DNA of 64,000 nucleotides, taken from NCBI GenBank assembly GCA_947645965.1, contig CANSES010000002.1, positions 1 to 64,000 of the forward strand, read 5' to 3'. Position numbers and translations under genes: made by a program. Of the stretch, positions 1 through 64,000 are shown piece by piece. Source of the stretch: an uncultured Enterorhabdus sp. Its GTDB lineage: Bacteria > Actinomycetota > Coriobacteriia > Coriobacteriales > Eggerthellaceae. The notes below the pieces were generated by a model, which ran no database searches, was not told where the DNA came from, and saw nothing but the letters and a program-made list of their open reading frames with translations. The number at the start of each line of letters is the position of its first letter. Within the stretch, counting starts at the first letter, position 1.

Positions 1-577
1 GGTCGCGGTCCATCTCCTTCTCTTTGTCGACGAACACGGCCATGCCGGCGTAGTCCATGGGACTGCCGATACCGTAGATGCACGAGACCGACGCCACCAC
101 GATCACATCGCGCCGCGAGAGCAGGGCCGAGGTGGCCGCATGGCGCAGCTTCTCCACCTCCTCGTTGATGGAGGCGTCCTTCTCGATGAAGGTGTCCGAG
201 GCAGGCACATAGGCCTCGGGCTGATAGTAGTCGTAGTAGCTGACGAAGTACACCACGGCGTTGTCGGGGAAGAACTCCTTCAGCTCAGCGGCCAGCTGAG
301 CCGCGAGGGTCTTGTTCGGCGCCATGACCAGCGTGGGCAACTGACACGCCTCGATAGTCTTGGCCATGGTGAAGGTCTTGCCGGAGCCGGTCACGCCCAA
401 AAGCGTCTGATAGCGCAGCCCCTCTTCGATGCCCTTCGCCAGCGCAGCGATGGCCTCGGGCTGGTCGCCCGAGGGCTCGAAGGGGGACACGACCTTGAAC
501 GGCGTGCCTGCCAGGCGCACCTCCGGCAGCTTGCCGGCCATTTCCATGCCTTCTATATTGGAAAGATGAGTGGACAC
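1..577 (-). CDS. uvrB: UvrABC excinuclease subunit B, N-terminal part (cut by window edge)
   Basis: UvrB is the damage-verifying helicase of nucleotide excision repair; it takes DNA from UvrA and recruits UvrC. The visible ~192 residues contain the Walker A motif [10 protein letters not shown] and the long beta-hairpin region [20 protein letters not shown] followed by DASINEE, both diagnostic of the family. The C-terminal helicase motifs lie beyond base 1. I choose the GTG at 577: it is preceded by GGAGGGG at a good distance, whereas the in-frame ATGs at 547 and 541 have none. A LexA-type box lies upstream (638-651), so SOS control is likely. Family assignment is secure. Confidence 0.95.
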
Positions 578-614
578 GGGCCCCTCCTTCTCAGAATGTC
601 GCTAGAAGGAGCCC

Positions 615-623
615 AGTCTAGCA
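615..623 (-). promoter_or_regulatory. Extended -10 element of uvrB
   Basis: On the minus strand the sequence reads TGCTAGACT, a TGn-extended -10 hexamer 38 bases upstream of the GTG start. No good -35 hexamer is visible; the LexA box occupies the -35 position. Confidence 0.5.
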
Positions 624-637
624 CGACCCGGGATAAT

Positions 638-651
638 TGAACAGATGTTCG
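638..651. promoter_or_regulatory. LexA (SOS) box upstream of uvrB
   Basis: TGAACAGATGTTCG contains a perfect GAAC-N4-GTTC dyad, matching the CGAAC-N4-GTTCG operator of Gram-positive LexA/DinR at all but one outer base. It sits exactly where the -35 of the uvrB promoter would be, so LexA binding would block RNA polymerase. Confidence 0.75.
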
Positions 652-747
652 CTTATATCACCCGCGTCTCTCCATTCATGAGGGGTGTACCTCGCAAAAC
701 GCAAGCGGCTGAGCCTCGGCGCCCGCAGCACCTGTCCCGCAAACACA

Positions 748-774
748 GAGAAGGGCCGCGTGCGGACCCTTCTC
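748..774 (-). terminator. Terminator-like hairpin after the first flavoprotein gene
   Basis: GAGAAGGG (748-755) pairs with CCCTTCTC (767-774), with further CGC/GCG pairing inside. On the minus strand it follows the flavoprotein stop by about 80 bases and is followed by a T/G-rich stretch rather than a clean U-tract, so termination strength is uncertain. Confidence 0.5.
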
Positions 775-856
775 CAGGGAGGGAGTGGGAGACGGGAAAG
801 GCGGCGGGCACAGGAGCCTATCCCGCGCCACGCAGCCATACAGGCTCCCGCGCTTC

Positions 857-2596
857 TTAGAAGTTGTGGTAGTTCGGCTCGCCGGGGGCACGGGTGTCGC
901 CGTGGCAGTCGCCGCAGCGGGCCATCTCGTTCAGGTTCTGCTTCTCGGATTCGGCACCGGTGGGGGCGGCAGCCTCCCAGGCCTCCTCGGCGGCGGCGTT
1001 CTTGCCGGCGAGATGCCCGAAGATGAGAGCCTGGGCCAAACCGCCGTTGTAGTAGAAGCCCTCGCGGGCCGCGAACGAGCCCGTCACGACGCCGGCGGCG
1101 TACAGGCCGGGGATGGCCGCGCCGGCCTCGTCCACCACATGGGCGTCCAAATCCACGTCCACGCCGCCGTAGGTGCAGTAGGGCTTCGGGCGGATGTTGA
1201 TGGCGAAGAAGGGGCCCTGGGCCACCGGCTGGCACCCGTCGAGCAGCTTGCCGAAAGCCTCGTCGGCACCGGCGGCCACTGCGGCGTTGTAGCTCTCGAT
1301 GGAAGCGCCGGCCACATCGGCGGGAAGGCGCGTGAGCTTCCACAGCTCATCCAAGGTGTCGGCCTGGACCACGCGATTGTTATAGGGGATGATGCCCATG
1401 ATCATCTCGGCCACTGCCGGCGAGCTATCGAAGACGTACCACGCCTCCTGGCACGGCTGCTGGGCCGTGGCCCGACCGATGAGGTGGTAGCCATCCGACT
1501 CGCTCACGAAGCGCTCGCCGGCGTAGTTCAGCAGCACGCCGGGCTGCTGGCTTACGGGCACCTGACCGGGCAGGCCGCCGAAGAAGATGAGCGTGGTGGA
1601 GAACTGGCCGGAGTTCGTGGAGGCCTCGTAGGGGTACCAGTGGCAGCCCAGATCGAGCTCGGAGACCGATCCACCGGCGTTGCGCACCATGCGGATGCCG
1701 TCGCCGGTCACGCCGTAGCAGCCACCGCCCTGGATGCCGCGGGTCACGGGCAGGTAGCGCTCCATCATGCCGCGGTTCGAGCAGAACGAGCCGGTGGCCA
1801 CCACGACGGCCTTGGCGGCCTTCACGGCGATGGGGCTGTCGTTCCCGTCGTAGGCCCACACACCCACCACGCGGCCCGCGTCGTTCTTGATGAGGCGGTC
1901 GACCTCGGTGCGCAGGCGGATGTCGATACCGAGCGCCTCCGCGGTCTTGTTGAAACCGTCCATGACCGAGCCCTCGGGGCCCTGGGCCATCCAGGAGCGG
2001 CCGATGACCGTGTCCCACGTGGGCTGGGGCAGCACGCCCTCGGTCACGGGACTCTCCAGGTCGCAGGTCCACTGGATGCCAACGTTGTTGGTCGTCCACT
2101 CGAACATTTCCTCGGACAGTTCGGTCTGTAGCTGGCAGAAGGGAGCCTCGGCGGGCAGCTCGCGGTTCTGCTCGGCGAAGGCGCCGTGGGAATAGCTGTT
2201 GGCCATATCTGCCATGTAGCGCTCCACCGACTCGTCGATGCCGGCCGCCTGCTGCTTGGAGATCCAGGGGGCAAGGGCCGCCTGACCGCAGAGCGCCGTG
2301 TCGCCGCCGGTCACGCCGCCCTTCTCCAACACGAGCACCGAGCTTCCGGCCTCCTTGGCCGTGCAGGCGGCGGCCATGCCGGCACCACCGGCGCCGACGA
2401 TCACGATATCGGCTTCCATGTCCCAGGAGCCGGGCATATCGGAGTTGCCGGTAGCGGCCACGGGCGTCTTGTCCTCGCCCTTGGTCTTCGGCGCGCAGCC
2501 GGCGGCCGTAGCCAGGGCCAGGGCGCCGAGTGTGGTGGCACCGGCCAGAAAGCCGCGCCGGCTCAGGGCAGTGCGGGCAGTTTCGTTCGCGTTCAC
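857..2596 (-). CDS. Tat-exported FAD-dependent reductase (fumarate/urocanate reductase-like) with a C-terminal haem motif
   Basis: A 579-residue extracytoplasmic flavoprotein. The N-terminus carries a Tat motif (SRRGFLAG, residue ~12) and a lipobox ending in AAGC, so it is probably a membrane-anchored lipoprotein. A Rossmann FAD site follows (VIVGAGGAGMAAA, residue ~65), then the FAD-binding-2 fold shared with flavocytochrome c fumarate reductases. Unusually, the last 19 residues hold a CGDCH motif (Cys561, Cys564, His565), a c-type haem site usually found in separate or N-terminal cytochrome domains. No cytochrome gene is adjacent. Start is GTG with GGAAGGGG upstream. The LuxR gene just upstream on the same strand is its likely regulator but is interrupted. 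The substrate is unknown; an organic electron acceptor is the family expectation. Confidence 0.85.
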   Translation of the reverse strand: MNANETARTALSRRGFLAGATTLGALALATAAGCAPKTKGEDKTPVAATGNSDMPGSWDMEADIVIVGAGGAGMAAACTAKEAGSSVLVLEKGGVTGGDTALCGQAALAPWISKQQAAGIDESVERYMADMANSYSHGAFAEQNRELPAEAPFCQLQTELSEEMFEWTTNNVGIQWTCDLESPVTEGVLPQPTWDTVIGRSWMAQGPEGSVMDGFNKTAEALGIDIRLRTEVDRLIKNDAGRVVGVWAYDGNDSPIAVKAAKAVVVATGSFCSNRGMMERYLPVTRGIQGGGCYGVTGDGIRMVRNAGGSVSELDLGCHWYPYEASTNSGQFSTTLIFFGGLPGQVPVSQQPGVLLNYAGERFVSESDGYHLIGRATAQQPCQEAWYVFDSSPAVAEMIMGIIPYNNRVVQADTLDELWKLTRLPADVAGASIESYNAAVAAGADEAFGKLLDGCQPVAQGPFFAINIRPKPYCTYGGVDVDLDAHVVDEAGAAIPGLYAAGVVTGSFAAREGFYYNGGLAQALIFGHLAGKNAAAEEAWEAAAPTGAESEKQNLNEMARCGDCHGDTRAPGEPNYHNF

Positions 2597-2807
2597 AGGA
2601 TTCCCCTTCCCACGTGTTTCCGTCTTCGACGGCTTAACCTATGGGCCGCATTCTACGCAGGGCACGTCCCTCCTCCCAGATTCGGAAGGAGCGCTTCACG
2701 TGTCATCTTGTCAACGCCGCTACCGGGCTTTTCCTCCGTAAAAGAGCCTCCTACGGTACCACGGTCCCGACACACCCGCCGAAAGTACCGCGCTTCTCCA
2801 CGGACAG

Positions 2808-3797
2808 CTAGGCCCCCGCGGCTGCCTCTTCACATTCCGGTCCCGCAAAGTACCCGTTCTCGGCGGCGAACACGACGATCTGGGCGCGGTTCTCGCAGCC
2901 GAGCTTCGCCAACACGTTGCTCAGGTTGTTCTTCACCGTGCTCTCGGCCAGATCGAGCCGCTCGGCAATGGCCTTGTTGCCGTAGCCTCAGGCCACGAGC
3001 GCCACCACATCCCGCTCGCGGTCGGTGAGCCCGCGCTCGCGCGTCGCCTCGACGAAGGACTTCTGCGCGGCAGGCGCTTCCTCGCGCGTGGCGTCGGCCT
3101 CGGGAAAAACGCGGAACACCTCGGCCAAGAGGTCTGCCTCCATCATCTTCAGCTGGGTCACCTCGGTGGCGAGCAGCGCGCGGTCGGCCCCCGAGCCCAC
3201 GAGCGCGTACACCTCGCCGGTCTTCTCGCGCAGCGAGCGCAGGGCCAGGTAGAAGCGCTGGTACACTTCGCCCTCCAGCCGCACGCGCTCCTCGGCGGCA
3301 GCCAGCGAGCGCGCCTGGGCGATGAGCCGCTCGTAGTCCTCCATCTGGTAGCGCACCTGCAGCTTCGCCATGTTGTTCTGGGCTCGGCGAAACTCCATCA
3401 CGAGCGCCAGCAACCGGGCGGGATCCTCCCCGTAGTCCTGCCAGAGCAGCGGCAGGATGCCCTCGTCGGGCAGCAGGGCGCACTCGCAGCTGTCGATGAT
3501 GTCGGCCATGCCGAACAGCGGCGCATCGGCCAGCTCGGTCACGCGGGGGAAGTACACGCGCCCCGCAGGCGCCGCCGACGGCACCTCGTCCGCATCGCGC
3601 GGGTCGCCGTCGGCCAGCATGAGGCGGATGATCTCGCGGAAGGCCACGCTCACCCACTGGCGGCGCTCGTCGGCAGGCAGTGTGTTCAGCGGCGAGAAGC
3701 GGTACTTCTTCGACGACACCTCCAGGCACACGGCCACCAACTCATCGAAGTGCCGCTCGTAGAAGCTCGCCAGCTCGCGGGTCGCATCGAAGGCCAT
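2808..3797 (-). pseudogene. LuxR-type regulator interrupted by an in-frame TGA in the HTH domain
   Basis: From ATG 3797 (AGAGG upstream) the frame runs 269 codons, meets TGA at 2988-2990 (codon 270), then continues open in the same frame for 59 more codons to TAG at 2808. The N-terminal ~250 residues have no membrane segments and no domain I recognise. The C-terminus is a LuxR HTH: GLTDRERDVVALVA, the stop, then [20 protein letters not shown] and [19 protein letters not shown]. The reading frame is otherwise undamaged, so this is a single nonsense change (for example CGA or GGA to TGA), not a frameshift. The truncated product would lack the DNA-recognition helix. It lies 211 bases upstream of the flavoprotein it probably controlled. 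Sequencing error or a recent mutation are both possible. Confidence 0.85.
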
Positions 3798-4056
3798 GGG
3801 ATTCCTCTCAATCGCAGGGGGAAGGAGCGCCCGTCGGACGCCGTCGGTGCCCCATTGTCCCACGGAAGGCGGCCCGCGTCCACGCTCGCCGGCGATCGGC
3901 GGCAACGCGAACGCCCCCCTTCCGGCCGCCGTTCGCACTCCGCCGTCGCACCGGGGCGGCGCCCCCGCCCCCCCCCTTGCCGTTCCCGTGCCTTGCCCTC
4001 CCCACCTCACCTTCCCCCTCTCTTCCGCGAAAACCGGCCTTTCCGCTCATCGGCGA
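3798..4056. other. Intergenic region with C-rich low-complexity sequence
   Basis: This spacer separates the divergent LuxR gene and the YeiH-type gene. It is very C-rich on the plus strand and includes a run of nine C (3968-3976). I see no convincing small gene. Besides the yeiH promoter at its right end nothing else is supported. Confidence 0.5.
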
Positions 4057-4065
4057 TGCTATACT
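4057..4065 (+). promoter_or_regulatory. Extended -10 promoter element of the YeiH-family gene
   Basis: TGCTATACT is a TGn-extended -10 box 37 bases before the GTG start, predicting a leader of about 31 nt. No consensus -35 is seen, as is usual for extended -10 promoters. Confidence 0.55.
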
Positions 4066-4102
4066 TCGCAATCGTCATCGGCGGAGCGTGAAGGAGGCGG
4101 CT

Positions 4103-5215
4103 GTGGCGAATCTGAGGAATGTGGTTCCTGGCATCGGGGTGTGCGCGGTCATTGCGCTGCCCTGCTGGTTTCTCGGCGAGGCCCTGCCCGTGGTGGGCGG
4201 CCCGATATTCGCCATCCTCGCGGGCATGGCCATCGCCCTTGCCTGGAAGCAGCCGAGCCGCGGCGCGGTGCAGGACGGCATCGCCTTCACGGCCAAGAAG
4301 GTGCTACAGTACGCCGTCATCCTGCTCGGCTTCGGGCTGAACCTGGCCCAAATCGCCGCCGTGGGCGCCGAGAGCTTGCCCATCATAGCCTCCACCATCG
4401 CCACGGCGCTCATCGTGGGCTACATCCTGTACAAGGTGCTGCGCATGGACTCGGCCATCGCCACGCTCATCGCCGTGGGCTCTTCCATCTGCGGCGGCAG
4501 CGCCATCGCGGCCACAGCTCCGGTCATCCGCGCCAAAGATGAGCAGGTGGCCCAGGCCATCTCGGTCATCTTCCTGTTCAACGTCATCGCGGCGCTTATC
4601 TTCCCCACCTTGGGAAGCGCGCTCGGCATGTCCAACGAGGGCTTCGGCCTGTTCGCCGGCACTGCCGTGAACGACACCTCCTCGGTCACCGCCGCCGCGG
4701 CCGCCTGGGACGGCATGCACCCGGGCGCCAACGCGCTCGACGACGCCACCATCGTGAAACTCACACGCACGCTCGCCATCATCCCCATCACGCTCGTGCT
4801 GGCCATCGTCATGGCGCGCAAGGAGAACGCAGCGGGCAACGGCGCGGCTGCGGGCGGGTGCGGCACTGACGACCTGGCAGCGAGCGCCCCCGCCGACAAC
4901 GCCGCCCCTACCGGAACGAAGCTCCTCGGCGGCTTCTCGCTGAAGCGCGCCTTCCCCACCTTCATCCTGCTCTTCCTGGCGGCCTCGATCATCACCACGA
5001 TTGCCGTCGCCGCCGGCGCCGATGTGGCCGCCTTCGCGCCCCTGAAGACCTTGAGCAAGTTCTTCATTATCATGGCCATGGCCGCCATCGGGCTCAACAC
5101 CGACCTCGTGAAGCTGGTGCGAAGCGGCTCCAAGCCCATCCTCATGGGACTTATCTGCTGGATCTGCATCGCCGCCGCCAGCTTGGGGATGCAGCATGTA
5201 TTGGGATTGTGGTGA
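4103..5215 (+). CDS. YeiH-family putative sulfate exporter (UPF0324)
   Basis: A 370-residue integral membrane protein of the YeiH/UPF0324 family. Recognisable family segments are [20 protein letters not shown], the glycine-rich [17 protein letters not shown] and [19 protein letters not shown], and the final [17 protein letters not shown]. About ten hydrophobic helices are visible. A ~40-residue Ala/Gly/Asp-rich loop (residues ~245-280) is a likely cytoplasmic linker. The start is GTG 4103, chosen because AAGGAGG lies five bases upstream; the frame stays open further upstream but without support. Members have been proposed to export sulfate or related anions, but the substrate is not firmly known. 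It is monocistronic, with its own promoter. Confidence 0.85.
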
Positions 5216-5244
5216 CGTGCGGTATCTTCCCGAAACCTTTCGAT

Positions 5245-5262
5245 GTTATAACGTGTTATAAT
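5245..5262. promoter_or_regulatory. Palindromic operator overlapping the -10 box of the toxin-antitoxin operon
   Basis: TTATAAC-GT-GTTATAA (5246-5261) is a perfect 7-bp dyad with a 2-bp centre. Its right half merges with a consensus TATAAT (5257-5262). Binding here would occlude the promoter, as expected for autorepression by the antitoxin. A further palindromic octamer GTTATAAC lies inside the antitoxin gene at 5415-5422. Confidence 0.7.
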
Positions 5263-5285
5263 ATTTCTGTCGAAAGGAGCGCACC

Positions 5286-5588
5286 ATGGCAACTGCAACA
5301 CTCACGAAGGTCGGGAACAGCATGGCCGTCCTTCTTCCGAAAACGCTTCGACAAGAAGCCGGCATCGAGCAGGGCGCATCCCTCCGTATTGCCTCTCCAA
5401 GAAAAGGCGTAGTGGTTATAACATCGCTGCTCCAAGAAGACGAGGATCGTCGTACGCAGTTGAAGCGAGCCGAAGCGCGCATTGCCGCGCGACGCAAAAA
5501 GACGAAGCCCTGGCCCGAGGGGGTCACGGCAGACGATCTCATCGCCGAAGCAAGGGAGGGGCGCTATCGTGACTTCCTTGCTCTTTGA
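5286..5588 (+). CDS. AbrB/MazE-type antitoxin
   Basis: A 100-residue protein whose first ~45 residues form a SpoVT/AbrB swapped-hairpin DNA-binding domain (ATLTKVGNSMAVLLPKTLRQ). The C-terminal half is basic then acidic and should wrap the toxin. Start is ATG with GAAAGGAG upstream. The stop overlaps the toxin start by 20 bases, giving translational coupling and the standard antitoxin-first order. It likely represses its own promoter through the palindrome at 5245-5262. Confidence 0.85.
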   Translation: MATATLTKVGNSMAVLLPKTLRQEAGIEQGASLRIASPRKGVVVITSLLQEDEDRRTQLKRAEARIAARRKKTKPWPEGVTADDLIAEAREGRYRDFLAL

Positions 5589-5985
5589 CGCCAATGCCCT
5601 CATCTACTGGGTCCACCCCGATTCCGGCCGCCACGATGAAATATCGTGCCTTATGGACGAGGTGTTTCTCAATCAGGGCTCTCTGTACGCCCTCTCCTCA
5701 TCATTGAACGAGGTCTATTACGTCCTGCATCGCCATTACATGGAAGAGACCGAGGCCCGGGAATCTATACGAGACATCGCCGAGACGTTCGATCTTATCG
5801 ATCTCACGGGTCTTTTCGTATTCGAATCCATCGATTCCGATGAACCCGACTATGAAGACGGCCTCATTCGCGCTGCCGCCGAGGCCCTGCAGGTTGACGC
5901 CATCATCAGCTACGACAAAGCCGCTTTCAAGTCATCTTTTGTTTCGAAAATGACCGCCGCAGAAGCCCTCGAGGCCTTCTTCTAA
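5569..5985 (+). CDS. PIN-domain ribonuclease toxin (VapC-like)
   Basis: A 138-residue PIN protein. The expected acidic residues are present: Asp7 in LLFDANALIYW, a Glu in SSLNEVYYVL, an Asp in the DYEDGLIRAAAE segment and an Asp in DAIISYDKAAF. These would bind Mg2+ for RNA cleavage. The start is GTG 5569, supported by a GGGAGGGG just upstream inside the antitoxin gene and by homology beginning at that point. Family knowledge suggests it cleaves tRNA or rRNA, but the target is unknown. Codon use is less GC-extreme than neighbouring genes, suggesting transfer. Confidence 0.85.
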   Translation: MTSLLFDANALIYWVHPDSGRHDEISCLMDEVFLNQGSLYALSSSLNEVYYVLHRHYMEETEARESIRDIAETFDLIDLTGLFVFESIDSDEPDYEDGLIRAAAEALQVDAIISYDKAAFKSSFVSKMTAAEALEAFF

Positions 5986-5990
5986 ACACA

Positions 5991-6026
5991 GAGAGATCCC
6001 GGAGATTGACACCCTCGGGATCTCTC
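5991..6026. terminator. Hairpin terminator between the toxin gene and coaE
   Basis: GAGAGATCCCG (5991-6001) pairs perfectly with CGGGATCTCTC (6016-6026), an 11-bp stem with a 14-nt loop. It lies between convergent genes, follows the toxin stop by five bases, and is followed on the plus strand by a weak T-rich stretch. Confidence 0.75.
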
Positions 6027-6055
6027 GCTCATTTCTTAATATAAATCTTGGTCCG

Positions 6056-6655
6056 CTAGATCGTCTTCTGGTACTCGTTCCACCAAGCCAGCACCTCGTT
6101 GCGCAGCTCCTCGGGGGTGCCGTCGTTGTTGAACACCACGTCCGACGCCTCGATGCGATCGGCATCGGTGATCTGGCGGGCAATGCGGGCGCGCACATCC
6201 TCCTCGGTAAAGCCCGAGGCCACGGCGCGCTCGATGCGCACCTCCAGCGGCGCCAGCACGGCCATGACCACGTCAGCCCCGTAGGCCAGCGACTGCTGGC
6301 GGTTGCGGAACACCGAGTACTCCACCACCACGGCCGGCTTCCCCTCGCGCTCGAACTCGTCGATGAGGTCGGTGTAGCGCTCCTCGATGCGCGGCATGGT
6401 GATGCAGTTCAGCTTGCGCGTGGCCGCCGGGCTCGCGAAGGCCACCGCGGCCAGCTGAGCGCGCACCACTTCCCCGCTCTCATCGAAGATGCCGTCGCCG
6501 AAGGCGCCGCGCAGGTCGTCCTTCACCGTATCCCACGTGAGCACCTCGTGACCCACCTGATCGAGATCGATCCACGCCAGGCCCTCGTCGGTCAGCGCCT
6601 TGCGCGCCGTGGACTTGCCGGCGCCCATGCCGCCGATCAGAAACAGCTTCTTCAT
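6056..6655 (-). CDS. coaE: Dephospho-CoA kinase
   Basis: Catalyses the last step of coenzyme A synthesis, ATP-dependent 3'-phosphorylation of dephospho-CoA. The 199-residue protein has the P-loop GGMGAGKST (residues 8-16), the nucleotide-kinase DLDQVGHEVL segment and the lid region RIARQITDADRIEASDVVFNNDG typical of CoaE. Start ATG 6655 follows GGGGAGG. It lies about 100 bases downstream of rpsA on the same strand, beyond the rpsA terminator. Confidence 0.93.
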   Translation of the reverse strand: MKKLFLIGGMGAGKSTARKALTDEGLAWIDLDQVGHEVLTWDTVKDDLRGAFGDGIFDESGEVVRAQLAAVAFASPAATRKLNCITMPRIEERYTDLIDEFEREGKPAVVVEYSVFRNRQQSLAYGADVVMAVLAPLEVRIERAVASGFTEEDVRARIARQITDADRIEASDVVFNNDGTPEELRNEVLAWWNEYQKTI

Positions 6656-6713
6656 GTCATACCTCCCCTTCCGGGTTTTCGGATTCGCTGGCTTCATGAT
6701 ACACGAAAACAAA

Positions 6714-6739
6714 CGGGCCGCCCCGAGGGACGGCCCGTC
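6714..6739 (-). terminator. rpsA terminator
   Basis: ACGGGCCG (6714-6721) pairs with CGGCCCGT (6732-6739), with partial CCC/GGG pairing inside. On the minus strand it is followed by TTTGTTTTCG, a good U-rich tail, 24 bases after the rpsA stop. Confidence 0.8.
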
Positions 6740-6762
6740 ATATTCGCGCTTGTGCGGAAAAG

Positions 6763-7983
6763 CTACTCGGCGTCGGTGGTCTCTACCTCGACGACCTCGG
6801 CCTCGGCGGGCTCGGCGTCCTTCTTGCGCTTGGCCGGCTTCTCCTCGGCCTGCACGGACTCGTCCACGTCGATCTCGAAGCCCAGCTCCTCGGCGGCGGC
6901 CTTCATGGACAGGGAGATGCGGCGACGGTCGGGGTTGATCTCCATGACCTTCACCTTCACATCGTCGCCCGCGTGCACGACCTGCGCCGGGGTGTCGATG
7001 TGGCGGCCGGCCATCTCGGAGATGTGCACCAGGCCCTCGATGGAATCGCCCAGCTCGACGAAGGCACCGAAGGGAACGATCTTGGTGACCTTGCCGTCGA
7101 CGATGGTGCCCACGGGGTAGTTCTCCACCAGCTTGATCCACGGATCGGGCGTGGTCTGCTTGAGACCGAGGGAGATGCGCTCACGCTGCAGATCGACGTC
7201 GAGCACCTCAACCTCCACCTCGTCGCCCACCTTGACGACCTCGGAGGGATGGTTGACGTGGTTCCAGGACAGCTCGGAGATGTGCACCAGGCCGTCGATG
7301 CCGCCCAGGTCCACGAAGGCACCGAAGTCCACGATGGAGGACACGTTGCCCTTGAGACGCATGCCCTTCGACAGCTTGGAGAGGATCTCGGCGCGCTCGT
7401 TCTTGCGGCCCTCCTCCAGCAGCACGCGGCGGGACAGCACGACGTTGTTGCGGTTGCGGTCCATCTCGATGACGCGGGCCTCGATCTCGGTGCCCAGGTA
7501 CATGTCCAGATCCTTCACGCGGCGCAGGTCCACGAGAGAGGCAGGCAGGAAGCCGCGCAGGCCGATGTCGAGGATGAGGCCGCCCTTGACGACTTCGATG
7601 ACCTCGCCGGTGACCACTTCGCCGGCCTTGAACTTCTCCTCCACGGAAATCCAGGCACGCTCGTACTCGGCGCGCTTCTTGGAGAGGATGAGGCGACCGT
7701 CCTTGTCCTCCTTCTGGAGAACGAGGGCCTCGATCTTGTCGCCCAGGCTCACGATGTCGGACGGATCGGCATCCTTGCGGATGGACAGCTCGCGGGAGGG
7801 GATGACGCCCTCGCTCTTGAAGCCGATGTCCACGAGCACCTCATCGTGCTCCAGCTTGACGACGGTGCCGTCGACGAGATCGCCCTCGTCGAAGTCGGTC
7901 AGCGTGCCGTCGATCATCTCGTTCATCTGCTCGTCGGAGATGTCGGAGAAGTCGATCACAGACGTGTTCTTGATTTCGGTCAA
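6763..7983 (-). CDS. rpsA: 30S ribosomal protein S1
   Basis: S1 binds mRNA on the 30S subunit and promotes initiation. The 406-residue protein has four S1 (OB-fold) repeats at roughly residues 33-110, 118-195, 205-280 and 290-370; the last two are the most canonical ([20 protein letters not shown] and [20 protein letters not shown]). This four-repeat form is typical of Actinobacteria, shorter than the six-repeat E. coli protein. The tail is Ala/Glu/Lys-rich. The start is TTG 7983, preceded by AAAGGGG at 6-nt spacing; a weak start codon on a highly expressed gene suggests translational control. Confidence 0.95.
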
Positions 7984-8144
7984 AACGGACCCCTTTCAAA
8001 AACTAAATCGGGGACCCTTCGTCATGATGGTTGATACTTACCATGTTCGCTTGCAGAAGCAAGAGATCGCTGTACAACAAACATGTCTCGGGGGCCAACA
8101 GTTACTTGCACCTGCCCGTTTGGGCAAGCTCGCCCAGTATAACA
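7984..8144 (-). promoter_or_regulatory. rpsA leader and extended -10 promoter
   Basis: The minus strand reads TGTTATACT at 8144-8136, a TGn-extended -10 element. Initiation about seven bases further would give a leader near 146 nt, long for this genome. The leader contains small hairpins (GCCC-GTTT-GGGC at 8114-8125; CTTGC-TTCT-GCAAG around 8050-8065). Long S1 leaders elsewhere serve autoregulation; that is only inferred here. I see no gene in 8145-8410, which holds GC-rich sequence and a TAGAAT (8357-8362) possibly serving the phosphate transporter. Confidence 0.5.
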
Positions 8145-8410
8145 CTGGGGCCGCGCGAAACGTTGTGGATTTTCCCGCGAGGCGGCGTTTTTTCCGCCCT
8201 CGACCAAACGTCCACAGAACCGACGCCCCGCCGCCGGCGCGCGCGAAGCCCGGCTGGCCAGAACACGGCCCGCACCGCACCCCCCCTCGCCTCTCGCCGC
8301 TGACGCGCCAAGTCGCCTCTTGGAATATCGCCTGACCCCACCGGTCACCGTTGCGCTAGAATAGGAAGGTACGTTTCATCGGATCGGTTTCATCGAGATA
8401 AGGCCCCGGT

Positions 8411-9457
8411 ATGGAATTGACGCTTTCGATGTTCCTCTCGCAGGCGGGCGACCACCCCGTTCTGCTCGGCATTCTGGCACTGGTCATCGGCGTGACCATC
8501 ATCTCGGGCGCCACCGACGCCCCCAACGCCATCGCCTCGGCGGTCTCCACCCGCTGTCTCTCGCCCACCGCCGCCCTTATCCTGGCGGCCGTCTTCAACT
8601 TCGTGGGGCTCGTGGGCATGACCTACATCTCCACGGCCGTAGCCCATACTATGTTCAACATGGTGGACTTCTCCGGCAACACCCACCAAGCCCTCCTCGC
8701 GCTCATCGCCGCCATGATCGGCTCCATCAGCTGGGGCGCGATCTGCTGGTTCTGGGGCATTCCCGCCAGCAAGTCCCACTCGCTCATCGCCGGCGTCACC
8801 GGCGGCGCCATCGCGCTGAACGGGCTGGCGGGCGTGGTGCTCTCGGAATGGATGCTCGTCATCTACGGCATGATCTTCTCGCTGGTGGGCGGCTTCATCC
8901 TCGGCATTCTGACCACGCGGCTCATCGAGCGCTGCTTCAACTGCGTCGATCGGCGGCGCGGCGACAAGGTCTGCGTCGTCCTCCAGGACATCTGCGCCTG
9001 CGCCCTGTCGTTCCTCCACGGGGCCCAGGACGGCCAGAAGTTCATGTCCATCGGCCTTCTCGGCATCGCGCTCGCCTTCGGCATGGAGACGAGCGGCAGC
9101 ACCGACTTCCCCCTGTGGCTCATGATCATCTGCTCGCTGGCCATGTCGCTGGGCACCCTGCTCGGCGGCAAGCGCATCATCAAGTCGGTGGCCATGGACA
9201 TGGTCTCCATGGAGAAGTACCAGGGCGTGGCCGCCTCGGCCTCCACGGTGATCACGCTGTTCGTAGCCTCCATGACCGGTATGCCCGTCTCCACCTCCCA
9301 CTGCTCCACCGCCTCCATCATGGGCGTGGGCGCCTCGCGCAGCTTCAAGCGCGTGAACTGGGGCGTGGCCCGGCGCATGGTGCGGGCGTGGCTGCTCACC
9401 TTCCCCTGCTGCGGCTTCATCGGCTGGGCGCTCGCCAAGCTGTTCATGATGTTCTAA
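8411..9457 (+). CDS. pit: PiT-family inorganic phosphate transporter
   Basis: A 348-residue membrane protein that imports phosphate, usually as a metal-phosphate complex with protons. Both PiT signature repeats are visible: GATDAPNAIASAVSTR near residue 32 with PASKSHSLIAG following, and the second copy PVSTSHCSTASIMGVG near residue 295. About ten helices are present. Start ATG 8411 has only a weak AAGG upstream. It is slightly shorter than E. coli PitA, as is common in Gram-positives. It is monocistronic and followed by a strong hairpin. Confidence 0.92.
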   Translation: MELTLSMFLSQAGDHPVLLGILALVIGVTIISGATDAPNAIASAVSTRCLSPTAALILAAVFNFVGLVGMTYISTAVAHTMFNMVDFSGNTHQALLALIAAMIGSISWGAICWFWGIPASKSHSLIAGVTGGAIALNGLAGVVLSEWMLVIYGMIFSLVGGFILGILTTRLIERCFNCVDRRRGDKVCVVLQDICACALSFLHGAQDGQKFMSIGLLGIALAFGMETSGSTDFPLWLMIICSLAMSLGTLLGGKRIIKSVAMDMVSMEKYQGVAASASTVITLFVASMTGMPVSTSHCSTASIMGVGASRSFKRVNWGVARRMVRAWLLTFPCCGFIGWALAKLFMMF

Positions 9458-9475
9458 ACGATGCCCTCAACAAGG

Positions 9476-9504
9476 AAAGCGGGGAAGGCGCGCTTCCCCG
9501 CTTT
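9476..9504. terminator. Strong bidirectional hairpin after pit
   Basis: AAAGCGGGGAAG (9476-9487) and CTTCCCCGCTTT (9493-9504) form a perfect 12-bp stem with a 5-nt loop. It sits between the convergent phosphate transporter and TSCPD genes. Confidence 0.8.
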
Positions 9505-9558
9505 CATCGACGTATCGCGATGGCGGCCCCGCTGGTTCGCAGCCCGGGCTCCTCTGCC

Positions 9559-9816
9559 CTACTCGGCCGTCTGGGCCGCCTGGGCCTCGCGCAGGGCGCG
9601 CACCATCTGATCGGCGCAGGACGTGGATCGGCGCCCGCAGGTGTTGCCCTCCAGAAGGGCCGCCACCTCGTCCACCGTCATGCCGGCCACCAGCTTCGAC
9701 ACCGCCTTCAGGTTGCCGTCGCAGCCGCCGGTGAACTGCACGCTTTCCACCGTGTCGCCATCCAGGTCCACATCGATCTGGCGCGAGCACACACCGCGGG
9801 GAATATAGGTATGCAT
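9559..9816 (-). CDS. TSCPD domain-containing protein (TIGR03905 type)
   Basis: A small 85-residue protein resembling the TSCPD domain found at the C-terminus of some ribonucleotide reductases. Conserved pieces are GVCSRQIDVDLDGDTVESVQ, FTGGCDGNLKAVSKLV and NTCGRRSTSCADQMVRAL, with four cysteines (including GGCDGN and TCGRRSTSC) that could bind metal. Stand-alone copies are widespread in anaerobes and of unknown function. Start ATG 9816 has AAAGGA nine bases upstream. Confidence 0.8.
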   Translation of the reverse strand: MHTYIPRGVCSRQIDVDLDGDTVESVQFTGGCDGNLKAVSKLVAGMTVDEVAALLEGNTCGRRSTSCADQMVRALREAQAAQTAE

Positions 9817-9866
9817 GGGAGGTTCCTTTCTCTCGTGTATCGCGAGAGATTGTAGCACGGACGCTC

Positions 9867-10205
9867 CTACACCGCCGCCGCGCCCCGCTCGCCGGTACGG
9901 ATGCGCACCACCTCTTCGACCGGCGTCACGAAGATCTTCCCGTCGCCCACCTCCCCGGTGCGCGCCGCGGCCACGATCACCGCAATGAGATCGTCCACCT
10001 CCCTGTCTTCTACCACCACTTCGAACTTCACCTTCGGCACCATGTTCAGCAGCACCTCGGTGCCGCGCACGTACTCGCTCCAGCCGTGCTGGGCGCCGCA
10101 GCCGTGCACCTGGGAAATGGTCATGCCCGTCACGTTCGTCGCAAACAGGGCCTCCTTCAGCGGCTCCATCTTCTCGGGCCGCACAATGGCCGTTACTCGT
10201 TTCAT
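9867..10205 (-). CDS. glnB: P-II family nitrogen regulator lacking the modifiable T-loop tyrosine
   Basis: A 112-residue P-II signal protein. The fold is clear from MKRVTAIVRPEKMEPLKEAL, the T-loop region and the C-terminal signature TGEVGDGKIFV. It should sense ATP/ADP and 2-oxoglutarate and gate AmtB. In the T-loop the enterobacterial RGAEYMVD segment is replaced by RGTEVLLN, so Tyr51, the residue uridylylated or adenylylated in many bacteria, is valine. Control is therefore probably by effector binding alone. It lies 15 bases downstream of amtB on the same strand, the usual amtB-glnK/B arrangement. Confidence 0.92.
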   Translation of the reverse strand: MKRVTAIVRPEKMEPLKEALFATNVTGMTISQVHGCGAQHGWSEYVRGTEVLLNMVPKVKFEVVVEDREVDDLIAVIVAAARTGEVGDGKIFVTPVEEVVRIRTGERGAAAV

Positions 10206-10220
10206 AACCGCGCTCCTTCC

Positions 10221-11546
10221 CTAATCCAATCCCAGATACGCCGGGTAGGCCGATTCGCCGTGAACGGCCACGTCCAAACCGGCCGCCTCGTCGGCGGCGC
10301 TCACCCGCAAACTGCCCTTGAAGCAGGCCCGCACGATGAGCGCGAGCACGCCATCGGCCACGACCACGAAAGCCACCGTCACCAGAATGCCCAGTACCTG
10401 GGCGCCCAGCAGGCCCCAGTCCCCCGTGTAGAGCAGGCCGCCCTGATCGGTCCAGGACAGTTCCGGCACGCAGAACAGGCCCGTGAGGATGCCGCCCACG
10501 ATGCCGCCGATGCCGTGGCAGCCGAACGCGTCCAGCGCGTCATCGTAGCCAAAACGGCGCTTGGCCCGCGAGATGGCCGCGTACACGATGGGGCTCACCA
10601 TAAGTCCCATGACGAGCGCCGCCCAGGGCTCCACGAACCCCGCCGCCGGCGTAATGGCCACGAGCCCCGCCACCAGCCCTGTGGCCGCGCCAACGAGCGT
10701 GCACTTGCCCACCGTAACGCGCTCGGTGACCATCCAGGACAGCACGCCCGCAGCGCTGGCCGCCGCGGTGTTCAGCAGCGCGAGGGCCGCCACGCCGTCG
10801 GCGGCAAACGCACTGCCGGCATTGAACCCGAACCAGCCGAACCACAGCAGCGCCGCGCCCAGGGCCACGAAGGGCACGTTGTGGGGCCGGTAGGACAACA
10901 CGGAGAACCCCTTGCGGCGGCCCAGCATCAGGCACAGGATCAGCCCCGTGAGACCCGAGGAGATGTGCACCACATCGCCCCCGGCGAAGTCCAGCGCCCC
11001 GATCATCTCACCGATGAGCGAGCCCTCGCCGCCCCACACCATGTGGGCGAGCGGCGCGTACACCACGACTACCCACAGAGCCACGAAAGCGCACACGGCC
11101 CCGAACTTCATGCGGCCGGCCACCGCGCCCGTGATGATGGCGCAGGTGATCATGGCGAAGGCCATCTGGAACACGATGTCGACAACAGCCGGATAGGCCG
11201 CCCCCAGGGCGGGATCGACCGCCAGGGCGCCCTGGCTCAGCAGCACCGATGCCGCGGTCGGCGCGCCTTCGGCCTCTGCGACCATATCGCGTGCGACGCT
11301 CAAGCACCCGATCTGGTCGAAGCCGCCGAAGAAGGGCAGCGACCCGTCGCCGCCGTAGGCGAACGACCAGCCGCACGCCACCCAGGCCACCCCGGCGATA
11401 CCCAGGGCGCCGAACACCATCACCATGGTGTTCACCACGTTCTTGCGCCGCGAGAGCCCTCCGTAGAAGAACGCCAGACCCGGGGTCATGAGCAGCACCA
11501 GCATGGTGCACAGCAGCATGAACCCGGTCGAACCCGTATCAATCAT
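10221..11546 (-). CDS. amtB: Ammonium transporter (Amt/MEP/Rh)
   Basis: A 441-residue ammonium channel with 11 predicted helices. The pore histidine pair is present in DVVHISSGLTG (H168 equivalent) and CHGIGGIVGG (H318 equivalent), together with the family segment GLAFFYGGLSRRKNVVNTM. The strong AAGGAGG upstream is three bases from ATG 11552 but nine from ATG 11546, so I favour the latter (two residues shorter). It is co-transcribed with the P-II gene that would plug it. A complex dyad in the upstream gap may carry nitrogen control. Confidence 0.93.
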   Translation of the reverse strand: MIDTGSTGFMLLCTMLVLLMTPGLAFFYGGLSRRKNVVNTMVMVFGALGIAGVAWVACGWSFAYGGDGSLPFFGGFDQIGCLSVARDMVAEAEGAPTAASVLLSQGALAVDPALGAAYPAVVDIVFQMAFAMITCAIITGAVAGRMKFGAVCAFVALWVVVVYAPLAHMVWGGEGSLIGEMIGALDFAGGDVVHISSGLTGLILCLMLGRRKGFSVLSYRPHNVPFVALGAALLWFGWFGFNAGSAFAADGVAALALLNTAAASAAGVLSWMVTERVTVGKCTLVGAATGLVAGLVAITPAAGFVEPWAALVMGLMVSPIVYAAISRAKRRFGYDDALDAFGCHGIGGIVGGILTGLFCVPELSWTDQGGLLYTGDWGLLGAQVLGILVTVAFVVVADGVLALIVRACFKGSLRVSAADEAAGLDVAVHGESAYPAYLGLD

Positions 11547-11622
11547 AGCCATCGACCTCCTTGGTGCGGACCCCGCGCCCGCGTGCATCGGAAACGCCTT
11601 CGATTCTTCCACGGCAAAAGTG

Positions 11623-11685
11623 CACTCCTAAGGTCGCCAATGATTGTTAACCCCCTCTCAAAGGAGTGTTAACGCAGGCGACCTT
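11623..11685. promoter_or_regulatory. Nested dyad between amtB and the divergent GNAT gene
   Basis: Outer arms AAGGTCGCC (11630-11638) and GGCGACCTT (11677-11685) are perfect complements. Inside lie two GTTAAC hexamers (11646-11651 and 11668-11673). A competing stem can form from CACTCCT (11623-11629) and AGGAGTG (11662-11668). The element sits about 80 bases upstream of amtB and 100 upstream of the acetyltransferase. It may be an operator, or a switching structure in the amtB leader. Confidence 0.55.
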
Positions 11686-11781
11686 TCCCCGCCATGGATC
11701 GGAAACATTGCGTCGCGCAACCCGCGGTGGCGGCCATTGGCCTACAATAGGGGTGAGAAGCCGCCACGAGGAAGGAGCTCC

Positions 11782-12300
11782 ATGGACATCGCTTTCCGCC
11801 AGATCGAGCGCGACGAGGAAGTAGAGGCCCTCGCGCACATGGCCCACCATATTTGGAACGAGTACTGGCCAGCGCTGATCGGCCAGGCCCAGACCGATTA
11901 CATGGTCGAGAAGTTCCAGAGCCTGAACGCCTTCCGCACCGACATCGCCGACAATGGCTATGAGTACTGGTTCATCATGGACGACGAGGGCGACAAGCCC
12001 CGCATCATCGGGTACACCGGCGGACACACCGAATCCGAGACGAACCGGTTCTTCATCTCGAAGATCTACCTGCTGAAGGAGCATCGCGGCCGGGGCATCG
12101 CCGCCGCCGTCACCCGCTTCTACAAGCAGCTGTGCCGAGACCGGGGTCTGGCGGCGATGTACCTTACGGTGAACAAGCAGAACCAGATGGCCATCCGCGC
12201 CTACGAGAAGCAGGGCTTCGTCACCATCGACGCCGTGGAGACCGATATCGGCGAGGGCTTCGTCATGGACGACTTCATCATGGAGAATCCGCTGGCCTAA
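11782..12300 (+). CDS. GNAT-family N-acetyltransferase
   Basis: A 172-residue single-domain GNAT. The acetyl-CoA pyrophosphate loop is HRGRGIAAAVTRFY (residue ~97), preceded by the beta4 strand ISKIYLLKE and followed by YLTVNKQNQMAIRAYEKQGFVTI, the usual C-terminal motif. The substrate cannot be told. Start ATG has GAAGGAG eight bases upstream. It stands alone, divergent from amtB. Confidence 0.88.
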   Translation: MDIAFRQIERDEEVEALAHMAHHIWNEYWPALIGQAQTDYMVEKFQSLNAFRTDIADNGYEYWFIMDDEGDKPRIIGYTGGHTESETNRFFISKIYLLKEHRGRGIAAAVTRFYKQLCRDRGLAAMYLTVNKQNQMAIRAYEKQGFVTIDAVETDIGEGFVMDDFIMENPLA

Positions 12301-12351
12301 GGGGAGAGGCGGGACCGAACCCGCTCTCACACACCCCCGCCCGCAACGCAA

Positions 12352-12385
12352 AAGCGCCCCGCGATCCGATGGTCGCGGGGCGCTT
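12352..12385. terminator. Shared terminator between the GNAT gene and dxs
   Basis: AAGCGCCCCGCGA (12352-12364) and TCGCGGGGCGCTT (12373-12385) form a perfect 13-bp stem with an 8-nt loop. On the minus strand it is followed by TTTTGCG, making it a good terminator for the dxs operon; on the plus strand it lies 51 bases after the GNAT stop. Confidence 0.85.
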
Positions 12386-12400
12386 CTCGTGCTGAAGCCG

Positions 12401-14278
12401 TTAGGCCAGGGCCTCTCGCACCGTGGCGGCGATGCCCTCGCCATCCAGGCCGAGATCGGCGAACAGCTGGCTGACGGGGCCCTGGGTCACGAAGGCATCG
12501 GGGATGCCCAGCGTGATCGCCCGCGCCTGGCTGCGCTGGCGGGCCAGCACCTCCAGCACACCCTGGCCCGCGCCGCCGGCAATGACGCCCTCTTCCACGG
12601 TCACCACCGTGCCCGTGGCCGCCGCGGCGGCAATGGCTTCCTCGTCCAGGGGCTTCACCCAGCGCATGTCCACCACGCGGGCGTTAATGCCCTCGGCAGC
12701 CAAGAGATCGGCCGCCGCCCGGGCCTGACCCACCATGCGGCCGAAGGCCAAAAGCGCCACATCGTCGCCCTCGCGCACCACGCGGGCCTTGCCCTCAACG
12801 AGCATCTCGGGTCGCTCGGGCAACGGGGCACCGGCCCCTTCCCCGCGCGGGTAGCGCAGGGCCACCGGACCGGGCAGGGCCAAGGCCGTGTGCAGGGCGT
12901 GGACCAGCTCCGCCTCGTCGGAGGGGGCCAGCGCCCGCATATGGGGCACCATGCGCGTGTACACCATGTCGAAGGTGCCGTGGTGGGTGGGGCCGTCGTC
13001 ACCCACGAGCCCCGCGCGGTCCAGGGCGAACACCACGTTGGCCTCGGCCAGGGACACGTCGATGATCATCTGGTCCACGGCCCGCTGCATGAAGGTGGAG
13101 TACAGGGCCACCACGGGCTTCTTGCCGCCAAAGGCCAGACCCGCGGCCATGCCCACGGCCTGCTCCTCGGCGATGCCCACGTCCACGAAGCGGGCGGGAA
13201 ACTCGCTCGCGAAGGTCTTCAGGCCGGTGCCGCCGGTCATGGCCGCCGTGATGGCCACCACGTTCTCGTCGTGGGCCGCCTCGTCGGCGAGCGCGGCGCC
13301 GAACACCTCGGTGTAGGTGGGATGGGCCGCGCGACCCTTGCGCGCCGCGCCCGTGGCGATGTCGTAGGGGCCGGTGCCGTGGAAGCGTTCCGGGTCGCGG
13401 CGGGCTGGCTCATAACCCTCGCCCTTCCGCGTGACCACGTGCACGAGGGCCGGGCCGTCCATCTCCAGCACGAGCGACAGGATGTCGCGCAGCTCGGCGA
13501 TGTTGTGGCCATCGACGGGATGGGTGCACACGATGCCCAAGGCCTCGAAGATCATAGAGTGCGGAATCACCATCTGCTTGAAGGATTCCTTCATGTTGCG
13601 CCCGAAGCTGAGCACGCCGCGGGTGACCGGGCCGCCGGCCTCCATGGCCTCCTGCAGGCTCTCGCGGGCCTCGCGGTAGTGGTTGTTGGCCCGGATGTTG
13701 CCCAGATGCTTCATGAGGGCGCCCACGTTACGCGAGATGGACATCTCGTTGTCGTTCAAGATGATCACCAGGGGCAGCTGCTCGTTGCCCATGTAGTTCA
13801 GCGCCTCGAAGGCCATGCCGCCGGCCAGCGACGCATCGCCGATGAGCGCCACCACCTTCTCGTCGGTGCCCTTCAGCTGCCGGGCCTTGGCCAGGCCCGT
13901 GGCGATGGACAGCGAGTCGGAGGCGTGACCGGAGAAGTGCACGTCGAAGGGGCTTTCCGTGGGCTTGGTGAAGCCCGAGATGCCCCCGTAGGTGCGCAGG
14001 CTCTTGAAGGCCTCGCGCCTCCCGGTGAGCAGCTTGTGGGCGTAGGACTGGTGCCCCACGTCGAAGACCACGCGATCTCGGGGCATGGTCAGCAGGCTCT
14101 CCAGAGCCACGATGATATCCACCGCGCCGAGCGACGAGGCCACGTGTCCCCCGGTGACCGAGGTGGTGGCCACGATCTCCTGGCGAATCTCGTGGGCGAG
14201 AATGGCCAGCTCATCGTTGGTGAGCACCTTCAGGTCGGCGGGGGATGCGATAACGTCGAGAATGCGCGGGGTGTCCAT
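12401..14278 (-). CDS. dxs: 1-deoxy-D-xylulose-5-phosphate synthase
   Basis: First enzyme of the MEP isoprenoid pathway: condenses pyruvate and glyceraldehyde 3-phosphate using thiamine diphosphate. The 625-residue protein has GHVASSLGAVDIIVAL, DVGHQSYAHKLLTGR, the ThDP motif GDASLAGGMAFEALN, and the transketolase-type pyrimidine domain with DVGIAEEQAVGMAAGLA and DDGPTHHGTFD. It is the last gene of the carboxyltransferase-accC-gls24-nusB-xseB-dxs run, 10 bases after xseB. Confidence 0.95.
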   Translation of the reverse strand: MDTPRILDVIASPADLKVLTNDELAILAHEIRQEIVATTSVTGGHVASSLGAVDIIVALESLLTMPRDRVVFDVGHQSYAHKLLTGRREAFKSLRTYGGISGFTKPTESPFDVHFSGHASDSLSIATGLAKARQLKGTDEKVVALIGDASLAGGMAFEALNYMGNEQLPLVIILNDNEMSISRNVGALMKHLGNIRANNHYREARESLQEAMEAGGPVTRGVLSFGRNMKESFKQMVIPHSMIFEALGIVCTHPVDGHNIAELRDILSLVLEMDGPALVHVVTRKGEGYEPARRDPERFHGTGPYDIATGAARKGRAAHPTYTEVFGAALADEAAHDENVVAITAAMTGGTGLKTFASEFPARFVDVGIAEEQAVGMAAGLAFGGKKPVVALYSTFMQRAVDQMIIDVSLAEANVVFALDRAGLVGDDGPTHHGTFDMVYTRMVPHMRALAPSDEAELVHALHTALALPGPVALRYPRGEGAGAPLPERPEMLVEGKARVVREGDDVALLAFGRMVGQARAAADLLAAEGINARVVDMRWVKPLDEEAIAAAAATGTVVTVEEGVIAGGAGQGVLEVLARQRSQARAITLGIPDAFVTQGPVSQLFADLGLDGEGIAATVREALA

Positions 14279-14288
14279 AGGGATCTCC

Positions 14289-14645
14289 TTAGGCCGAGGC
14301 GTTCTCGTCGGTCGGAGCGGCGGGGATCGAGGACTCTTCCTCGGTCGCGGCGGGCGAGCTGAAGCTCGCCCCTACGGGGGCGGCCTCCTCAGCGGCGGCG
14401 TCGGCGTCGGCGGTGCCAGCCTCGGCAGCGCCCTCAGCCGCCCCATCGGCGGTCGGCTCGGCGGCACCGAGGTAGGCGTCGATGTCCTGCTCGGACAAAT
14501 CGCAGGCGGAAAGGCCCAGTTTCACCGCTTCCTCGTAGAGCTTGAGCGCATCGTCTAAGGAGATGTCCTCGGAGGACACCTCATCGACGATCTGCGACAG
14601 ACGGGTCTGCACGTCCTCGAAGTTGCGCCCCATCTCATCGGCCAT
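14289..14645 (-). CDS. xseB: Exodeoxyribonuclease VII small subunit with an extended tail
   Basis: XseB partners XseA to degrade single-stranded DNA. Residues ~6-60 match the family (NFEDVQTRLSQIVDEVSSEDISLDDALKLYEEAVKLG). The family is usually about 80 residues; this one has 118 because of an Ala/Glu-rich tail, part of which (VGASFSSPA) is encoded by a REP-like palindrome. ATG 14645 is four bases after the nusB stop; the Shine-Dalgarno is weak, so coupling to nusB is likely. xseA is not in the window. Confidence 0.88.
   Translation of the reverse strand: MADEMGRNFEDVQTRLSQIVDEVSSEDISLDDALKLYEEAVKLGLSACDLSEQDIDAYLGAAEPTADGAAEGAAEAGTADADAAAEEAAPVGASFSSPAATEEESSIPAAPTDENASA
14352..14376. repeat. 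REP-like palindrome inside xseB (copy 1)
   Basis: GGGCGAGCT-GA-AGCTCGCCC followed by CTACG. It matches the intergenic copy at 33031-33055 in 23 of 25 bases; the two differences are on opposite arms and keep the hairpin paired. It resembles the REP families mobilised by RAYT transposases. Confidence 0.65.
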
Positions 14646-14649
14646 GGGC

Positions 14650-15246
14650 CTACACCCCCACCTGCACGCAGGCAGCAGCGCCCGAGGCGCCCACGACAGC
14701 GCCCACCGGCTCGACCGCGGCCGCGCCCTCGGCGCCCGCAATGCCAGCAGCCTCCTCGGTAGCCGCGGGCTCGTCACCCATGGAGCGGGCGATGCGGCCC
14801 AGCACGCCGTTCACGAAGCGCGGAGAATCCTCCTCGCCGCCGAAGTCCTTCGCCAGTTCCACCGCCTCGTTGATGGATACCGACACCGGCACATCGTCGC
14901 AGTGGTACATCTCGTAGATGGCCAGACGCAGGATGGAGCGGTCCACGATGGGCATGCGCGAGAGCGCCCAGTTCTCGGACGCGCCCGCCAAGCGCTCGTC
15001 GATCTCGGTCTGATGCGCCTCCACACCGCGGATGAGCGTGAGGGCGTAGTCGGTCAGGGCCCCTTCGCAGATGCGGCCGAATTCGCTGGCCACCTCCTCG
15101 TCGGTAGCCGGGGCCAGCTCGGTGGCCACCAGGCACAATCCCTCGTCCAGCAGCTTAGAGGGCGACTCGCCCTTCAGCTCGCTCGTATAGAGGACCTGGA
15201 CCGCGCAGGCGCGGTCGCGGGTCCGCTCGTGTTTTCTCGAAGCCAT
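14650..15246 (-). CDS. nusB: Transcription antitermination factor NusB
   Basis: NusB with NusE (S10) binds boxA RNA in rRNA antitermination. The 198-residue protein begins RKHERTRDRACAVQVLYTSE and contains MPIVDRSILRLAIYEMYHCDDVPVSVSINEAVELAKDFG and the closing FVNGVLGRIAR motif, the family core. The last ~40 residues are an Ala/Gly/Val-rich tail not present in typical NusB, similar in flavour to the tail of the next gene. It lies 13 bases downstream of the Gls24-like gene. Confidence 0.93.
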   Translation of the reverse strand: MASRKHERTRDRACAVQVLYTSELKGESPSKLLDEGLCLVATELAPATDEEVASEFGRICEGALTDYALTLIRGVEAHQTEIDERLAGASENWALSRMPIVDRSILRLAIYEMYHCDDVPVSVSINEAVELAKDFGGEEDSPRFVNGVLGRIARSMGDEPAATEEAAGIAGAEGAAAVEPVGAVVGASGAAACVQVGV

Positions 15247-15259
15247 AGAAGCGCGCCGC

Positions 15260-15610
15260 CTAAGACTTGAACTGGATGCCGTCGATGTACACGTCCACCG
15301 CCGACACGTCCACGCCGGCCTGGGTGGCCAACGACTCGGCGATGGCGCTGCGCAGGGCAGCGGCCAGCTCGGGCAGCACGTAGCCGTAGTACACCTCTAC
15401 GTGCACGGCCACGTACAGCTTGCCGTCGTCGCCCATCTTCGTCTCGATGCCCGAGGTAGAGGGCTTGCTCACCAGCATCGAGCGGATGCCGCTGGCGGCG
15501 AAGTTGCCCAGCGATGCCACGCCGTCCACTTCGCTGGCCGCCACGGAGATGATGGTCTCCATGACGCCCGGGGCGATGGACAGGCCCTCGACGTTCATTT
15601 CATTGGTCAT
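15260..15610 (-). CDS. Asp23/Gls24 family protein
   Basis: A 116-residue member of the Asp23/Gls24 (DUF322) family: [26 protein letters not shown], then [19 protein letters not shown] and [13 protein letters not shown]. Its ATG overlaps the accC stop as ATGA, so translation is coupled. The same neighbour (YqhY) lies beside accBC and nusB in Firmicutes, where it has been linked to control of acetyl-CoA carboxylase activity; a similar tie here is an inference. Confidence 0.9.
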
Positions 15611-16959
15611 AATACGTCTCCCATCTGGGTTTCGATGAAGTCCGTGGTGGCTTCGCCGGCGAGGAACACCTCGTTTTCCAGCACGCGCTGGTGGAACGGG
15701 ATGGTGGTCGCGATGCCCTCGATGACGAACTCGTCCAGGGCGCGGCGGGCGCGGGCCACGGCTTCTTCGCGGTCCTGCCCATGTACGATAACCTTTGCCA
15801 CCAGAGAATCATAGTGCGGAGAGATTTTAGCACCAGGCCGTAAATAGGTCTCCACGCGCACGCCCGGGCCCGTCGGGGGCTCGAAGCGCGTCACCGTGCC
15901 CGGGCAGGGGCGGAAGCCGTGGGCCGGGTCCTCGGCGTTGATGCGCAGCTCGATGGCATGGCCCAAAGGCGTGAAGGGCGCCCGCGGGGCGCAGCTCATG
16001 GGCTCGCCGGCGGCGATGCGCAGCTGCTCCTTGATGATGTCGGTGCCGGTGATCTCCTCGGTCACGGGGTGCTCCACCTGCACGCGGGTGTTCATCTCCA
16101 TGAAGTAGAACTCGCCGCGCTCGTCGAGCAGAAACTCGATGGTGCCGGCGTTCTTGTAGTCCACGGCGCGCACGGCCTTCAGGGCCGCCACGCCCATGGC
16201 GCGGCGCAGCTCGTCGGTCAGCGCCGGCGAGGGAGCCTCTTCCAACAGCTTCTGATGGCGGCGCTGAATGGAGCAGTCGCGCTCGCACAGGGCCACGGCG
16301 TTGCCGTGGTCGTCAGCGAGCACCTGCACCTCCACGTGGCGGGGGCGCAGCACGAGCTTCTCCAGGTACACGCCGTCGTTGCCGAAGGCGGCGCCGGCCT
16401 CGGTGCGGGCCGCTTTGTACTGGGCCTCCAGATCGGCCGGGTCGTGCACCTCGCGCATGCCCTTGCCACCGCCACCGGCCGTGGCCTTGATGAGCACCGG
16501 ATAGCCCACCTGCTCGGCGAAGGCCGCGGCCTCTTCCACCGTGTCCAGGCAGCCATCGCTTCCGGGCACCGTGGGCACGCCGCAGCCCTTCATGGTCTCG
16601 CGGGCACTGGACTTGTCGCCCATGCGCTCGATGCACTCGGCAGCCGGCCCGATGAACACCAGGTCGTTGTCGGCACAGGCGCGGGCGAAATCGGCGTTCT
16701 CGGCCAGAAAGCCGTAGCCGGGGTGGATGGCCTCGGCGCCGGTGTTCTTGGCCGCCGCGATGATAGAGGGCATGACCAGGTAGCTCTTGGCCGACTGGGC
16801 GGGACCGATGCACACGGCCTCGTCGGCGTACTGCACCGGGTAGGTGTTCGCGTCCTCGGTGGAGTACACCGCCACGGTCTTCACGCCCAGCTCGCGGGCG
16901 GCGCGCATGATGCGCAGGGCCACTTCGCCGCGGTTCGCGACGAGAATCTTGCTGAACAT
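15607..16959 (-). CDS. accC: Biotin carboxylase (AccC/PycA-type)
   Basis: ATP-dependent carboxylation of the biotin carried by the upstream fusion protein. The 450-residue protein opens [21 protein letters not shown] and has the glycine-rich ATP loop [12 protein letters not shown], the [10 protein letters not shown] segment and [18 protein letters not shown] with the catalytic Arg/Glu region. Length is normal for a stand-alone biotin carboxylase. It begins two bases after the stop of the carboxyltransferase-BCCP gene and ends in an ATGA overlap with the Gls24 gene. With its neighbour it would form a two-subunit pyruvate carboxylase or related enzyme. Confidence 0.94.
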
Positions 16960-16961
16960 AA

Positions 16962-18845
16962 TTAGTTCTCCGGCAGGGTCGGCACGGGCTCGTGGGGCTC
17001 CACGTAGAACAGCACGGTGCCGTACTCCACGGGCGTGGCGTCCGACAGGCAGACCTCGCGGACGGTGCCCATCTCCTCGGCCGTGATCTCGTTCATGAGC
17101 TTCATGGCCTCCACGATGCACAGCGTCTCGTTAGCGGCCACCTCGTCGCCCACCTTCACGAAGGGCGGCTCACCGGGGGCCGGGGCCTCGTAGTAGGTGC
17201 CCACCATGGGGGCGATGACGGGCTTCCAGGTGGCGGGACGGCTGTTGGCCGGCTCGGCCGCCGGAACCGGGGCCGCCGCGGGAGCCGCGGGCGCGGCCTG
17301 GGCCACGGGAGCCGCAGCCGGCACGGCCACCGGCGCGCCCTGGCCGGGCATGCGCACTGCGATGCGGACGCCCTCTTCCTCTACCACGATCTCGCCGACG
17401 CCGCTCTCCTCGGCCACGCGAACCAGCTCGCGAATCTGATTGATATCCACGTAATCGTCCTCCTTGGTACCGCTGGACTCCTGCTCCAGCATGAAATCGA
17501 CCTTCTCGGAAACACGGTGCTTGGAAAGGTAGGTGCGGGCCTCGTTGGGGAACAGGGCGTACATGAGCACGTCCTCCTCGCTGTGGGCCAGATCCCCGAT
17601 CTCGTTGGCCACCTCGTCGTAGGTGGTGGTCACGAGCGTGCCGGGAGCCACCGACGGATCCAAGATCTCGGAATCGCCGGCCACCTTCGCCACGATCTCC
17701 TTGTTCATGTGGCCCGGGGCCTTGCCGTAGTAACCGCAGACGTAGTCCTTCATCTCCTTGGAAATGACGCTCCAGCGCTTGCCGGTCAGCACGTTGAACA
17801 CGGCCTGGGTGCCCACGATCTGCGACATGGGGGTCACGAGCGGCGGATAGCCCACCTCGGCGCGGACCTTCGGAATCTCCGCCATCACCTCGGGCAGGCG
17901 GTCGACGGCCTTCTGCACCTCCAGCTGGCTGATGAGGTTGCTCATCATGCCGCCGGGCACCTGGTGGGAGTACACCTGCATGTGGATGAGCGAGGACACA
18001 CCGCGCTTGTAGTGGCCGCGCTTGCGCATCTCCTCCCAGTACTCGGAGATCTCGAAGAGCAGGTCGAGGTCCAGATCGGTGTCGTAGCGGCTCTCCTTCA
18101 GGGCGGCCACGATCATCTCCACGGCCGGGTGCGAGTTACCGAAGGCGAGCGGCGCGTGGGCGGTGTCGGCCACGGCCACGCCGGCCTCGGCGGCCTTCAG
18201 GATGTTGGCCGGGGCCATGCCGCCGACGTAGTGGCAGTGGATGTGCACCGGCAGGCCGATTTCCTCGTTGAAGGCCTTCACCATGCGCTCGGCGCGGTAC
18301 GGGGTGAGCATGCCGGCCATGTCCTTGATGGCGATGGTGTCGGCGCCCAGATCCTTCAGCTGCTGGCCGTATTCCAGGTACGAGTCCAGCGTGTGCACCG
18401 GCGAGATGGTGTAGGAGATGGCGCCCTCGAACAGGCCGCCGTGCTCCTTGATGGCCTCGGCGTTGTCCACCACGTTGCGGATGTCGTTCAGCGCGTCGAA
18501 CACGCGGAAGACCTCGATGCCGTTGCGATGGGCCGCCCCGATGAAGCGGTTCACGATCTCGCGCGAGTAATGCTTGTAGCCCACCAGATTCTGGCCGCGC
18601 GACAGCATGGCGAGCGGCGTGTTCGGCGTGTTGGCCTTGATGGCGCGCAAACGCTCCCAGGGGTTCTCGTCCAAAAAGCGCAGGCAGGAGTCGAACGTCG
18701 CTCCGCCCCACGCTTCGATGGCCCAATAGCCGACGCGGTCCATCTTCGGCAGGATCGGCAGCATGTCGCCGATCTGCATGCGGGTGGCCCACAGGCTCTG
18801 CTGACCGTCGCGGATGGTCGTATCCATGATCTGAAGCCGTGGCAT
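16962..18845 (-). CDS. Carboxyltransferase fused to a complete AccB-like biotin carrier (PycB/OadA-like)
   Basis: A 627-residue two-part enzyme. Residues 1-~470 are a pyruvate/oxaloacetate-type carboxyltransferase TIM barrel ([50 protein letters not shown]) plus its conserved PYC-OADA C-domain. Residues ~480-627 look like a whole AccB protein, including the N-terminal [20 protein letters not shown] segment, a Pro/Ala linker, [15 protein letters not shown] and the biotinyl-lysine motif [10 protein letters not shown]. Ordinary PycB/OadA carries only a short lipoyl/biotinyl domain. The next gene supplies biotin carboxylase. It likely makes oxaloacetate from pyruvate; serving also as carrier for acetyl-CoA carboxylase is possible. 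Start ATG follows AAGGAGG. Confidence 0.9.
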
Positions 18846-19281
18846 GAACTCACACCTCCTTATAGTTAGTCAAAGATCAAGTGCTGAATTATAGGGGAAG
18901 CCTACCACGGCCGAGCGCGGCACCGCCCGATTTGCCGACAAGAAACATCAACGAAGCGGCGGGAGGAGGACGGCGAGGAGAAAGGAGCAACCTAGCCCGC
19001 CGGCTGAGGGGCCGGCGGAAGGCACCGGGCTGAGGGGAGGCCGGCAGCGGGCAGCCCAGGTGCCCCTCGTTCCTGCCCCGGCGCTCGCAGATGTAAAACG
19101 ATACCCCGAGCTTTTCCTTCGTTGGAGCCGAAAGGCATAAGATGAGCACCCTGTTTTTATACCCCCACTCTCATCAGGCTAAACGCAAAGTTTACCCCGC
19201 TGGGGTAATAGCCTTTCCTGAACGGGCAGCGCACACTGGGCCCATCGTCTCCGAGGAACATCAGGAAGGGAGGATGCGATT
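18846..19281. other. Divergent intergenic region: operon promoter, hairpin and respiratory-cassette operator
   Basis: The minus strand has a TATAAT -10 (18888-18893) about 43 bases upstream of the carboxyltransferase start, with no clear -35. A GC-rich hairpin CCGCCGGC/GCCGGCGG lies at 18997-19018. The palindrome at 19192-19208 is listed separately. No small gene is convincing. Confidence 0.5.
19192..19208. promoter_or_regulatory. Palindromic operator candidate upstream of cytochrome-flavoprotein cassette
   Basis: TTACCCC-GCT-GGGGTAA is a perfect 7-bp dyad 74 bases upstream of the cytochrome start. Related half-sites (TAACCCC/GGGGTTA) recur upstream of the other complete cassette at 59676-59772. 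It is a candidate site for the LuxR regulator encoded at 21775-23202. Confidence 0.6.
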
Positions 19282-19914
19282 ATGAGCATCGAAGAGGAGA
19301 AGGTCGCGCGGGCGGCCGGGACGCCGACGGAAGGAGGTGCCTCGCCGCGCAGGCCCCGCAAGCGCGGGTGGATCGTCGCAGGCGTCGTGGCGGCCGTGAT
19401 CATCGTAGCCGGTGCCGGGTTCTGGGTGTGGCACGAGCAGCCGAGTTTCTGCAACGCCATCTGCCACAGCCCCATGGACTACTACGTGGAAACCTACGAG
19501 AGCGACAACCCGCAGCTGGGCGTGACGGCCCACGCCGAGGCCGGCGAGGCGTGCCTCGACTGCCACACCGCCGAGTTGACCACGCAGATATCCGAGGTCA
19601 TGGCCTGGATGTCGGACAACTACCCCATGACCGAGGATGGCACCATGCTTGCGACCGGCAAGGAGTTTGCCGACGAGCAGTTCTGTGCCCGCGCCGAATG
19701 CCATCATGCTCTCGGCACCAGCTTCGACGAAATCACAGCCGGGCTGTGGGGATTTGCGGGCAACGACGAGAAGTACAATCCGCACGCGAGCCATCAGGAC
19801 ATGGCCCTGGAGTGCGGCGACTGCCACAAAATTCACGAGAACCAGGTGCTCGTATGCAACGAGTGCCACGATCTGACCCTGCCCGAAGGATGGGAGGCCC
19901 CCCATGCAGAGTAA
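19282..19914 (+). CDS. Membrane-anchored pentaheme c-type cytochrome (NapC/NrfH-like quinol dehydrogenase)
   Basis: A 210-residue cytochrome with one N-terminal membrane helix (residues ~30-50) after a basic cytoplasmic stretch, so the haem domain faces outside. Five candidate haem sites are visible: C57-NAI-CH (CX3CH), CLDCH (91-95), C135-ARAE-CH (CX4CH), CGDCH (178-182) and CNECH (192-196). Two are non-standard spacings; CX3CH followed by SPM resembles the first site of NrfH-like proteins with a Met nearby. It probably oxidises menaquinol and feeds the flavoprotein whose start overlaps its stop by 11 bases. Start ATG has GGAAGGGAGG upstream. Confidence 0.88.
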   Translation: MSIEEEKVARAAGTPTEGGASPRRPRKRGWIVAGVVAAVIIVAGAGFWVWHEQPSFCNAICHSPMDYYVETYESDNPQLGVTAHAEAGEACLDCHTAELTTQISEVMAWMSDNYPMTEDGTMLATGKEFADEQFCARAECHHALGTSFDEITAGLWGFAGNDEKYNPHASHQDMALECGDCHKIHENQVLVCNECHDLTLPEGWEAPHAE

Positions 19915-21628
19915 CGTTTCCCGTCGTAACTTCTTCAAGGGCGCGGGCCTGGCGGCCCTGGGCGGCCTGTCCGTCGCCGCGCTTTCAGGATGCGGCCACG
20001 GCTATGCGGCCGAGGAACCTGCAAGCCCCCGTACGGGCGACTTCGGCGGCCCCTCGTGGCTGGGCGCGCCACCCGAGATCCTGGAGTCCGACATTGCCGA
20101 GACCATCGACACCGAGGTGCTGGTGGTGGGCGTGGGCACCGGCGGCATCCCGGCCATGATCTCCGCGGCCGAGAACGGCGCGAAGGTGCTCGGCATCGAC
20201 CGCCAGGGCGAGCCGAAGAACGTGCGCGAGGATATCGGCGCCATCGACTCGCGGCTGCAGCAGGCCTCCTTCGACGAGTTCCCCCAGTTCCGCATTGACA
20301 AGATGGAAGCTATGGAGGACATCGTTCGCTACGCCAACGGATTCGTGAACTACGACCTGGTGAAGCTGTGGGCCAACGAGTCCGGTGCCATGGTAGACTG
20401 GCTCACCGATATCGTGCAGCGCGATGGCAAAATGGTCATGGAGTTCGAAGGCGGCGTGGGCAACATCGACGACCCAGGCCGCGACAAAGCCTACGCCACC
20501 GGCCATAGCCCCCAACTCACTGACGCGGTGGGTGAAGATGAGGAATGGGGCTTCGCGGAGTCCATCCTGGCCTACGCTGCCGAGCAGGGTGCCGAGGTGC
20601 GCTGGTACTGCGAGTTCATCAAGTGCGAGACCGATGATGCGGGCCGCGTAACCGGCGTTATCGCCCGCGACGTGAAGGGCGACCGCCATTATTTGCGCAT
20701 CAACGCCAGCAAGGGCGTGATCCTGTCCACCGGCGGCTACAGCAACAACCTGGAGATGATGGAGGACCGCCAGGCCTGGAATCAGAAGATCCGCATCGCG
20801 GCCCCCGGCTCCGGCGGCAACCCCACTGGCAGCGGCATCAAGGCGGCGCTGTGGCTCGGGGCCACCATGGACCCGCTCGGCGCGGCCTGCACCTTCAACC
20901 GCGCCTGCGTGAAGCCCGACCAGACCGCCGGCGACGGCGTACTCGGCCGCTGGTTCTGGTTCGGCGAGCAGCCCTTCCTGAAGCTGAACCTGAAGGGCCA
21001 GCGCTTCTGCAACGAGAGCGGTCCTTACGACTACATGCTGCACTCCACCATCATGCAGCCGCACCAAACGTATGTGGACATCTGGGACGCGAACCATGCC
21101 GCCCAGGCCGAGGCCATGGACGAGGTGGGCTGCTGCCGCCTGTTCCCCTTCGACAACGGAGCGAAGAACAACATTCCCATGCAGGTGGTGGACGGCATGA
21201 TCGAGAAGCTCATCGAAGATGGCTACGTGCAGAAGGCCGACACCATGGAGGAACTGGCCGAGAAGCTGAACCTGCCCGTGGACGCCACGGTGGCCTCGTG
21301 GAAGCGCTACAACGAGATGGCTGCGGCCGGGGTAGACGAGGACTACAACAAGGAGAAGCATCGTCTCATGGCCATCGACACGCCGCCGTTCTACGGCGTG
21401 CGCACCGGAGCATGGTTCCTGGCAACGCTCGACGGCGTGACCATCGACACGAACATGCACCCCTGCGACGAGAACGGCGACGCCATCGAGGGCCTGTACC
21501 TGACGGGCAACGACTCGGGCGGCTTCTTCAGTGTGAGCTACCCCAACCTGATGACTGGCCTGGCCTGCGGCCGCACCATGACCTTCGGGCGCCGCGCCGG
21601 CATGCTGGCCGCCACGGGCCAAGCCTAA
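19904..21628 (+). CDS. Tat-exported FAD-dependent reductase
   Basis: A 574-residue secreted flavoprotein. The Tat motif SRRNFFKGAG begins at residue 6 and a lipobox-like LSGC follows, so it may be a lipoprotein. The FAD site is VLVVGVGTGGIPAMISAAENG (near residue 72), with the second nucleotide motif GVILSTGGYSNN and the C-terminal closing region LYLTGNDSGGFFSVSYPNLMTGLACGRTM. No haem motif is present; the overlapping cytochrome gene supplies electrons. The pair matches the layout of Eggerthella Cgr1/Cgr2. Substrate unknown. A GGGAGG within the cytochrome gene is its Shine-Dalgarno. Confidence 0.88.
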   Translation: MQSNVSRRNFFKGAGLAALGGLSVAALSGCGHGYAAEEPASPRTGDFGGPSWLGAPPEILESDIAETIDTEVLVVGVGTGGIPAMISAAENGAKVLGIDRQGEPKNVREDIGAIDSRLQQASFDEFPQFRIDKMEAMEDIVRYANGFVNYDLVKLWANESGAMVDWLTDIVQRDGKMVMEFEGGVGNIDDPGRDKAYATGHSPQLTDAVGEDEEWGFAESILAYAAEQGAEVRWYCEFIKCETDDAGRVTGVIARDVKGDRHYLRINASKGVILSTGGYSNNLEMMEDRQAWNQKIRIAAPGSGGNPTGSGIKAALWLGATMDPLGAACTFNRACVKPDQTAGDGVLGRWFWFGEQPFLKLNLKGQRFCNESGPYDYMLHSTIMQPHQTYVDIWDANHAAQAEAMDEVGCCRLFPFDNGAKNNIPMQVVDGMIEKLIEDGYVQKADTMEELAEKLNLPVDATVASWKRYNEMAAAGVDEDYNKEKHRLMAIDTPPFYGVRTGAWFLATLDGVTIDTNMHPCDENGDAIEGLYLTGNDSGGFFSVSYPNLMTGLACGRTMTFGRRAGMLAATGQA

Positions 21629-21664
21629 CGATCGCCTTTCCTTTTTTCGCCCTTCCAAGGGATG

Positions 21665-21738
21665 CCGCTGGTTGCCCCCCTCCAGTGACCAGCGGTTATA
21701 AGCGTAAGACCCCCGTCCCCGCGTGGACCGGGGGTCTT
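21665..21738 (+). terminator. Tandem hairpins after the flavoprotein gene
   Basis: CCGCTGGT (21665-21672) pairs with ACCAGCGG (21688-21695), and AAGACCCCCG (21706-21715) pairs with CGGGGGTCTT (21729-21738). The second stem is 10 bp but lacks a clear U-tract. They separate the flavoprotein from the LuxR gene, whose own -10-like TACAAT is at 21745-21750. Confidence 0.65.
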
Positions 21739-21774
21739 CGCGTGTACAATGGGGAAAACGGGAAGGGAGGCGCC

Positions 21775-23202
21775 ATGAAGGCCTTGGAAAAGAAGTGCTC
21801 TGCTGGGGCCGTCCGCGGGTTCGCGGCGCTGATGCTGGTACTGGGCGCCACCACGCTCATGAACGGTTCCATCTTCCCGCAGTTCGACGCCATTTTCATG
21901 TTTGCCCGCGACATCTCCGTCACCTGTTCAGCGGTCACGCTACTGGGATTGGGGCTTGCCGCCTACCGGGCGTCCCATTTGCTGCGGCATCGGACGTTGG
22001 TGGGGGCTGCGGCGGCCTGTCTGGTAGTCGGTGGCGCCCTGCTGGCCGCGGGACTCGCGCTCGCCTCGCCAGCAGCCCTGGTGGTCGGAGCGAGCATTGT
22101 GGCGGCGGGAAGAGCCGTGGCCACGGTGACAACAGCCCTCTTTGTCGCGCGACTGGCATCGCACCAAGCGGCCATGGTGATCGCCGTCGCCTACACGCTG
22201 CAGCTGGTCGCAAGCCCCCTTGCGGGGACGATCCCACCCGCAGCCGCCACCGTCCTCTTCCTCGCCTTCCCATTGGCGGCGCTCGGCCTCACTGCCCGAG
22301 ACGCCGGCTTCTTCTTCGACGCTGCCCGCAACCGCCCTTCCCCAAGCGACCTATCCGTTACACGGCCGGCCTCGTTTTTGGCTCCGTTCTCGGCGCTATT
22401 CTGCTGCCTATTTCTGTTCCAGGTTGCCTTCGGTTTCGCGCTTCGCTTCGACGAGGTGGCGGGCGCGCCCCGCACTTCCCTCTTCTCGGCGGTGCCACTG
22501 GCGCTCGTGGCCCTCTACGTAGTTTTTTCACAACGGCGTTTTCCGGCCGACGGCGTCGTGCAGCTGTCGGCACTTGTGGTGATGGCGGGCTTTCTGCTGT
22601 CGGCCCAGCCGCTGCTCGCCACCAACGGGCCCGCAGCCGATGTAGCGCTGCTGAACGCCGGCAACGGGCTGTTCTCCATGGCGGCCCAAATGGCGCTCAT
22701 AGCCATCGCCGCCCGTAACCCCCTGGGAGCCATTACCACGGCGGCCTGGGGAAATGGCGTGTCAGCTTTGGGGTCGCTCGTGGGGGCAGCAGCCGGCATG
22801 ATCGCCAACGGGGCAACAGCGGGAAGCCCCCTGCTGCGAGCAGCCATCCCCGCCGTGCTGCTGCTGGTGTTCGCCGCGTATGTGATAATGGGCCTGAAGC
22901 GCTTCACATTCGCAGGCGCCATCGATGGCATCGAGCCGGTGGCCGCTGAACCGGCAACGTCGGAGGTCGCCCAGACGCCCGAGAAGGCCTTCGCCGCCCG
23001 CTGCGAAGCCGTTGCCGCCGAGTTCTCGCTCACACCACGCGAAGCCGAGGTATTCGCCATGTTGGCTCGGGGACGCGACCGCAGCTACATCGAGGAGGCA
23101 CTCGTGGTGTCACGCAACACCGTGAAGGCCCACGTGAAGCACGTCTATGCGAAACTCGGCATCCACTCGCACCAAGAGCTCATCGATCTGGTGGAACAGT
23201 AG
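21775..23202 (+). CDS. LuxR-family regulator with an N-terminal 12-helix membrane domain
   Basis: A 475-residue membrane-bound regulator. Residues ~12-380 alternate hydrophobic segments (about 12 helices, MFS-like length), e.g. GFAALMLVLGATTLMNGSIF. The last ~65 residues are a LuxR HTH: FSLTPREAEVFAMLARGRDR, NTVKAHVKHVYAKLGIHSHQELIDLVEQ. Such proteins are abundant in Eggerthellaceae beside reductase genes and probably sense a ligand through the membrane part. ATG 21775 follows GGAAGGGAGG. Located just downstream of the cytochrome/flavoprotein pair, it is their likely activator. Confidence 0.88.
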   Translation: MKALEKKCSAGAVRGFAALMLVLGATTLMNGSIFPQFDAIFMFARDISVTCSAVTLLGLGLAAYRASHLLRHRTLVGAAAACLVVGGALLAAGLALASPAALVVGASIVAAGRAVATVTTALFVARLASHQAAMVIAVAYTLQLVASPLAGTIPPAAATVLFLAFPLAALGLTARDAGFFFDAARNRPSPSDLSVTRPASFLAPFSALFCCLFLFQVAFGFALRFDEVAGAPRTSLFSAVPLALVALYVVFSQRRFPADGVVQLSALVVMAGFLLSAQPLLATNGPAADVALLNAGNGLFSMAAQMALIAIAARNPLGAITTAAWGNGVSALGSLVGAAAGMIANGATAGSPLLRAAIPAVLLLVFAAYVIMGLKRFTFAGAIDGIEPVAAEPATSEVAQTPEKAFAARCEAVAAEFSLTPREAEVFAMLARGRDRSYIEEALVVSRNTVKAHVKHVYAKLGIHSHQELIDLVEQ

Positions 23203-23408
23203 AGGGCGCCGGTTTTAGCACACACCCTCATCGCCCGTAAGATGCAGCGACGCTGAACACTTCCCAGCGGCCACTTTTCCGCTGGCCTGTCAACGGGAAA
23301 AGCCGTAGCTTAATTATGAACAATTACTCGCCATTTCGCGGATTCGGGCGCGGACGCGCAGCGCCGCCATTAGAATACTGGGAAAACGACTTTTACTCGG
23401 GAGGTACC

Positions 23409-24281
23409 ATGGCCATTCGCATCATCGTGGACTCGTCGGCAGACATGGAAGAGGACTACGCCGCCGCCCATGGCATCACCATCATCCCCATGACCATCAC
23501 CTTCGGCGACGAGGAGTTCGCCGAGGGCGTCGACATCAGCCGCACCGAGTTCTTCGAGCGCCTCATCGCCAGCGACGAGCTGCCGCGCACGAGCCAGATT
23601 CCCCCCATGGTGTTCCAGGACCTGTTCCAGGATGCCGTGGCCGCCGGCGATACCGTGGTGTGCATCACGCTTTCCAGTCACATCTCGGGCACCTACCAGA
23701 GTGCGTGCATCGCCGCGGCCCCCTTCAAGGAGTCGGTCTTCGTGGTGGATTCGGAGAACGCCACCGTGGGCGAGCGCATCTTGGTGGAGCGGGCCTGGGC
23801 CCTGCGCGACGAGGGGCTTTCCGCCGCCGACATCGCCTACTGCCTCGATCAGGAGAAGAAGGACATCCGCCTTGTGGCGGCCCTCGACGGCCTGGAGTAC
23901 CTGCGCCGTGGCGGCCGCATCTCCGGTGCCGCGGCGGCCATCGGCGGCCTTCTGTCCATCAAGCCCGTGGTGGGCGTGGTGGACGGCAAGGTGGTCGTGC
24001 TGGGGAAGGCCCGCGGGTCGAAGGCCTCGCGGTCCATGGTGTTCGAGGAGATCGAGAAGGCCGGCGGCATCGACTTCACGCGCCCGGTGTGGGTGGCCTA
24101 TTCGGGCCTGTCCGACAAGATCGGCCGCAAGTACATCGCCGATTCCCTGGCCATCGCCGCCGAGCAGGGCATGATCGAGAGCCCGGATGCCCTGGAGTTG
24201 CCGCTCACCCTCGTCGGCGCCGTCATCGGCACCCACGTCGGCCCCGACGGCGTCGCCTTCGCCTTCTTCGCCCGGGAATAG
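23409..24281 (+). CDS. DegV family fatty acid-binding protein
   Basis: A 290-residue DegV protein: IRIIVDSSADMEEDYAAAHGITIIPM at the N-terminus, the fatty-acid pocket segments LPRTSQIPPMVFQDLF and TLSSHISGTYQSACIAA, LEYLRRGGRISGAAAAIGGLLSIKPVV in the middle and GAVIGTHVGPDGVAFAFF at the end. FakB-type members present exogenous fatty acids to FakA kinase; no fakA is in the window. The frame is open upstream to 23316, but ATG 23409 has GGGAGG and the homology starts there. A TAGAAT near 23372 could be its -10. Confidence 0.9.
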   Translation: MAIRIIVDSSADMEEDYAAAHGITIIPMTITFGDEEFAEGVDISRTEFFERLIASDELPRTSQIPPMVFQDLFQDAVAAGDTVVCITLSSHISGTYQSACIAAAPFKESVFVVDSENATVGERILVERAWALRDEGLSAADIAYCLDQEKKDIRLVAALDGLEYLRRGGRISGAAAAIGGLLSIKPVVGVVDGKVVVLGKARGSKASRSMVFEEIEKAGGIDFTRPVWVAYSGLSDKIGRKYIADSLAIAAEQGMIESPDALELPLTLVGAVIGTHVGPDGVAFAFFARE

Positions 24282-24318
24282 CGGAAAACCTGCTCTCCTT
24301 GTGACTCCCCGCGGTCGG

Positions 24319-24424
24319 GAGCGCGGGGTATTCTGATTCGCTCGGGCAGTCCTCGCTTTGTGGAACAGTCCACTGGACTGTTCCAGTCGCTGCGGAACTC
24401 GCTCGGTCAGAACACCCCGCGCTC
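24319..24424. repeat. 106-bp interrupted palindrome
   Basis: Outer arms GAGCGCGGGGT-A-TTCTGA (24319-24336) and its complement (24407-24424) match at 17 of 18 bases. The centre is a perfect 11-bp stem TGGAACAGTCC-ACT-GGACTGTTCCA (24361-24385). The DNA between is imperfectly complementary. There is no coding potential. It lies between convergent degV and efp and is too elaborate for a simple terminator; a MITE or REP-type element is more likely. Confidence 0.7.
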
Positions 24425-24452
24425 CCTCTACGCCCTACCATCGCTAAAACAG

Positions 24453-24478
24453 AGGAAGCCTCCCGAAGGAGGCTTCCT
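24453..24478 (-). terminator. efp terminator
   Basis: AGGAAGCCTCC (24453-24463) and GGAGGCTTCCT (24468-24478) form a perfect 11-bp stem with a 4-nt loop. On the minus strand it is followed by CTGTTTTAG, a short U-tract, 25 bases after the efp stop. Confidence 0.85.
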
Positions 24479-24502
24479 GACCGGTGAGGTTTTCCCGCTT
24501 GA

Positions 24503-25066
24503 CTACACGCGCTTGATGACGCGGCCGTCGCGGGTGTCGATCTGCAGGACGTCGCCGATCTCGATGAAGGTGGGCACCTGCACCTCTTTGCCCGTCTCCA
24601 GGGTGGCCGGCTTCAGCGTGTTGGTGGCGGTGTCGCCCTTGAAGCCCGGCTCGGTGTGGGTCACTTCCAGCTCTACGAACATCTGGGGCTCCAGGCTGAT
24701 CAGCTCGTCGCCGGCGTACAGCAGCGTGGCCTCGTCGTTCTCCTTCAGCCAGTCGGAGGCGGCGCCCACCATGTCGGCGGAGATGGGCTGCTGCTCGAAG
24801 GTGTCGTTGTCCATGAACCAGTAGTCGGCCCCGTCGTTGTACAGGTACTGCATCTTCTTGGACTCCAGGCGCACGGAATCGAACTTCGTGCCGGCGTTGA
24901 AGGTGTAGTCCACCACGCGGCCGGTCTTGATGTCCTTCAGCTTGGTGCGCACGAACGCGCCGCCCTTGCCCGGCTTCACGTGCTGGAACTCGACGATGGT
25001 GCACATCTTGCCGTTGTTGATGATGCACATGCCGTTCTTGAAATCGGCGGTAGAAATGCTTGCCAC
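24503..25066 (-). CDS. efp: Elongation factor P
   Basis: EF-P enters the ribosomal E site and relieves stalling at polyproline. The 187-residue protein has the normal three-domain length: ISTADFKNGMCIINNGKMCTIVEFQHVKPGKGGAFVRTKLK with the conserved loop lysine region, and IEIGDVLQIDTRDGRVIKRV at the end. Start is GTG 25066, seven bases after AAAGGA. In many Actinobacteria efp directly follows the aroQ-peptidase genes; here it is separated from them by ~14 kb of accessory DNA. Confidence 0.95.
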   Translation of the reverse strand: MASISTADFKNGMCIINNGKMCTIVEFQHVKPGKGGAFVRTKLKDIKTGRVVDYTFNAGTKFDSVRLESKKMQYLYNDGADYWFMDNDTFEQQPISADMVGAASDWLKENDEATLLYAGDELISLEPQMFVELEVTHTEPGFKGDTATNTLKPATLETGKEVQVPTFIEIGDVLQIDTRDGRVIKRV

Positions 25067-25139
25067 GGATGCTTCCTTTCATGGTCACGCGCCGCGGAAA
25101 CTGCTACGCTCGCACGTCGCGCCTGAATCAAACCGTTAC

Positions 25140-25145
25140 ATTATA
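25140..25145 (-). promoter_or_regulatory. -10 box of efp
   Basis: A consensus TATAAT on the minus strand, 74 bases upstream of the GTG, predicts a leader of about 67 nt. A -35 match is not evident. Confidence 0.55.
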
Positions 25146-25192
25146 GCCATCTTGCAGGCCCGCTGCAAAGTCTTCGGGGAAAGAACGCATCC

Positions 25193-26044
25193 CTAGTCGA
25201 GCACCGCGGCGTCCTCCCAGACCCCCGCCGCCTCGCGCCCGTCCTCGCGCGGCGCCGAGGCGCTCTCGGCCGAAGCCCCGTGCTCGCGACGTGCGGCCAG
25301 GGCGGCGCGCAGCTTCCCGTAGCCGGTCATGTACGCATTCACCGCCATACCCGTGAACACGGCGCAGGCAAGCGTGCCCTCGCGCACCCCTTCCACGTGG
25401 CCTAAAAACACCAGGCCCAGCACCGTGGCGGCGATAGCGCAGGTCAGATCGAAGCTCACCTTCACCGTACCGAAGCGGATGCCGGTCTTGGTGACGATGG
25501 CCTGCACCACGGCCTCGCCGCAGTTCATCACCGTGCCGGAGATGACCGTCATCACGATGCCAGCGGCCAGCACTAAAATGCCCACGGCCAGATACAGCCA
25601 CGCCGCCAGATAGCCGGGCACCTCCAAGGGGGCCAGCAGGGCCACGAACACGTCGATGCACAGACCGAAGAACACCGACACCGGCAACTGCAAGAGGTCG
25701 ACGGGGCGGAAGTCACGGCGCAAGATGGCGATCTGGGTGGCCACGAGCAGGCACTGCCAGACCAGCATCAGGGTGCCGAAGGAGATCTCGGACAGCACGT
25801 GGCTCATCACGTAGGGGCAGGCGGAAATGGGCGAGTTGCCCAAGTTGCCCTTCACCACCAGATCGATGCCCAAGGCCATCACCGCAATGCCCGCCAGCAT
25901 GAGCGCCACGCGGCCGGCCATGAACAGCGCCGCACGGAATGAGGGACGCGACGAAGGCTGGACGGCGCCGGAGCGCTCGCGCCCCATCGACTTGCCCTTG
26001 GTGCGAATCTCGCTCCCTCGATTGATCTTCGACCGCATCGCCAT
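25193..26044 (-). CDS. YczE/YitT-like membrane protein
   Basis: A 283-residue protein with a ~35-residue basic N-terminus and five or six membrane helices. It resembles the YczE/YyaS family: ALGIDLVVKGNLGNSPISACPYVMSH, then LPVSVFFGLCIDVFVALLAPL, GTVMNCGEAVVQAIVTKTGIRFGTVKVSFD. Function of the family is unknown. Several starts are possible; ATG 26044 is favoured because of AGAGGA upstream and an extended -10-like TGCTATAAC further up. The C-terminal ~40 residues are polar and Ala-rich. Confidence 0.75.
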   Translation of the reverse strand: MAMRSKINRGSEIRTKGKSMGRERSGAVQPSSRPSFRAALFMAGRVALMLAGIAVMALGIDLVVKGNLGNSPISACPYVMSHVLSEISFGTLMLVWQCLLVATQIAILRRDFRPVDLLQLPVSVFFGLCIDVFVALLAPLEVPGYLAAWLYLAVGILVLAAGIVMTVISGTVMNCGEAVVQAIVTKTGIRFGTVKVSFDLTCAIAATVLGLVFLGHVEGVREGTLACAVFTGMAVNAYMTGYGKLRAALAARREHGASAESASAPREDGREAAGVWEDAAVLD

Positions 26045-26134
26045 CCTGTCACCGTCCTCTCGCATTCGCGTCGCTGCAATCCTTCTTGTTATAGCACGAG
26101 AGCGGGTACGGCTGCGGGGGCGGACAATGAGGAA

Positions 26135-26221
26135 GGCCGCTCGCGCAGGGCGTGCGGCCATTTCGTCTTTCTATGGATGGATTCAGACGGGAAGGGGCCC
26201 GCAGCCGCATGCCGCGGGCCC
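26135..26221 (-). terminator. Two GC-rich hairpins after the ABC operon
   Basis: GGGCCCGC/GCGGGCCC (26195-26221) and GGCCGC-T-CGC/GCG-T-GCGGCC (26135-26159) lie downstream of the permease stop on the minus strand. The second is followed by TTCCTCATT, a modest U-rich tail. Confidence 0.55.
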
Positions 26222-26272
26222 ACTACTGCAAATCACGCGCACCGCGACGGAAGAATCGCGTGGCACCCGCTC

Positions 26273-27484
26273 CTACCGCGGAATCGCAGCGGCGGCGTTG
26301 CCGCCGGCTTCCGCGCTCTGGGTGCGCAGGCGCCCGGCCACGAGGGCCACCACGAAGATGGCGGCGGCGAACAGAACCAGTACCCCCACAGCCGGCAGCA
26401 CGCCCACCGCGGCCCCTTCGGCCCCCACGGCGGCGTTCAGGCCCTCGCCGAGCCAGTACACCGGCGTGAACGTGGCCACGGCGCGCACCGCCTCGGGCAT
26501 GAGGTCGAGGCTGATCCACGTGCCGCCGAGAAAGGTCAGCACCATGCCCGTGATGTTCCCCACGGTGTTCGACGCGTTCTCGCCGCAGCCGAGCTGCCCG
26601 AGCAGAAACGCCAGAGCCAGCGGGATGAGCATGAATGCCAGCTCCACCCCGAGGGCCCGGGCGAGCGTGCCGGGCGGCAGCGCCGCCGCCGAGTATCCGA
26701 AGGCCACCAAGCCGATACCCATGATGACCGTCCAGACCGCGAGAGCCACCACGAGCCCCGCCACCAGCTTCTGCAGGCCCAAGCGCACGCTGGACGTCGG
26801 CGCCACGATGACGCGGCGGCGCACATCGGTGCGGTTGAACGCCCCCATGAGGATGCCCACGGACACCACCACGGCCACGGCGAGCGGGTAGGCGCTCCAC
26901 ATCAGGTAGAACAGGAAGGCCTCGCTGCCGGTCGCCGCGCCGGGCACGGGCACCTCTTCCACCACCGCCTCGTGCTCGTTGGCCGCCTCGGCCTGGGCCA
27001 CCAAATCCGACGGCGAGGCCTCCGGCTGCAGGATGGCGACGGCCCGCACGAGGCTAAGGTACTGGTTCACCTGCGTGTCCACCAGCATGGCGGCCATGGA
27101 CTCGAAGCTGAACACCACGTCCAGCGCCGGCGCCGGGCCGTCCCCGCGGGCAGCGGCCAGGTAATCATCCTGAAAGCCAGCGGGCACGATGAGCAGGTAG
27201 TCCACCTCCCCCGTGGCCACGGCGTCCTGGCAGGCCCGCGCCTCGTCGGCCACCTCCACCGACGGCCCCTGCTCGGCCAGGAAGGCCGCCACCGAGCGGG
27301 AGAGCTCGCTGTCGTCCCGGTCGATCACCGCGAAGGGCACTTCGGCCCGCTCGTAGCCCTCGGGCACCGGCGGGTACACGCCGCTGGTGACGAACAGGCC
27401 CATGAGGCTCAAGAACCCCACGTAGACGATCAGATAGATGGGGTGCCGCACCACCACCTCCAAGGCATATTTACAGGCTTGCAT
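26273..27484 (-). CDS. ABC-2 type transporter permease (module 1, second permease)
   Basis: A 403-residue permease: one N-terminal helix (HPIYLIVYVGFLSLMGLFV), a ~150-residue extracytoplasmic domain, then about five helices ending in FAAAIFVVALVAGRL. This YhgE/ABC-2 layout is typical of exporters for antibiotics, lipids or peptides. It overlaps the preceding permease gene by 14 bases and should form a heterodimer with it. Transcribed divergently from a two-component system that probably controls it. Substrate unknown. Confidence 0.85.
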   Translation of the reverse strand: MQACKYALEVVVRHPIYLIVYVGFLSLMGLFVTSGVYPPVPEGYERAEVPFAVIDRDDSELSRSVAAFLAEQGPSVEVADEARACQDAVATGEVDYLLIVPAGFQDDYLAAARGDGPAPALDVVFSFESMAAMLVDTQVNQYLSLVRAVAILQPEASPSDLVAQAEAANEHEAVVEEVPVPGAATGSEAFLFYLMWSAYPLAVAVVVSVGILMGAFNRTDVRRRVIVAPTSSVRLGLQKLVAGLVVALAVWTVIMGIGLVAFGYSAAALPPGTLARALGVELAFMLIPLALAFLLGQLGCGENASNTVGNITGMVLTFLGGTWISLDLMPEAVRAVATFTPVYWLGEGLNAAVGAEGAAVGVLPAVGVLVLFAAAIFVVALVAGRLRTQSAEAGGNAAAAIPR

Positions 27485-28658
27485 AGCGCTGCCTCCTCAT
27501 GAACAAGGCGCTGAGGGCGAACAGCGCCACGGCGAACGCGCCGAGGACGGCCATATTCCCCGCGAACACGTCCAGGCCGTCGTAGTAGTACAGGCTGTAG
27601 AACACGTCGCAGATGGCCTTCGCCGGATTCAGCGACGAGAGCAGCGGGAAGTCCCGCGCCACCGTATCGGCCAGGGCCATGCAGGGCTCGCCGTAGAGCC
27701 CCGTGAACAGCGAGAGCAGGCAGACCAACCCGGTCAGGATACCGGTCTTGGAACCGACGTCGATCTTGGGAAGCGACCCCAGGGCCGCACCCAGAGCGCA
27801 GGCCACGAGCGCCGCGCCGGCCAAGCCCACCACGCACCAGCCCTCGCGGCCGGCGAAATCAACGCCTACGACGAACCGCGTATACAGAAACGCGATGACC
27901 AAACAGCCGAAGGACAGAAGCCAGCAGGCCGCAAGCGTGGCCGCGAGCGTGCGCGTGCGCCCGATGGCCCCCAGCGCCCGGCGCGCCCCCAAAGGCGAGA
28001 GATTCGGCTGGGTCCAGCACACGGCGCACACGGCTATCTGGGCACCGAACAGAGCGGCCATGGCGAACAGGGCGTAGTAGAAGCGCACCGACTGCTTGGG
28101 AGCGCCGTGAGTGAGCGCCACCTCCTCGGTGACGGCGCCGCCATCGAAGGCCTCCGCGACCCGTGCCGGGTCGGCGAATGCCCGCGAGTCGGTCTCGGCA
28201 AGGGCCCTCATGAGATCGGCATCGCGCCCGTAGGTGGCCACCACCGATTCCAGGATGCTGCGGTTGATGGCGTCACCGTCGGCCGTGGGGTTGATCTTGA
28301 CACCGGGAGCCACGGCCAGCACTGGCTCCCCTTCCCCGTTCACCGACAGCACGCCGGCCACCTCGCCGGCGATCAGGGCCGCCTGGGCTTCCTTCTCGTC
28401 GACGAAGGAGCGCAGGGCCAGCAACGAGTCGTCGCCGGCCTCGCCGAGGGAGGCGACCACCCCCGAGAAGGGCGACCCGTCCCAGGCCTTATCGGCCACC
28501 ACGCCCGTGGGCACCGGGTCGTAGTCGGTCATGTCGTCGAGCCCCGCGAACAAGAACATGAAGATGGTCGCCATCAGCAGGGGGAAGACGAGCGACCAGA
28601 TGAACAGCGCCTTCTCGCGCACAAGCGCCCGCAGGGTACTCACGAATAACGTAGCCAT
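27471..28658 (-). CDS. ABC-2 type transporter permease (module 1, first permease)
   Basis: A 395-residue permease with the same plan as its partner: N-terminal helix ALFIWSLVFPLLMATIFMFLF, an outside domain of ~150 residues, and five or six C-terminal helices (e.g. FYYALFAMAALFGAQIAVCAVCW; GILTGLVCLLSLFTGLYG). Sequence similarity to the partner is low. It starts 9 bases after the ATPase stop. Confidence 0.85.
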   Translation of the reverse strand: MATLFVSTLRALVREKALFIWSLVFPLLMATIFMFLFAGLDDMTDYDPVPTGVVADKAWDGSPFSGVVASLGEAGDDSLLALRSFVDEKEAQAALIAGEVAGVLSVNGEGEPVLAVAPGVKINPTADGDAINRSILESVVATYGRDADLMRALAETDSRAFADPARVAEAFDGGAVTEEVALTHGAPKQSVRFYYALFAMAALFGAQIAVCAVCWTQPNLSPLGARRALGAIGRTRTLAATLAACWLLSFGCLVIAFLYTRFVVGVDFAGREGWCVVGLAGAALVACALGAALGSLPKIDVGSKTGILTGLVCLLSLFTGLYGEPCMALADTVARDFPLLSSLNPAKAICDVFYSLYYYDGLDVFAGNMAVLGAFAVALFALSALFMRRQRYASL

Positions 28659-28667
28659 GGCGCGCCC

Positions 28668-29705
28668 CTAATCCCGCAGCTCTTTGCCGGTGATTTCCAA
28701 GAACACGTCGTTCAAGGTCGGCGGTTCGGCGTACACGCGGCCCGGGGCGCACCCCTCGGCGGCCAGCACGGCCAGCACGTCGGCCACGTTGCGGGCCCCC
28801 TGCTCGCACTGCACCGTCAGCTCCGGCTCGCTGTAGGTCACGCGGCGCACATGGGGCAGCGCGGCCAGGCGCTCGCGGGCAGTCGGCGCGAGCCCCGCCA
28901 CCTCCACCATGATGCGCTCGCCGGCGCCCACCATGGCCTTCAGCTCGCCGTTGGTGCCCACGGCCACCGAACGGCCGCGATCCATGATCATGATGCGCGA
29001 GCAGATCTCCTCCACCTCTTCCATATAGTGGCTCGTGTACACCACGGTGCAACCGCGCTCGTTCATGGCGCGAATACCCTCCAGAATGGCGGCGCGGCTC
29101 TGGGGATCCACGGCCACGGTGGGCTCGTCGAAGAAGGCGAGCTGGGGTTTGTGGGCAATGCCGCAGGCGATGTTCAGCCGGCGCAGCAGACCGCCCGACA
29201 GCTTCCGCGGCCGAAAGCCCGTGTAATCGCCGAGCCCCACGAACTCGATGGCCTCTCCCACGAGCCGGGCCCGCTCGCGCCGGTCGTCCACATACAGGGC
29301 GCAGAAGAAGTCGATGTTCTCCCGCACGGTCAGCTCGTCGAACAGGGCCACGTTCTGGGGCACCACGCCGATCTTGCGCTTCAGGTCGTAGCGCGTGGGG
29401 GTCATGGGCTCACCGAACAGGCGGATGGAGCCCTTGTCGAAGGTGAGCAGCTGCAAGATGCAGTTGATGGCCGTGGTCTTGCCCGAGCCGTTGGGGCCTA
29501 AAAGCCCGAAGATCTCCCCGGGGGCGATGGTCAGGCTGAAGTGGTCGAGAGCCACCACGTCGCCGTAGCGCTTCACCAGGTTGTCCACGGCCACGATGCT
29601 GTCGGCCGCCCCAGGGCCCGCGTTCGGGGCCGTCGGCGCCGCCGCGGGGGCGTTGGCGGGACTCGGGGCGGCATCGGTGGCTGCCGTTGTCGAGATATCG
29701 TCCAT
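28668..29705 (-). CDS. ABC transporter ATP-binding protein (module 1)
   Basis: A 345-residue ATPase. Walker A is GPNGSGKTT, the signature LSGGLLRRL, Walker B LAFFDEPT and the switch histidine follows in YTSHYMEE. An Ala/Pro-rich N-terminal extension of ~35 residues precedes the domain, and a ~100-residue C-terminal domain of the DrrA/NatA type ends in PTLNDVFLEITGKELRD. First gene of the three-gene exporter operon. Start ATG follows GAGAAGGAG. An imperfect palindrome (29768-29782) sits just upstream of its likely promoter. Confidence 0.9.
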   Translation of the reverse strand: MDDISTTAATDAAPSPANAPAAAPTAPNAGPGAADSIVAVDNLVKRYGDVVALDHFSLTIAPGEIFGLLGPNGSGKTTAINCILQLLTFDKGSIRLFGEPMTPTRYDLKRKIGVVPQNVALFDELTVRENIDFFCALYVDDRRERARLVGEAIEFVGLGDYTGFRPRKLSGGLLRRLNIACGIAHKPQLAFFDEPTVAVDPQSRAAILEGIRAMNERGCTVVYTSHYMEEVEEICSRIMIMDRGRSVAVGTNGELKAMVGAGERIMVEVAGLAPTARERLAALPHVRRVTYSEPELTVQCEQGARNVADVLAVLAAEGCAPGRVYAEPPTLNDVFLEITGKELRD

Positions 29706-29767
29706 GGACGCTCCTTCTCCGTTTTCGTTGCTGCCGCCATTATTTCAGGGGCCGCGCCGTCGCAGAA

Positions 29768-29782
29768 GTGCCAAATGTCACG
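29768..29782. promoter_or_regulatory. Response-regulator site candidate 1 (ABC side)
   Basis: GTGCCAAATGTCACG, an imperfect dyad GTGnCA-AA-TGnCAC. On the minus strand it directly abuts the expected -35 position of a weak promoter with AATAAT at 29744-29739. An identical 15-mer occurs at 29923-29937. Confidence 0.65.
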
Positions 29783-29922
29783 AATCCGCCGCGTCCTTTC
29801 CGGGGTGCCTTCCCCGCGCGCCTTCTCCGGTCGCGCCGGCAGCAGCCGAGGCCGTGCTCCGGGCACCTTTCCAACCACGGCAACGCCCATGCCCGCCCCC
29901 GCCCGTCCCTCACGGCAGGGGG

Positions 29923-29937
29923 GTGCCAAATGTCACG
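29923..29937. promoter_or_regulatory. Response-regulator site candidate 2 (two-component side)
   Basis: Exact second copy of GTGCCAAATGTCACG, 28 bases upstream of the TATAAT that drives the kinase gene. Two copies in the divergent control region, one per promoter, suggest control of both the exporter and the two-component operon by the NarL-type regulator at 31105-31821. Confidence 0.65.
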
Positions 29938-29965
29938 GTTTTCGCGCGGGGCGCCGCGCGCCCCT

Positions 29966-29971
29966 TATAAT
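29966..29971 (+). promoter_or_regulatory. TATAAT six bases before the kinase ATG (leaderless mRNA)
   Basis: TATAAT-GGCCCC-ATG: transcription starting seven bases after the hexamer would begin at the A of the start codon. No Shine-Dalgarno fits. A leaderless transcript is therefore predicted. Confidence 0.6.
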
Positions 29972-29977
29972 GGCCCC

Positions 29978-31108
29978 ATGGATCGCATCATCGACGAAAT
30001 CGTCCTTCTCGGGCTGGGAATTCCCCTCCTGCTGCTCGTTCCCGCCGCACCCGCCACGGTGGCGGTGCTGCTCGTCGCCGTGGTGGTCACCGGCCTGCTG
30101 GAGCTGCTCGACGGCCGCAACTTCCCGGGGGCTCGGGCCGCGGGCTTCGCCCTGGTAGGCGCCTTTCTGGCAGCAGCTCTCGCGCTGCCGAGCGCGGCGG
30201 CCTTCGTGCCCCTGGCGGCCTACAATGCCGTGGCTTTCTCCCTGGGGCCGCTGCGCTTCGCGTGGCCCGCGGCCCTTGCGGGGGCGATCGCGTCCAGCGA
30301 CAGAACCCTGGCCATCGCGGCCCTCTTGCTGGGCGCGCTGGCCTGCCTCATGGCCTGGCGCACCCGCCGCCACCGCGCGGAACGGGCGTCCTTGCAGCGC
30401 ATGCGCGACGCCGTGCAGGAGGACCGCCTGGCCCTGGCCGCCCGCACTCGCGACCTGTCCGAGCGCCAAGATTTGGAAGTCAGCTGCGCCGTGCTGGACG
30501 AGCGGGCCCGCATCGCCCGAGAGATCCACGACAACGTGGGGCACCTGCTCACCCGCTCGGTGCTGCAAGTGGAGGCCCTCACCGTGGTGCACGGAGACGA
30601 CGCGGCCCTCGGCGCCGAACTGAAGGCCGTGGGCGCCACCCTCCACGACGCCCTCCATTCCGTGCGCACGAGCGTGCACAACCTCCACGACGATGCCTTC
30701 GACCCCCGCACCGCCTTGGAAGGGGTGCTGGGGGAATGCCCCGGCCTTACCGGCTCCCTCACCTTCGAGGCGACGGCCCTGCCGCGGCCCGTGGGGCTCG
30801 CCGTCCTCGCCATGGTGCGGGAGGCCCTCTCCAACGCCCGGGCCCACGGCAACGCCACCGCGGCGGCCGTCGCCGTAGTAGAGTTTCCCGGGTTCTACCA
30901 GCTCACCGTGGAAGATAACGGCCGCCGGCCCGTCGAGGGCCCCGGCAGCGGTGCCGACGAAGTAGACCGGCGCGGCCTCGGCCTCACCTCCATGGAGGAG
31001 CGGGTAGGCGCCCTGGACGGCACGTTCTCCTGCGGGCCTTTGCCGGTGCCCCGGACCGGCTGGCGCGTGTTCGCCACTTTCCCAAAGGAACAGGAGGTGC
31101 GCCCATGA
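29978..31108 (+). CDS. NarL-type sensor histidine kinase (HisKA_3)
   Basis: A 376-residue kinase. Four or five membrane helices fill residues ~8-130 with no large extracellular domain, like intramembrane-sensing kinases. The phosphoacceptor is His184 in ARIAREIHDNVGHLL (HisKA_3). The ATPase domain has VREALSNARAHGNA (N-box), VEDNGRRP and RGLGLTSMEERV (G-box). It overlaps the regulator gene as ATGA. Paired with a divergent ABC exporter, it may sense membrane stress or the exported compound. Confidence 0.9.
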   Translation: MDRIIDEIVLLGLGIPLLLLVPAAPATVAVLLVAVVVTGLLELLDGRNFPGARAAGFALVGAFLAAALALPSAAAFVPLAAYNAVAFSLGPLRFAWPAALAGAIASSDRTLAIAALLLGALACLMAWRTRRHRAERASLQRMRDAVQEDRLALAARTRDLSERQDLEVSCAVLDERARIAREIHDNVGHLLTRSVLQVEALTVVHGDDAALGAELKAVGATLHDALHSVRTSVHNLHDDAFDPRTALEGVLGECPGLTGSLTFEATALPRPVGLAVLAMVREALSNARAHGNATAAAVAVVEFPGFYQLTVEDNGRRPVEGPGSGADEVDRRGLGLTSMEERVGALDGTFSCGPLPVPRTGWRVFATFPKEQEVRP

Positions 31109-31821
31109 GCGCTGACCATCCCCTCTCCGTGGTGCTCGTGGATGACGACGCCCTCGTCGGCTCATCGCTGCGCACCATTCTGGAAGCGCGCGGCACCGTG
31201 ACCGTGGCCGCCCTGGGCACGAAGGGCGCCGAGGCCGCGGCCCTCTACGAGGCCCATCGCCCCGATATCATGCTGCTCGACATCCGCATGCCCGACATGT
31301 CGGGCCTGGCGGCGGGTGCGGCCATCCTGGCGGCCCACCCCGAGGCACGGGTAGTCTTCCTCACCACCTTCGCCGATGACGACTACATCGTGCAGGCGCT
31401 GCGCATCGGGGCCCGCGGCTATCTCATCAAGCAGGAGGCCGCCGGCCTGGCCGAGGCCCTCTCGGCCGTCATGGAGGGCCAGATGGTCTTGGGCTCCGAC
31501 GTCACCGAGCGCGTGACCGCCCTCATCGGTCGCCCGACTGGCCATGGGACCGCGGGCGATTCCGGGGCGCATTCTGCCTCGGCCTCCCCCACCCCCGCCG
31601 TCGGCCGCAATGCGCACGCCCCCGCCGGCCCCGCCTTCGCCGCGGGCCTCACCGAGCGGGAGCGCGACATTGCCGCCCTCATCGCCGAGGGACTCGACAA
31701 CCGCGAGATCGCCCAGGCCCTCTACCTCTCCGAGGGCACCGTGCGCAACCACATCTCCGCCATCCTTCAGAAAGTCGGCCTCAAGAACCGCACCCAAATA
31801 GCCATCGCCTGGTGGCGGTAG
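31105..31821 (+). CDS. NarL/FixJ-family response regulator
   Basis: A 238-residue regulator. Receiver domain: acidic triad DDD at 13-15, phosphoacceptor Asp59 in LLDIRMPDMSG, and Lys in GYLIKQEAAG. A ~40-residue Ala/Pro/Gly linker leads to a LuxR HTH: GLTERERDIAALIAEGLDNR, LYLSEGTVRNHISAILQKVGLKNRTQ. It probably binds the two identical palindromes at 29768 and 29923. Confidence 0.92.
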   Translation: MSADHPLSVVLVDDDALVGSSLRTILEARGTVTVAALGTKGAEAAALYEAHRPDIMLLDIRMPDMSGLAAGAAILAAHPEARVVFLTTFADDDYIVQALRIGARGYLIKQEAAGLAEALSAVMEGQMVLGSDVTERVTALIGRPTGHGTAGDSGAHSASASPTPAVGRNAHAPAGPAFAAGLTERERDIAALIAEGLDNREIAQALYLSEGTVRNHISAILQKVGLKNRTQIAIAWWR

Positions 31822-32024
31822 GCCCCTGTACGGCAGCCGCCCGCAGCACCGCAAGCCGGGCAGCCGCGCAGCCGCACAAACGGGCCGCCCGCCTCAGCCG
31901 AGGTCCACCCCTCCGTCCATGAGCAGCGGCCCCGCAGCCCGAGTGCGACGATCTCACGTCCCAGCGGCCGTTGCGCAATTTCGTGCAAGAACCCGGGCGG
32001 TGCCACGGGTATCATGGAACCCTT

Positions 32025-32123
32025 ATGAATCAACTCAGGGAACAACCACGGAAACCAGCACGACGGATCTTCAAGGAGCGCTTCGGCGTTACCCCGAGCG
32101 CTTATCGAAAGGCGGTCTCATGA
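32025..32123 (+). pseudogene. AraC-family regulator remnant (C-terminal tail)
   Basis: A 33-codon frame whose last half reads IFKERFGVTPSAYRKAVS, the hallmark end of the second HTH of AraC/XylS proteins. The rest of the DNA-binding and sensor domains are absent; upstream bases in this frame show no family similarity. Its TGA overlaps the ATG of the EamA exporter (ATGA). It looks like the residue of a deleted regulator that once preceded the exporter, though translation of the short frame, helping to couple the exporter, is possible. Confidence 0.7.
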
Positions 32124-33007
32124 AAGCCCATATCCTCGCGGCGTTTACGGTGTTCGTCTGGGGCGTGACCTTTGTCTCCACGAAGGTGCTGCTTGCGGAC
32201 TTCTCGCCGTTTTGGATCCTGTTCATACGGTTCGTCCTGGGGTTCATGGCCCTGTGCTGCCTGCGGCCGCACCGGCTGCGCCTGCGCGAGAGGCGCCACG
32301 AGCGGCTCTTCGCCTGCGCGGGACTCACGGGCATCGCCTGCTACTTCCTCATGGAGAACATCGCGCTCACCTTCACGAGCGCCACAGCCGTGGGTGTCAT
32401 CGTGGCCACTTCTCCTCTGTTCACCGCGATCATCGCCCTGGCGCGGGGCCATCGCGGGGCGCTCACGCTGCGCTTCGTGGCGGGATTCGTCATCGCCATG
32501 ACCGGCATCGCGCTCGTCAGCTTCGCGAGCGGCGGCGCGGTGGGAGGCGACGTGGCGGCCAACCTCATCGGCTGCGGACTGGCCCTGGCAGCGGCCCTGG
32601 TGTGGGCCATCTACTCCACCACGGTTGCGGCCATCGCCGAGGCGGGCTACGAGACCCTCGCCTCCACCAAGCGCATCTTCGGCTGGGGCCTCCTGTTCAT
32701 GCTGGTCGCCCTGCCCTTCGGCGGACCCCTGCCGGATCTTTCCGCCCTGGCCGATCCCGTGAACGCCGGCAACCTGGCCTTCCTCGGCCTCGGCGCCTCG
32801 GCCGCTTGCTTCGTCACCTGGGGATTCGCCGTGAAGCATCTGGGGGCCGTCACCACGAGCACCTACATCTATCTCGTGCCGGCTGTGACCGCTGCCACCT
32901 CGGTCGTGGTGCTCGCCGAGCCCTTCACCGCCCCCATCGCGAGCGGCCTCGCGCTCACCATCGGCGGCCTCGTGCTGTCGAACTCCTCGGAACGCGACGC
33001 TTCATAG
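32120..33007 (+). CDS. EamA/DMT-family exporter
   Basis: A 295-residue drug/metabolite transporter with ten helices from two EamA repeats: HILAAFTVFVWGVTFVSTKVLL opening the first, and GCGLALAAALVWAIYSTTVAAIAE opening the second; the family segment GAVTTSTYIYLVPAVTAATSVVVLAEP closes it. It probably exports a metabolite or amino acid. ATG 32120 has AAAGGCGGT upstream. A second, only distantly similar EamA protein lies convergently at 33172. Confidence 0.9.
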   Translation: MKAHILAAFTVFVWGVTFVSTKVLLADFSPFWILFIRFVLGFMALCCLRPHRLRLRERRHERLFACAGLTGIACYFLMENIALTFTSATAVGVIVATSPLFTAIIALARGHRGALTLRFVAGFVIAMTGIALVSFASGGAVGGDVAANLIGCGLALAAALVWAIYSTTVAAIAEAGYETLASTKRIFGWGLLFMLVALPFGGPLPDLSALADPVNAGNLAFLGLGASAACFVTWGFAVKHLGAVTTSTYIYLVPAVTAATSVVVLAEPFTAPIASGLALTIGGLVLSNSSERDAS

Positions 33008-33030
33008 CCGGCCAGCCGTACCGGCGGCAC

Positions 33031-33055
33031 GGGCGGGCTGAAGCCCGCCCCTACG
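33031..33055. repeat. REP-like palindrome (copy 2)
   Basis: GGGCGGGCT-GA-AGCCCGCCC then CTACG, between convergent EamA genes. It differs from the copy in xseB (14352-14376) by a compensatory base pair. It may also act as a bidirectional terminator here. Confidence 0.7.
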
Positions 33056-33171
33056 ATCATCCTGCGAATACCTTCCGTCTGCGAGCCCTGGCGTGCGCCG
33101 CGCACCTTCCGACCGCGAGCGCACGCCGGGCGGCTGCGACCGCGCTCCCGCGCCGGTGCGCTCCAGCCAGC

Positions 33172-34152
33172 CTAGCGCATCAGCGCGGGGAACAGGGCCG
33201 CCGCCTTGGCGGGCACGAACACCGGGCCGCGGCGACGGGGGACGCGAGCCGGGACATCGGCGCGCGGGGCGCCCTTGCGGCCGTCCACGTAGGTGGCGGC
33301 GATCACCGTGATCACGATCACCGCGGCACCCACCAGACCGGTAACCGACAGGGTCTCGCCCAGCCACCAGTAGGCGAACAACGCCGTGAACACGGGCTCG
33401 CCGGTCAGCAGCAGCGACACTGTGGTGGACGAGAGCCGATCAAGGGCCACGGTCTGCAAGAAGAACGTGAGGCAGGTGGACAGAAGCGCCAGAAACGCGA
33501 TGATGCCCCAGGCCATCGGCTGCACTGCCGCCAGATTCACCGGCGCCTCGAAAGCCAGGGCGCAGCCGAGGCAGAGCCCGAAGGACACCACGATCTGGGT
33601 GCCGGCCACGGTGATGGCGTCAAGTTCCGCCAGGGCCTGCTTGCCCAGCACCAGAGCGCCGGCCAAAGCCACCGACGACCCCAGGGCCATGATCTCCCCC
33701 AGGCCGAAGGCGAGGCTGCCGCCCTGGCTGCATAGCAGGTACAGCCCCGCGGCCACAGCCACCTGGAAGGGGATGATCGCCCGCGGGTAGCGCGTGCGCT
33801 CGGCCAGCATGGACAGAAACGGCGTGAACACCACGGGGAGCGCCACCAAGAAGCCCACGTTGGTGGCCGTCGTCAGATCCAGCGCCACGTTGCAGAACAG
33901 ATACGACAGGGCCATGCACAGCGCCGCGGGCAGCCAGGCGCGCACGCGCACCGTGCGCAGGCCCGTGTACATGCGACGCCCGAACAGCGCCACGAACACG
34001 AGCGACGCGAGGCCGAAGCGCACGGCCAGGCACCACAGCGGCGAGATGGACTCGTAGGCGAACTTCGTCACAGCGCTTCCCGATCCGAAAATGATCACTT
34101 CGATGAGCACGAAGGCCACAAACGGCCAGCGTGCAGTCTTCCACCGATCCAT
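33172..34152 (-). CDS. EamA/DMT-family exporter controlled by divergent LysR
   Basis: A 326-residue, ten-helix DMT transporter: FVLIEVIIFGSGSAVTKFAYESISPLWCLAVRF, then ALDLTTATNVGFLVALPVVFTPFLS, and the second repeat GSSVALAGALVLGKQALAELDAITVAGTQIVV with LLLTGEPVFTALFAYWWLGE. The ~35-residue basic tail is cytoplasmic. ATG 34152 has GGGGGAGAG upstream. Divergent from a LysR gene 210 bases away, the usual layout for a regulator and its target exporter. Confidence 0.88.
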   Translation of the reverse strand: MDRWKTARWPFVAFVLIEVIIFGSGSAVTKFAYESISPLWCLAVRFGLASLVFVALFGRRMYTGLRTVRVRAWLPAALCMALSYLFCNVALDLTTATNVGFLVALPVVFTPFLSMLAERTRYPRAIIPFQVAVAAGLYLLCSQGGSLAFGLGEIMALGSSVALAGALVLGKQALAELDAITVAGTQIVVSFGLCLGCALAFEAPVNLAAVQPMAWGIIAFLALLSTCLTFFLQTVALDRLSSTTVSLLLTGEPVFTALFAYWWLGETLSVTGLVGAAVIVITVIAATYVDGRKGAPRADVPARVPRRRGPVFVPAKAAALFPALMR

Positions 34153-34298
34153 CTCTCCCCCTCTCGCTCGCGAAGATGGCCGCACGGGGCGGCCACCTCT
34201 TAAAGGCATCAATTTCCCAACCCCTGGCGGGGCTTTCTTTCTTTGTTTCAGGAACGGATGCCATAGTAAGGCTCTTATAAATGAAAGTAAAACGAGAA

Positions 34299-34331
34299 TT
34301 CTTGTAAAACATTTCAAGAAAGTCTTATACT
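34299..34331 (+). promoter_or_regulatory. LysR operator and promoter
   Basis: TTCTTG-N10-CAAGAA (34299-34304 and 34315-34320) is a perfect dyad of the LysR type. It overlaps the promoter TTGTAA (34302-34307) - 18 bp - TATACT (34326-34331) of the lysR gene, so autorepression is likely, with activation of the divergent exporter. Confidence 0.7.
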
Positions 34332-34362
34332 GATGCAACTGCACCACCAAGAAAGGCATGGC

Positions 34363-35250
34363 ATGGCGAACCAGAAATACGATGCGTTTCTCGCCGTCGC
34401 CCGCCGCGGCAGCTTCAAGGCGGCGGCCGAGGAATTGGGCTATACTCAGGCCGGTATCAGCTATCTCGTTAACGCCTTGGAAAAGGAGCTGGGCCTCACC
34501 TTGTTCCTGCGGGAATACGGCGGCGTGCACCTCACCACCGAGGGCCGCGACATCCTCGAACTTGTGCAGGCGATCAACGCCGACGAGCAGGCCCTGACCA
34601 CCCGCGTGCGCGAGCTTGCCCATCGCGAAGGGGGCCTCGTGCGCGTGGGCGCCTTCACGAGCGCCGCCATCGAGTGGTTCCCCGAGATCGCCAAGGCCTT
34701 CCTCGCCCGCTACCCCAAGATCGACCTGAAGCTGCTGTGCATCGACGACGAGGACGAGCTGGTGGACGCCGTCTGGGAGGGCCGCGCCGACTGCGCGTTC
34801 TCCATCGCCCCCGACCGCCGCCACCTGGACGCCGTGGCCCTGCACACCGACCCGCTGCTCGTGGTGCTGCCGCCCGACCATCCCCTGGCCGACGCGCCGG
34901 TCTTCCCCACCGAGGCCTTGGCGAGCGAGCCCTACGTGCAGCTCCAGGGCAACGCGCGCCCCTCGGAGATGGAGGCGCTGTTCGAGGCCAACGGCGTCAC
35001 GCCCAACGTGCGCTTCACCGTGGACTCCGACTACGGCGTCATGGCCATGGTCAGCGCCAGCCTGGGATTCTCGGTACTGCCGAGCCTCATCCTGTCGCGA
35101 CCGCTGTTCCCCTTGGCCGTGCTGCCCGCCGAGCGCGAGTGCGCCCGCGAGATCTCGCTGGCCGTGCGATCCTGGGAGGCGGCATCGGCCGCCACCCACG
35201 CCTTCGTGGAAACCGCCCAGGCCTGGGTCGCCGAGCGCTACCCCGCCTGA
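34363..35250 (+). CDS. LysR-family transcriptional regulator
   Basis: A 295-residue LTTR. The winged HTH is at residues ~5-62: [46 protein letters not shown]. The effector domain follows (VRVGAFTSAAIEWFPEIAKAF; LPPDHPLADAP). ATG 34363 has GAAAGG seven bases upstream; an upstream in-frame ATG has none. It probably controls the divergent EamA exporter through the TTCTTG-N10-CAAGAA site. Confidence 0.92.
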   Translation: MANQKYDAFLAVARRGSFKAAAEELGYTQAGISYLVNALEKELGLTLFLREYGGVHLTTEGRDILELVQAINADEQALTTRVRELAHREGGLVRVGAFTSAAIEWFPEIAKAFLARYPKIDLKLLCIDDEDELVDAVWEGRADCAFSIAPDRRHLDAVALHTDPLLVVLPPDHPLADAPVFPTEALASEPYVQLQGNARPSEMEALFEANGVTPNVRFTVDSDYGVMAMVSASLGFSVLPSLILSRPLFPLAVLPAERECAREISLAVRSWEAASAATHAFVETAQAWVAERYPA

Positions 35251-35283
35251 GCCCTGGCGCCCCCCCACAGTCCACTCCCACCT

Positions 35284-35409
35284 CGCCCAAACGACCGAAA
35301 TAACGTTTGGGCGTGTCGAAGGGGCCTCTAGGGAGCCGAAAGACTCGCTCAAACGTCATTTCGGTCGCTTCCGCACGCCGTCGCCCTCGCTCAAACGTTA
35401 TTTTGGTCG
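35284..35409. repeat. Three copies of a 22-bp repeat (one inverted)
   Basis: Consensus CGCYCAAACGTYATTTYGGTCG. Copy 1 is on the minus strand at 35292-35313 and forms a 10-bp hairpin CGCCCAAACG/CGTTTGGGCG (35284-35313). Copies 2 and 3 are direct at 35346-35367 and 35388-35409. Copy 3 encodes the last residues of the adjacent histidine kinase (SDQNNV). Spacing is irregular and there are no spacers of CRISPR type. Confidence 0.7.
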
Positions 35410-36323
35410 CTTGACGCAGCCAAGGGGCCGGAAAGCGTGATGGCGAACGTATCGCCGTCGACGGCAGCCCGCAGGCTGAGGCCCAGAGCATCGGCAAGGC
35501 TCGCCGCGATGGCCAGCCCCAGGCCGCTGCCCCCAGCGCGGCGGGCCGCGTCGCCCCGATAGAAGCGCTCGAACAGGCGATCCACCTCGATCTCTTCCAA
35601 CCCCTCCGCTTCGTTGGCCACGGAAAGGGTGAAGCCCGCGCGCTCGCCTTCGCCTTTCTCCGCGCTGCGGCGCAATGTCACCCGCGGTGCGGCCGCGCCG
35701 TGGCGCAGCGCGTTGCCGAGAAGATTGCCGACAATGCGGGCGAGGGCCTCGCGGTCGGTAACGACCACCACATCCTCGTCGAGGGAGATATCGGGCTGCC
35801 ATTGGCGTTCGGCGAAGGCGGGATAGCGCTCGGCCGCGCAGGCGGCCACCACGTCGGCCACGTTCACCGGCTCGCGCACCAGCTCGCGGCCGCCGTCGTC
35901 GGCCTTGGCGTATTCGAACAGCGCGTCAACCAACCCGCGCATCGCCCCCAGGCGCTCCGCGGCGGCCGCCACGCACTCGTCGCGCTCGGCCGCAGTGCCG
36001 GCCACGGCATACAGCTGCAAGTAGCCCTGGGCGCCGGCCAAAGGCGTGCGCACATCGTGGGAGAACGAGGCCAGATTCTCCTGCAGCACCCGCCGCTCTT
36101 CGGCAGCGCCCCGACGCGCCTCGTAAGCCTCGTCGATGAGCCCGCTGGCCTCCCGAGCCAACTCGCGCGCAGCCCCCGTGGGAAAGCGCAGCGTCAGGGG
36201 CCGTGCGCTCTGCCCCCGCGTCGCCAAGTTCCGCGCCATCTCCCGCATCTGCCGCTCCGTCGCCACGGCATAGACCCCCAGCGCCACAGCGAGTAGGAGA
36301 CACAGTGTTCCAAGCCAGATCAT
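35391..36323 (-). CDS. OmpR-partner sensor histidine kinase (module 2)
   Basis: A 310-residue kinase with a single N-terminal helix (residues 2-21) and no obvious sensor domain. Phosphoacceptor His89 is in LASFSHDVRTPLAGAQGYL; the ATPase core has RIVGNLLGNALRHG (N-box), LFERFYRGDAARRAGGSGLGLAIAASLADALG (F/G boxes). Start ATG 36323 is five bases after AAGAGG. It is the last gene of a regulator-ATPase-permease-kinase operon like bacitracin-resistance modules. Its C-terminal codons lie in a repeat. Confidence 0.88.
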   Translation of the reverse strand: MIWLGTLCLLLAVALGVYAVATERQMREMARNLATRGQSARPLTLRFPTGAARELAREASGLIDEAYEARRGAAEERRVLQENLASFSHDVRTPLAGAQGYLQLYAVAGTAAERDECVAAAAERLGAMRGLVDALFEYAKADDGGRELVREPVNVADVVAACAAERYPAFAERQWQPDISLDEDVVVVTDREALARIVGNLLGNALRHGAAAPRVTLRRSAEKGEGERAGFTLSVANEAEGLEEIEVDRLFERFYRGDAARRAGGSGLGLAIAASLADALGLSLRAAVDGDTFAITLSGPLAASSDQNNV

Positions 36324-36351
36324 CACAGCCTCTTTTCCCAGTCGAGCATCT

Positions 36352-37200
36352 TCAAAGCGCCCGGCGGCGCATCACCAGCAGGACGACGCCCAAGGCTCCC
36401 GCCGCCAGCATAACCACCGGCGCAATGTCAGCGGCCACCGGCGTACAGCCCTCGCCCATCATCCATTGCAGCTGGGCCGCCGGCAACCACGCGGGCACCA
36501 TAGTCGCCGTCTCGAAAAACGCCGACGACATCTCGGCTGTCGCAGGGAGCCCGGGAAGCCCGATCGCCGCCGCCAGTTGACCCCCAATCACGGACAAATT
36601 CGCCAGCAGCACCTCCACCTGGCCGCTACCCAGAAGCAGCGCCGATGCCACCGTGGGCGCAACCCGCTTCGTCGCCACGGCCACAGCCACCGTCAGCAAT
36701 CCGTACACTTCAACAATCAGCACCAAATGCAGCGCCCAGCGAAGAGTGCGCCCCGTCGGCACGTTCACATCCAGAAGTGGGAAGAGCGGAATGATCGCGC
36801 AGGCCGTCGCCAAACCGATGAGCACGAACAGCGTCGTCATCAGCGCCACGGTCACCGCCGCGGCCAGCACGAAGTCGCGACGGAAAGACGGCCCCACCGC
36901 CAGCGACCGGCAGATTCCCGCGCGAAGCTCCTCGCCGAAGAGCACAGCCACCAGCAGAAGCACAAGCGGCACAAGAAAGTACACAACCCCGCCTTCTCCC
37001 AAATATCCTTCGGGATCCAGGCTCACCATCGCCTCCTTGCTGCAAAGGGGAGGAATGTTGCGAAAACCCGCCTGCCCATGGTAGTTCTGCCCGATAGACA
37101 CCATGTCCCACACCATGATGACCGCGAACAGGGCGATAAATCCCCAGAACATCCGATTTCTTATCAAACCGTACCACTGGGCACGCACGAGGTTAATCAT
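36352..37200 (-). CDS. ABC transporter permease (module 2)
   Basis: A 282-residue, six-helix permease (MFWGFIALFAVIMVWDMVSI; GGVVYFLVPLVLLLVAVLFGEEL; MLAAGALGVVLLVMRRRAL). It resembles lantibiotic/bacitracin-immunity permeases (BcrB/ABC-2 type). ATG 37200 overlaps the ATPase gene by 8 bases and has GGTGAG upstream; a GTG at 37209 is a weaker alternative. Four residues of an outside loop include one Cys near residue 53. Confidence 0.82.
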   Translation of the reverse strand: MINLVRAQWYGLIRNRMFWGFIALFAVIMVWDMVSIGQNYHGQAGFRNIPPLCSKEAMVSLDPEGYLGEGGVVYFLVPLVLLLVAVLFGEELRAGICRSLAVGPSFRRDFVLAAAVTVALMTTLFVLIGLATACAIIPLFPLLDVNVPTGRTLRWALHLVLIVEVYGLLTVAVAVATKRVAPTVASALLLGSGQVEVLLANLSVIGGQLAAAIGLPGLPATAEMSSAFFETATMVPAWLPAAQLQWMMGEGCTPVAADIAPVVMLAAGALGVVLLVMRRRAL

Positions 37201-38134
37201 GGTTCTCACCGCTCTGCGTCCCGCGCACGGAGCCGGTGCCGCCCATGAGCTCTACGAAGTAGTCCTCGATGTCGCGCGCGTGCACGTACAGGCCGCTCAC
37301 GGGCACGCCGGCCTCCAAGAGCAGGCGGCCCACCTCCTCGGCCCCGACCGCACCGGTCACGCGAATAGCATCGTCGGGCATCACCGTGAAGCGCGCCTCG
37401 GGGCACGCCTGTTCTAACACGGTGAGGGCCCGAGGGGCGTCGGCGGTTTCTACGCACAGATAGTCGGCACAGGCCTCCTCCACCTCGGCGGCGGTCATCT
37501 CGGCCACGAGGCGTCCTGCGCGGATGACCCCGTAGCGCGTCGCCATGCGCTCCAGCTGGTCGAGCACGTGCGAGCTGATCAAGACGGCCACCCCGCGCTC
37601 CTCGGCCGCACTTGTCAGCAGACGGCGCACCAGGCGCACCCCCTCGGGGTCGAGGCCGTTGAAGGGCTCGTCCAAGAGCAGCAGGTCGGGACGGCCCACC
37701 AACGCCAAGGCCAGCCCCAGCCGCTGCTTCATGCCGAGCGAGTAGCCCCGGGCGTAATCGCGGGCCGCCTCCCCGAGTCCCACGGCCTCCACCATCTCGG
37801 CCGCGGCGCGCTTCGGATCGGGCAGTCCCTGGGCGATCGCCCGCACCGTCACGTTCTGCACGCCCGTGAGCGACGGGTTGATAGTCGGATGCTCGATGAG
37901 GCACCCGATGCGCGGGCTCGTCTGACAGGGACCGAACGCCTCGCCGCACACCGCCACCGCGCCGGCCGTGGGAGCCAGATACCCGGCGATCATCTTCAGC
38001 AGCGTGGATTTGCCCGCCCCGTTGCGACCGACGAGCCCGTAGATGTCGCCGGGCTGCAGGGCCAGCGACACCCCGTCGACGGCCCGCTTTCCCCAGAAGA
38101 CGCGCGTAAGACCCTCGCAGCGCAGTGCTTCCAT
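37193..38134 (-). CDS. ABC transporter ATP-binding protein, BcrA-like (module 2)
   Basis: A 313-residue ATPase: Walker A GRNGAGKSTLLKMIAGYL, signature YSLGMKQRLGLALAL (degenerate LSGGQ as in BcrA/NisF), Walker B LLLLDEPFNGLDPEG, and SSHVLDQL. The C-terminal ~80 residues are the usual variable domain. With the permease it likely pumps or extracts a peptide antibiotic or lipid. Start ATG with AAAGGA upstream. Confidence 0.9.
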   Translation of the reverse strand: MEALRCEGLTRVFWGKRAVDGVSLALQPGDIYGLVGRNGAGKSTLLKMIAGYLAPTAGAVAVCGEAFGPCQTSPRIGCLIEHPTINPSLTGVQNVTVRAIAQGLPDPKRAAAEMVEAVGLGEAARDYARGYSLGMKQRLGLALALVGRPDLLLLDEPFNGLDPEGVRLVRRLLTSAAEERGVAVLISSHVLDQLERMATRYGVIRAGRLVAEMTAAEVEEACADYLCVETADAPRALTVLEQACPEARFTVMPDDAIRVTGAVGAEEVGRLLLEAGVPVSGLYVHARDIEDYFVELMGGTGSVRGTQSGENHD

Positions 38135-38243
38135 GGTCCGTTCCTTTCTCTCGAAGCCATTCTACCGTCCATCTTAGGAAACGGATTTCCAGAAGCCTCC
38201 CAGAACGTTCCAAGAATATGCCAAGATTGGTATCAGATGCTTT

Positions 38244-39041
38244 TCACAAGGAGGGCTGCTCGTCGCGCAGCTTGAAGCCGACGCCCCAGACAGTTTCCAG
38301 GTAGTCCTCGGTACCCGTGCCGCGCAGCTTGGCGCGGATGTTGCCGATATGGGTGGCGACGGTCTTGTCCTCCAGGGCCGCCTCGTCGCCGCCGACAGCC
38401 GCCGACAGGGCGCGCTTGGTGTGCACGCGGCGCGGCTCGGCCATGAGCGCGCGGATGATCTCGTACTCGGTGCGCGTCAGGCGCACGGGCATCCCGGCCA
38501 CCGTGAAACGGCGGGCTGCCTCGTCCAGTTCCCATTGCCCGAAGCGCAGCACGGGAACAGCCGCACCGGCAATGGCGGGGGCAACGGCGGCGCCCGCGGC
38601 CGAAGAACCGCTGCGGCGCAGCACCGCCTCGCAGCGGGCCAGCAGCTCTTCCAGGTCGAAGGGCTTCACCAGGTAGTCGTCGGCACCGCGGTGCAGCACG
38701 TCCACGCGATCGGCCACTGTCGCCCGCGCCGACAGCACTACCACGGGCAGCCCCGCCGCCCGCGCCGCGGCCACCACCTCTTCCCCGCTCGCCCCGGGCA
38801 GCATGAGATCGGTGATCACCAGGTGGAAGCCCGCGGATGCACCGGCCGAGCCCGTGCCGCCCGCGGCCACGGCACTGGCCGAGGCCGCCCCCGCGCCCGC
38901 GCCACCGGCCAGGCACATCAGCCCCTCGGAGCCGGAGAAGGCTGCCGTGCACATCGCGCCGGCCTTCTCCAAATAGGAGCAGACGACGCGATTGATCGCC
39001 GCGTCGTCCTCCACCACCAGTATGCGCGCGCCGGCCACCAC
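38244..39041 (-). CDS. OmpR-family response regulator with a low-complexity insertion (module 2)
   Basis: A 265-residue regulator. The receiver has Glu11/Asp12/Asp13, Asp78 in VITDLMLPG, and Lys in DDYLVKPFDLEELLAR; the C-terminus is a winged helix (RLTRTEYEIIRALMAEPRRVHTK, KTVATHIGNIRAKLRG, YLETVWGVGFKLRDE). Residues ~46-70 are an Ala/Gly/Ser insertion between helix alpha2 and strand beta3, absent in normal receivers. It begins GTG-GTG three bases after the M24 peptidase stop with no clear Shine-Dalgarno, suggesting readthrough and coupling from the aro-peptidase operon. Confidence 0.9.
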   Translation of the reverse strand: MVAGARILVVEDDAAINRVVCSYLEKAGAMCTAAFSGSEGLMCLAGGAGAGAASASAVAAGGTGSAGASAGFHLVITDLMLPGASGEEVVAAARAAGLPVVVLSARATVADRVDVLHRGADDYLVKPFDLEELLARCEAVLRRSGSSAAGAAVAPAIAGAAVPVLRFGQWELDEAARRFTVAGMPVRLTRTEYEIIRALMAEPRRVHTKRALSAAVGGDEAALEDKTVATHIGNIRAKLRGTGTEDYLETVWGVGFKLRDEQPSL

Positions 39042-39044
39042 GGC

Positions 39045-40193
39045 TTAGATGACCACCATGTCGTGGGTCGACTTCGTGAACACCTCGAAGCCGTTCTCGG
39101 TGACGACGCCGAAGTCCTCCAGGCGCATGCCGAACTTCCCCGCCACGTAGATGCCCGGCTCCACAGTGACCACGTTGCCCGCGACGAGCGGCTCCTCGTT
39201 GCGCAGCGACAGCACCGGCTCCTCGTGGATGTCGAGGCCCACGCCGTGGCCGAGCCCGTGGCCCATGGCCCCGGCGAAACCGCCCTCGGCCAGCACCGCC
39301 TCGGCCCGCTCGTGGGCCTGCCTGCCCGTCACACCGGGGCGCAGCATCGCCTCCACGGCCTCGTTGGCCGCGCGCACCGTGTCCCAGGCCGCGCGCAGCT
39401 GGCTGTCGGGCTCGCCGACGAACACCGTGCGCGTCATATCCGAGCAGTAGCCGTAGGACTTCGCTCCGAAGTCGAGCACCACGCACTGGCCCGCCTCCAG
39501 CATGGTCGCGCCCGGCACCGCATGGGGGTTCGCCGCGTTGGCGCCCGTGGCCACGATGGAGGCGAAGGCCAGTCCCTCGGCCCCGTGGCGCAGCATCCAC
39601 TCGTCCAGCTCCAGCTGCACCTCGCGCTCGGTCATGCCGGGGCGCATGAACTCCACGATATGAGCGAAGGCCCCGTCGGTGATGGACTGGGCCCCCTTCA
39701 TGCGGGCCATCTCGTAGCGTTCCTTCACCGACCGCAGATGTCGCACCACCCCGTCGGTCTCGCCCATGGGGAAATCGGCCGGAAAGGCCTTCTGCAGGGC
39801 GCGGTACTCGGCCAGGGTGATGGTGTCCTCGATCTGCAGCTCGGCCCCGGGCATGCCGTGGAGCCACGACCCGTTCCACTGGCGTGCCACAAAGGAGGCG
39901 TGGCTCTCGCGGGTGTCGTCCACGCGGATGGGCGTGCGGCGCGCCGCCTGCTCACAGGCCTTCACGTAGCGGGAATCGGTGTGCAGCACCACGCGGTCGG
40001 GGGCCACGTACAGGGCATGGGCGTCCTCGTCGTCGAACACGCCATCGAAGGCGGTGAGCCAGCGGATATTGGCGGTGTCGCGCACCAGAATGGGCGAAGG
40101 GCGCCCGTCGCGGCGCTGGTTCATCGCGCGCAGCAACTGGCCCACATGCCACTCGCAGGCCACCGGGTTGTGCAGTTCATCGAAGACGGTCAT
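39045..40193 (-). CDS. M24 family metallopeptidase (Xaa-Pro aminopeptidase-like)
   Basis: A 382-residue peptidase with a creatinase-like N-domain and a pita-bread catalytic domain. Metal ligands are visible in VVLDFGAKSYGYCSDMTRTV (two Asp), GHGLGHGVGLDIHEEP (His), VVTVEPGIYVAGKFGMRLED (two Glu). It should remove N-terminal residues preceding proline. In Actinobacteria a gene of this family (pepQ/pepP) lies between aroQ and efp, as here on the aroQ side. ATG 40193 has AAAGGAAGG upstream. Confidence 0.9.
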   Translation of the reverse strand: MTVFDELHNPVACEWHVGQLLRAMNQRRDGRPSPILVRDTANIRWLTAFDGVFDDEDAHALYVAPDRVVLHTDSRYVKACEQAARRTPIRVDDTRESHASFVARQWNGSWLHGMPGAELQIEDTITLAEYRALQKAFPADFPMGETDGVVRHLRSVKERYEMARMKGAQSITDGAFAHIVEFMRPGMTEREVQLELDEWMLRHGAEGLAFASIVATGANAANPHAVPGATMLEAGQCVVLDFGAKSYGYCSDMTRTVFVGEPDSQLRAAWDTVRAANEAVEAMLRPGVTGRQAHERAEAVLAEGGFAGAMGHGLGHGVGLDIHEEPVLSLRNEEPLVAGNVVTVEPGIYVAGKFGMRLEDFGVVTENGFEVFTKSTHDMVVI

Positions 40194-40275
40194 GAGCCTT
40201 CCTTTCCCAACAGAGTGAACGTAGGCCGTTGCGGAGGCGGGGGCGTCCGCGCCGCCCTCCCGACCCACCTTGCCG

Positions 40276-40713
40276 CTATTCGCTTGCCTCTTCCAACAGC
40301 ATATCCAGCGCGTGCAGGTAACCTTCCTTGCCGAGGCCCTTCACCTGGCCCACGCAGGCCGGGGCGATCACCGAGATGCGGCGGAACTCCTCGCGCTGGG
40401 AGATGTCCGACAGGTGAATCTCCACTACCGGCACGTCGATGCACTCCACCGCGTCGTGGAGCGCGTAGGAGTAGTGGGTGTGGGCGCCCGGATTGTACAC
40501 GATGCCGTCGTAGCGGCCGTGGGCCTCGTGCAGCTTGTCCACCAGGACCCCCTCGTGGTTCGACTGGAAGCAGTCCACCTGGGCGCCGCGCTCGGCCCCG
40601 TAGGCCACCACCATGGCCTCGATATCGGCCAGGGTATCGGTGCCGTAGAACTTCGGGTCCCGATGGCCCAGCATGTTCAGGTTGGGGCCGTTCATCAGCA
40701 GGATCTTCTTCAC
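40276..40713 (-). CDS. aroQ: Type II 3-dehydroquinate dehydratase
   Basis: Third step of the shikimate pathway. The 145-residue protein has KKILLMNGPNLNMLGHRDPKFYG, the NPGAHTHYSYALHDAV and VEIHLSDISQREEFRRISVIAPACVGQVKGLG segments with the catalytic Tyr/His/Arg set. Start is GTG 40713 with GAAAGG upstream. Part of the aroC-K-B-Q run. Confidence 0.94.
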   Translation of the reverse strand: MKKILLMNGPNLNMLGHRDPKFYGTDTLADIEAMVVAYGAERGAQVDCFQSNHEGVLVDKLHEAHGRYDGIVYNPGAHTHYSYALHDAVECIDVPVVEIHLSDISQREEFRRISVIAPACVGQVKGLGKEGYLHALDMLLEEASE

Positions 40714-40776
40714 TTCGATGCCTTTCTCGCACCCAGCGCGCCGCGCCCGATGCCGGGCGCCCGCGCTCAACGTACG

Positions 40777-41886
40777 CTACTTCGACGCCTCCCAGGCGCG
40801 CAGGTGCTCCAGGATGACGGCGTCGTCCACTCCCGCAAGCTCCCAGTCGCCTATGTCGCGGGGCATCACGAAGCGCACCTGGCCGCCGCGGGTCTTCTTG
40901 TCGCGCTTCATGGCGGAAAGCATCTCCTCGGCCGGAGCCGACCACGCCAGCGCCGGCAGCCCCAGGCTGTCCAGCAGCTCGCCCTGGGCCTGAACCAGCT
41001 CGGGCGGCGTGCCGACCACATCTGCCCCGAGGCGCGCCGCGAAGCGCATGCCCTCGGCCACGGCCGCCCCGTGGGAGAAGGTGCCGAAGCCGGCCAGGGC
41101 CTCGATGGCATGGCCTAAGGTGTGGCCGTAGTTCAGGCACTCGCGCACGCCGCGGCTCTCCGTCTTGTCGGCGGCCACCACGTTGGCCTTGAACACCACC
41201 GAGCGCGCGATGGCCTCGGCCACCACGGCATCGGTGCGGGCCACCATAGCCTCGGCGTGGTCCATCATCCAGAAGAAGAACTCGTCGGAGTCGATGACCG
41301 CCGCCTTGGCGATCTCGGCGCAGCCGCAGGCCCATTCGCGCTCATCGAGCGTGGCCAGGGTGGCAGTGCAGGCGCCCACGTAGGCCGGTTGCTTGAAGGT
41401 GCCCACGAGGTTCTTCCCCGCCTCCAGGTTCACACCGGTCTTTCCCCCCACCGAGGAGTCCACCATGGCCAGAAGGGTGGTGGGCACCTGCACGAAGGGG
41501 ATACCGCGCATGTAAGTGGAGGCGACGAAACCGGCCAGGTCGCCCACCACACCGCCGCCGAGGGCCACCACGGCGCAGTCACGGGTGAGGCCCAGGGCCG
41601 CCATGGCGTTCCACACCTCGCCGGCCACGGCCAGCGACTTGGCCTCCTCGCCGGCCGGCACCACCACGTCGCTCACGCGGAAGCCCGCGATCTTCAGCGA
41701 CGCCTTGGCCGCGTCCAGATACAGCGGGGCCACGTTCGTATCGGTCAGGATCAGCAGATGCGGCGCGTCGGCCACCGCAGGCAGGCGCTTCAGCGAGGTG
41801 CCGAGCCCTTCCAGCACCGCGTCGCCGATGCGCACGTCGTAGGGCACTTCGCCCGGGATGTTGACGACTACTTTGGTTGCGGGCAC
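40777..41886 (-). CDS. aroB: 3-dehydroquinate synthase
   Basis: Second step of the shikimate pathway, NAD- and metal-dependent. The 369-residue protein has the dinucleotide loop GGGVVGDLAGFVASTYMRGIPFVQVPTTLLAMVDSSVGGKTGVN and metal ligands in the CAEIAKAAVI and NYGHTLGHAIEA segments. Start GTG 41886 with AAAAGGAGGG upstream; it overlaps the aroK stop region by 19 bases. Confidence 0.95.
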   Translation of the reverse strand: MPATKVVVNIPGEVPYDVRIGDAVLEGLGTSLKRLPAVADAPHLLILTDTNVAPLYLDAAKASLKIAGFRVSDVVVPAGEEAKSLAVAGEVWNAMAALGLTRDCAVVALGGGVVGDLAGFVASTYMRGIPFVQVPTTLLAMVDSSVGGKTGVNLEAGKNLVGTFKQPAYVGACTATLATLDEREWACGCAEIAKAAVIDSDEFFFWMMDHAEAMVARTDAVVAEAIARSVVFKANVVAADKTESRGVRECLNYGHTLGHAIEALAGFGTFSHGAAVAEGMRFAARLGADVVGTPPELVQAQGELLDSLGLPALAWSAPAEEMLSAMKRDKKTRGGQVRFVMPRDIGDWELAGVDDAVILEHLRAWEASK

Positions 41887-42455
41887 AGGATACCCTCCTT
41901 TTCCAGAATGCGTTGCACTTCGCGGGCGATGGCGAACACCGACTTGCCCGCCGTGTCCACCGTGGCGTCGGCCACGGCCTCGTAGAGGGGCAGCCGCTCG
42001 GCGGCGCGGGCCCGGGCCGCTTCCAGGTTCTGGAACAGCGGCCGGGTGGACACGTCGCTGATGCGGCTGGCGGCCTCGTCGGCGGTCACGTGCAGATACA
42101 CCACGAAGCCGCTCTCGCGGAACACCTCGTGGTTCTCGGGCGTGACCACCACGCCGCCCCCGCAGGACACGAGCAGCGGATCGGGCTTGGCGCCCAGCTC
42201 GCGCAGCACCTCGGTCTCGATGGCGCGAAATCCCGCCTCGCCCGACTCGGCAAAGATATCCTTCACGCGCTTGCCCTCGCGGCGCTCGATGTAGGTGTCC
42301 ATGTCCACCGAGGCCACACGGCAGCTGCGCGCGAGGCGGCGGGCCACCGAGGTCTTGCCCGCCCCCATGAAGCCGACGAAGAACACGGGGCGCGCCAGGG
42401 TGAGCCGTTCGGGCTCGAACGCGCGGCGCGGGGCGCTCGGGTTTCTCTTCCCCAT
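41868..42455 (-). CDS. aroK: Shikimate kinase
   Basis: Phosphorylates shikimate at O3. The 195-residue protein has P-loop GFMGAGKTSVARRLA (residues 28-40), the shikimate-binding DMDTYIERREGKRVKDIFAESGEAGFRAIE and LLVSCGGGVVV. A ~20-residue basic N-terminus precedes the usual start. ATG 42455 is one base after the aroC stop. Confidence 0.93.
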   Translation of the reverse strand: MGKRNPSAPRRAFEPERLTLARPVFFVGFMGAGKTSVARRLARSCRVASVDMDTYIERREGKRVKDIFAESGEAGFRAIETEVLRELGAKPDPLLVSCGGGVVVTPENHEVFRESGFVVYLHVTADEAASRISDVSTRPLFQNLEAARARAAERLPLYEAVADATVDTAGKSVFAIAREVQRILEKEGILCPQPK

Positions 42456-42456
42456 G

Positions 42457-43623
42457 CTAGCGCCCCATGGTGCGCAGGCGCTGCTTGTAGGCCTTGATGG
42501 AGGCCTTGATGTCGGCCATGCAGGTGCTGCCGAAGGCCTCGATGTAGGCGTTGGCCAGGGCGAAGGCCACCTCGCCTTCGGCCACCACGGCGGCCGCGGG
42601 CACCGCGCACACGTCCGAACGCTCCTTGGACGCCTCTTCCGCATCCAGGGTGTCCAGGTTCACCGTGCCGAGCGGCTGCATCAGCGTGGGGATGGGCTTC
42701 ATGGCCGCGGTCACCACCAGGGGCATGCCGTTGGTCATGCCGCCCTCAAGGCCGCCGGCGTTGTTGGACGAGCGCACGAAATCGCCGCCCTCCAGCACGA
42801 TGGGATCGTGCACCTGGCTGCCCGGGCGGTCGGCCGCCTTAAATCCGAGGCCGAATTCCACGCCCTTGATGGCGGGAATGGAGAACAGGGCCGCGCCGAT
42901 GCGGGCGGTGAGACGGTCGGCGCCGCAGGCGTAGGTGCCCAGGCCCGGTACCAGGCCCGTGGCCACGATGCGGAAGGTGCCGCCCAGGCTCTCCCCCGCG
43001 TCGCGGGCCTTGTCGATGGCGCGCTTCATGGCCGTGGTGGCCCGCACATCGGGGCAGCGCATCTCCGACAGCTCGATGTCGAGCGGCTTGTGCCCAGCGG
43101 CGTCGGCCATGGTCTCGTCGGCCATGGCCGCGTCCCCCACCGACACCACGTAGCTCATCACATCCACGCCCAGCTCGGCCAGAAACTCCCGGGCGATGCC
43201 GGCGGCGGCCACGCGGGCCGCCGTCTCGCGGGCGCTCGCCCGCTCCAGAATATTGCGACAGTCGTCGGTGTTGGTGCGCAGCACGCCCACCAGATCGGCG
43301 TGGCCCGGGCGCGGGCACACCTCGCGCACCAGATCAGCGGGGGCGCTGCCGAAAGGCGCCATGCGGTCGGTCCAGTTCTCCCAATCGCGGTTGGCCACCG
43401 TAAGGGCGATGGGGCTGCCGATGGTGCGGCCGAAGCGCACACCGCTCGTCACCTGCACCGTGTCCTTCTCGATGGCCATGCGGCCGCCGCGACCGTAACC
43501 GGCCTGGCGACGCGCCAGATCGGCGTTGATGTGCTCCACCGACACCGGCAGACCCGCCGGCACGCCCGTCACGATGGCCGTGAGATTCGGCCCGTGACTC
43601 TCTCCCGCTGTGATGTATTCCAT
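42457..43623 (-). CDS. aroC: Chorismate synthase
   Basis: Makes chorismate from EPSP using reduced FMN. The 388-residue protein has the signatures GESHGPNLTAIVTGVPAG, CPRPGHADLVGVLRTN and RASARETAARVAAAGIAREFLAELG, and SNNAGGLEGGMTNGMPLVV. First of four linked aro genes, with its own promoter; GGTGAGGAAG lies upstream of ATG 43623. Confidence 0.95.
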   Translation of the reverse strand: MEYITAGESHGPNLTAIVTGVPAGLPVSVEHINADLARRQAGYGRGGRMAIEKDTVQVTSGVRFGRTIGSPIALTVANRDWENWTDRMAPFGSAPADLVREVCPRPGHADLVGVLRTNTDDCRNILERASARETAARVAAAGIAREFLAELGVDVMSYVVSVGDAAMADETMADAAGHKPLDIELSEMRCPDVRATTAMKRAIDKARDAGESLGGTFRIVATGLVPGLGTYACGADRLTARIGAALFSIPAIKGVEFGLGFKAADRPGSQVHDPIVLEGGDFVRSSNNAGGLEGGMTNGMPLVVTAAMKPIPTLMQPLGTVNLDTLDAEEASKERSDVCAVPAAAVVAEGEVAFALANAYIEAFGSTCMADIKASIKAYKQRLRTMGR

Positions 43624-43676
43624 AGATTCGCTTCCTCACCAAGGGGGCACCTGGGCGCCCCGAACGTACGCGCGCT

Positions 43677-43682
43677 ATTGTA
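43677..43682 (-). promoter_or_regulatory. -10 box of the aroC-K-B-Q operon
   Basis: TACAAT on the minus strand, 54 bases upstream of aroC. No clear -35. It separates the aro run from asnS, which ends at 43717. Confidence 0.45.
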
Positions 43683-43716
43683 GCGCACTCGGATACCTGG
43701 TGAGCAGCGCAAACCC

Positions 43717-45156
43717 CTAGAACTCGGCGTTTCCCACCGTACGGGGGTGCGGAATGACGTCGCGGATGTTGCTCACGCCGGTCAGGTACATCACCAAACG
43801 CTCGAAGCCCAGGCCGAACCCGGCATGGGAGCAGCTGCCGTAGCGGCGCAGATCCAGGTAGGCGCGGTACTGCTCGGCCTCCATGTCCAGCTCGGCGATG
43901 CGACGCTCCAGCACTTCCAGGCGCTCCTCGCGCTGAGAGCCGCCCACGATCTCGCCGATACCCGGCACGAGGCAGTCCATGGCGGCCACGGTGCGGCCGT
44001 CGTCGTTCAAGCGCATGTAGAAGGCCTTAATGGCGGCCGGGTAATCGGTCACGAAGGTGGGGCAGCCGAAGTGCTCCTCGGTCAGGTAGCGCTCGTGCTC
44101 GGTCTGCAGGTCGATGCCCCACTCCACGGGGTACTCGAAGGTGCGCCCGGCAGCCTGGGCCGCAAGCAGGATGTCCACGGCCTCGGTGTAGGTGACGCGG
44201 GCGAAGTCGGAGGCGGCCACGTGGGCAAGGCGCTCGATGAGCCCCTTGTCCACGAACTTGTTCAGCATGGCCAGCTCGTCGGGGCAGCGCTCCATCACCT
44301 CGGTGATGACGTACTTCAGCATGGCCTCGGCCAGTTCCATGTCGTCTTCCAGATCGGCGAAGGCGATCTCGGGCTCTACCATCCAGAACTCGGCGGCGTG
44401 ACGGGCCGTGTTGGAGTTCTCGGCGCGGAAGGTGGGGCCGAAGGTGTACACGTCGCCGAAGGCCAGGGCGAAGTTCTCGGCGTTCAGCTGGCCGGACACG
44501 GTGAGCGACGCCGGCTTGCCGAAGAAGTCCTCGCTCCAATCCACCTCGCCGGCCGCAAGGGCGCCCTCGCTGGCCGCGGCCGCCTCGGCGCTCACGAGCG
44601 GCGGGCAGGCCGGGTCGATGGTGGTCACGCGGAACATCTCGCCGGCACCCTCGCAGTCGCTCGCGGTGATGATGGGCGTGTGCACATAGACGAAGCCGCG
44701 ATCCTGGAAGAAGCGGTGGATGGCCCCGGCGGCCACCGACCGGATGCGGAACACGGCGCGGAACAGGTTCGTGCGCGGGCGCAGGTGCTGCTGGGTGCGC
44801 AGGAACTCCGGCGTGGCGCGCTTCTTCTGCAGCGGGTAGTCCGGCGTGGAGGTGCCCTCCACGCGGATGGTGGCCGCTGTCAGTTCGAAGGGCTGCGGGG
44901 CGTCAGGGGTCAGCTTCAGCGTCCCTTCCACCACGAGTGCCGCCGACACGTTCTGATGGGCGATCTCGTCGTAGTTCTCCAGGGTGGCGCGGTCCATGAC
45001 CACCTGCAGGTCCTTGAAGCAGCTGCCGTCGTTCAAGGTGACGAAGCCGAAGTTCTTCATATCGCGGACTGACTTGACCCAGCCGGCCACCGTGATGGCC
45101 TTCCCCTCGAAGGCGGCGGCGTCGGCGTAGAGCTGAGCGATCTTGATGCGGTTCAT
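43717..45156 (-). CDS. asnS: Asparagine-tRNA ligase
   Basis: Charges tRNA-Asn. The 479-residue class II enzyme has an OB anticodon domain ([33 protein letters not shown]), motif 2 region FTFRAENS-like ([29 protein letters not shown]) and motif 3 [27 protein letters not shown]. The AEFWM/EPE segment marks AsnS rather than AspS. ATG 45156 has GGAAAGG upstream; an upstream in-frame extension to 45177 is unsupported. It sits between aroE and aroC, splitting the usual aroE-aroC adjacency. Confidence 0.94.
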
Positions 45157-45199
45157 AGATGCGCGACCTTTCCCCATAGGTGAGTTTTCCGTTCCGGCT

Positions 45200-45208
45200 A
45201 TGATAGCA
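45200..45208 (-). promoter_or_regulatory. Extended -10 element of asnS
   Basis: TGCTATCAT on the minus strand, 44 bases upstream of the asnS ATG; a TGn-extended -10 without visible -35. Confidence 0.45.
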
Positions 45209-45247
45209 GGACGACGGCCTCGCGCCTATGCCCCCGCGACCGGGATG

Positions 45248-46174
45248 CTACAGATTGAACCCCGCAGCCTGGGCCATGACGGCGAACAGCTCGTCCTCGG
45301 GAATGTCGAGGGCCGCCTCCTCGGTGATGTCGCGCAGGATGCCCACGGTGACCACGGCCTGGCCCACCAGCATGCCCGCCCCGTCGAAGAAGGCGCAGCC
45401 GGCCTCGCGGGCCGCCCGGGCAAGAGCCGTCTCACCGTGGCCGTACACCACGTCGAACACCGTCTGGTCCGCGCGGAGCAGAGCGGTGTCGAAGGGGGCC
45501 TCATCGCCCTCGTTCATGCCCAGCGGCGTGGCGTCGATGATGATGTCGGCGGCGGCGATGGCCTGGCGCGACGTGTCGTAGCTGCCGTAGCGGAAGTTCA
45601 CCTGCTTGTACACCTCGGCGAAGCTGAGATGGTGCTCGCGCAGGGCCGGCATGTCCACGATGCGGCCCACCATCTCCCCCAGCTCGTCCACATAGGTGCG
45701 CAGCACCTCGTGGGAGCGCTCCACGCTGCGGCCCACGAGCACCACCTCGGCCGGCCCCGCCTGGGCCACGGCGTGCAGGATGGACAGCGACGTGGGACCC
45801 GTGCCGCAGACGATAACCGAGGCGCCCTTGAAGGTCACGCCCGCGCGCTCCAGATAGGCCACGCAGCCCTGGCCGTCGGTGTTGTAGGCGATGAGCGTGC
45901 CGCCCTTGTTCGCCAGCACGTTGGCCCCGTGGGCCAGACGGGCCGAGGCCGCCTGCACGTCGGCCGCCGCGAAGGCCGCCGGCTTGTAGGGCGTGGTGAT
46001 GTTGATGGAGAGGAAGTCGCGCTCGGCCAGGAAGCGCTCGGCCTGGGCCGGTTCGGGCAGGTCCTGGGCCCCGTAGACCCAGGGCAGGCCCGCGCGCTTG
46101 AACACGGCGTTGTACATGACTGGCGACTTGGAATGCCCGATGGGGTGTCCCAGGATGTACAGATGCTCGGTCAC
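45248..46174 (-). CDS. aroE: Shikimate dehydrogenase
   Basis: NADPH-linked reduction of 3-dehydroshikimate. The 308-residue protein has the shikimate site GHPIGHSKSPVMYNAVFKRAGLPWVYG, SINITTPYKPAAF with catalytic Lys, NTDGQGCVAYLE, and the nucleotide loop VIVCGTGPTSLSI. Start is GTG 46174, overlapping the yqeG stop as GTGA, with GGAAGGAG upstream. Confidence 0.92.
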   Translation of the reverse strand: MTEHLYILGHPIGHSKSPVMYNAVFKRAGLPWVYGAQDLPEPAQAERFLAERDFLSINITTPYKPAAFAAADVQAASARLAHGANVLANKGGTLIAYNTDGQGCVAYLERAGVTFKGASVIVCGTGPTSLSILHAVAQAGPAEVVLVGRSVERSHEVLRTYVDELGEMVGRIVDMPALREHHLSFAEVYKQVNFRYGSYDTSRQAIAAADIIIDATPLGMNEGDEAPFDTALLRADQTVFDVVYGHGETALARAAREAGCAFFDGAGMLVGQAVVTVGILRDITEEAALDIPEDELFAVMAQAAGFNL

Positions 46175-46704
46175 GGCCGCTCTCCTTCCACTTGTTGGAT
46201 GTTCGCGACGGGCTCCGGCGCCCGATCGCCCAAAATGGCGCGCTCCAGGTTGCGCAGCAACAGCGTGTGGGGCAGATCCTGCTCCACCAAGGGCTGCAAC
46301 ATATAGGCGGGAAGGCCCGCAGCGTGGGCCCCCAGCACATCGGTGGCCAGCTGGTCGCCGATGACCACGGTGTCGCGCCGGGTCGCCCCCAGCTTCCCCA
46401 TGCCCGCGAAGAAGGCCGGCGGCAGGGGCTTCATCGCCTTGGCCACCACGGGAATCTCCAGTTCCGCTCCCAAGCGATGGGGCATGTCGTGCCAGTTGTT
46501 CGACACCAGGCAGAACGCCACCCCGGCCTCCCGGGCGCGCCCGAGCCACATCCCCACGTCGCGGGGGATCTCGTGGGTGTCGCGGGCGAGGATGGTGTTG
46601 TCGATGTCGAGCAGCACGTGGATGCGGCCGCAACCGACAAGGTCGCGGTCGATGTCCACGCAGGTGATGCGCGAGAAGTACCGGTCGGGGGTGAGCAGGG
46701 CCAT
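46171..46704 (-). CDS. YqeG-family HAD phosphatase
   Basis: A 177-residue HAD-IIIA protein: catalytic motif VLLDIDNTIL (DxDNT), motif II VSNNWH, and VIGDQLATDVLGAHAAGLPAYMLQPL (motif III/IV region). YqeG proteins occur next to aroE and the YqeH GTPase in Gram-positives; related enzymes act on phosphatidylglycerophosphate, but activity here is unknown. It overlaps aroE by four bases. Confidence 0.88.
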   Translation of the reverse strand: MALLTPDRYFSRITCVDIDRDLVGCGRIHVLLDIDNTILARDTHEIPRDVGMWLGRAREAGVAFCLVSNNWHDMPHRLGAELEIPVVAKAMKPLPPAFFAGMGKLGATRRDTVVIGDQLATDVLGAHAAGLPAYMLQPLVEQDLPHTLLLRNLERAILGDRAPEPVANIQQVEGERP

Positions 46705-46725
46705 GGGCGCAGCGAGAAGGTCGGC

Positions 46726-47916
46726 CTACTCGGAGCCGCCGTCGCCGGCATCGGCGTTGCCCTTGCCGCCGGAATGGTCGGCGATGGCCTGCTGGTGCTG
46801 CTCGTAGGTCTCGCTGAAGTAGTGCTGCAGCACGCCGTTCTCATCGGGCACGAAGTAGAAGAACATGTCGCTGGTCTCCAGCGGCGCGCACACGGCCTCC
46901 AAGCTGGCCAGGCCCGGCGAGCAGATGGGCGTGGGCGGCAGGCCCTCGTTGGTATAGGTGCTGTAGGGGTCGTCGGCGTGCACTTCCTCGCCCGTGGGGT
47001 CGTGGCCCACCACGTAGGCGGTGGTGGCGTCGGACTCCAGGTAGGGGCGCTCGGACGCCAGGCGGTTGTAGAACACGCCGGCCACGTGGGCCCGCACCTC
47101 GGCATCATCGGAGGACTCCTTCGCCACGATGGAGGCCAACGTCACCGTCTGGTACAGGTTCAGCCCCTGGCTCTCGGGGAAGGCGTAGGACAGATTCGCC
47201 GTTTCCTTGGCGAATTGGTCCAGCATCATGCGCACCACGGCCTCGGCGTCCATGTCCTCGGTCACGCCGTAGGTCTTGGGGAACAGAAAGCCCTCGAGGG
47301 AGTTGATGCCCGCCGTCTCCAGGAACGGATAGTCGCCCGCATAGGTGCTGGCATCGGACGAGGCGTCCAGGAAGGACTGGGCCGTCACGCGGCCGCCCGT
47401 GGCCTCTTCCACGAGCGCCGCTAAGGCCTCGCGGGTGATGTCCTCGGGCACGGCCAGCTTATCGCCCACGAAGGCGGGACCGGCCATGATGGTCTGTACC
47501 AGCTGCTCGGGGGTGCTGCCGCCGGCGAAGGTGTAGGTGCCGGGGATGAGCGAGGAGGCCGCCTCCAGGCGGTTCACCTCGTTCACGAAATCCTGGGACG
47601 TGGCCACCAGCTTCGCCGCCACGAGCGCCTCGCCGATGGACGACGCGCTCTCCCCTTCCTCGATGGTCACCTCCACCGACTGGCCCTCGGGCAAGAGCTC
47701 CACCTGGGGCGTGCAGCCGCGGAAGAGGAAGAAGGCGCCCACGGCCAGCACGATCACGATGAGCACCGCCACGAAGATGGCCGGCTTCGGATCGCGCTTG
47801 GGCATGATGGCGCTGGTATCGTAGGTGCGGAACTCCCGATCGCCCTTGGCATGGGCCGCGCGGGCCGCATGGGTGGGACGGGAGGAATAGGTCACGGTCT
47901 TCTTGTGAAGGGCCAC
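46726..47916 (-). CDS. mltG: Endolytic murein transglycosylase MltG
   Basis: Cuts nascent peptidoglycan to end glycan strands. The 396-residue protein has a cytoplasmic N-terminus, one membrane helix (residues ~46-67), a LysM-like region (VEVTIEEGESASSIGEALV) and the YceG catalytic domain: LYQTVTLASIVAKESSDDAEV with the catalytic Glu, GVFYNRLASERPYLESDATTAY and GLPPTPICSPGLASLEAVCAPLE. Start GTG 47916 with AAAGG upstream. It follows ruvX, the standard actinobacterial order. Confidence 0.92.
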   Translation of the reverse strand: MALHKKTVTYSSRPTHAARAAHAKGDREFRTYDTSAIMPKRDPKPAIFVAVLIVIVLAVGAFFLFRGCTPQVELLPEGQSVEVTIEEGESASSIGEALVAAKLVATSQDFVNEVNRLEAASSLIPGTYTFAGGSTPEQLVQTIMAGPAFVGDKLAVPEDITREALAALVEEATGGRVTAQSFLDASSDASTYAGDYPFLETAGINSLEGFLFPKTYGVTEDMDAEAVVRMMLDQFAKETANLSYAFPESQGLNLYQTVTLASIVAKESSDDAEVRAHVAGVFYNRLASERPYLESDATTAYVVGHDPTGEEVHADDPYSTYTNEGLPPTPICSPGLASLEAVCAPLETSDMFFYFVPDENGVLQHYFSETYEQHQQAIADHSGGKGNADAGDGGSE

Positions 47917-47975
47917 GGGACAGCCTTTCTCCTGGATGGCCGACCGAAAGGCGGAATGCCGGCGCGGCGCCTCCC

Positions 47976-48392
47976 CTAGGCGCGGGCGCGCTCGTCGAGC
48001 CACGATTGCAAAAACAAACTCGCGGCTATCATATCCACTTTTCCGCGCATCTCGCGCTCGCTGAGGCCCTTTTCACGCAAACTCCGCTTGGCCTCGGCCG
48101 AGCTAAGGCGCTCATCTGCGAAAACGTGGGGAATGCCGCAGGCGTCGCTGATGGTCGCGGCCACCTGGCGGATGCGGGCGGCCTGGGGGCCCTCCTCCCC
48201 GGCCAGGGTGCGGGGCAGCCCGCAGACGAACAGCTCCGGCTCCCAGTCTTCCAGCAGGCGGCGGAAGGGCTTGGCCGCGCCCGTCACCTCGGCGGCGGGC
48301 AGCACGGCCACGGGGCTCGCCACCCGCTCGCCGGGATCGCTCACGGCCACCCCCACGCGCACTTCCCCGATATCAAGCGCCATGACGCGCAC
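47976..48392 (-). CDS. ruvX: Holliday junction resolvase-like / pre-16S rRNA nuclease
   Basis: YqgF family, implicated in 16S rRNA 5' maturation. The 138-residue RNase H-fold protein has MALDIGEVRVGVAVSD (first catalytic Asp), FVCGLPRTLAGEEGPQAARI and FADERLSSAEAKRSL, with DMIAASLFLQSWLD at the end. GTG 48392 follows GGAGG and is two bases from the TelA stop. Confidence 0.9.
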   Translation of the reverse strand: MRVMALDIGEVRVGVAVSDPGERVASPVAVLPAAEVTGAAKPFRRLLEDWEPELFVCGLPRTLAGEEGPQAARIRQVAATISDACGIPHVFADERLSSAEAKRSLREKGLSEREMRGKVDMIAASLFLQSWLDERARA

Positions 48393-48394
48393 GG

Positions 48395-49543
48395 TTAGCG
48401 CACCTCCAGCAGTTTCTGGCGCAGCTCCGCCTCCATGCGGCGCATCTCCACCTCGGCCTCGGCGCGCTTGGCGCGACCCTCGGCCTGGATCTTCATCACC
48501 TCGTCGAAGGTCTGGATGAGGTTCTCGTTGGTGGCCTTCAGCGTCTCGATGTCCACGATGCCGCGCTCGGACTCGCGGGCCACCTCCACCGTGGACTGCT
48601 TCAGCTTCTCGGCGTTCTTGCGCAAAAGCTCGTTGGTCATGTCGGTGACGGCGGTCTGGGCGCGCAGAGCCGCCTCGTTGTTGGCCAGGCCCAGCGCCAG
48701 CAGCATCTGGCTCTTCCACAGCGGGATGGTGTTCACGAGCGTGGTCTGGATCTTCTCGATCATGAGCATCTCGTTGTTCTGCACGAGACGGATCTGCGGG
48801 GCCATCTGCATAGCCACAGTGCGGGACAGATCCAGGTCGGAGAGCTTCTTCTCGAAGCGGTTGCAGGCCGCCGACAGCTTCTGCACCGCCTCGGCGTCTT
48901 CGGTGGAGGCCGAGGCCTGGGCCTTGGCGGCCAGCTCGGCCAGCTCGCCCTCGCGCACCTCGGCCAGGCGCTGGCGGCCGGCCAACAGGTACATGGTCAG
49001 CTCCTTGAAGTAGGTGAGGTTCAACTCGTAGAGCTTGTCCAGGGTGGCGGCGTCCTTCATGAGGGTCACCTGGTGGGCCTCAAGGGCGCGGGCGATCTTG
49101 TCCACGTTGGCCTCGGCGGTGTCGTAGCGGGCCTTCAGGGCCACGATCTTGTTCGCCTGGCGCTTGAACAGGCCGAAGAGTCCCTTCTCCTCGTCGTCGG
49201 TGTCGAAGCTCTTCAACTCGGTCACCACCGAGGCGATCAGGTTGCCGGCCTCGCCCAGATCCTGGGTGCGCACCTTCGACAGGGCCGTTTCCGAGAACGA
49301 CGCCATCTTCTTCTGGGCGCCCGACCCGAAGGTGAGCACCTGCTGGGAGTTGGCGATGTCGATCTGCTGGGCGAAGGCGTCCACCTGGGCCAGCTCTTCG
49401 GCCGAAAGCGAATCGGCCAGGGAGGGGGCCGCGGGGGTCTCCACCTCGATGATGGAGGCCTCGGCCACCGGCTCGTCGGCCACCGGATCCAGGGTGAGGG
49501 TGGGGGCCGGGATGTTCGTGAGGTTCGTCAGCTCGTCGTTCAT
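48395..49543 (-). CDS. Toxic anion resistance (TelA/KlaA) family protein
   Basis: A 382-residue, mostly helical cytoplasmic protein of the TelA family: LSAEELAQVDAFAQQIDIANSQQVLTFGSGAQKKMASFSETALSKVRTQDLG near the N-terminus, and NTIPLWKSQMLLALGLANNEAALRAQTAVTDMTNELLRKNAEKLKQSTVEVARESERGIVD near the end. Linked to tellurite and antimicrobial tolerance in other bacteria, but the mechanism is unknown. Adjacent to XpaC, a pairing also seen in Bacillus. Confidence 0.88.
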   Translation of the reverse strand: MNDELTNLTNIPAPTLTLDPVADEPVAEASIIEVETPAAPSLADSLSAEELAQVDAFAQQIDIANSQQVLTFGSGAQKKMASFSETALSKVRTQDLGEAGNLIASVVTELKSFDTDDEEKGLFGLFKRQANKIVALKARYDTAEANVDKIARALEAHQVTLMKDAATLDKLYELNLTYFKELTMYLLAGRQRLAEVREGELAELAAKAQASASTEDAEAVQKLSAACNRFEKKLSDLDLSRTVAMQMAPQIRLVQNNEMLMIEKIQTTLVNTIPLWKSQMLLALGLANNEAALRAQTAVTDMTNELLRKNAEKLKQSTVEVARESERGIVDIETLKATNENLIQTFDEVMKIQAEGRAKRAEAEVEMRRMEAELRQKLLEVR

Positions 49544-49611
49544 GGGAGTTCCTTTCGAAAACGGGGGCGGTCGGCGGGGCGGACGCGCCCCGGATGAGGG
49601 TCGCGGGTCGG

Positions 49612-51144
49612 TCAGGGCTTCACATCGAAGGGGCCCTCGGTCAGCCCCTCTTGGGCCAGCATGGCATGGAGCACCGAGATGTCGGCGGACACGTCGAGGG
49701 ACAGGTCCTGGTAGGTGTCGTCGAGAAGCTTCTCGAAGGCGCTGTGGAGCACGCCCAAGGTATGCTCGATCTCGCGGCGCGAGGAGGAGATGTTCTCGCC
49801 CTGCACCGGCTGCTCTTCCAGGCTCTCGTAGGCCGCGAGCAGCTTCACCGTGGTGGGCAGGTAGTAGGTGGTCAGACGGTCGAGGCCGTCGATGACGGCG
49901 GGGGCCTCCTCGACCCGGGCGAGGATGCGGGCCACCACCTCCTCGATGGCCACGATGCGCGCGCTCACGGCCGCGTCATCGATGGCCTCGTCCAGGGGCC
50001 GCAGCTGGGCCAGGTAGTCCTGACCCTTCACGATAAAGGCGCGCTGCTCGGGGGTGAGGCGGTCGCTCAGGTCGCGCTCGCGGCTCTGGCGGGCGGCGAC
50101 CTCGGCAGCCCGGGCCGCTTCAGCGGCGCGCTGGCTCTCGGCGATCTGGCGCTGGTGCTGCTGGAGCGCGCGGTACTGGCGATAGGCGTCGTCGGTCACC
50201 ATAAGGGTGGTGTCCTCCTCGTCGATGCGCCCCTGGGGCACCAAACCGCGCTTCAGCAGCTTGCGTGCCTGGGCGCGGGCCTTGGCCGGGGTGATCTGGG
50301 CCCGCTGGGCGATGTCGTTGAAGGTGCAGGCCTCCCGATCGCCGAAGAGGCGGCGGAAGGTCTTCAGCGTACCCGCCGTGCGCAGGTTGCGAATACCGAA
50401 GCCTAAAAGCGTGGCGAAGCCCGCCGTGAGGGCGACGAAGAAGACGGCCGCCGCGATGCCGCCCGGCTGGGCCGCCGCGCTGGTTGCGAAGGCGATGATC
50501 GTGGTGAGGCCGAAGAAGAAGGTGCCCGCGCCGCCGGAGACGGCCATGATCGCGCCCGAGGCCGTGAGCCCCGCCGAGGAACGGAACCGCCGCTTGGCCA
50601 AAGCCGTCGGGCCCCAGCTGCCCGACGCGGGCGCCGAGGAGGCGGGAATGCCCCAGCCGTTCGGGGCCTGGGGCTGGGGCTGGGCCTGGGCGGCGCGTTG
50701 GGCGGCCTTGGCGGCCCGGCGCTCGCGCTTGACCTGCTGCTTCTGAACCCAGACCTGGCGCTTGCGGTCCAGTTCCTCATGGGCCTTCAGGTTGTCCTCT
50801 GGCTTCGAGCCCAGGGCCGCGGCCGCTTCGTCCACGCCCTTCTCCACCGCCTTGGCGAACTGTGAGAACGCCTTGTCCACCGAGCGGCACATGCGCTCGA
50901 AGTCCTTCGTCGACATGCCCGGTACGGGGCTGGCGCCCGGGCGGGTCGCCCACGGCCCCGTCGAGGCGGAACCGTCGCGATCGGTCGAGCGCGCCGACGG
51001 GCCGGCCGACGGGGCCCGGAAATCCTCAGGGGTCTCGTAGATGCACTCGGGCCCGGGCTGCTGCGGAACACCCGGCTGCTGCGGCTGGCTGGCACCGTTG
51101 TAGGGCCGCTGCGGCCCTCCCGTTCCCGGACTCTGCGGATTCAT
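49612..51144 (-). CDS. XpaC-like 5-bromo-4-chloroindolyl phosphate hydrolysis family protein
   Basis: A 510-residue protein. The first ~190 residues are Pro/Gln/Ala-rich and disordered-looking with a charged coiled stretch (DRKRQVWVQKQQVKRERRAAKAAQ). Two adjacent membrane helices follow (AGLTASGAIMAVSGGAGTFFFGLTTIIAF; AVFFVALTAGFATLLGF). A helix-rich domain similar to PSPA/XpaC comes next, with a possible HTH-like NDIAQRAQITPAKARAQARKLLKRG, then the XpaC core. Function is unknown; its gene is followed by the TelA gene with a 68-base gap. Confidence 0.8.
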   Translation of the reverse strand: MNPQSPGTGGPQRPYNGASQPQQPGVPQQPGPECIYETPEDFRAPSAGPSARSTDRDGSASTGPWATRPGASPVPGMSTKDFERMCRSVDKAFSQFAKAVEKGVDEAAAALGSKPEDNLKAHEELDRKRQVWVQKQQVKRERRAAKAAQRAAQAQPQPQAPNGWGIPASSAPASGSWGPTALAKRRFRSSAGLTASGAIMAVSGGAGTFFFGLTTIIAFATSAAAQPGGIAAAVFFVALTAGFATLLGFGIRNLRTAGTLKTFRRLFGDREACTFNDIAQRAQITPAKARAQARKLLKRGLVPQGRIDEEDTTLMVTDDAYRQYRALQQHQRQIAESQRAAEAARAAEVAARQSRERDLSDRLTPEQRAFIVKGQDYLAQLRPLDEAIDDAAVSARIVAIEEVVARILARVEEAPAVIDGLDRLTTYYLPTTVKLLAAYESLEEQPVQGENISSSRREIEHTLGVLHSAFEKLLDDTYQDLSLDVSADISVLHAMLAQEGLTEGPFDVKP

Positions 51145-51416
51145 GCGGCAAAACTCCCAACCTGCTGGCGCGGCCCCAAACCGCGCACCGTCATTTTCCC
51201 CGCCATATTACCACGTCCCCGCGCCGCAGCCGCCCCATCCCACGCAATCAGCAAGGGCGCAGGAGCAGAAGCGCTCCATGCCCGGCACCCGCCTCTCCGG
51301 CAGCTCCCCCTCGTTGGTTATACCGACATTTATGCCGGCATCCCCGGGGACGGCGGCGCTTTCTCCAATGCTCGCGGGGTAAATCGACGGGTATAAGTCG
51401 GGGCAGCGAGAAAAGA
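51145..51416 (-). promoter_or_regulatory. xpaC upstream region with extended -10 element
   Basis: TGGTAATAT on the minus strand (51213-51205) is a TGn-extended -10 box 61 bases upstream of xpaC. The rest of this spacer, up to the alaS terminator, has no gene I can support. It should drive xpaC-telA-ruvX-mltG-yqeG-aroE. Confidence 0.45.
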
Positions 51417-51447
51417 ACGAGCCCCGTCCGCAAGGAACGGGGCTCGT
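51417..51447 (-). terminator. alaS terminator
   Basis: ACGAGCCCCGT (51417-51427) and ACGGGGCTCGT (51437-51447) make a perfect 11-bp stem with a 9-nt loop, followed on the minus strand by TCTTTTCTC. Confidence 0.85.
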
Positions 51448-51475
51448 GACATGCATTGACCTCAATCGAGAAAGT

Positions 51476-54112
51476 TTACAGCACCATGTTCCGGGCGATT
51501 TCCAGGGCCTTGTCGATGCCCTCGGGGTTCTTGCCGCCGGCCTGGGCCATGGTGGGCTTGCCGCCGCCACCGCCCTGGACCGCCGGGCCCATGGCCTTGA
51601 TGAGCGCGCCGGCATCGAAGCCCGCGGCCACGGCCTCGTCGGAGCCGGCCGCCAGCAGCAGAGGCTTGTCGTCCTTCACGCCCGCCACGACGATCGCGCC
51701 CGGCGCCTCCATGCGGCTCTTGAGCACGTCCCACAAATTGCGCAGCTGGCCGCCGTCGCGCACTTCGGTCCGCGCGATGATGACCGGATAGCCGGCCGGG
51801 GCCATCTGCACCTGGGCGAGCAGATCGTTGAACACGTCGCCGCCCACCATTTCCTTGGCGCGCTTGGCCTTGGTGCGGAAGTCCTTCAGGGTCTTCTGGT
51901 CGGCGGCCACGCGCTCGGACACGTCGAAGGGCGGCACGCGCAGGGTGGCCGCGGCCTCCTTCAGCTCGGCCTCCACCTTGTTCACGTAGGCGAGCGCCCC
52001 GAAGCTCGTCACGGCCTCGATGCGGCGCACGTTGGCGCCCACGGACGACTCGCTCGTGATCTTCAAAAAGCCGATCTCGGCGGTGTTGCCCACATGGCAG
52101 CCGCCGCAGAGCTCGCGGGACCTGTCCCCGGCCTCCACGACGCGCACCACCTCGCCGTACTTCTCGCCGAACAGGCCCGTGATGCCGGCGGCGCGGGCCT
52201 CCTCCAGAGAGGTCTCGTAGATGGTAGTGGGCACGGCATCCATGATGTGATCGTTGGCCTCGCGCTCCACCTCGGCCAGCTGCTCGGCCGTGCAGGCCTC
52301 GAAGTGGGTGAAGTCGAAGCGCAGGCGGTCGGGGCCCACGTAGGAGCCAGCCTGCTTCACGTGATCGCCGAGCACGCGGCGCAGGGCGGCGTGCAGGATG
52401 TGGGTGGCGGTGTGGTTGCGCTCGATGGCGGCGCGGCGACGGGCGTCCACGGCGGCCACCACGGTGTCGCCCACGGCCAGGGTGCCCTCGCCGTTGCGCA
52501 CGCTGTGCACGAACAGACCGGCCTCGGGGGCACGGGTGTCCAACACGTAGGCGACGGACTCGCCGTTCTTCAGCTCGCCGGTGTCGCCCACCTCGCCGCC
52601 CATCTCGGCGTAGAAGGGGGTGGCGGCCAGCACCACTTCGCCAGTCTCGCCAGCGGCCAGGGTATCCGCTCGCTCGCCGTCGCGCACGAGGGCCACCACA
52701 GTGGTCTCGGCGACCGTAGCGTCGTAGCCGACGAAGGCCGTGGGACCCAGTTCGCGCAGCAGGTCGGCGTACACGCCGCCGTAGGTGGACCAAGCGGCCT
52801 CGGCGTCCTTGGCGCCGGCGGCGCGGGCGCGCTCGCGCTGGGCCTCCATGGAGCGCTCGAAGCCCTCCATGTCCACCTTCACACCGCGGCCCTCGGCGAT
52901 CTCCTGGGTCACTTCCACAGGGAAGCCGTAGGTGTCGTGCAGGGTGAAGGCCTCCTCGCCGGAAAGCGTGTCGCCCTCAAGCTTGCCCAGGGCCTCTTCC
53001 AGGTAGGCCTGGCCCTGGCGCAGGGTGGCGCCGAAGCGCTCCTCCTCGGCCATGATGAGGCCGCGCTCCAGCTCGCGGTTCTCCACGATCTCGGGGTACA
53101 CGTCGCCCATGAGGCGCACGATCTCGTCCACGTACTCGTTGAGGAAGTGGCCCTCGATGCCGATGAGCTGGGCCTTCATGATGGCGCGGCGCAGCAGGCG
53201 GCGTAGCACGTAGCCGCGGCCCTCGTTGCCCGGCAGGATGCCGTCGGCGATCATGAACGTGACCGAGCGGGAATGGTCGGCGATGATGCGCAGGGCCAGA
53301 TCCACCTCGGCGTCCTCCCCGTAGGCGCGGCCGGACAGACGCTCGCCCACGGCCACGAGGCTGCGCAGCACGTCGGTCTCGTAGTTGGACTGAACGCCCT
53401 GCATGATGGCGGCCATGCGCTCCAGGCCCATGCCCGTGTCGATGTTCTTCTTGGGCAGGGGCAGAAGGGTGCCGTCCTCCTGGCCGTCGTACTGGGTGAA
53501 CACGCAGTTCCAGAACTCCAGGAAGCGGTCGCAGTCGCAGCCCGGCGCGCAGTCGGGGCTGCCGCAGCCGAAGTCGGGGCCCTGGTCGAAGTAGATCTCC
53601 GAGCAGGGGCCGCACGGACCCGTGGGGCCGGCGCGCCAGAAGTTGTCGTCCTCGCCAAGACGGGAGATGTGGTCATCGGGCACGCCGAGGTTCTTCCAGA
53701 TCTCGATGGTCTCGTCATCGTCCTCGAACACGGTGAAGTACAACCGCTCCGGGGGCAGGCCCAGGACATTCACGGAGAAGTCGTAGGCCCAGGCGCACAT
53801 CTCCTCCTTGAAGTACTCGCCGAAGGAGAAGTTGCCGAGCATCTCGAAGAAGCTGAGGTGACGGCCCGTGGTGCCGATGATGTCGATGTCATTGGTGCGC
53901 ACGCACTTCTGCACCGTGGTCGTGCCGATATAGGGCGCCTCCAGCTGCTTCTGCTGCAGGAAGTAGGGCTTGAACTGCACCATGCCGGCACTCGTCAGCA
54001 GAAGCGACGGGTCGTCGGGAATGAGGGAGGACGAGGGCATGCGCTTGCAGCCCTTCTCCTCGAAGTAAGCGAGGTACTTCTCGCGAATTTCAGCGGTTGT
54101 CATGTACTGCAT
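51476..54112 (-). CDS. alaS: Alanine-tRNA ligase
   Basis: Charges tRNA-Ala. The 878-residue enzyme has the class II core (IREKYLAYFEEKGCKRMPSSSLIP; FWRAGPTGPCGPCSEIYFDQG), a cysteine-rich insertion (GCGSPDCAPGCDCDR), the editing domain with HTATHILHAALR and CGGCHVGNTAEIG, and the C-Ala domain ending GGGGGKPTMAQAGGKNPEGIDKALE. Start ATG 54112 or 54103; neither has a strong Shine-Dalgarno. A TATAAT lies 49 bases upstream. Confidence 0.95.
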   Translation of the reverse strand: MQYMTTAEIREKYLAYFEEKGCKRMPSSSLIPDDPSLLLTSAGMVQFKPYFLQQKQLEAPYIGTTTVQKCVRTNDIDIIGTTGRHLSFFEMLGNFSFGEYFKEEMCAWAYDFSVNVLGLPPERLYFTVFEDDDETIEIWKNLGVPDDHISRLGEDDNFWRAGPTGPCGPCSEIYFDQGPDFGCGSPDCAPGCDCDRFLEFWNCVFTQYDGQEDGTLLPLPKKNIDTGMGLERMAAIMQGVQSNYETDVLRSLVAVGERLSGRAYGEDAEVDLALRIIADHSRSVTFMIADGILPGNEGRGYVLRRLLRRAIMKAQLIGIEGHFLNEYVDEIVRLMGDVYPEIVENRELERGLIMAEEERFGATLRQGQAYLEEALGKLEGDTLSGEEAFTLHDTYGFPVEVTQEIAEGRGVKVDMEGFERSMEAQRERARAAGAKDAEAAWSTYGGVYADLLRELGPTAFVGYDATVAETTVVALVRDGERADTLAAGETGEVVLAATPFYAEMGGEVGDTGELKNGESVAYVLDTRAPEAGLFVHSVRNGEGTLAVGDTVVAAVDARRRAAIERNHTATHILHAALRRVLGDHVKQAGSYVGPDRLRFDFTHFEACTAEQLAEVEREANDHIMDAVPTTIYETSLEEARAAGITGLFGEKYGEVVRVVEAGDRSRELCGGCHVGNTAEIGFLKITSESSVGANVRRIEAVTSFGALAYVNKVEAELKEAAATLRVPPFDVSERVAADQKTLKDFRTKAKRAKEMVGGDVFNDLLAQVQMAPAGYPVIIARTEVRDGGQLRNLWDVLKSRMEAPGAIVVAGVKDDKPLLLAAGSDEAVAAGFDAGALIKAMGPAVQGGGGGKPTMAQAGGKNPEGIDKALEIARNMVL

Positions 54113-54160
54113 AGAGGTTCCATCCGTCCTTTACGGAGTGCCGAAAATATCCAACCGAAG

Positions 54161-54166
54161 ATTATA
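54161..54166 (-). promoter_or_regulatory. -10 box of alaS
   Basis: Consensus TATAAT on the minus strand, 49 bases from the alaS start, without a recognisable -35. Confidence 0.5.
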
Positions 54167-54302
54167 GCGCAAATGCGGCCCCATCGCCGCGCATCACCAT
54201 CTCCACAGCCCGGGGCGCCCGGGATTGCCGGCGCTCGGTCACAGCTGCGCGGCGCGCGGGCGCTGAGGGGGGGGGCGCACGCCCGAGGCCGGGCCCAACG
54301 CA

Positions 54303-54333
54303 AGCGGCCCCGCACGCCGGGTGCGAGGCCGCT
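54303..54333 (-). terminator. Hairpin after the AI-2E gene
   Basis: AGCGGCC (54303-54309) pairs with GGCCGCT (54327-54333) and CGCAC with GTGCG inside, with one mismatch. It is 24 bases after the stop on the minus strand but lacks a U-tract. A run of nine G (54267-54275) lies beyond it. Confidence 0.5.
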
Positions 54334-54356
54334 GGACGGACTGCGAGGACGGAACG

Positions 54357-55742
54357 CTACTTGCGCCGCTTGTGGTGACGGGAATGGCTGCCGCCGGTAT
54401 CGCCCGGATGCACCCGGCGAATACGGGGCAGCCGGTCGGTGATGCCGGCCATATCTTCCAGACGGATGGGCTTCATCGAGCCGGTGGTGTTGGTGGTGGA
54501 GGTGGCATCGGCGATGGGGTTCACCTTCTCGGCATTCTCGGGCGTGCCCTTGAAGAACACCCCGTCCTCGGCCACCAGATGCCGGCCGGTCTTCTTCTCG
54601 AAATAGTACACGAACACCGACTTGGCCACGGCCACGAGGGGAATGGAGGCCAGCATGCCCACAAGCGACCCCAGAAGCCCGCTCATGGCGCCGCCCAGCG
54701 CCGAGCCCACCATCAAGGCGAGCAGGGTCAGCGCCGGATGGATGTCCACGGAGTTTGCCATGATCTTCGGCGAGATGAAGGTGTAGACCAGCTGCTGGAT
54801 GATAATGGTGCCGATCAGCGCGATGGCCGCGGTCATGGGGCCGGTGAAGATGGCCACGATGGCGGCCAGGGCGCCGCCGATCCAGGGGCCGATGATGGGA
54901 ATGATGTTCATGACGCCGGTAATGAGACCGAGCACGGCGGCGTTGGGCACGCCGATAAAGCCGAACAGCACCCCGCAGCCCACGCCGATGATGGCGCACT
55001 GCAGAAGCGTTCCCTTGATGTAACCGCCCATCACACGGGTGAAGGTGGCGTGGAAGAACTCCGCGTCCTCCACGTGCTTGGGGCCGATGAGGCGGCGCGT
55101 CTCGCGACCGATGGCCGGCAACTCCATGAGCACCCAGAACGCGATGACGAGACCGAAGCCCAGGGCCATAAGGCCGTTGGCCAAGGTGGTGCCGAAGGCC
55201 ATGACCCCGCTGCCCGCGCCCGAGGCGATGCCGGCCGCCCAGGTGGCGGCGGCCTTCTGGGCCTCGAGGATGAGATCCCTCACCGTGTCATCCTCGAAGA
55301 ACTGGGCGTAGCGGGAGTACAGGTCGTTGCCCCAGGCGGTGACCGCGTCCACATAGTGCGGCATGCTGGTGAGCAAGTTGTTGAACTGCGCGTTCAGGCC
55401 GAACATAGGCGAGAACAGCAAGAAGCCCACGGCCAGCAGCACCAGGGCCATCAACAGGTAGGCAATGGTGGTGCCCACGGCGCGGTTCACATGGTGCTTT
55501 TCCAGACCGTTCACCACGCCGCGGAGGCAGAACACGATGATGAGCGTCCAGATGAGGATGGCCACGGGCACGGCGAGCACCCCCATGAGCCACACCACGC
55601 CGCCCAGCAGTATGAGGGCGGCGATGACCGACCACAGATCGAGGAAGCGCACCCGGGCCATCCGCTCGCGCGGCGTGAGGGCCACCGGCGCGGTCTGGGG
55701 GCCGCAGGAGGTCGAAGGCGTCGGGCGCGTGGGATCGCTCAT
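54357..55742 (-). CDS. AI-2E family transporter (TqsA/PerM-like)
   Basis: A 461-residue membrane protein with about eight helices: FLDLWSVIAALILLGGVVWLMGVLAVPVAILIWTLIIVF, then GTTIAYLLMALVLLAVGFLLF, and the family block GGYIKGTLLQCAIIGVGCGVLFGFIGVPNAAVLGLITGVMNIIPIIGPWIGGALAAIVA. The final ~100 residues are cytoplasmic and polar. Members include AI-2 exporters and Na+/H+ antiporters; substrate unknown. It lies 37 bases downstream of the DUF948 gene. Confidence 0.88.
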   Translation of the reverse strand: MSDPTRPTPSTSCGPQTAPVALTPRERMARVRFLDLWSVIAALILLGGVVWLMGVLAVPVAILIWTLIIVFCLRGVVNGLEKHHVNRAVGTTIAYLLMALVLLAVGFLLFSPMFGLNAQFNNLLTSMPHYVDAVTAWGNDLYSRYAQFFEDDTVRDLILEAQKAAATWAAGIASGAGSGVMAFGTTLANGLMALGFGLVIAFWVLMELPAIGRETRRLIGPKHVEDAEFFHATFTRVMGGYIKGTLLQCAIIGVGCGVLFGFIGVPNAAVLGLITGVMNIIPIIGPWIGGALAAIVAIFTGPMTAAIALIGTIIIQQLVYTFISPKIMANSVDIHPALTLLALMVGSALGGAMSGLLGSLVGMLASIPLVAVAKSVFVYYFEKKTGRHLVAEDGVFFKGTPENAEKVNPIADATSTTNTTGSMKPIRLEDMAGITDRLPRIRRVHPGDTGGSHSRHHKRRK

Positions 55743-55779
55743 GTTAAATCACCTGGCAAACTCTCAGAGGAAGGCGGGA

Positions 55780-56622
55780 CTACTGAACCGTGAAAGGGCC
55801 CTTCTCGGCCGGTGCCGCATGGGCGGCCGCGGCATTGGGATCGATGGCGTCGGAAGCTGCGGGCGCATCGGTGTCGGCATCGGCGGCGGACACCGCGGCA
55901 TTGGTCAGGGTCTCGGCAGTGCTGCCCAGCTGGCTCTCGAAGGCATCGTCGCGAGCCTCGCGGGCGGCCTCTTCGGCCTTGCGGGCCGCACGGCGGGCCT
56001 TCTGCTCGGACACCACGGCGCTGGCCGCGCCGCTCACGGCGTTCACGGCATCGGCCACCGTGGCCGAGCGGTCAGTGGCGCCCTCGGGTTTGGCACCGCC
56101 GCCGAGGCGCACCGACTCGTCGGAGGCGTAGCGGGGCTTGAACTTGTTGCGCAGCTTGCCCGTCAGGGTGTTCACCAGATCGATGGGAGCGCTCGTCACC
56201 GTGTCCACGGCGCCGGCGGCCTTCGAGACCGAATCGGTGATCTGGGTGACATCCTCCAGTATCTGGTCGACGCGCATCAGCTCCAAGTTCGCCGCGTCAA
56301 CCGTCAGCGACAGGCGCTCGACCAAAGGATCGACGCGACCCACGGCCGGGCGCGCCTCCTCGGCCATGGCGTTGGCCTTCTCCATGAGCGGGGTCACCTG
56401 CTCGGTGATGAGCGTGTTCACGTTGCCGACCAAAGGCTCGACCTGGGCGGTGATCTTCTCCACGTTCTGCAGGGTGGGGGTCAGTTCCTTATGGGCATCG
56501 TCGATGGTGGAACGGGTGGAACGGATGGTCAGCGCCAGTTCCACGACGAACCAGACGAGCACCGCGCCCACGAGCACGTAGACAACGGGCAGCGCCACAT
56601 CGATGATAGCTGCGAAATCCAT
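55780..56622 (-). CDS. DUF948-containing membrane protein
   Basis: A 280-residue protein with one N-terminal helix (VALPVVYVLVGAVLVWFVVELAL), then a long coiled-coil region of DUF948 type (STIDDAHKELTPTLQNVEKITAQVEPLVGNVNTLITEQVTPLMEKANAMA) and an Ala-rich charged tail. DUF948 genes near rarA/alaS are common in Actinobacteria; function unknown. A possible -10 TATAGT is at 56658-56653. Confidence 0.82.
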   Translation of the reverse strand: MDFAAIIDVALPVVYVLVGAVLVWFVVELALTIRSTRSTIDDAHKELTPTLQNVEKITAQVEPLVGNVNTLITEQVTPLMEKANAMAEEARPAVGRVDPLVERLSLTVDAANLELMRVDQILEDVTQITDSVSKAAGAVDTVTSAPIDLVNTLTGKLRNKFKPRYASDESVRLGGGAKPEGATDRSATVADAVNAVSGAASAVVSEQKARRAARKAEEAAREARDDAFESQLGSTAETLTNAAVSAADADTDAPAASDAIDPNAAAAHAAPAEKGPFTVQ

Positions 56623-56766
56623 GATGAGCCTCCTTATATTTCCGAAGACCTGACTATACTATTACCCCGCCCATTCTAATAAGGCCGTCCGAAATTTCAC
56701 AGAAGGCCGCCACAGAGTAGCCATTCCGTAAACGGATGTTGACCGCGCGTCACGCCCGATGAGAGC

Positions 56767-58077
56767 CTAGGTATGGCGGTCGCGGGCCGCCGCCTCGATG
56801 CGCCAGGCCTCCCAGCCCCGCTCGCTGGGCTGGTAGAAGCAGCCCCGCTCGAGCCCGTCGGGCAGGTACTGCTGGTCGACCCAGCCGCCCGGATAGCTGT
56901 GTGGGTACTTGTACTGGCCGTAGTTCTCAGAACCGGGGCGATGGCGGTCGCGCAGGTAGTCGGGCACCTTGCGGGCCGGGCCGTGGCGCACCTCCGAGAG
57001 CGCCGCGTCAATGGCGGCCTCGGCGGCATTGGACTTCGGGGCCAAAGCCAGGTAGATGGCGGCCTGGGCCAGGTTGATGCGGCATTCGGGGTACCCGATG
57101 ACCTCGGCGGCGCGGAAGGCGGCCTCGGCCACGAGCAGGGCCTGGGGGTCGGCGTTGCCGATATCTTCCGAGGCGGCGATGAACATGCGGCGGGCGATGA
57201 ACTTCGGATCCTCTCCCCCGTCGATCATGCGGGCGAGCCAGTACACCGCGGCATCGGGGTCGCTGCCACGCATACTCTTGATGAACGCCGAGATGATGTC
57301 GTAGTGCATGTCCTTGTTCTTGTCGTAGGGCAGCGCCCGATGGGGCGTAGCCGCGCGCACCATGGCCTCGGTAATGGCGACCGGAGCCTCGCGCGTGCCC
57401 GACGCCACCATGCCCGCGGCCAGCTCCAGCGTGGTGAGCGCGCCGCGCCCATCGCCCCCGGCCAGGGTGACGATGGCCTCGCGGGCGGCGTCTTCCAGAA
57501 CATAGAGGCCCGCAAGCCCCCGCTCGTCGGCCACCGCGCGGGCCGTAAGCTCGGCGATCTCGTCGTCGGACAGGGAGTGCAGCTCCACTACCCGGGATCG
57601 GGAGATGAGGGCCGAGTTCACCTCGAAGAAGGGGTTCTCCGTGGTGGCGCCCACGAGCACGAGCAGCCGGTCCTCCACGGCGTGGAGCAGCGTATCCTGC
57701 TGGCTGCGGTTGAAGCGGTGGATCTCGTCCACGAACAAAATGGTGCGCAGCCCGCTCATGACAAGGCGCTTCTCAGCCGCGTCGATCTCACGGCGCAGAT
57801 CGGACACCGTGCCGCCGATGGCCGAGACCTCCACGAAGGTGGCCTTGGTGGACTCGGCGATCACGTGGGCCAGCGACGTCTTCCCCGTGCCCGCCGGCCC
57901 GAACAGGATGACCGAGCTCAAGCTATCGTTCTCGATGGCGGCCCGAAGCCAGCTGCCCTCGCCCACGGCCTCACCCTGGCCCACCACCTCGTCCAGCGTG
58001 CGCGGCCGCATGCGCACCGCCAAAGGCGCCACGGCGCTGCGCTTGTCGTTTTCCATAGCAGTAAATAAAGTGTCCAT
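56767..58077 (-). CDS. rarA: Replication-associated recombination protein RarA (MgsA)
   Basis: A 436-residue AAA+ ATPase acting at stalled forks. Visible: MRPRTLDEVVGQ, Walker A FGPAGTGKTSLAH, Walker B TILFVDEIHRFNRSQQD, sensor region GATTENPFFEVNSALISRSRV, and the C-terminal tetramer domain (YDKNKDMHYDIISAFIKSMRGSDPDAAVYWLARMI; FIAASEDIGNADPQAL). It heads the conserved minus-strand chain toward alaS and aro genes. Confidence 0.94.
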   Translation of the reverse strand: MDTLFTAMENDKRSAVAPLAVRMRPRTLDEVVGQGEAVGEGSWLRAAIENDSLSSVILFGPAGTGKTSLAHVIAESTKATFVEVSAIGGTVSDLRREIDAAEKRLVMSGLRTILFVDEIHRFNRSQQDTLLHAVEDRLLVLVGATTENPFFEVNSALISRSRVVELHSLSDDEIAELTARAVADERGLAGLYVLEDAAREAIVTLAGGDGRGALTTLELAAGMVASGTREAPVAITEAMVRAATPHRALPYDKNKDMHYDIISAFIKSMRGSDPDAAVYWLARMIDGGEDPKFIARRMFIAASEDIGNADPQALLVAEAAFRAAEVIGYPECRINLAQAAIYLALAPKSNAAEAAIDAALSEVRHGPARKVPDYLRDRHRPGSENYGQYKYPHSYPGGWVDQQYLPDGLERGCFYQPSERGWEAWRIEAAARDRHT

Positions 58078-58168
58078 GGGCCTATGGTACCACCAAGCAC
58101 GCCTCGTTCTCGAGTCAAATGCAAGATTTTTCGAACAAATGTATTAGAAGATGGCGGAGGGGATCTTC

Positions 58169-59602
58169 CTACACCATGCGGTTGGGCAGCAGAGCGAACA
58201 GCTGCTTGCGGGTGTGGATGCCGAGCTTCTTGTAGATGTTGTTCACGTGGGCTTTTGCAGTACCGGGCGCAATAACCAGCTCGACGGCAATCTCAGAGGT
58301 GGCCTTACCCTCGTACAGCAGCGCGAGCACCTGGCGCTCGCGGTCGCTCAGGCCGTAGATGGCCACGATGCGCTTGATGAACTCGGCGCTGTCGAAGGTG
58401 GTGATATGGCGCAATTGGGGCTGGGCCATATCGGTGGAGATGATCTTCCCCACAAAGTGCAGCCCCACCATCGCGAACGACACCAAGAGCACGATGGCCG
58501 CCAGCACGCAGGCCACGTGCACCGCTTCCCGAGCATCGGGGACAACGAGCACGTCCACGGCCACGAAGAGCTGTCGCCCCGCGAACAACCCCAGGTACAA
58601 CCCCAAGATGAGCAGCGCCGCCGAGCGCACCACTTTGTAGCGCCGATCGTGGTTGAAAGCGCAGAACAGCACCAGCACGAACACGAGGAAGGTGAAAAAG
58701 CCGATCTCATTGAACACGTGAGGCGAAAGAGGCGCAGGGGCGCCTGTCAGCGCGAGCACCATGCCCATGACGATGACGGGCACGGCCAGGTAGTACAGCA
58801 CCGAGATGCGCACCCGGTGTGAGAGCAGCACCATAACCAGACAGAGGACCAGGGCATAGAGGGGAATGCTCCAGTCGAAGCGGCTGTGGAAGGCCTCGAT
58901 GGAGAGAAAGCTCGTCGTGTACATGAAGCCCACGCCAAAGAAGAACGTGATGCCCAGCATGCCCGCGCCCCAGACAAGCGACGAGCGACTATGGTCGCGC
59001 TCCTCGACCGACCGCGCACCCAGTTCGGGCGTATCGGCCACGGCCTTGGCCAGAGCGCTCGTGGCCGCCACGATCATAACGACGATGAACGCCACGAGAC
59101 GGGGACCAGTCAGCCCCATGAGAAACCACCACAACATGATGGCGAGCACGGAAGACAGCAGAATGTACACCAGGTTCAGCATGGCCTCGTGACAGACGAA
59201 CACCTCGAACCATACCAGCAGCTGCGTCATGAAGAAGCAGGAGAAGCAGACCGAGGCGACCACGACCCACGGGCCCGCATCACCGGCAAGGAAGCCAGCG
59301 TGCCCTCCTCCCCACGCGAAGATCGACGCGAGGGCGAACAGAGCCGATGACGCCACGGCCCCTTTGCGCCAGCGGCCGAACGGTACCCACAGGCTTGCCA
59401 GTATATACCCAGCGAGCACTGCGCAGCTGGCCACGCAGATCGCATCGGGTACCGTCACGCGACCGATAGCCTCCAGCAGCCCATAGCGATAGTTGATGTA
59501 GAGTTGCAATGCCACGCCGCAGGCCGGCCCGATCATGTACCAGTAGCTCGCGTACACCAGGATGGACTTTCCCACCCCGAACTTCCCAGATTCCCTCAGC
59601 AT
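58169..59602 (-). CDS. LuxR-family regulator with an N-terminal 12-helix membrane domain
   Basis: A 477-residue protein: about 12 hydrophobic helices (residues ~13-395), then a LuxR HTH: YGLSDRERQVLALLYEGKAT, VIAPGTAKAHVNNIYKKLGIHTRKQLFALLPNRMV. ATG 59602 directly follows GGAGGAGGGG; a TTG further up would overlap the ribosome-binding site. Divergent from a flavoprotein-cytochrome pair it probably controls, with a GGGGTTA-N7-TAACCCC palindrome in the shared upstream region. Confidence 0.9.
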   Translation of the reverse strand: MLRESGKFGVGKSILVYASYWYMIGPACGVALQLYINYRYGLLEAIGRVTVPDAICVASCAVLAGYILASLWVPFGRWRKGAVASSALFALASIFAWGGGHAGFLAGDAGPWVVVASVCFSCFFMTQLLVWFEVFVCHEAMLNLVYILLSSVLAIMLWWFLMGLTGPRLVAFIVVMIVAATSALAKAVADTPELGARSVEERDHSRSSLVWGAGMLGITFFFGVGFMYTTSFLSIEAFHSRFDWSIPLYALVLCLVMVLLSHRVRISVLYYLAVPVIVMGMVLALTGAPAPLSPHVFNEIGFFTFLVFVLVLFCAFNHDRRYKVVRSAALLILGLYLGLFAGRQLFVAVDVLVVPDAREAVHVACVLAAIVLLVSFAMVGLHFVGKIISTDMAQPQLRHITTFDSAEFIKRIVAIYGLSDRERQVLALLYEGKATSEIAVELVIAPGTAKAHVNNIYKKLGIHTRKQLFALLPNRMV

Positions 59603-59937
59603 GGACCCCTCCTCCAAGCTCCTCGCAAAGCGGCGCGGGGCCCTCTTCTCCCCCGCAATCGCCGGGCCCGCGGCATAACCCCCGCCTCACCGCCAGCCGC
59701 GCCCCTCGATGGCGAGAACCATCTTCGCACACTTTAACGGGGGAAACAGGAGGGGTTAGGACAAATAACCCCCTACGCCCAAAGTCGCACCTGAGGTTAT
59801 CGGGGCCCGTCGACCTAGCATCCATGGCGGAGGGCCGGCGGCCGACACCGGAGCACCGAACCGCCGAAGCGCGGCGGCGAGCCAATGCCAACGCCACCGC
59901 CGGTCAAAATATCGTCTCTTGGAGAAAGGGGACCATC
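59603..59937. promoter_or_regulatory. Divergent control region with GGGGTTA/TAACCCC palindrome
   Basis: GGGGTTA (59752-59758) and TAACCCC (59766-59772) form a perfect 7-bp dyad with a 7-bp centre. A further TAACCCC is at 59676-59682, near the LuxR start. The motif resembles TTACCCC-GCT-GGGGTAA at 19192-19208 before the other complete cassette. No -10 box is convincing and no small gene is seen. Confidence 0.6.
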
Positions 59938-61731
59938 ATGTCAGAGACAATCCGCATCGAGGGGACCGCACCGCATTCCGTGTCGCGCCGCCACTTCCTG
60001 GCCGGGGCCGCCGCCGCAGGCATGACCGCCGCGCTGACCGGCGTCATGGCCGGCTGCGCGACACCGGCCACCGAGCCCGAAACCTCCGAGGGCACCGCCG
60101 ATGTCGGAACTTCCGCACCCGCGCCCGACACCGAGACCTTGGCCGCCACCGGCCAACCCGCCTTCCTCACGCCGCCCGAGCCCATTGCCGAAGAGGACAT
60201 CGTCGAGACCATCGACTGCGACATCGTCATCTGCGGTGCGGGCATCTGCGGGCTGCCCGCCGCGATGCTGGCCGCCGAGAACGGCGCCAACGTGCACGTG
60301 TTGGAGAAGGGCAGCACCTACGGTCTGTTCCGTCTGTGCACCGCAGGCTTCAACTCCGATCTGCAGAAGAAGCTGGGGCTGACCACCGACCGCAAGGAAT
60401 TCGTGACCTCCACCTGGGCCATCACCAACGGTGTCCAAGGCCGCACCTCGTCCTACGGCCTGTGGTTCGACAACTCGGCCGACTACATTAACTGGCTCGA
60501 GGGCATCTTCAACGAAGAGGGCTACCAGCTCATCCCCGCCGCATCGCTGGAATACAAGATCACCAACGACGGCATCGGCATGGCCGGCGCGAGCCCCCTG
60601 TGGCAGGCCTTCCCCCAGATGATCTTCTTCGCCAACCCCGACGGCAGCTTCTTCGCCACTGGCGACCCCGTCGACTGGACCGGCGTCATGGAGGGCTACG
60701 CCACGAAGAAGGGGGCTACGTTCCACTACAATTCCCCGGCCCAGCAGCTAGAGCGCGACGCCAACGGACGCTGCACCGGCGTGATCGCGAAGAACGAGAA
60801 CGAGGAATACGTGCGCTACAACGCCTCCAAGGGCGTGCTCCTGACCACCGGCGACATGGCCGCCGACCGCGAGATGACCGCCTACTACAACCGTTCCCTC
60901 AGCAAGATCATCCGCTGGAACGTGAACACCAACGACACGGGCGACGGCCAGAAAATGGGCATGTGGATCGGCGCCGAGATGGACGAGTTCGCCTGCGGCG
61001 ATCTGTGGCCCTTCGCCGCTGTGATGATGGACGGCACGCTGCCCGACTTCCTGGACGGCACCCACTTCTACGCCGGCGTGGCATCGCTGCCCGGCTGCCT
61101 GGTCGTCGACGGCGCGGGACGGCGCCTCATGGCCGAGAACCTGCCCTTCCAGGCCCCGTCCATCCCGAAGCTGACCTGCACCTCCGACGGTTGCGCCTGG
61201 AGCATCTGGGACAGCGCCTGGGAGGCAAAGTTCCCCAAGGACGGCTACATGGTGGAGGATTACACCTGCTCGAACACCCAGGCCGAGGTGGACATGAATG
61301 TGGAGAAGGGCCTCACCTTCAGGTTCGATACCATCGAGGAGCTTATCGAGCACTGCGGCTTCGATCCCGAGATCTTCACAGCCGCCTTCAACCGCTATAA
61401 CGAGCTGTGCGCCGCCGGCGAGGACCTGGACTTCTACAAGGATCCGGTATGGATGTGCGCCCTGGACACTCCGCCGTTCTATGCGTCGAAGACCTGTTCC
61501 TCGATGACCTCCACCCGCGGCGGCCTGAAGAACGACGAGCGCTGCCGCGTGCTGGACACCCAGGGCCGTCCCATCCCCGGCCTGTACGCCGCCGGCAACA
61601 CCGCCGGATCGTTCTACGGCAACGTGTACCCGCCCAACGTCATGGGCTCGGGCATCGGCCACGGGCAGTGCTTCTCGTGGATCGCCACCCGCGACATGCT
61701 AGGCCTCGACTACATCCACGCCAATATCTAG
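59938..61731 (+). CDS. Tat-exported FAD-dependent reductase
   Basis: A 597-residue secreted flavoprotein. Tat motif SRRHFLAGAA near residue 17, lipobox MAGC at ~41, then a ~45-residue Thr/Pro/Glu linker. FAD motif DIVICGAGICGLPAAMLAAENGANV (residue ~97), second FAD segment GVLLTTGDMAADREM, and C-terminal IPGLYAAGNTAGSFYGNVYPPNVMGSGIGHGQ. No haem motif. Its electron donor is probably the lipoprotein cytochrome 11 bases downstream. ATG 59938 has GGAGAAAGGGG upstream. Substrate unknown. Confidence 0.9.
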   Translation: MSETIRIEGTAPHSVSRRHFLAGAAAAGMTAALTGVMAGCATPATEPETSEGTADVGTSAPAPDTETLAATGQPAFLTPPEPIAEEDIVETIDCDIVICGAGICGLPAAMLAAENGANVHVLEKGSTYGLFRLCTAGFNSDLQKKLGLTTDRKEFVTSTWAITNGVQGRTSSYGLWFDNSADYINWLEGIFNEEGYQLIPAASLEYKITNDGIGMAGASPLWQAFPQMIFFANPDGSFFATGDPVDWTGVMEGYATKKGATFHYNSPAQQLERDANGRCTGVIAKNENEEYVRYNASKGVLLTTGDMAADREMTAYYNRSLSKIIRWNVNTNDTGDGQKMGMWIGAEMDEFACGDLWPFAAVMMDGTLPDFLDGTHFYAGVASLPGCLVVDGAGRRLMAENLPFQAPSIPKLTCTSDGCAWSIWDSAWEAKFPKDGYMVEDYTCSNTQAEVDMNVEKGLTFRFDTIEELIEHCGFDPEIFTAAFNRYNELCAAGEDLDFYKDPVWMCALDTPPFYASKTCSSMTSTRGGLKNDERCRVLDTQGRPIPGLYAAGNTAGSFYGNVYPPNVMGSGIGHGQCFSWIATRDMLGLDYIHANI

Positions 61732-61742
61732 GAAGGGCCGCC

Positions 61743-62177
61743 ATGAAGAGAACGCACCTGACAACCCTGGCCGCCGCCTTCGGCACCTTGGCGCTGACCC
61801 TGGCGCTGGCCGCCTGCGCACCCCAGCAAGGCCCTGCGGGCGAAGGCGCCGACAGCGACGGAGACATAGCCCTGGCCGCCACCGGCTCGCTAGCCGCATT
61901 GCACCCCGACGGGCAGCTCGACGGCATCGAGGAGGTCACGAACAAGCTGTGCCTCAGTTGTCATCCCCGAGCCACCATTGAAAAGGCCAACGAGGGGTAC
62001 GGAGGGCACCCCGACTTCAACCCCCACAAAGCCCATCTGGCCGCCGGAGACTGCACCTCGTGCCACTCCCTCGAGGGCACCTCGGTGATGAGCTGCAACG
62101 AATGCCACAACGCCCCCTTACCCGACGGCTGGGAGAGCGCACCACGAGGCTCCGGTCCCCTGCACGCCCTGTTCTAG
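61743..62177 (+). CDS. Triheme c-type lipoprotein cytochrome
   Basis: A 144-residue lipoprotein: signal peptide with lipobox LAAC (Cys25), then three haem motifs CLSCH (70-74), CTSCH (104-108) and CNECH (118-122), with further histidines (e.g. HKAH) as likely distal ligands. The C-terminal CNECHNAPLPDGWE resembles CNECHDLTLPEGWE of the pentaheme protein at 19282, suggesting common ancestry. It should pass electrons to the flavoprotein; no membrane quinol-oxidising partner is adjacent, so another subunit must link it to the pool. Confidence 0.88.
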   Translation: MKRTHLTTLAAAFGTLALTLALAACAPQQGPAGEGADSDGDIALAATGSLAALHPDGQLDGIEEVTNKLCLSCHPRATIEKANEGYGGHPDFNPHKAHLAAGDCTSCHSLEGTSVMSCNECHNAPLPDGWESAPRGSGPLHALF

Positions 62178-62202
62178 CCCAGGCAAGACGCACTCCCTCG
62201 CA

Positions 62203-62230
62203 CCCCCTTCCGCCCCTCCCCGGAAGGGGG
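62203..62230 (+). terminator. Terminator of the flavoprotein-cytochrome operon
   Basis: CCCCCTTCCG (62203-62212) and CGGAAGGGGG (62221-62230) form a perfect 10-bp stem with an 8-nt loop, followed by TTTCT, 25 bases after the cytochrome stop. Confidence 0.85.
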
Positions 62231-62341
62231 TTTCTGGTGCGAGGCTGTGGCTGCGAGCCGCCCGCACCCGAAGCAGAACCGACTCCGGGCCGCGAGTTCC
62301 GGCGGAGCCGGAACGAGCTATGCGCCCGAGGAAGTCAGCGA

Positions 62342-62442
62342 GCGGCGCCGAGGTGCGCCATATTGCCCCGCCTTCGGACCAAGCGGCCTTGGGGCCGCGC
62401 CGTGTCCGAAACAAGGGGCAAGATGGCGCACCTCGGCGCCGC
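62342..62442. repeat. 101-bp near-perfect palindrome
   Basis: A 20-bp arm (62342-62361) is perfectly complementary to 62423-62442; after one mismatch a further 7 bp pair (TTGCCCC/GGGGCAA). Inside, TTCGGAC pairs with GTCCGAA and GCGGCC with GGCCGC. A separate 8-bp hairpin GTTCCGGC/GCCGGAAC is at 62296-62314. No coding potential. Length and nested form parallel the element at 24319-24424, though sequences differ. Confidence 0.75.
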
Positions 62443-62484
62443 GCAGCGTCGGCCGCAAGCTGCGAGCGCCAGCGCGCAGCGAGC

Positions 62485-62614
62485 ACAAAAAGAAGCGGCC
62501 CGGCGGAGGGGGCCGCCGGGCCAGAAGGAGGGGGGATGCGACTCTCTCAGGAGTCGCTTTCTGCTTTTCAGAGACAAAGCAGGCAAGTGATCGGAGGGGG
62601 TTGTCTCACTTGCT
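62485..62614 (-). ncRNA. Candidate C-rich small regulatory RNA (~130 nt)
   Basis: On the minus strand an extended -10 TGTTATACT (62629-62621) precedes a start near 62614. Four hairpins follow: GCAAGTGA/TCACTTGC (62583-62613), CTGCTTT/AAAGCAG (62561-62582), GCGACTC/GAGTCGC (62538-62557) and a 10-bp GGCCCGGCGG/CCGCCGGGCC (62497-62522) followed by GCTTCTTTTTG, a strong intrinsic terminator. Exact CCCCCUCC copies lie in the first loop, in the single strand before the terminator and across the terminator loop. The middle one continues to CCUCCUU, matching the 16S anti-Shine-Dalgarno. This resembles C-rich sRNAs that block ribosome-binding sites. No protein is encoded. It is not SRP RNA, tmRNA or RNase P RNA by any motif I can see. 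Confidence 0.6.
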
Positions 62615-62779
62615 GGGCTCAGTATAACAACCACCCTTGAATTCCCTATGACGCGAAGGTGGTGAACTTGTGGATTCGCAGGGTCATCGTTAAGCAATTT
62701 GTCAGATTTGAGAAGAATTCCGACCAGCCATAATGAGGCGTCAAAGCGTTATGATACCACGCTGCTGACGAGGTGTCAC

Positions 62780-63592
62780 CTACCCGTTCTTGCGCTGGAA
62801 GAGAATGTTGTTTGTCTCCAGCCAGCTCTCCACGGTGCCGGTGTCGAAGCCGTCGGCTGGATCGATCACGAGCGCGTACATCTCCTCCTCGCGCAGCACC
62901 GCGTCCAGCGCGTCGGTCAGCTGGATCTCACCGCCCACGCCGGGCTCTCCGTCGGCCAGAAGCTCCATCACGCGCGGACTCAGCAGGTAGCGGCCGAACA
63001 CCGCCAAGTTGCTCGGCGCGTCCTGAAGCGCCGGCTTCTCCACGAGCGAGTCCACCTTCCACACGTCATCGGCCACGGCCTCACCGGCAATGACGCCGAA
63101 GCGGCTCACCTGGTCGTCGGGCACGGGCATGACCGCGATGACGCTCGCCCCGCCGTGGGCATCCGACACCGCCTTCATGGCCGGCAGCATTTTGTTGTCG
63201 GGCACGAGCACATCGCCCAGCAGCACGTAGAAGGGCTCGCCGGCGCAGGCCTCGGCGGCGCAGTGCACCGCATGCCCCAGACCCAGGGCCTCCTCCTGGT
63301 ACACGTAGCTCACGTTGTAGTTGCCCACGGCCTCCACGGCATCGGCGTAGGCGTCCTTGCCGCGCTCGCGCAGCAGCGCCACCAGCTCGGGATTGGGGGT
63401 GAAGTGGTCCTCGATGGCCTTCTTCTCGCGGCTGTTGATGATGATGACCTCGTCGGCGCCGGAGGCCAGGCCCTCCTCTACCACATACTGGATAGCGGGG
63501 CGGTCCACCACCAAAAGCATCTCCTTGGGCTGGGCCTTCGTGGCCGGCAGAAAGCGGGTACCCAGGCCCGCTGCGGGAATCAGTGCCTTCAT
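62780..63592 (-). CDS. galU: UTP-glucose-1-phosphate uridylyltransferase
   Basis: Makes UDP-glucose for cell-surface polymers. The 270-residue protein has the nucleotidyltransferase motif IPAAGLGTRFLPATKAQPKEMLLVVDRPAIQYVVEEG, then LGLGHAVHCA, VLLGDVLVP, SLVEKP and GGEIQLTDALDAVL. It is somewhat shorter than typical GalU (~290) at the C-terminus. ATG 63592 has AAAGG upstream. Confidence 0.93.
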   Translation of the reverse strand: MKALIPAAGLGTRFLPATKAQPKEMLLVVDRPAIQYVVEEGLASGADEVIIINSREKKAIEDHFTPNPELVALLRERGKDAYADAVEAVGNYNVSYVYQEEALGLGHAVHCAAEACAGEPFYVLLGDVLVPDNKMLPAMKAVSDAHGGASVIAVMPVPDDQVSRFGVIAGEAVADDVWKVDSLVEKPALQDAPSNLAVFGRYLLSPRVMELLADGEPGVGGEIQLTDALDAVLREEEMYALVIDPADGFDTGTVESWLETNNILFQRKNG

Positions 63593-63702
63593 CGAGCGCC
63601 TTTCTCGTCGGTCGGCGCGACCCGGCCTCGCCGGCGTCGCCCCGATGTCTCGCAATTTCATCGCGGCCCATGATACTACAGTCCACGCGGCCGCAGGTCG
63701 GC

Positions 63703-63708
63703 TATACT
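63703..63708 (+). promoter_or_regulatory. TATACT six bases before the ApbE-like ATG (leaderless mRNA)
   Basis: TATACT-GGCACC-ATG: initiation seven bases after the hexamer would fall on the start codon. No Shine-Dalgarno is present. Same geometry as the kinase promoter at 29966. Confidence 0.6.
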
Positions 63709-63714
63709 GGCACC

Positions 63715-64000
63715 ATGAGCGAACACACGGAAGATACCCGCGACGCCATCCCCGACGAGGCGTTCTGCGAGATGCGGCCGGCCACGGGCGGCAAGCCGGC
63801 CGGTGTGCGCTTTCTCGCCTTCAACACCGTGATCGACATCGAGGCCTACGGCGAGGCGGCAGCCTGCGAGGCGGCCTTCAGAGAGGCTCGGTCGCTTTGC
63901 CGCACCTACGAGCGGCTCTTCAGCCGCACCCTGCCCCACTCCGACATCGCCCGCATCAACGGCGCCGGCGGCGCGGAGATGACCATCGACCCGCTCACCT
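63715..64000 (+). CDS. ApbE-like FAD:protein FMN transferase, N-terminal part (cut by window edge)
   Basis: ApbE attaches FMN covalently to Thr/Ser of exported flavoproteins such as RnfG and FMN-binding domains. The visible 95 residues show FLAFNTVIDIEAYGEAAACEAAF and ARSLCRTYERLFSRTLPHSDIARINGAGG, the family N-terminal region. The catalytic part lies beyond the window. It would fit with the extracytoplasmic flavoenzymes nearby, although those seen here look FAD-dependent. Divergent from galU. Confidence 0.8.
   Translation, partial: MSEHTEDTRDAIPDEAFCEMRPATGGKPAGVRFLAFNTVIDIEAYGEAAACEAAFREARSLCRTYERLFSRTLPHSDIARINGAGGAEMTIDPLT

Follow-up and report, generated by a model that had tools for sequence, protein, structure and literature searches.

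A conserved, multi-copy family of predicted C-rich small RNAs with a putative response-regulator promoter in relatives of one gut-bacterial family

In several Firmicutes, small RNAs (sRNAs) such as RsaE and FsrA carry C-rich motifs that meet the Shine-Dalgarno (SD) sequences of mRNAs (excerpts of PMC4132741). The LhrC1-5 sRNAs of Listeria monocytogenes exist in several copies, require the two-component system LisRK for expression and bind the SD region, and their C-rich motif occupies three kinds of position, a hairpin loop, a single strand and the terminator loop (excerpts of PMC4132741). The csRNAs of Streptococcus, which belong to the CiaRH regulon, are also present in several copies; their promoters contain TTTAAG-N5-TTTAAG repeats at 11-nt spacing with the last repeat about ten bases before the -10, and an unpaired region of the RNA is complementary to the SD (excerpts of PMC3091779). 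The 6C RNA is named for two stem-loops with six cytosines each (excerpts of PMC4046766). Among the matches listed from open-licence PMC papers, none described an sRNA of Coriobacteriia.

Here, we analysed a stretch of 64,000 nucleotides from an uncultured Enterorhabdus sp. (the window), which most likely makes a small regulatory RNA common to many relatives within one family of gut bacteria. The locus is a compact minus-strand transcription unit between galU and the 3' end of a cytochrome c3-type gene, with the following features.

62780-63661, minus strand: galU
62636..62674, minus strand: four promoter half-sites at 11-nt spacing, TCCACAA (62674-62668), CCAC (62662-62659), CATAGG (62650-62645) and TTCAAG (62641-62636), from CA peaks and an ungapped alignment
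62621..62629, minus strand: extended -10 TGTTATACT, from sequence; TATANT in 28 of 28 upstream regions, themselves anchored on TATANT
62487..62614, minus strand: predicted small RNA of about 128 nt, with its start placed by the -10; fold z -6.68; covariance-model matches in relatives
62583..62613, minus strand: hairpin 1 with CCCCCUCC in the loop (62600-62593), from fold and conservation
62561..62582, minus strand: hairpin 2, CUGCUUU/AAAGCAG, mostly kept as sequence, from fold and alignments
62538..62557, minus strand: hairpin 3, with the top covariation in the sequence-only alignment, from covariation and RNAalifold
62523..62537, minus strand: single strand AUCCCCCCUCCUUCU with the second CCCCCUCC (62534-62527), from motif conservation
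62487..62522, minus strand: intrinsic terminator with a 10-bp stem (62522-62513 with 62506-62497), the third CCCCCUCC (62512-62505) and a U-rich tail, from fold and conservation
61743-62174, plus strand: cytochrome c3-type gene (PF14537)

Read along the minus strand, the four half-sites are followed by TGTTATACT, the likely start A62614, hairpins 1-3, the single strand and the terminator, and the next gene downstream in the window is convergent. In other words, by sequence, a predicted structured non-coding RNA is flanked by its own promoter and an intrinsic terminator. This agrees with a preliminary description of the locus, which had proposed a minus-strand unit with an extended -10 (at 62629-62621), a start near 62614, which the position of A62614 relative to the -10 fits, and a terminator ending in CTTCTTTTTG; the GC-rich terminator stem is followed by the tail CUUCUUUUUG. 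The same description counted four short hairpins plus a terminator; there are four in all, made up of three hairpins and the terminator hairpin. The octamer CCCCCTCC does occur three times on the minus strand, once each in loop 1, the single strand and the terminator loop, except that two bases of the third copy belong to the terminator stem. As described, the middle copy extends to CCUCCUU, the general anti-SD core of 16S rRNA.

The predicted fold has an energy of -57.1 kcal/mol compared to a shuffled mean of -34.67 (sd 3.36; z -6.68), and 0 of 200 shuffles reached the native value. Three of the nine minus-strand CCCCTCC sites fall inside 96 nt, the sole such cluster when both strands of the window were scanned. 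Octamer abundance was dropped as evidence by itself because its 6 sites in the window equal chance (6.07 expected).

Of the relatives identified with GalU as query, Adlercreutzia hattorii was the nearest (92% identical). A covariance model (R1) based on the window plus A. hattorii gave matches at E <= 0.01 in 66 of the 138 genomes of the family, which from the named loci and general taxonomy is presumably Eggerthellaceae. A second model (R2), built from 46 matches, matched 104 of the 138 genomes at E <= 0.001, while 34 gave no R2 match; two to four copies were present in 56 of the 104. Tandem copies are frequent, as in one genome (G076) with three inside 727 bases. In a class-wide draw, 101 of 396 genomes matched at E <= 0.01, and 11 of these were genomes not met in the family search (nine at E 1.4e-5 or worse; best 9.2e-10). 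A phylum-wide draw gave matches in 10 of 296 genomes, nine of them family members and one a weak match outside the family (E 0.0055). Because searches over more than 40 genomes were run with stricter filters, these genome counts are lower bounds. Phage records gave no match.

The preliminary description had named a lack of conservation of the hairpins and C-rich motifs in related genomes as one refuting condition; both are conserved. In a sequence-only alignment of 32 copies, out of 76 distinct copies, 83.5% of cells pair compared to 75.2% when shuffled and 37-47% when slid, and 99 two-sided cells were counted against 33.3 in shuffled alignments, with 0 of 500 shuffles reaching this number. 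In a model-fitted alignment (45 distinct rows), which flatters structure and in which hairpin 2 gains from register shifts, 31 of 32 pairs show two-sided change, and pairing holds in 97.6% of cells (80.5% shuffled). By the sequence-only count, hairpin 2 has one pair with two-sided changes and shows little covariation because its sequence is kept. Hairpin 1 is just 64.6% paired in this alignment, which we attribute to a misaligned 3' arm. RNAalifold applied to the same 32 copies recovered hairpin 3 and the terminator unprompted and did not recover hairpins 1 and 2. The C-rich motif is conserved at unpaired positions: of the 45 distinct copies, 40 retain CCCCTC in loop 1, 44 in the single strand (CCCCTCCTT in 41) and 38 in the terminator, and 35 have it at all three positions.

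Judged from its sequence, the promoter is conserved as much as the RNA itself. Among 28 upstream regions, which remained from 46 after dropping those at least 80% alike and which were anchored on the -10, CA peaks lie at -45, -34, -23 and -12 from the -10, exactly 11 nt apart, with the half-site consensus TTCACAA, CCAC, CATA and TTCAAG; the last half-site lies in the -35 region, nine bases ahead of the -10. An ungapped alignment accommodated 37 of 50 dissimilar promoters, and the 13 left out include copies in which the element is absent or degraded (e.g. L090, L091, L135 and L137) and a few in which it is partial; the L136 copy has no TATANT at the position searched. The 11-nt spacing and the position of the last repeat resemble the CiaR-activated csRNA promoters and point to a putative response regulator of the OmpR/PhoB type.

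A profile of the element gave 35 matches at E < 1e-4 in 16 genomes. Every one immediately precedes an sRNA copy, the profile itself having included many of these promoters or close relatives of them; thirteen weaker matches lay elsewhere (E 0.0125 to 0.45). The core pattern matched 26 times in 16 genomes compared to once for the reversed pattern. Of these matches, 16 belong to sRNA copies; the other 10 fall at two further places, where three half-sites are oriented opposite to the following gene. The first place is upstream of a gene for a PrsA/SurA-type foldase lipoprotein after typA in seven genomes (L213, L214, L216, L225-L227 and L229), with an eighth by profile; Pfam and NCBIfam confirmed the foldase at L214 and typA at L212, and the remaining loci were judged from translations. 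The second is between infA and rpmJ in three genomes (L215, L222 and L223), with a fourth by profile. These loci are possible further members of one regulon, and a foldase among them would fit a regulator of envelope or secretion stress. The copies L090, L091 (the second copy of A. hattorii) and L136, all of which adjoin the gene for an S-methyltransferase-like protein, have a different promoter, and sibling sRNAs may therefore respond to different signals. By eye, these three promoters have a short CAAG/CTTG-type inverted repeat right before the -10 in place of the half-sites.

Repeats at 11-nt spacing also bring the PHO boxes of actinobacteria to mind. No clear four-half-site element was present in the two readable regions upstream of PstS-like genes (L162 and L164). 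Separately, the PstS-like ORFs (L155-L164 and L167-L173) match TIGR02136 (PstS_2) in two pieces with the order swapped, so that profile positions of about 160-294 precede 25-160 along the gene, as is readable in L162 and L164; the substrate-binding protein looks as if it were circularly permuted.

Based on these data, we suggest that the locus is probably a gene for a trans-acting sRNA that is controlled by an OmpR/PhoB-type regulator through the four half-sites and uses CCCCUCC to block the SDs of several mRNAs. In this model, the response regulator would bind the four half-sites spaced by 11 nt and activate the sRNA gene. The sRNA would expose CCCCUCC in loop 1, the single strand and the terminator loop, and, from its complementarity and by analogy to LhrC and the csRNAs, CCCCUCC would pair with extended SD sites such as AAGGAGGGG and thereby block translation start of several mRNAs. 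The strand with its kept promoter and terminator, the covariation and the kept C-rich motifs all support the anti-SD sRNA proposed at the outset, the blocking of SDs being what we infer. What was computed directly is the layout of the gene, its conserved structure and promoter, the kept motifs and the copy number, and the result goes beyond the preliminary description in that the RNA is family-wide, multi-copy and preceded by a regulator-type promoter. Points against the model are the modest target evidence described below and the 34 family genomes that gave no R2 match.

What might such an sRNA act on? Across nine genomes, the pattern AAGGAGGGG-N4-9-ATG has 4 to 21 matches in each, compared to 0 to 5 for the reversed pattern; four of the matches are sRNA copies read in antisense. 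In four genomes, we compared 36 plausible ORFs behind AAGGAGGGG sites with 47 behind AAGGAGGTG, presumably the form nearer to the 16S complement. By Pfam, and counted from the best 25 of 48 and the best 25 of 38 families (the commonest per set), respiratory classes account for 11 of the 36 (FAD_binding_2 five, molybdopterin two, Fe-S two, cytochrome c552 one and nitrate-reductase-delta one) compared to 4 of the 47 (molybdopterin two, DmsC two), and ribosomal S6, L10 and L24 are frequent in the AAGGAGGTG set. This lean (one-sided p 0.011, Fisher; 0.017 with relatives merged, 10/33 vs 2/30) is suggestive only because the respiratory classes were defined after the lists were seen. Genes with AAGGAGGGG sites appear to lean modestly to anaerobic respiratory enzymes and a DcuC-family transporter, weakly so in Adlercreutzia, the group of the window.

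Of the best 30 matches to the DcuC-family transporter (PF03606, E 5.6e-82; NCBIfam YfcC under its cut-off), 26 have GGAGGGG at the SD, with diverged flanks. By comparison, GGAGGGG is present in 0 of 37 distinct regions upstream of galU, 0 of 29 upstream of the S-methyltransferase-like gene and 0 of 12 upstream of the dehydrogenase gene, control sets that exclude nrdD and prsA, whose start codons were misassigned, and in which the kept rows were read by eye. Among further DcuC-family matches (27 of 32, the remaining five being distant paralogues that were left out), just 7 of 27 have GGAGGGG, and A. hattorii and the genomes nearest to it by sRNA have GGAGGGA or less at this SD. A link between the sRNA and the DcuC-family mRNA is, therefore, plausible in part of the family. 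Against the link, in three genomes in which no sRNA was found, the SD is still GGAGGGA in two and neither form in one. Duplex energies were not used as evidence for targets; the program ignores intramolecular folding and returned long, implausible duplexes. Within the window, a gene for a LuxR-type membrane regulator (PF00196; 58169-59602, minus strand), beside the flavoprotein gene, has AGGAGGGG three bases before an ATG; with GGAGGAGGGGTCC before the ATG, it is a possible candidate target.

A repeated short loop motif also marks RNAs that titrate proteins. The C-rich loops could in that case sequester an RNA-binding protein, for instance a cold-shock or KH protein, with no pairing to mRNA, and it would fit this explanation that no one target is conserved family-wide. 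We consider it unlikely, since the motif complements an extended SD and is presented in the manner of LhrC, where pairing was shown (excerpts of PMC4132741).

In 20 neighbourhoods clustered together with the window, the recurrent neighbours were the S-methyltransferase-like protein (PF02574; 12), a D-2-hydroxyacid dehydrogenase (11), NrdD (9) and GalU (6), the names of the NrdD and dehydrogenase clusters resting on one or two members apiece. The preliminary description had placed the sRNA beside a respiratory cassette and galU. Both adjoin it in the window, and galU recurs as a neighbour; the cassette, which consists of a TAT-type flavoprotein (PF00890) and the cytochrome, does not: a related flavoprotein is present in 3 loci, including the window, and is not among the most recurrent neighbours. 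By a crude ORF rule, an ORF on the same strand starts within 250 nt downstream in 24 of the 76 distinct copies, and at L123 and L125 the sRNA terminator lies ~20 nt before the start of the D-2-hydroxyacid dehydrogenase gene, where read-through could give a leader. A leader or attenuator acting in cis on a downstream gene would account for such cases, yet as a reading of the RNA in general it is quite improbable: in 52 of the 76 copies there is no such ORF, the next downstream gene in the window is convergent, and among the four loci with the RNA near galU (L001-L004) its orientation relative to galU is reversed in L004.

Bacteria of the Eggerthella, Gordonibacter and Adlercreutzia type are known for their respiratory reductases. 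Extending the model of a trans-acting sRNA, we speculate, tentatively and with considerable doubt, that one envelope- or secretion-stress response regulator drives sibling anti-SD sRNAs that lower secreted anaerobic respiratory reductases and the DcuC-family transporter, and that respiratory and xenobiotic-reducing capacity is in this way set post-transcriptionally. If the target lean holds, stress sensing would be tied to the respiratory reductases of these gut bacteria. Because the RNA is conserved, multi-copy and sharply defined, it offers a direct handle on RNA regulation in them.

Rfam, which includes LhrC, gave no gathering-score match in the window; the best sub-threshold match at the sRNA locus had E 0.17 and was on the other strand, and 12 member loci gave none at E <= 0.1. 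The RNA is, therefore, not recognized by the LhrC covariance model, and it seems to form a new RNA family with a known, LhrC/csRNA-like mode of working, called new because no Rfam model matches. RsaE and FsrA differ in scaffold and, by the Rfam scan, in family. With its C-rich hairpin loops in an actinobacterium, the RNA could be thought a Coriobacteriia form of 6C RNA, and we regard this as very improbable. In addition to the empty Rfam result in the 12 loci, the 6C model (RF01066) gave six matches at E <= 1 in 13 genomes, none over the cut-off and none at an sRNA locus, with a C. glutamicum control that was weak and also fell below the cut-off; two inspected matches were single hairpins. A chance cluster of hairpins or a non-transcribed repeat, with which the chance frequency of the octamer in the window would agree, is hardly credible given the covariation, the kept promoter and terminator and the family-wide spread.

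Overall, the design principles of this locus resemble those of described systems in part. Like 6C RNA, it is actinobacterial with C-rich loops; unlike it, 6C RNA consists of two stem-loops with runs of C (excerpts of PMC4046766). As in the csRNAs, there are multiple copies, an 11-nt spacing and a last half-site close to the -10 (excerpts of PMC3091779). However, here there are four half-sites with the consensus TTCACAA...TTCAAG in place of the CiaR-type TTTAAG-N5-TTTAAG repeats, C-rich sites are also present in loops, and sequence and scaffold differ. LhrC shares the several copies and a C-rich motif in the same three kinds of position (excerpts of PMC4132741). In the RNA described here, by contrast, three hairpins precede the C-rich single strand, the host is of another phylum, no Rfam model matches, and the motif is CCCCUCC compared to CUCCC/UCCC in LhrC (excerpts of PMC4132741). 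If our model is correct, the LhrC/csRNA design would have a counterpart on an unrelated scaffold in Actinomycetota.
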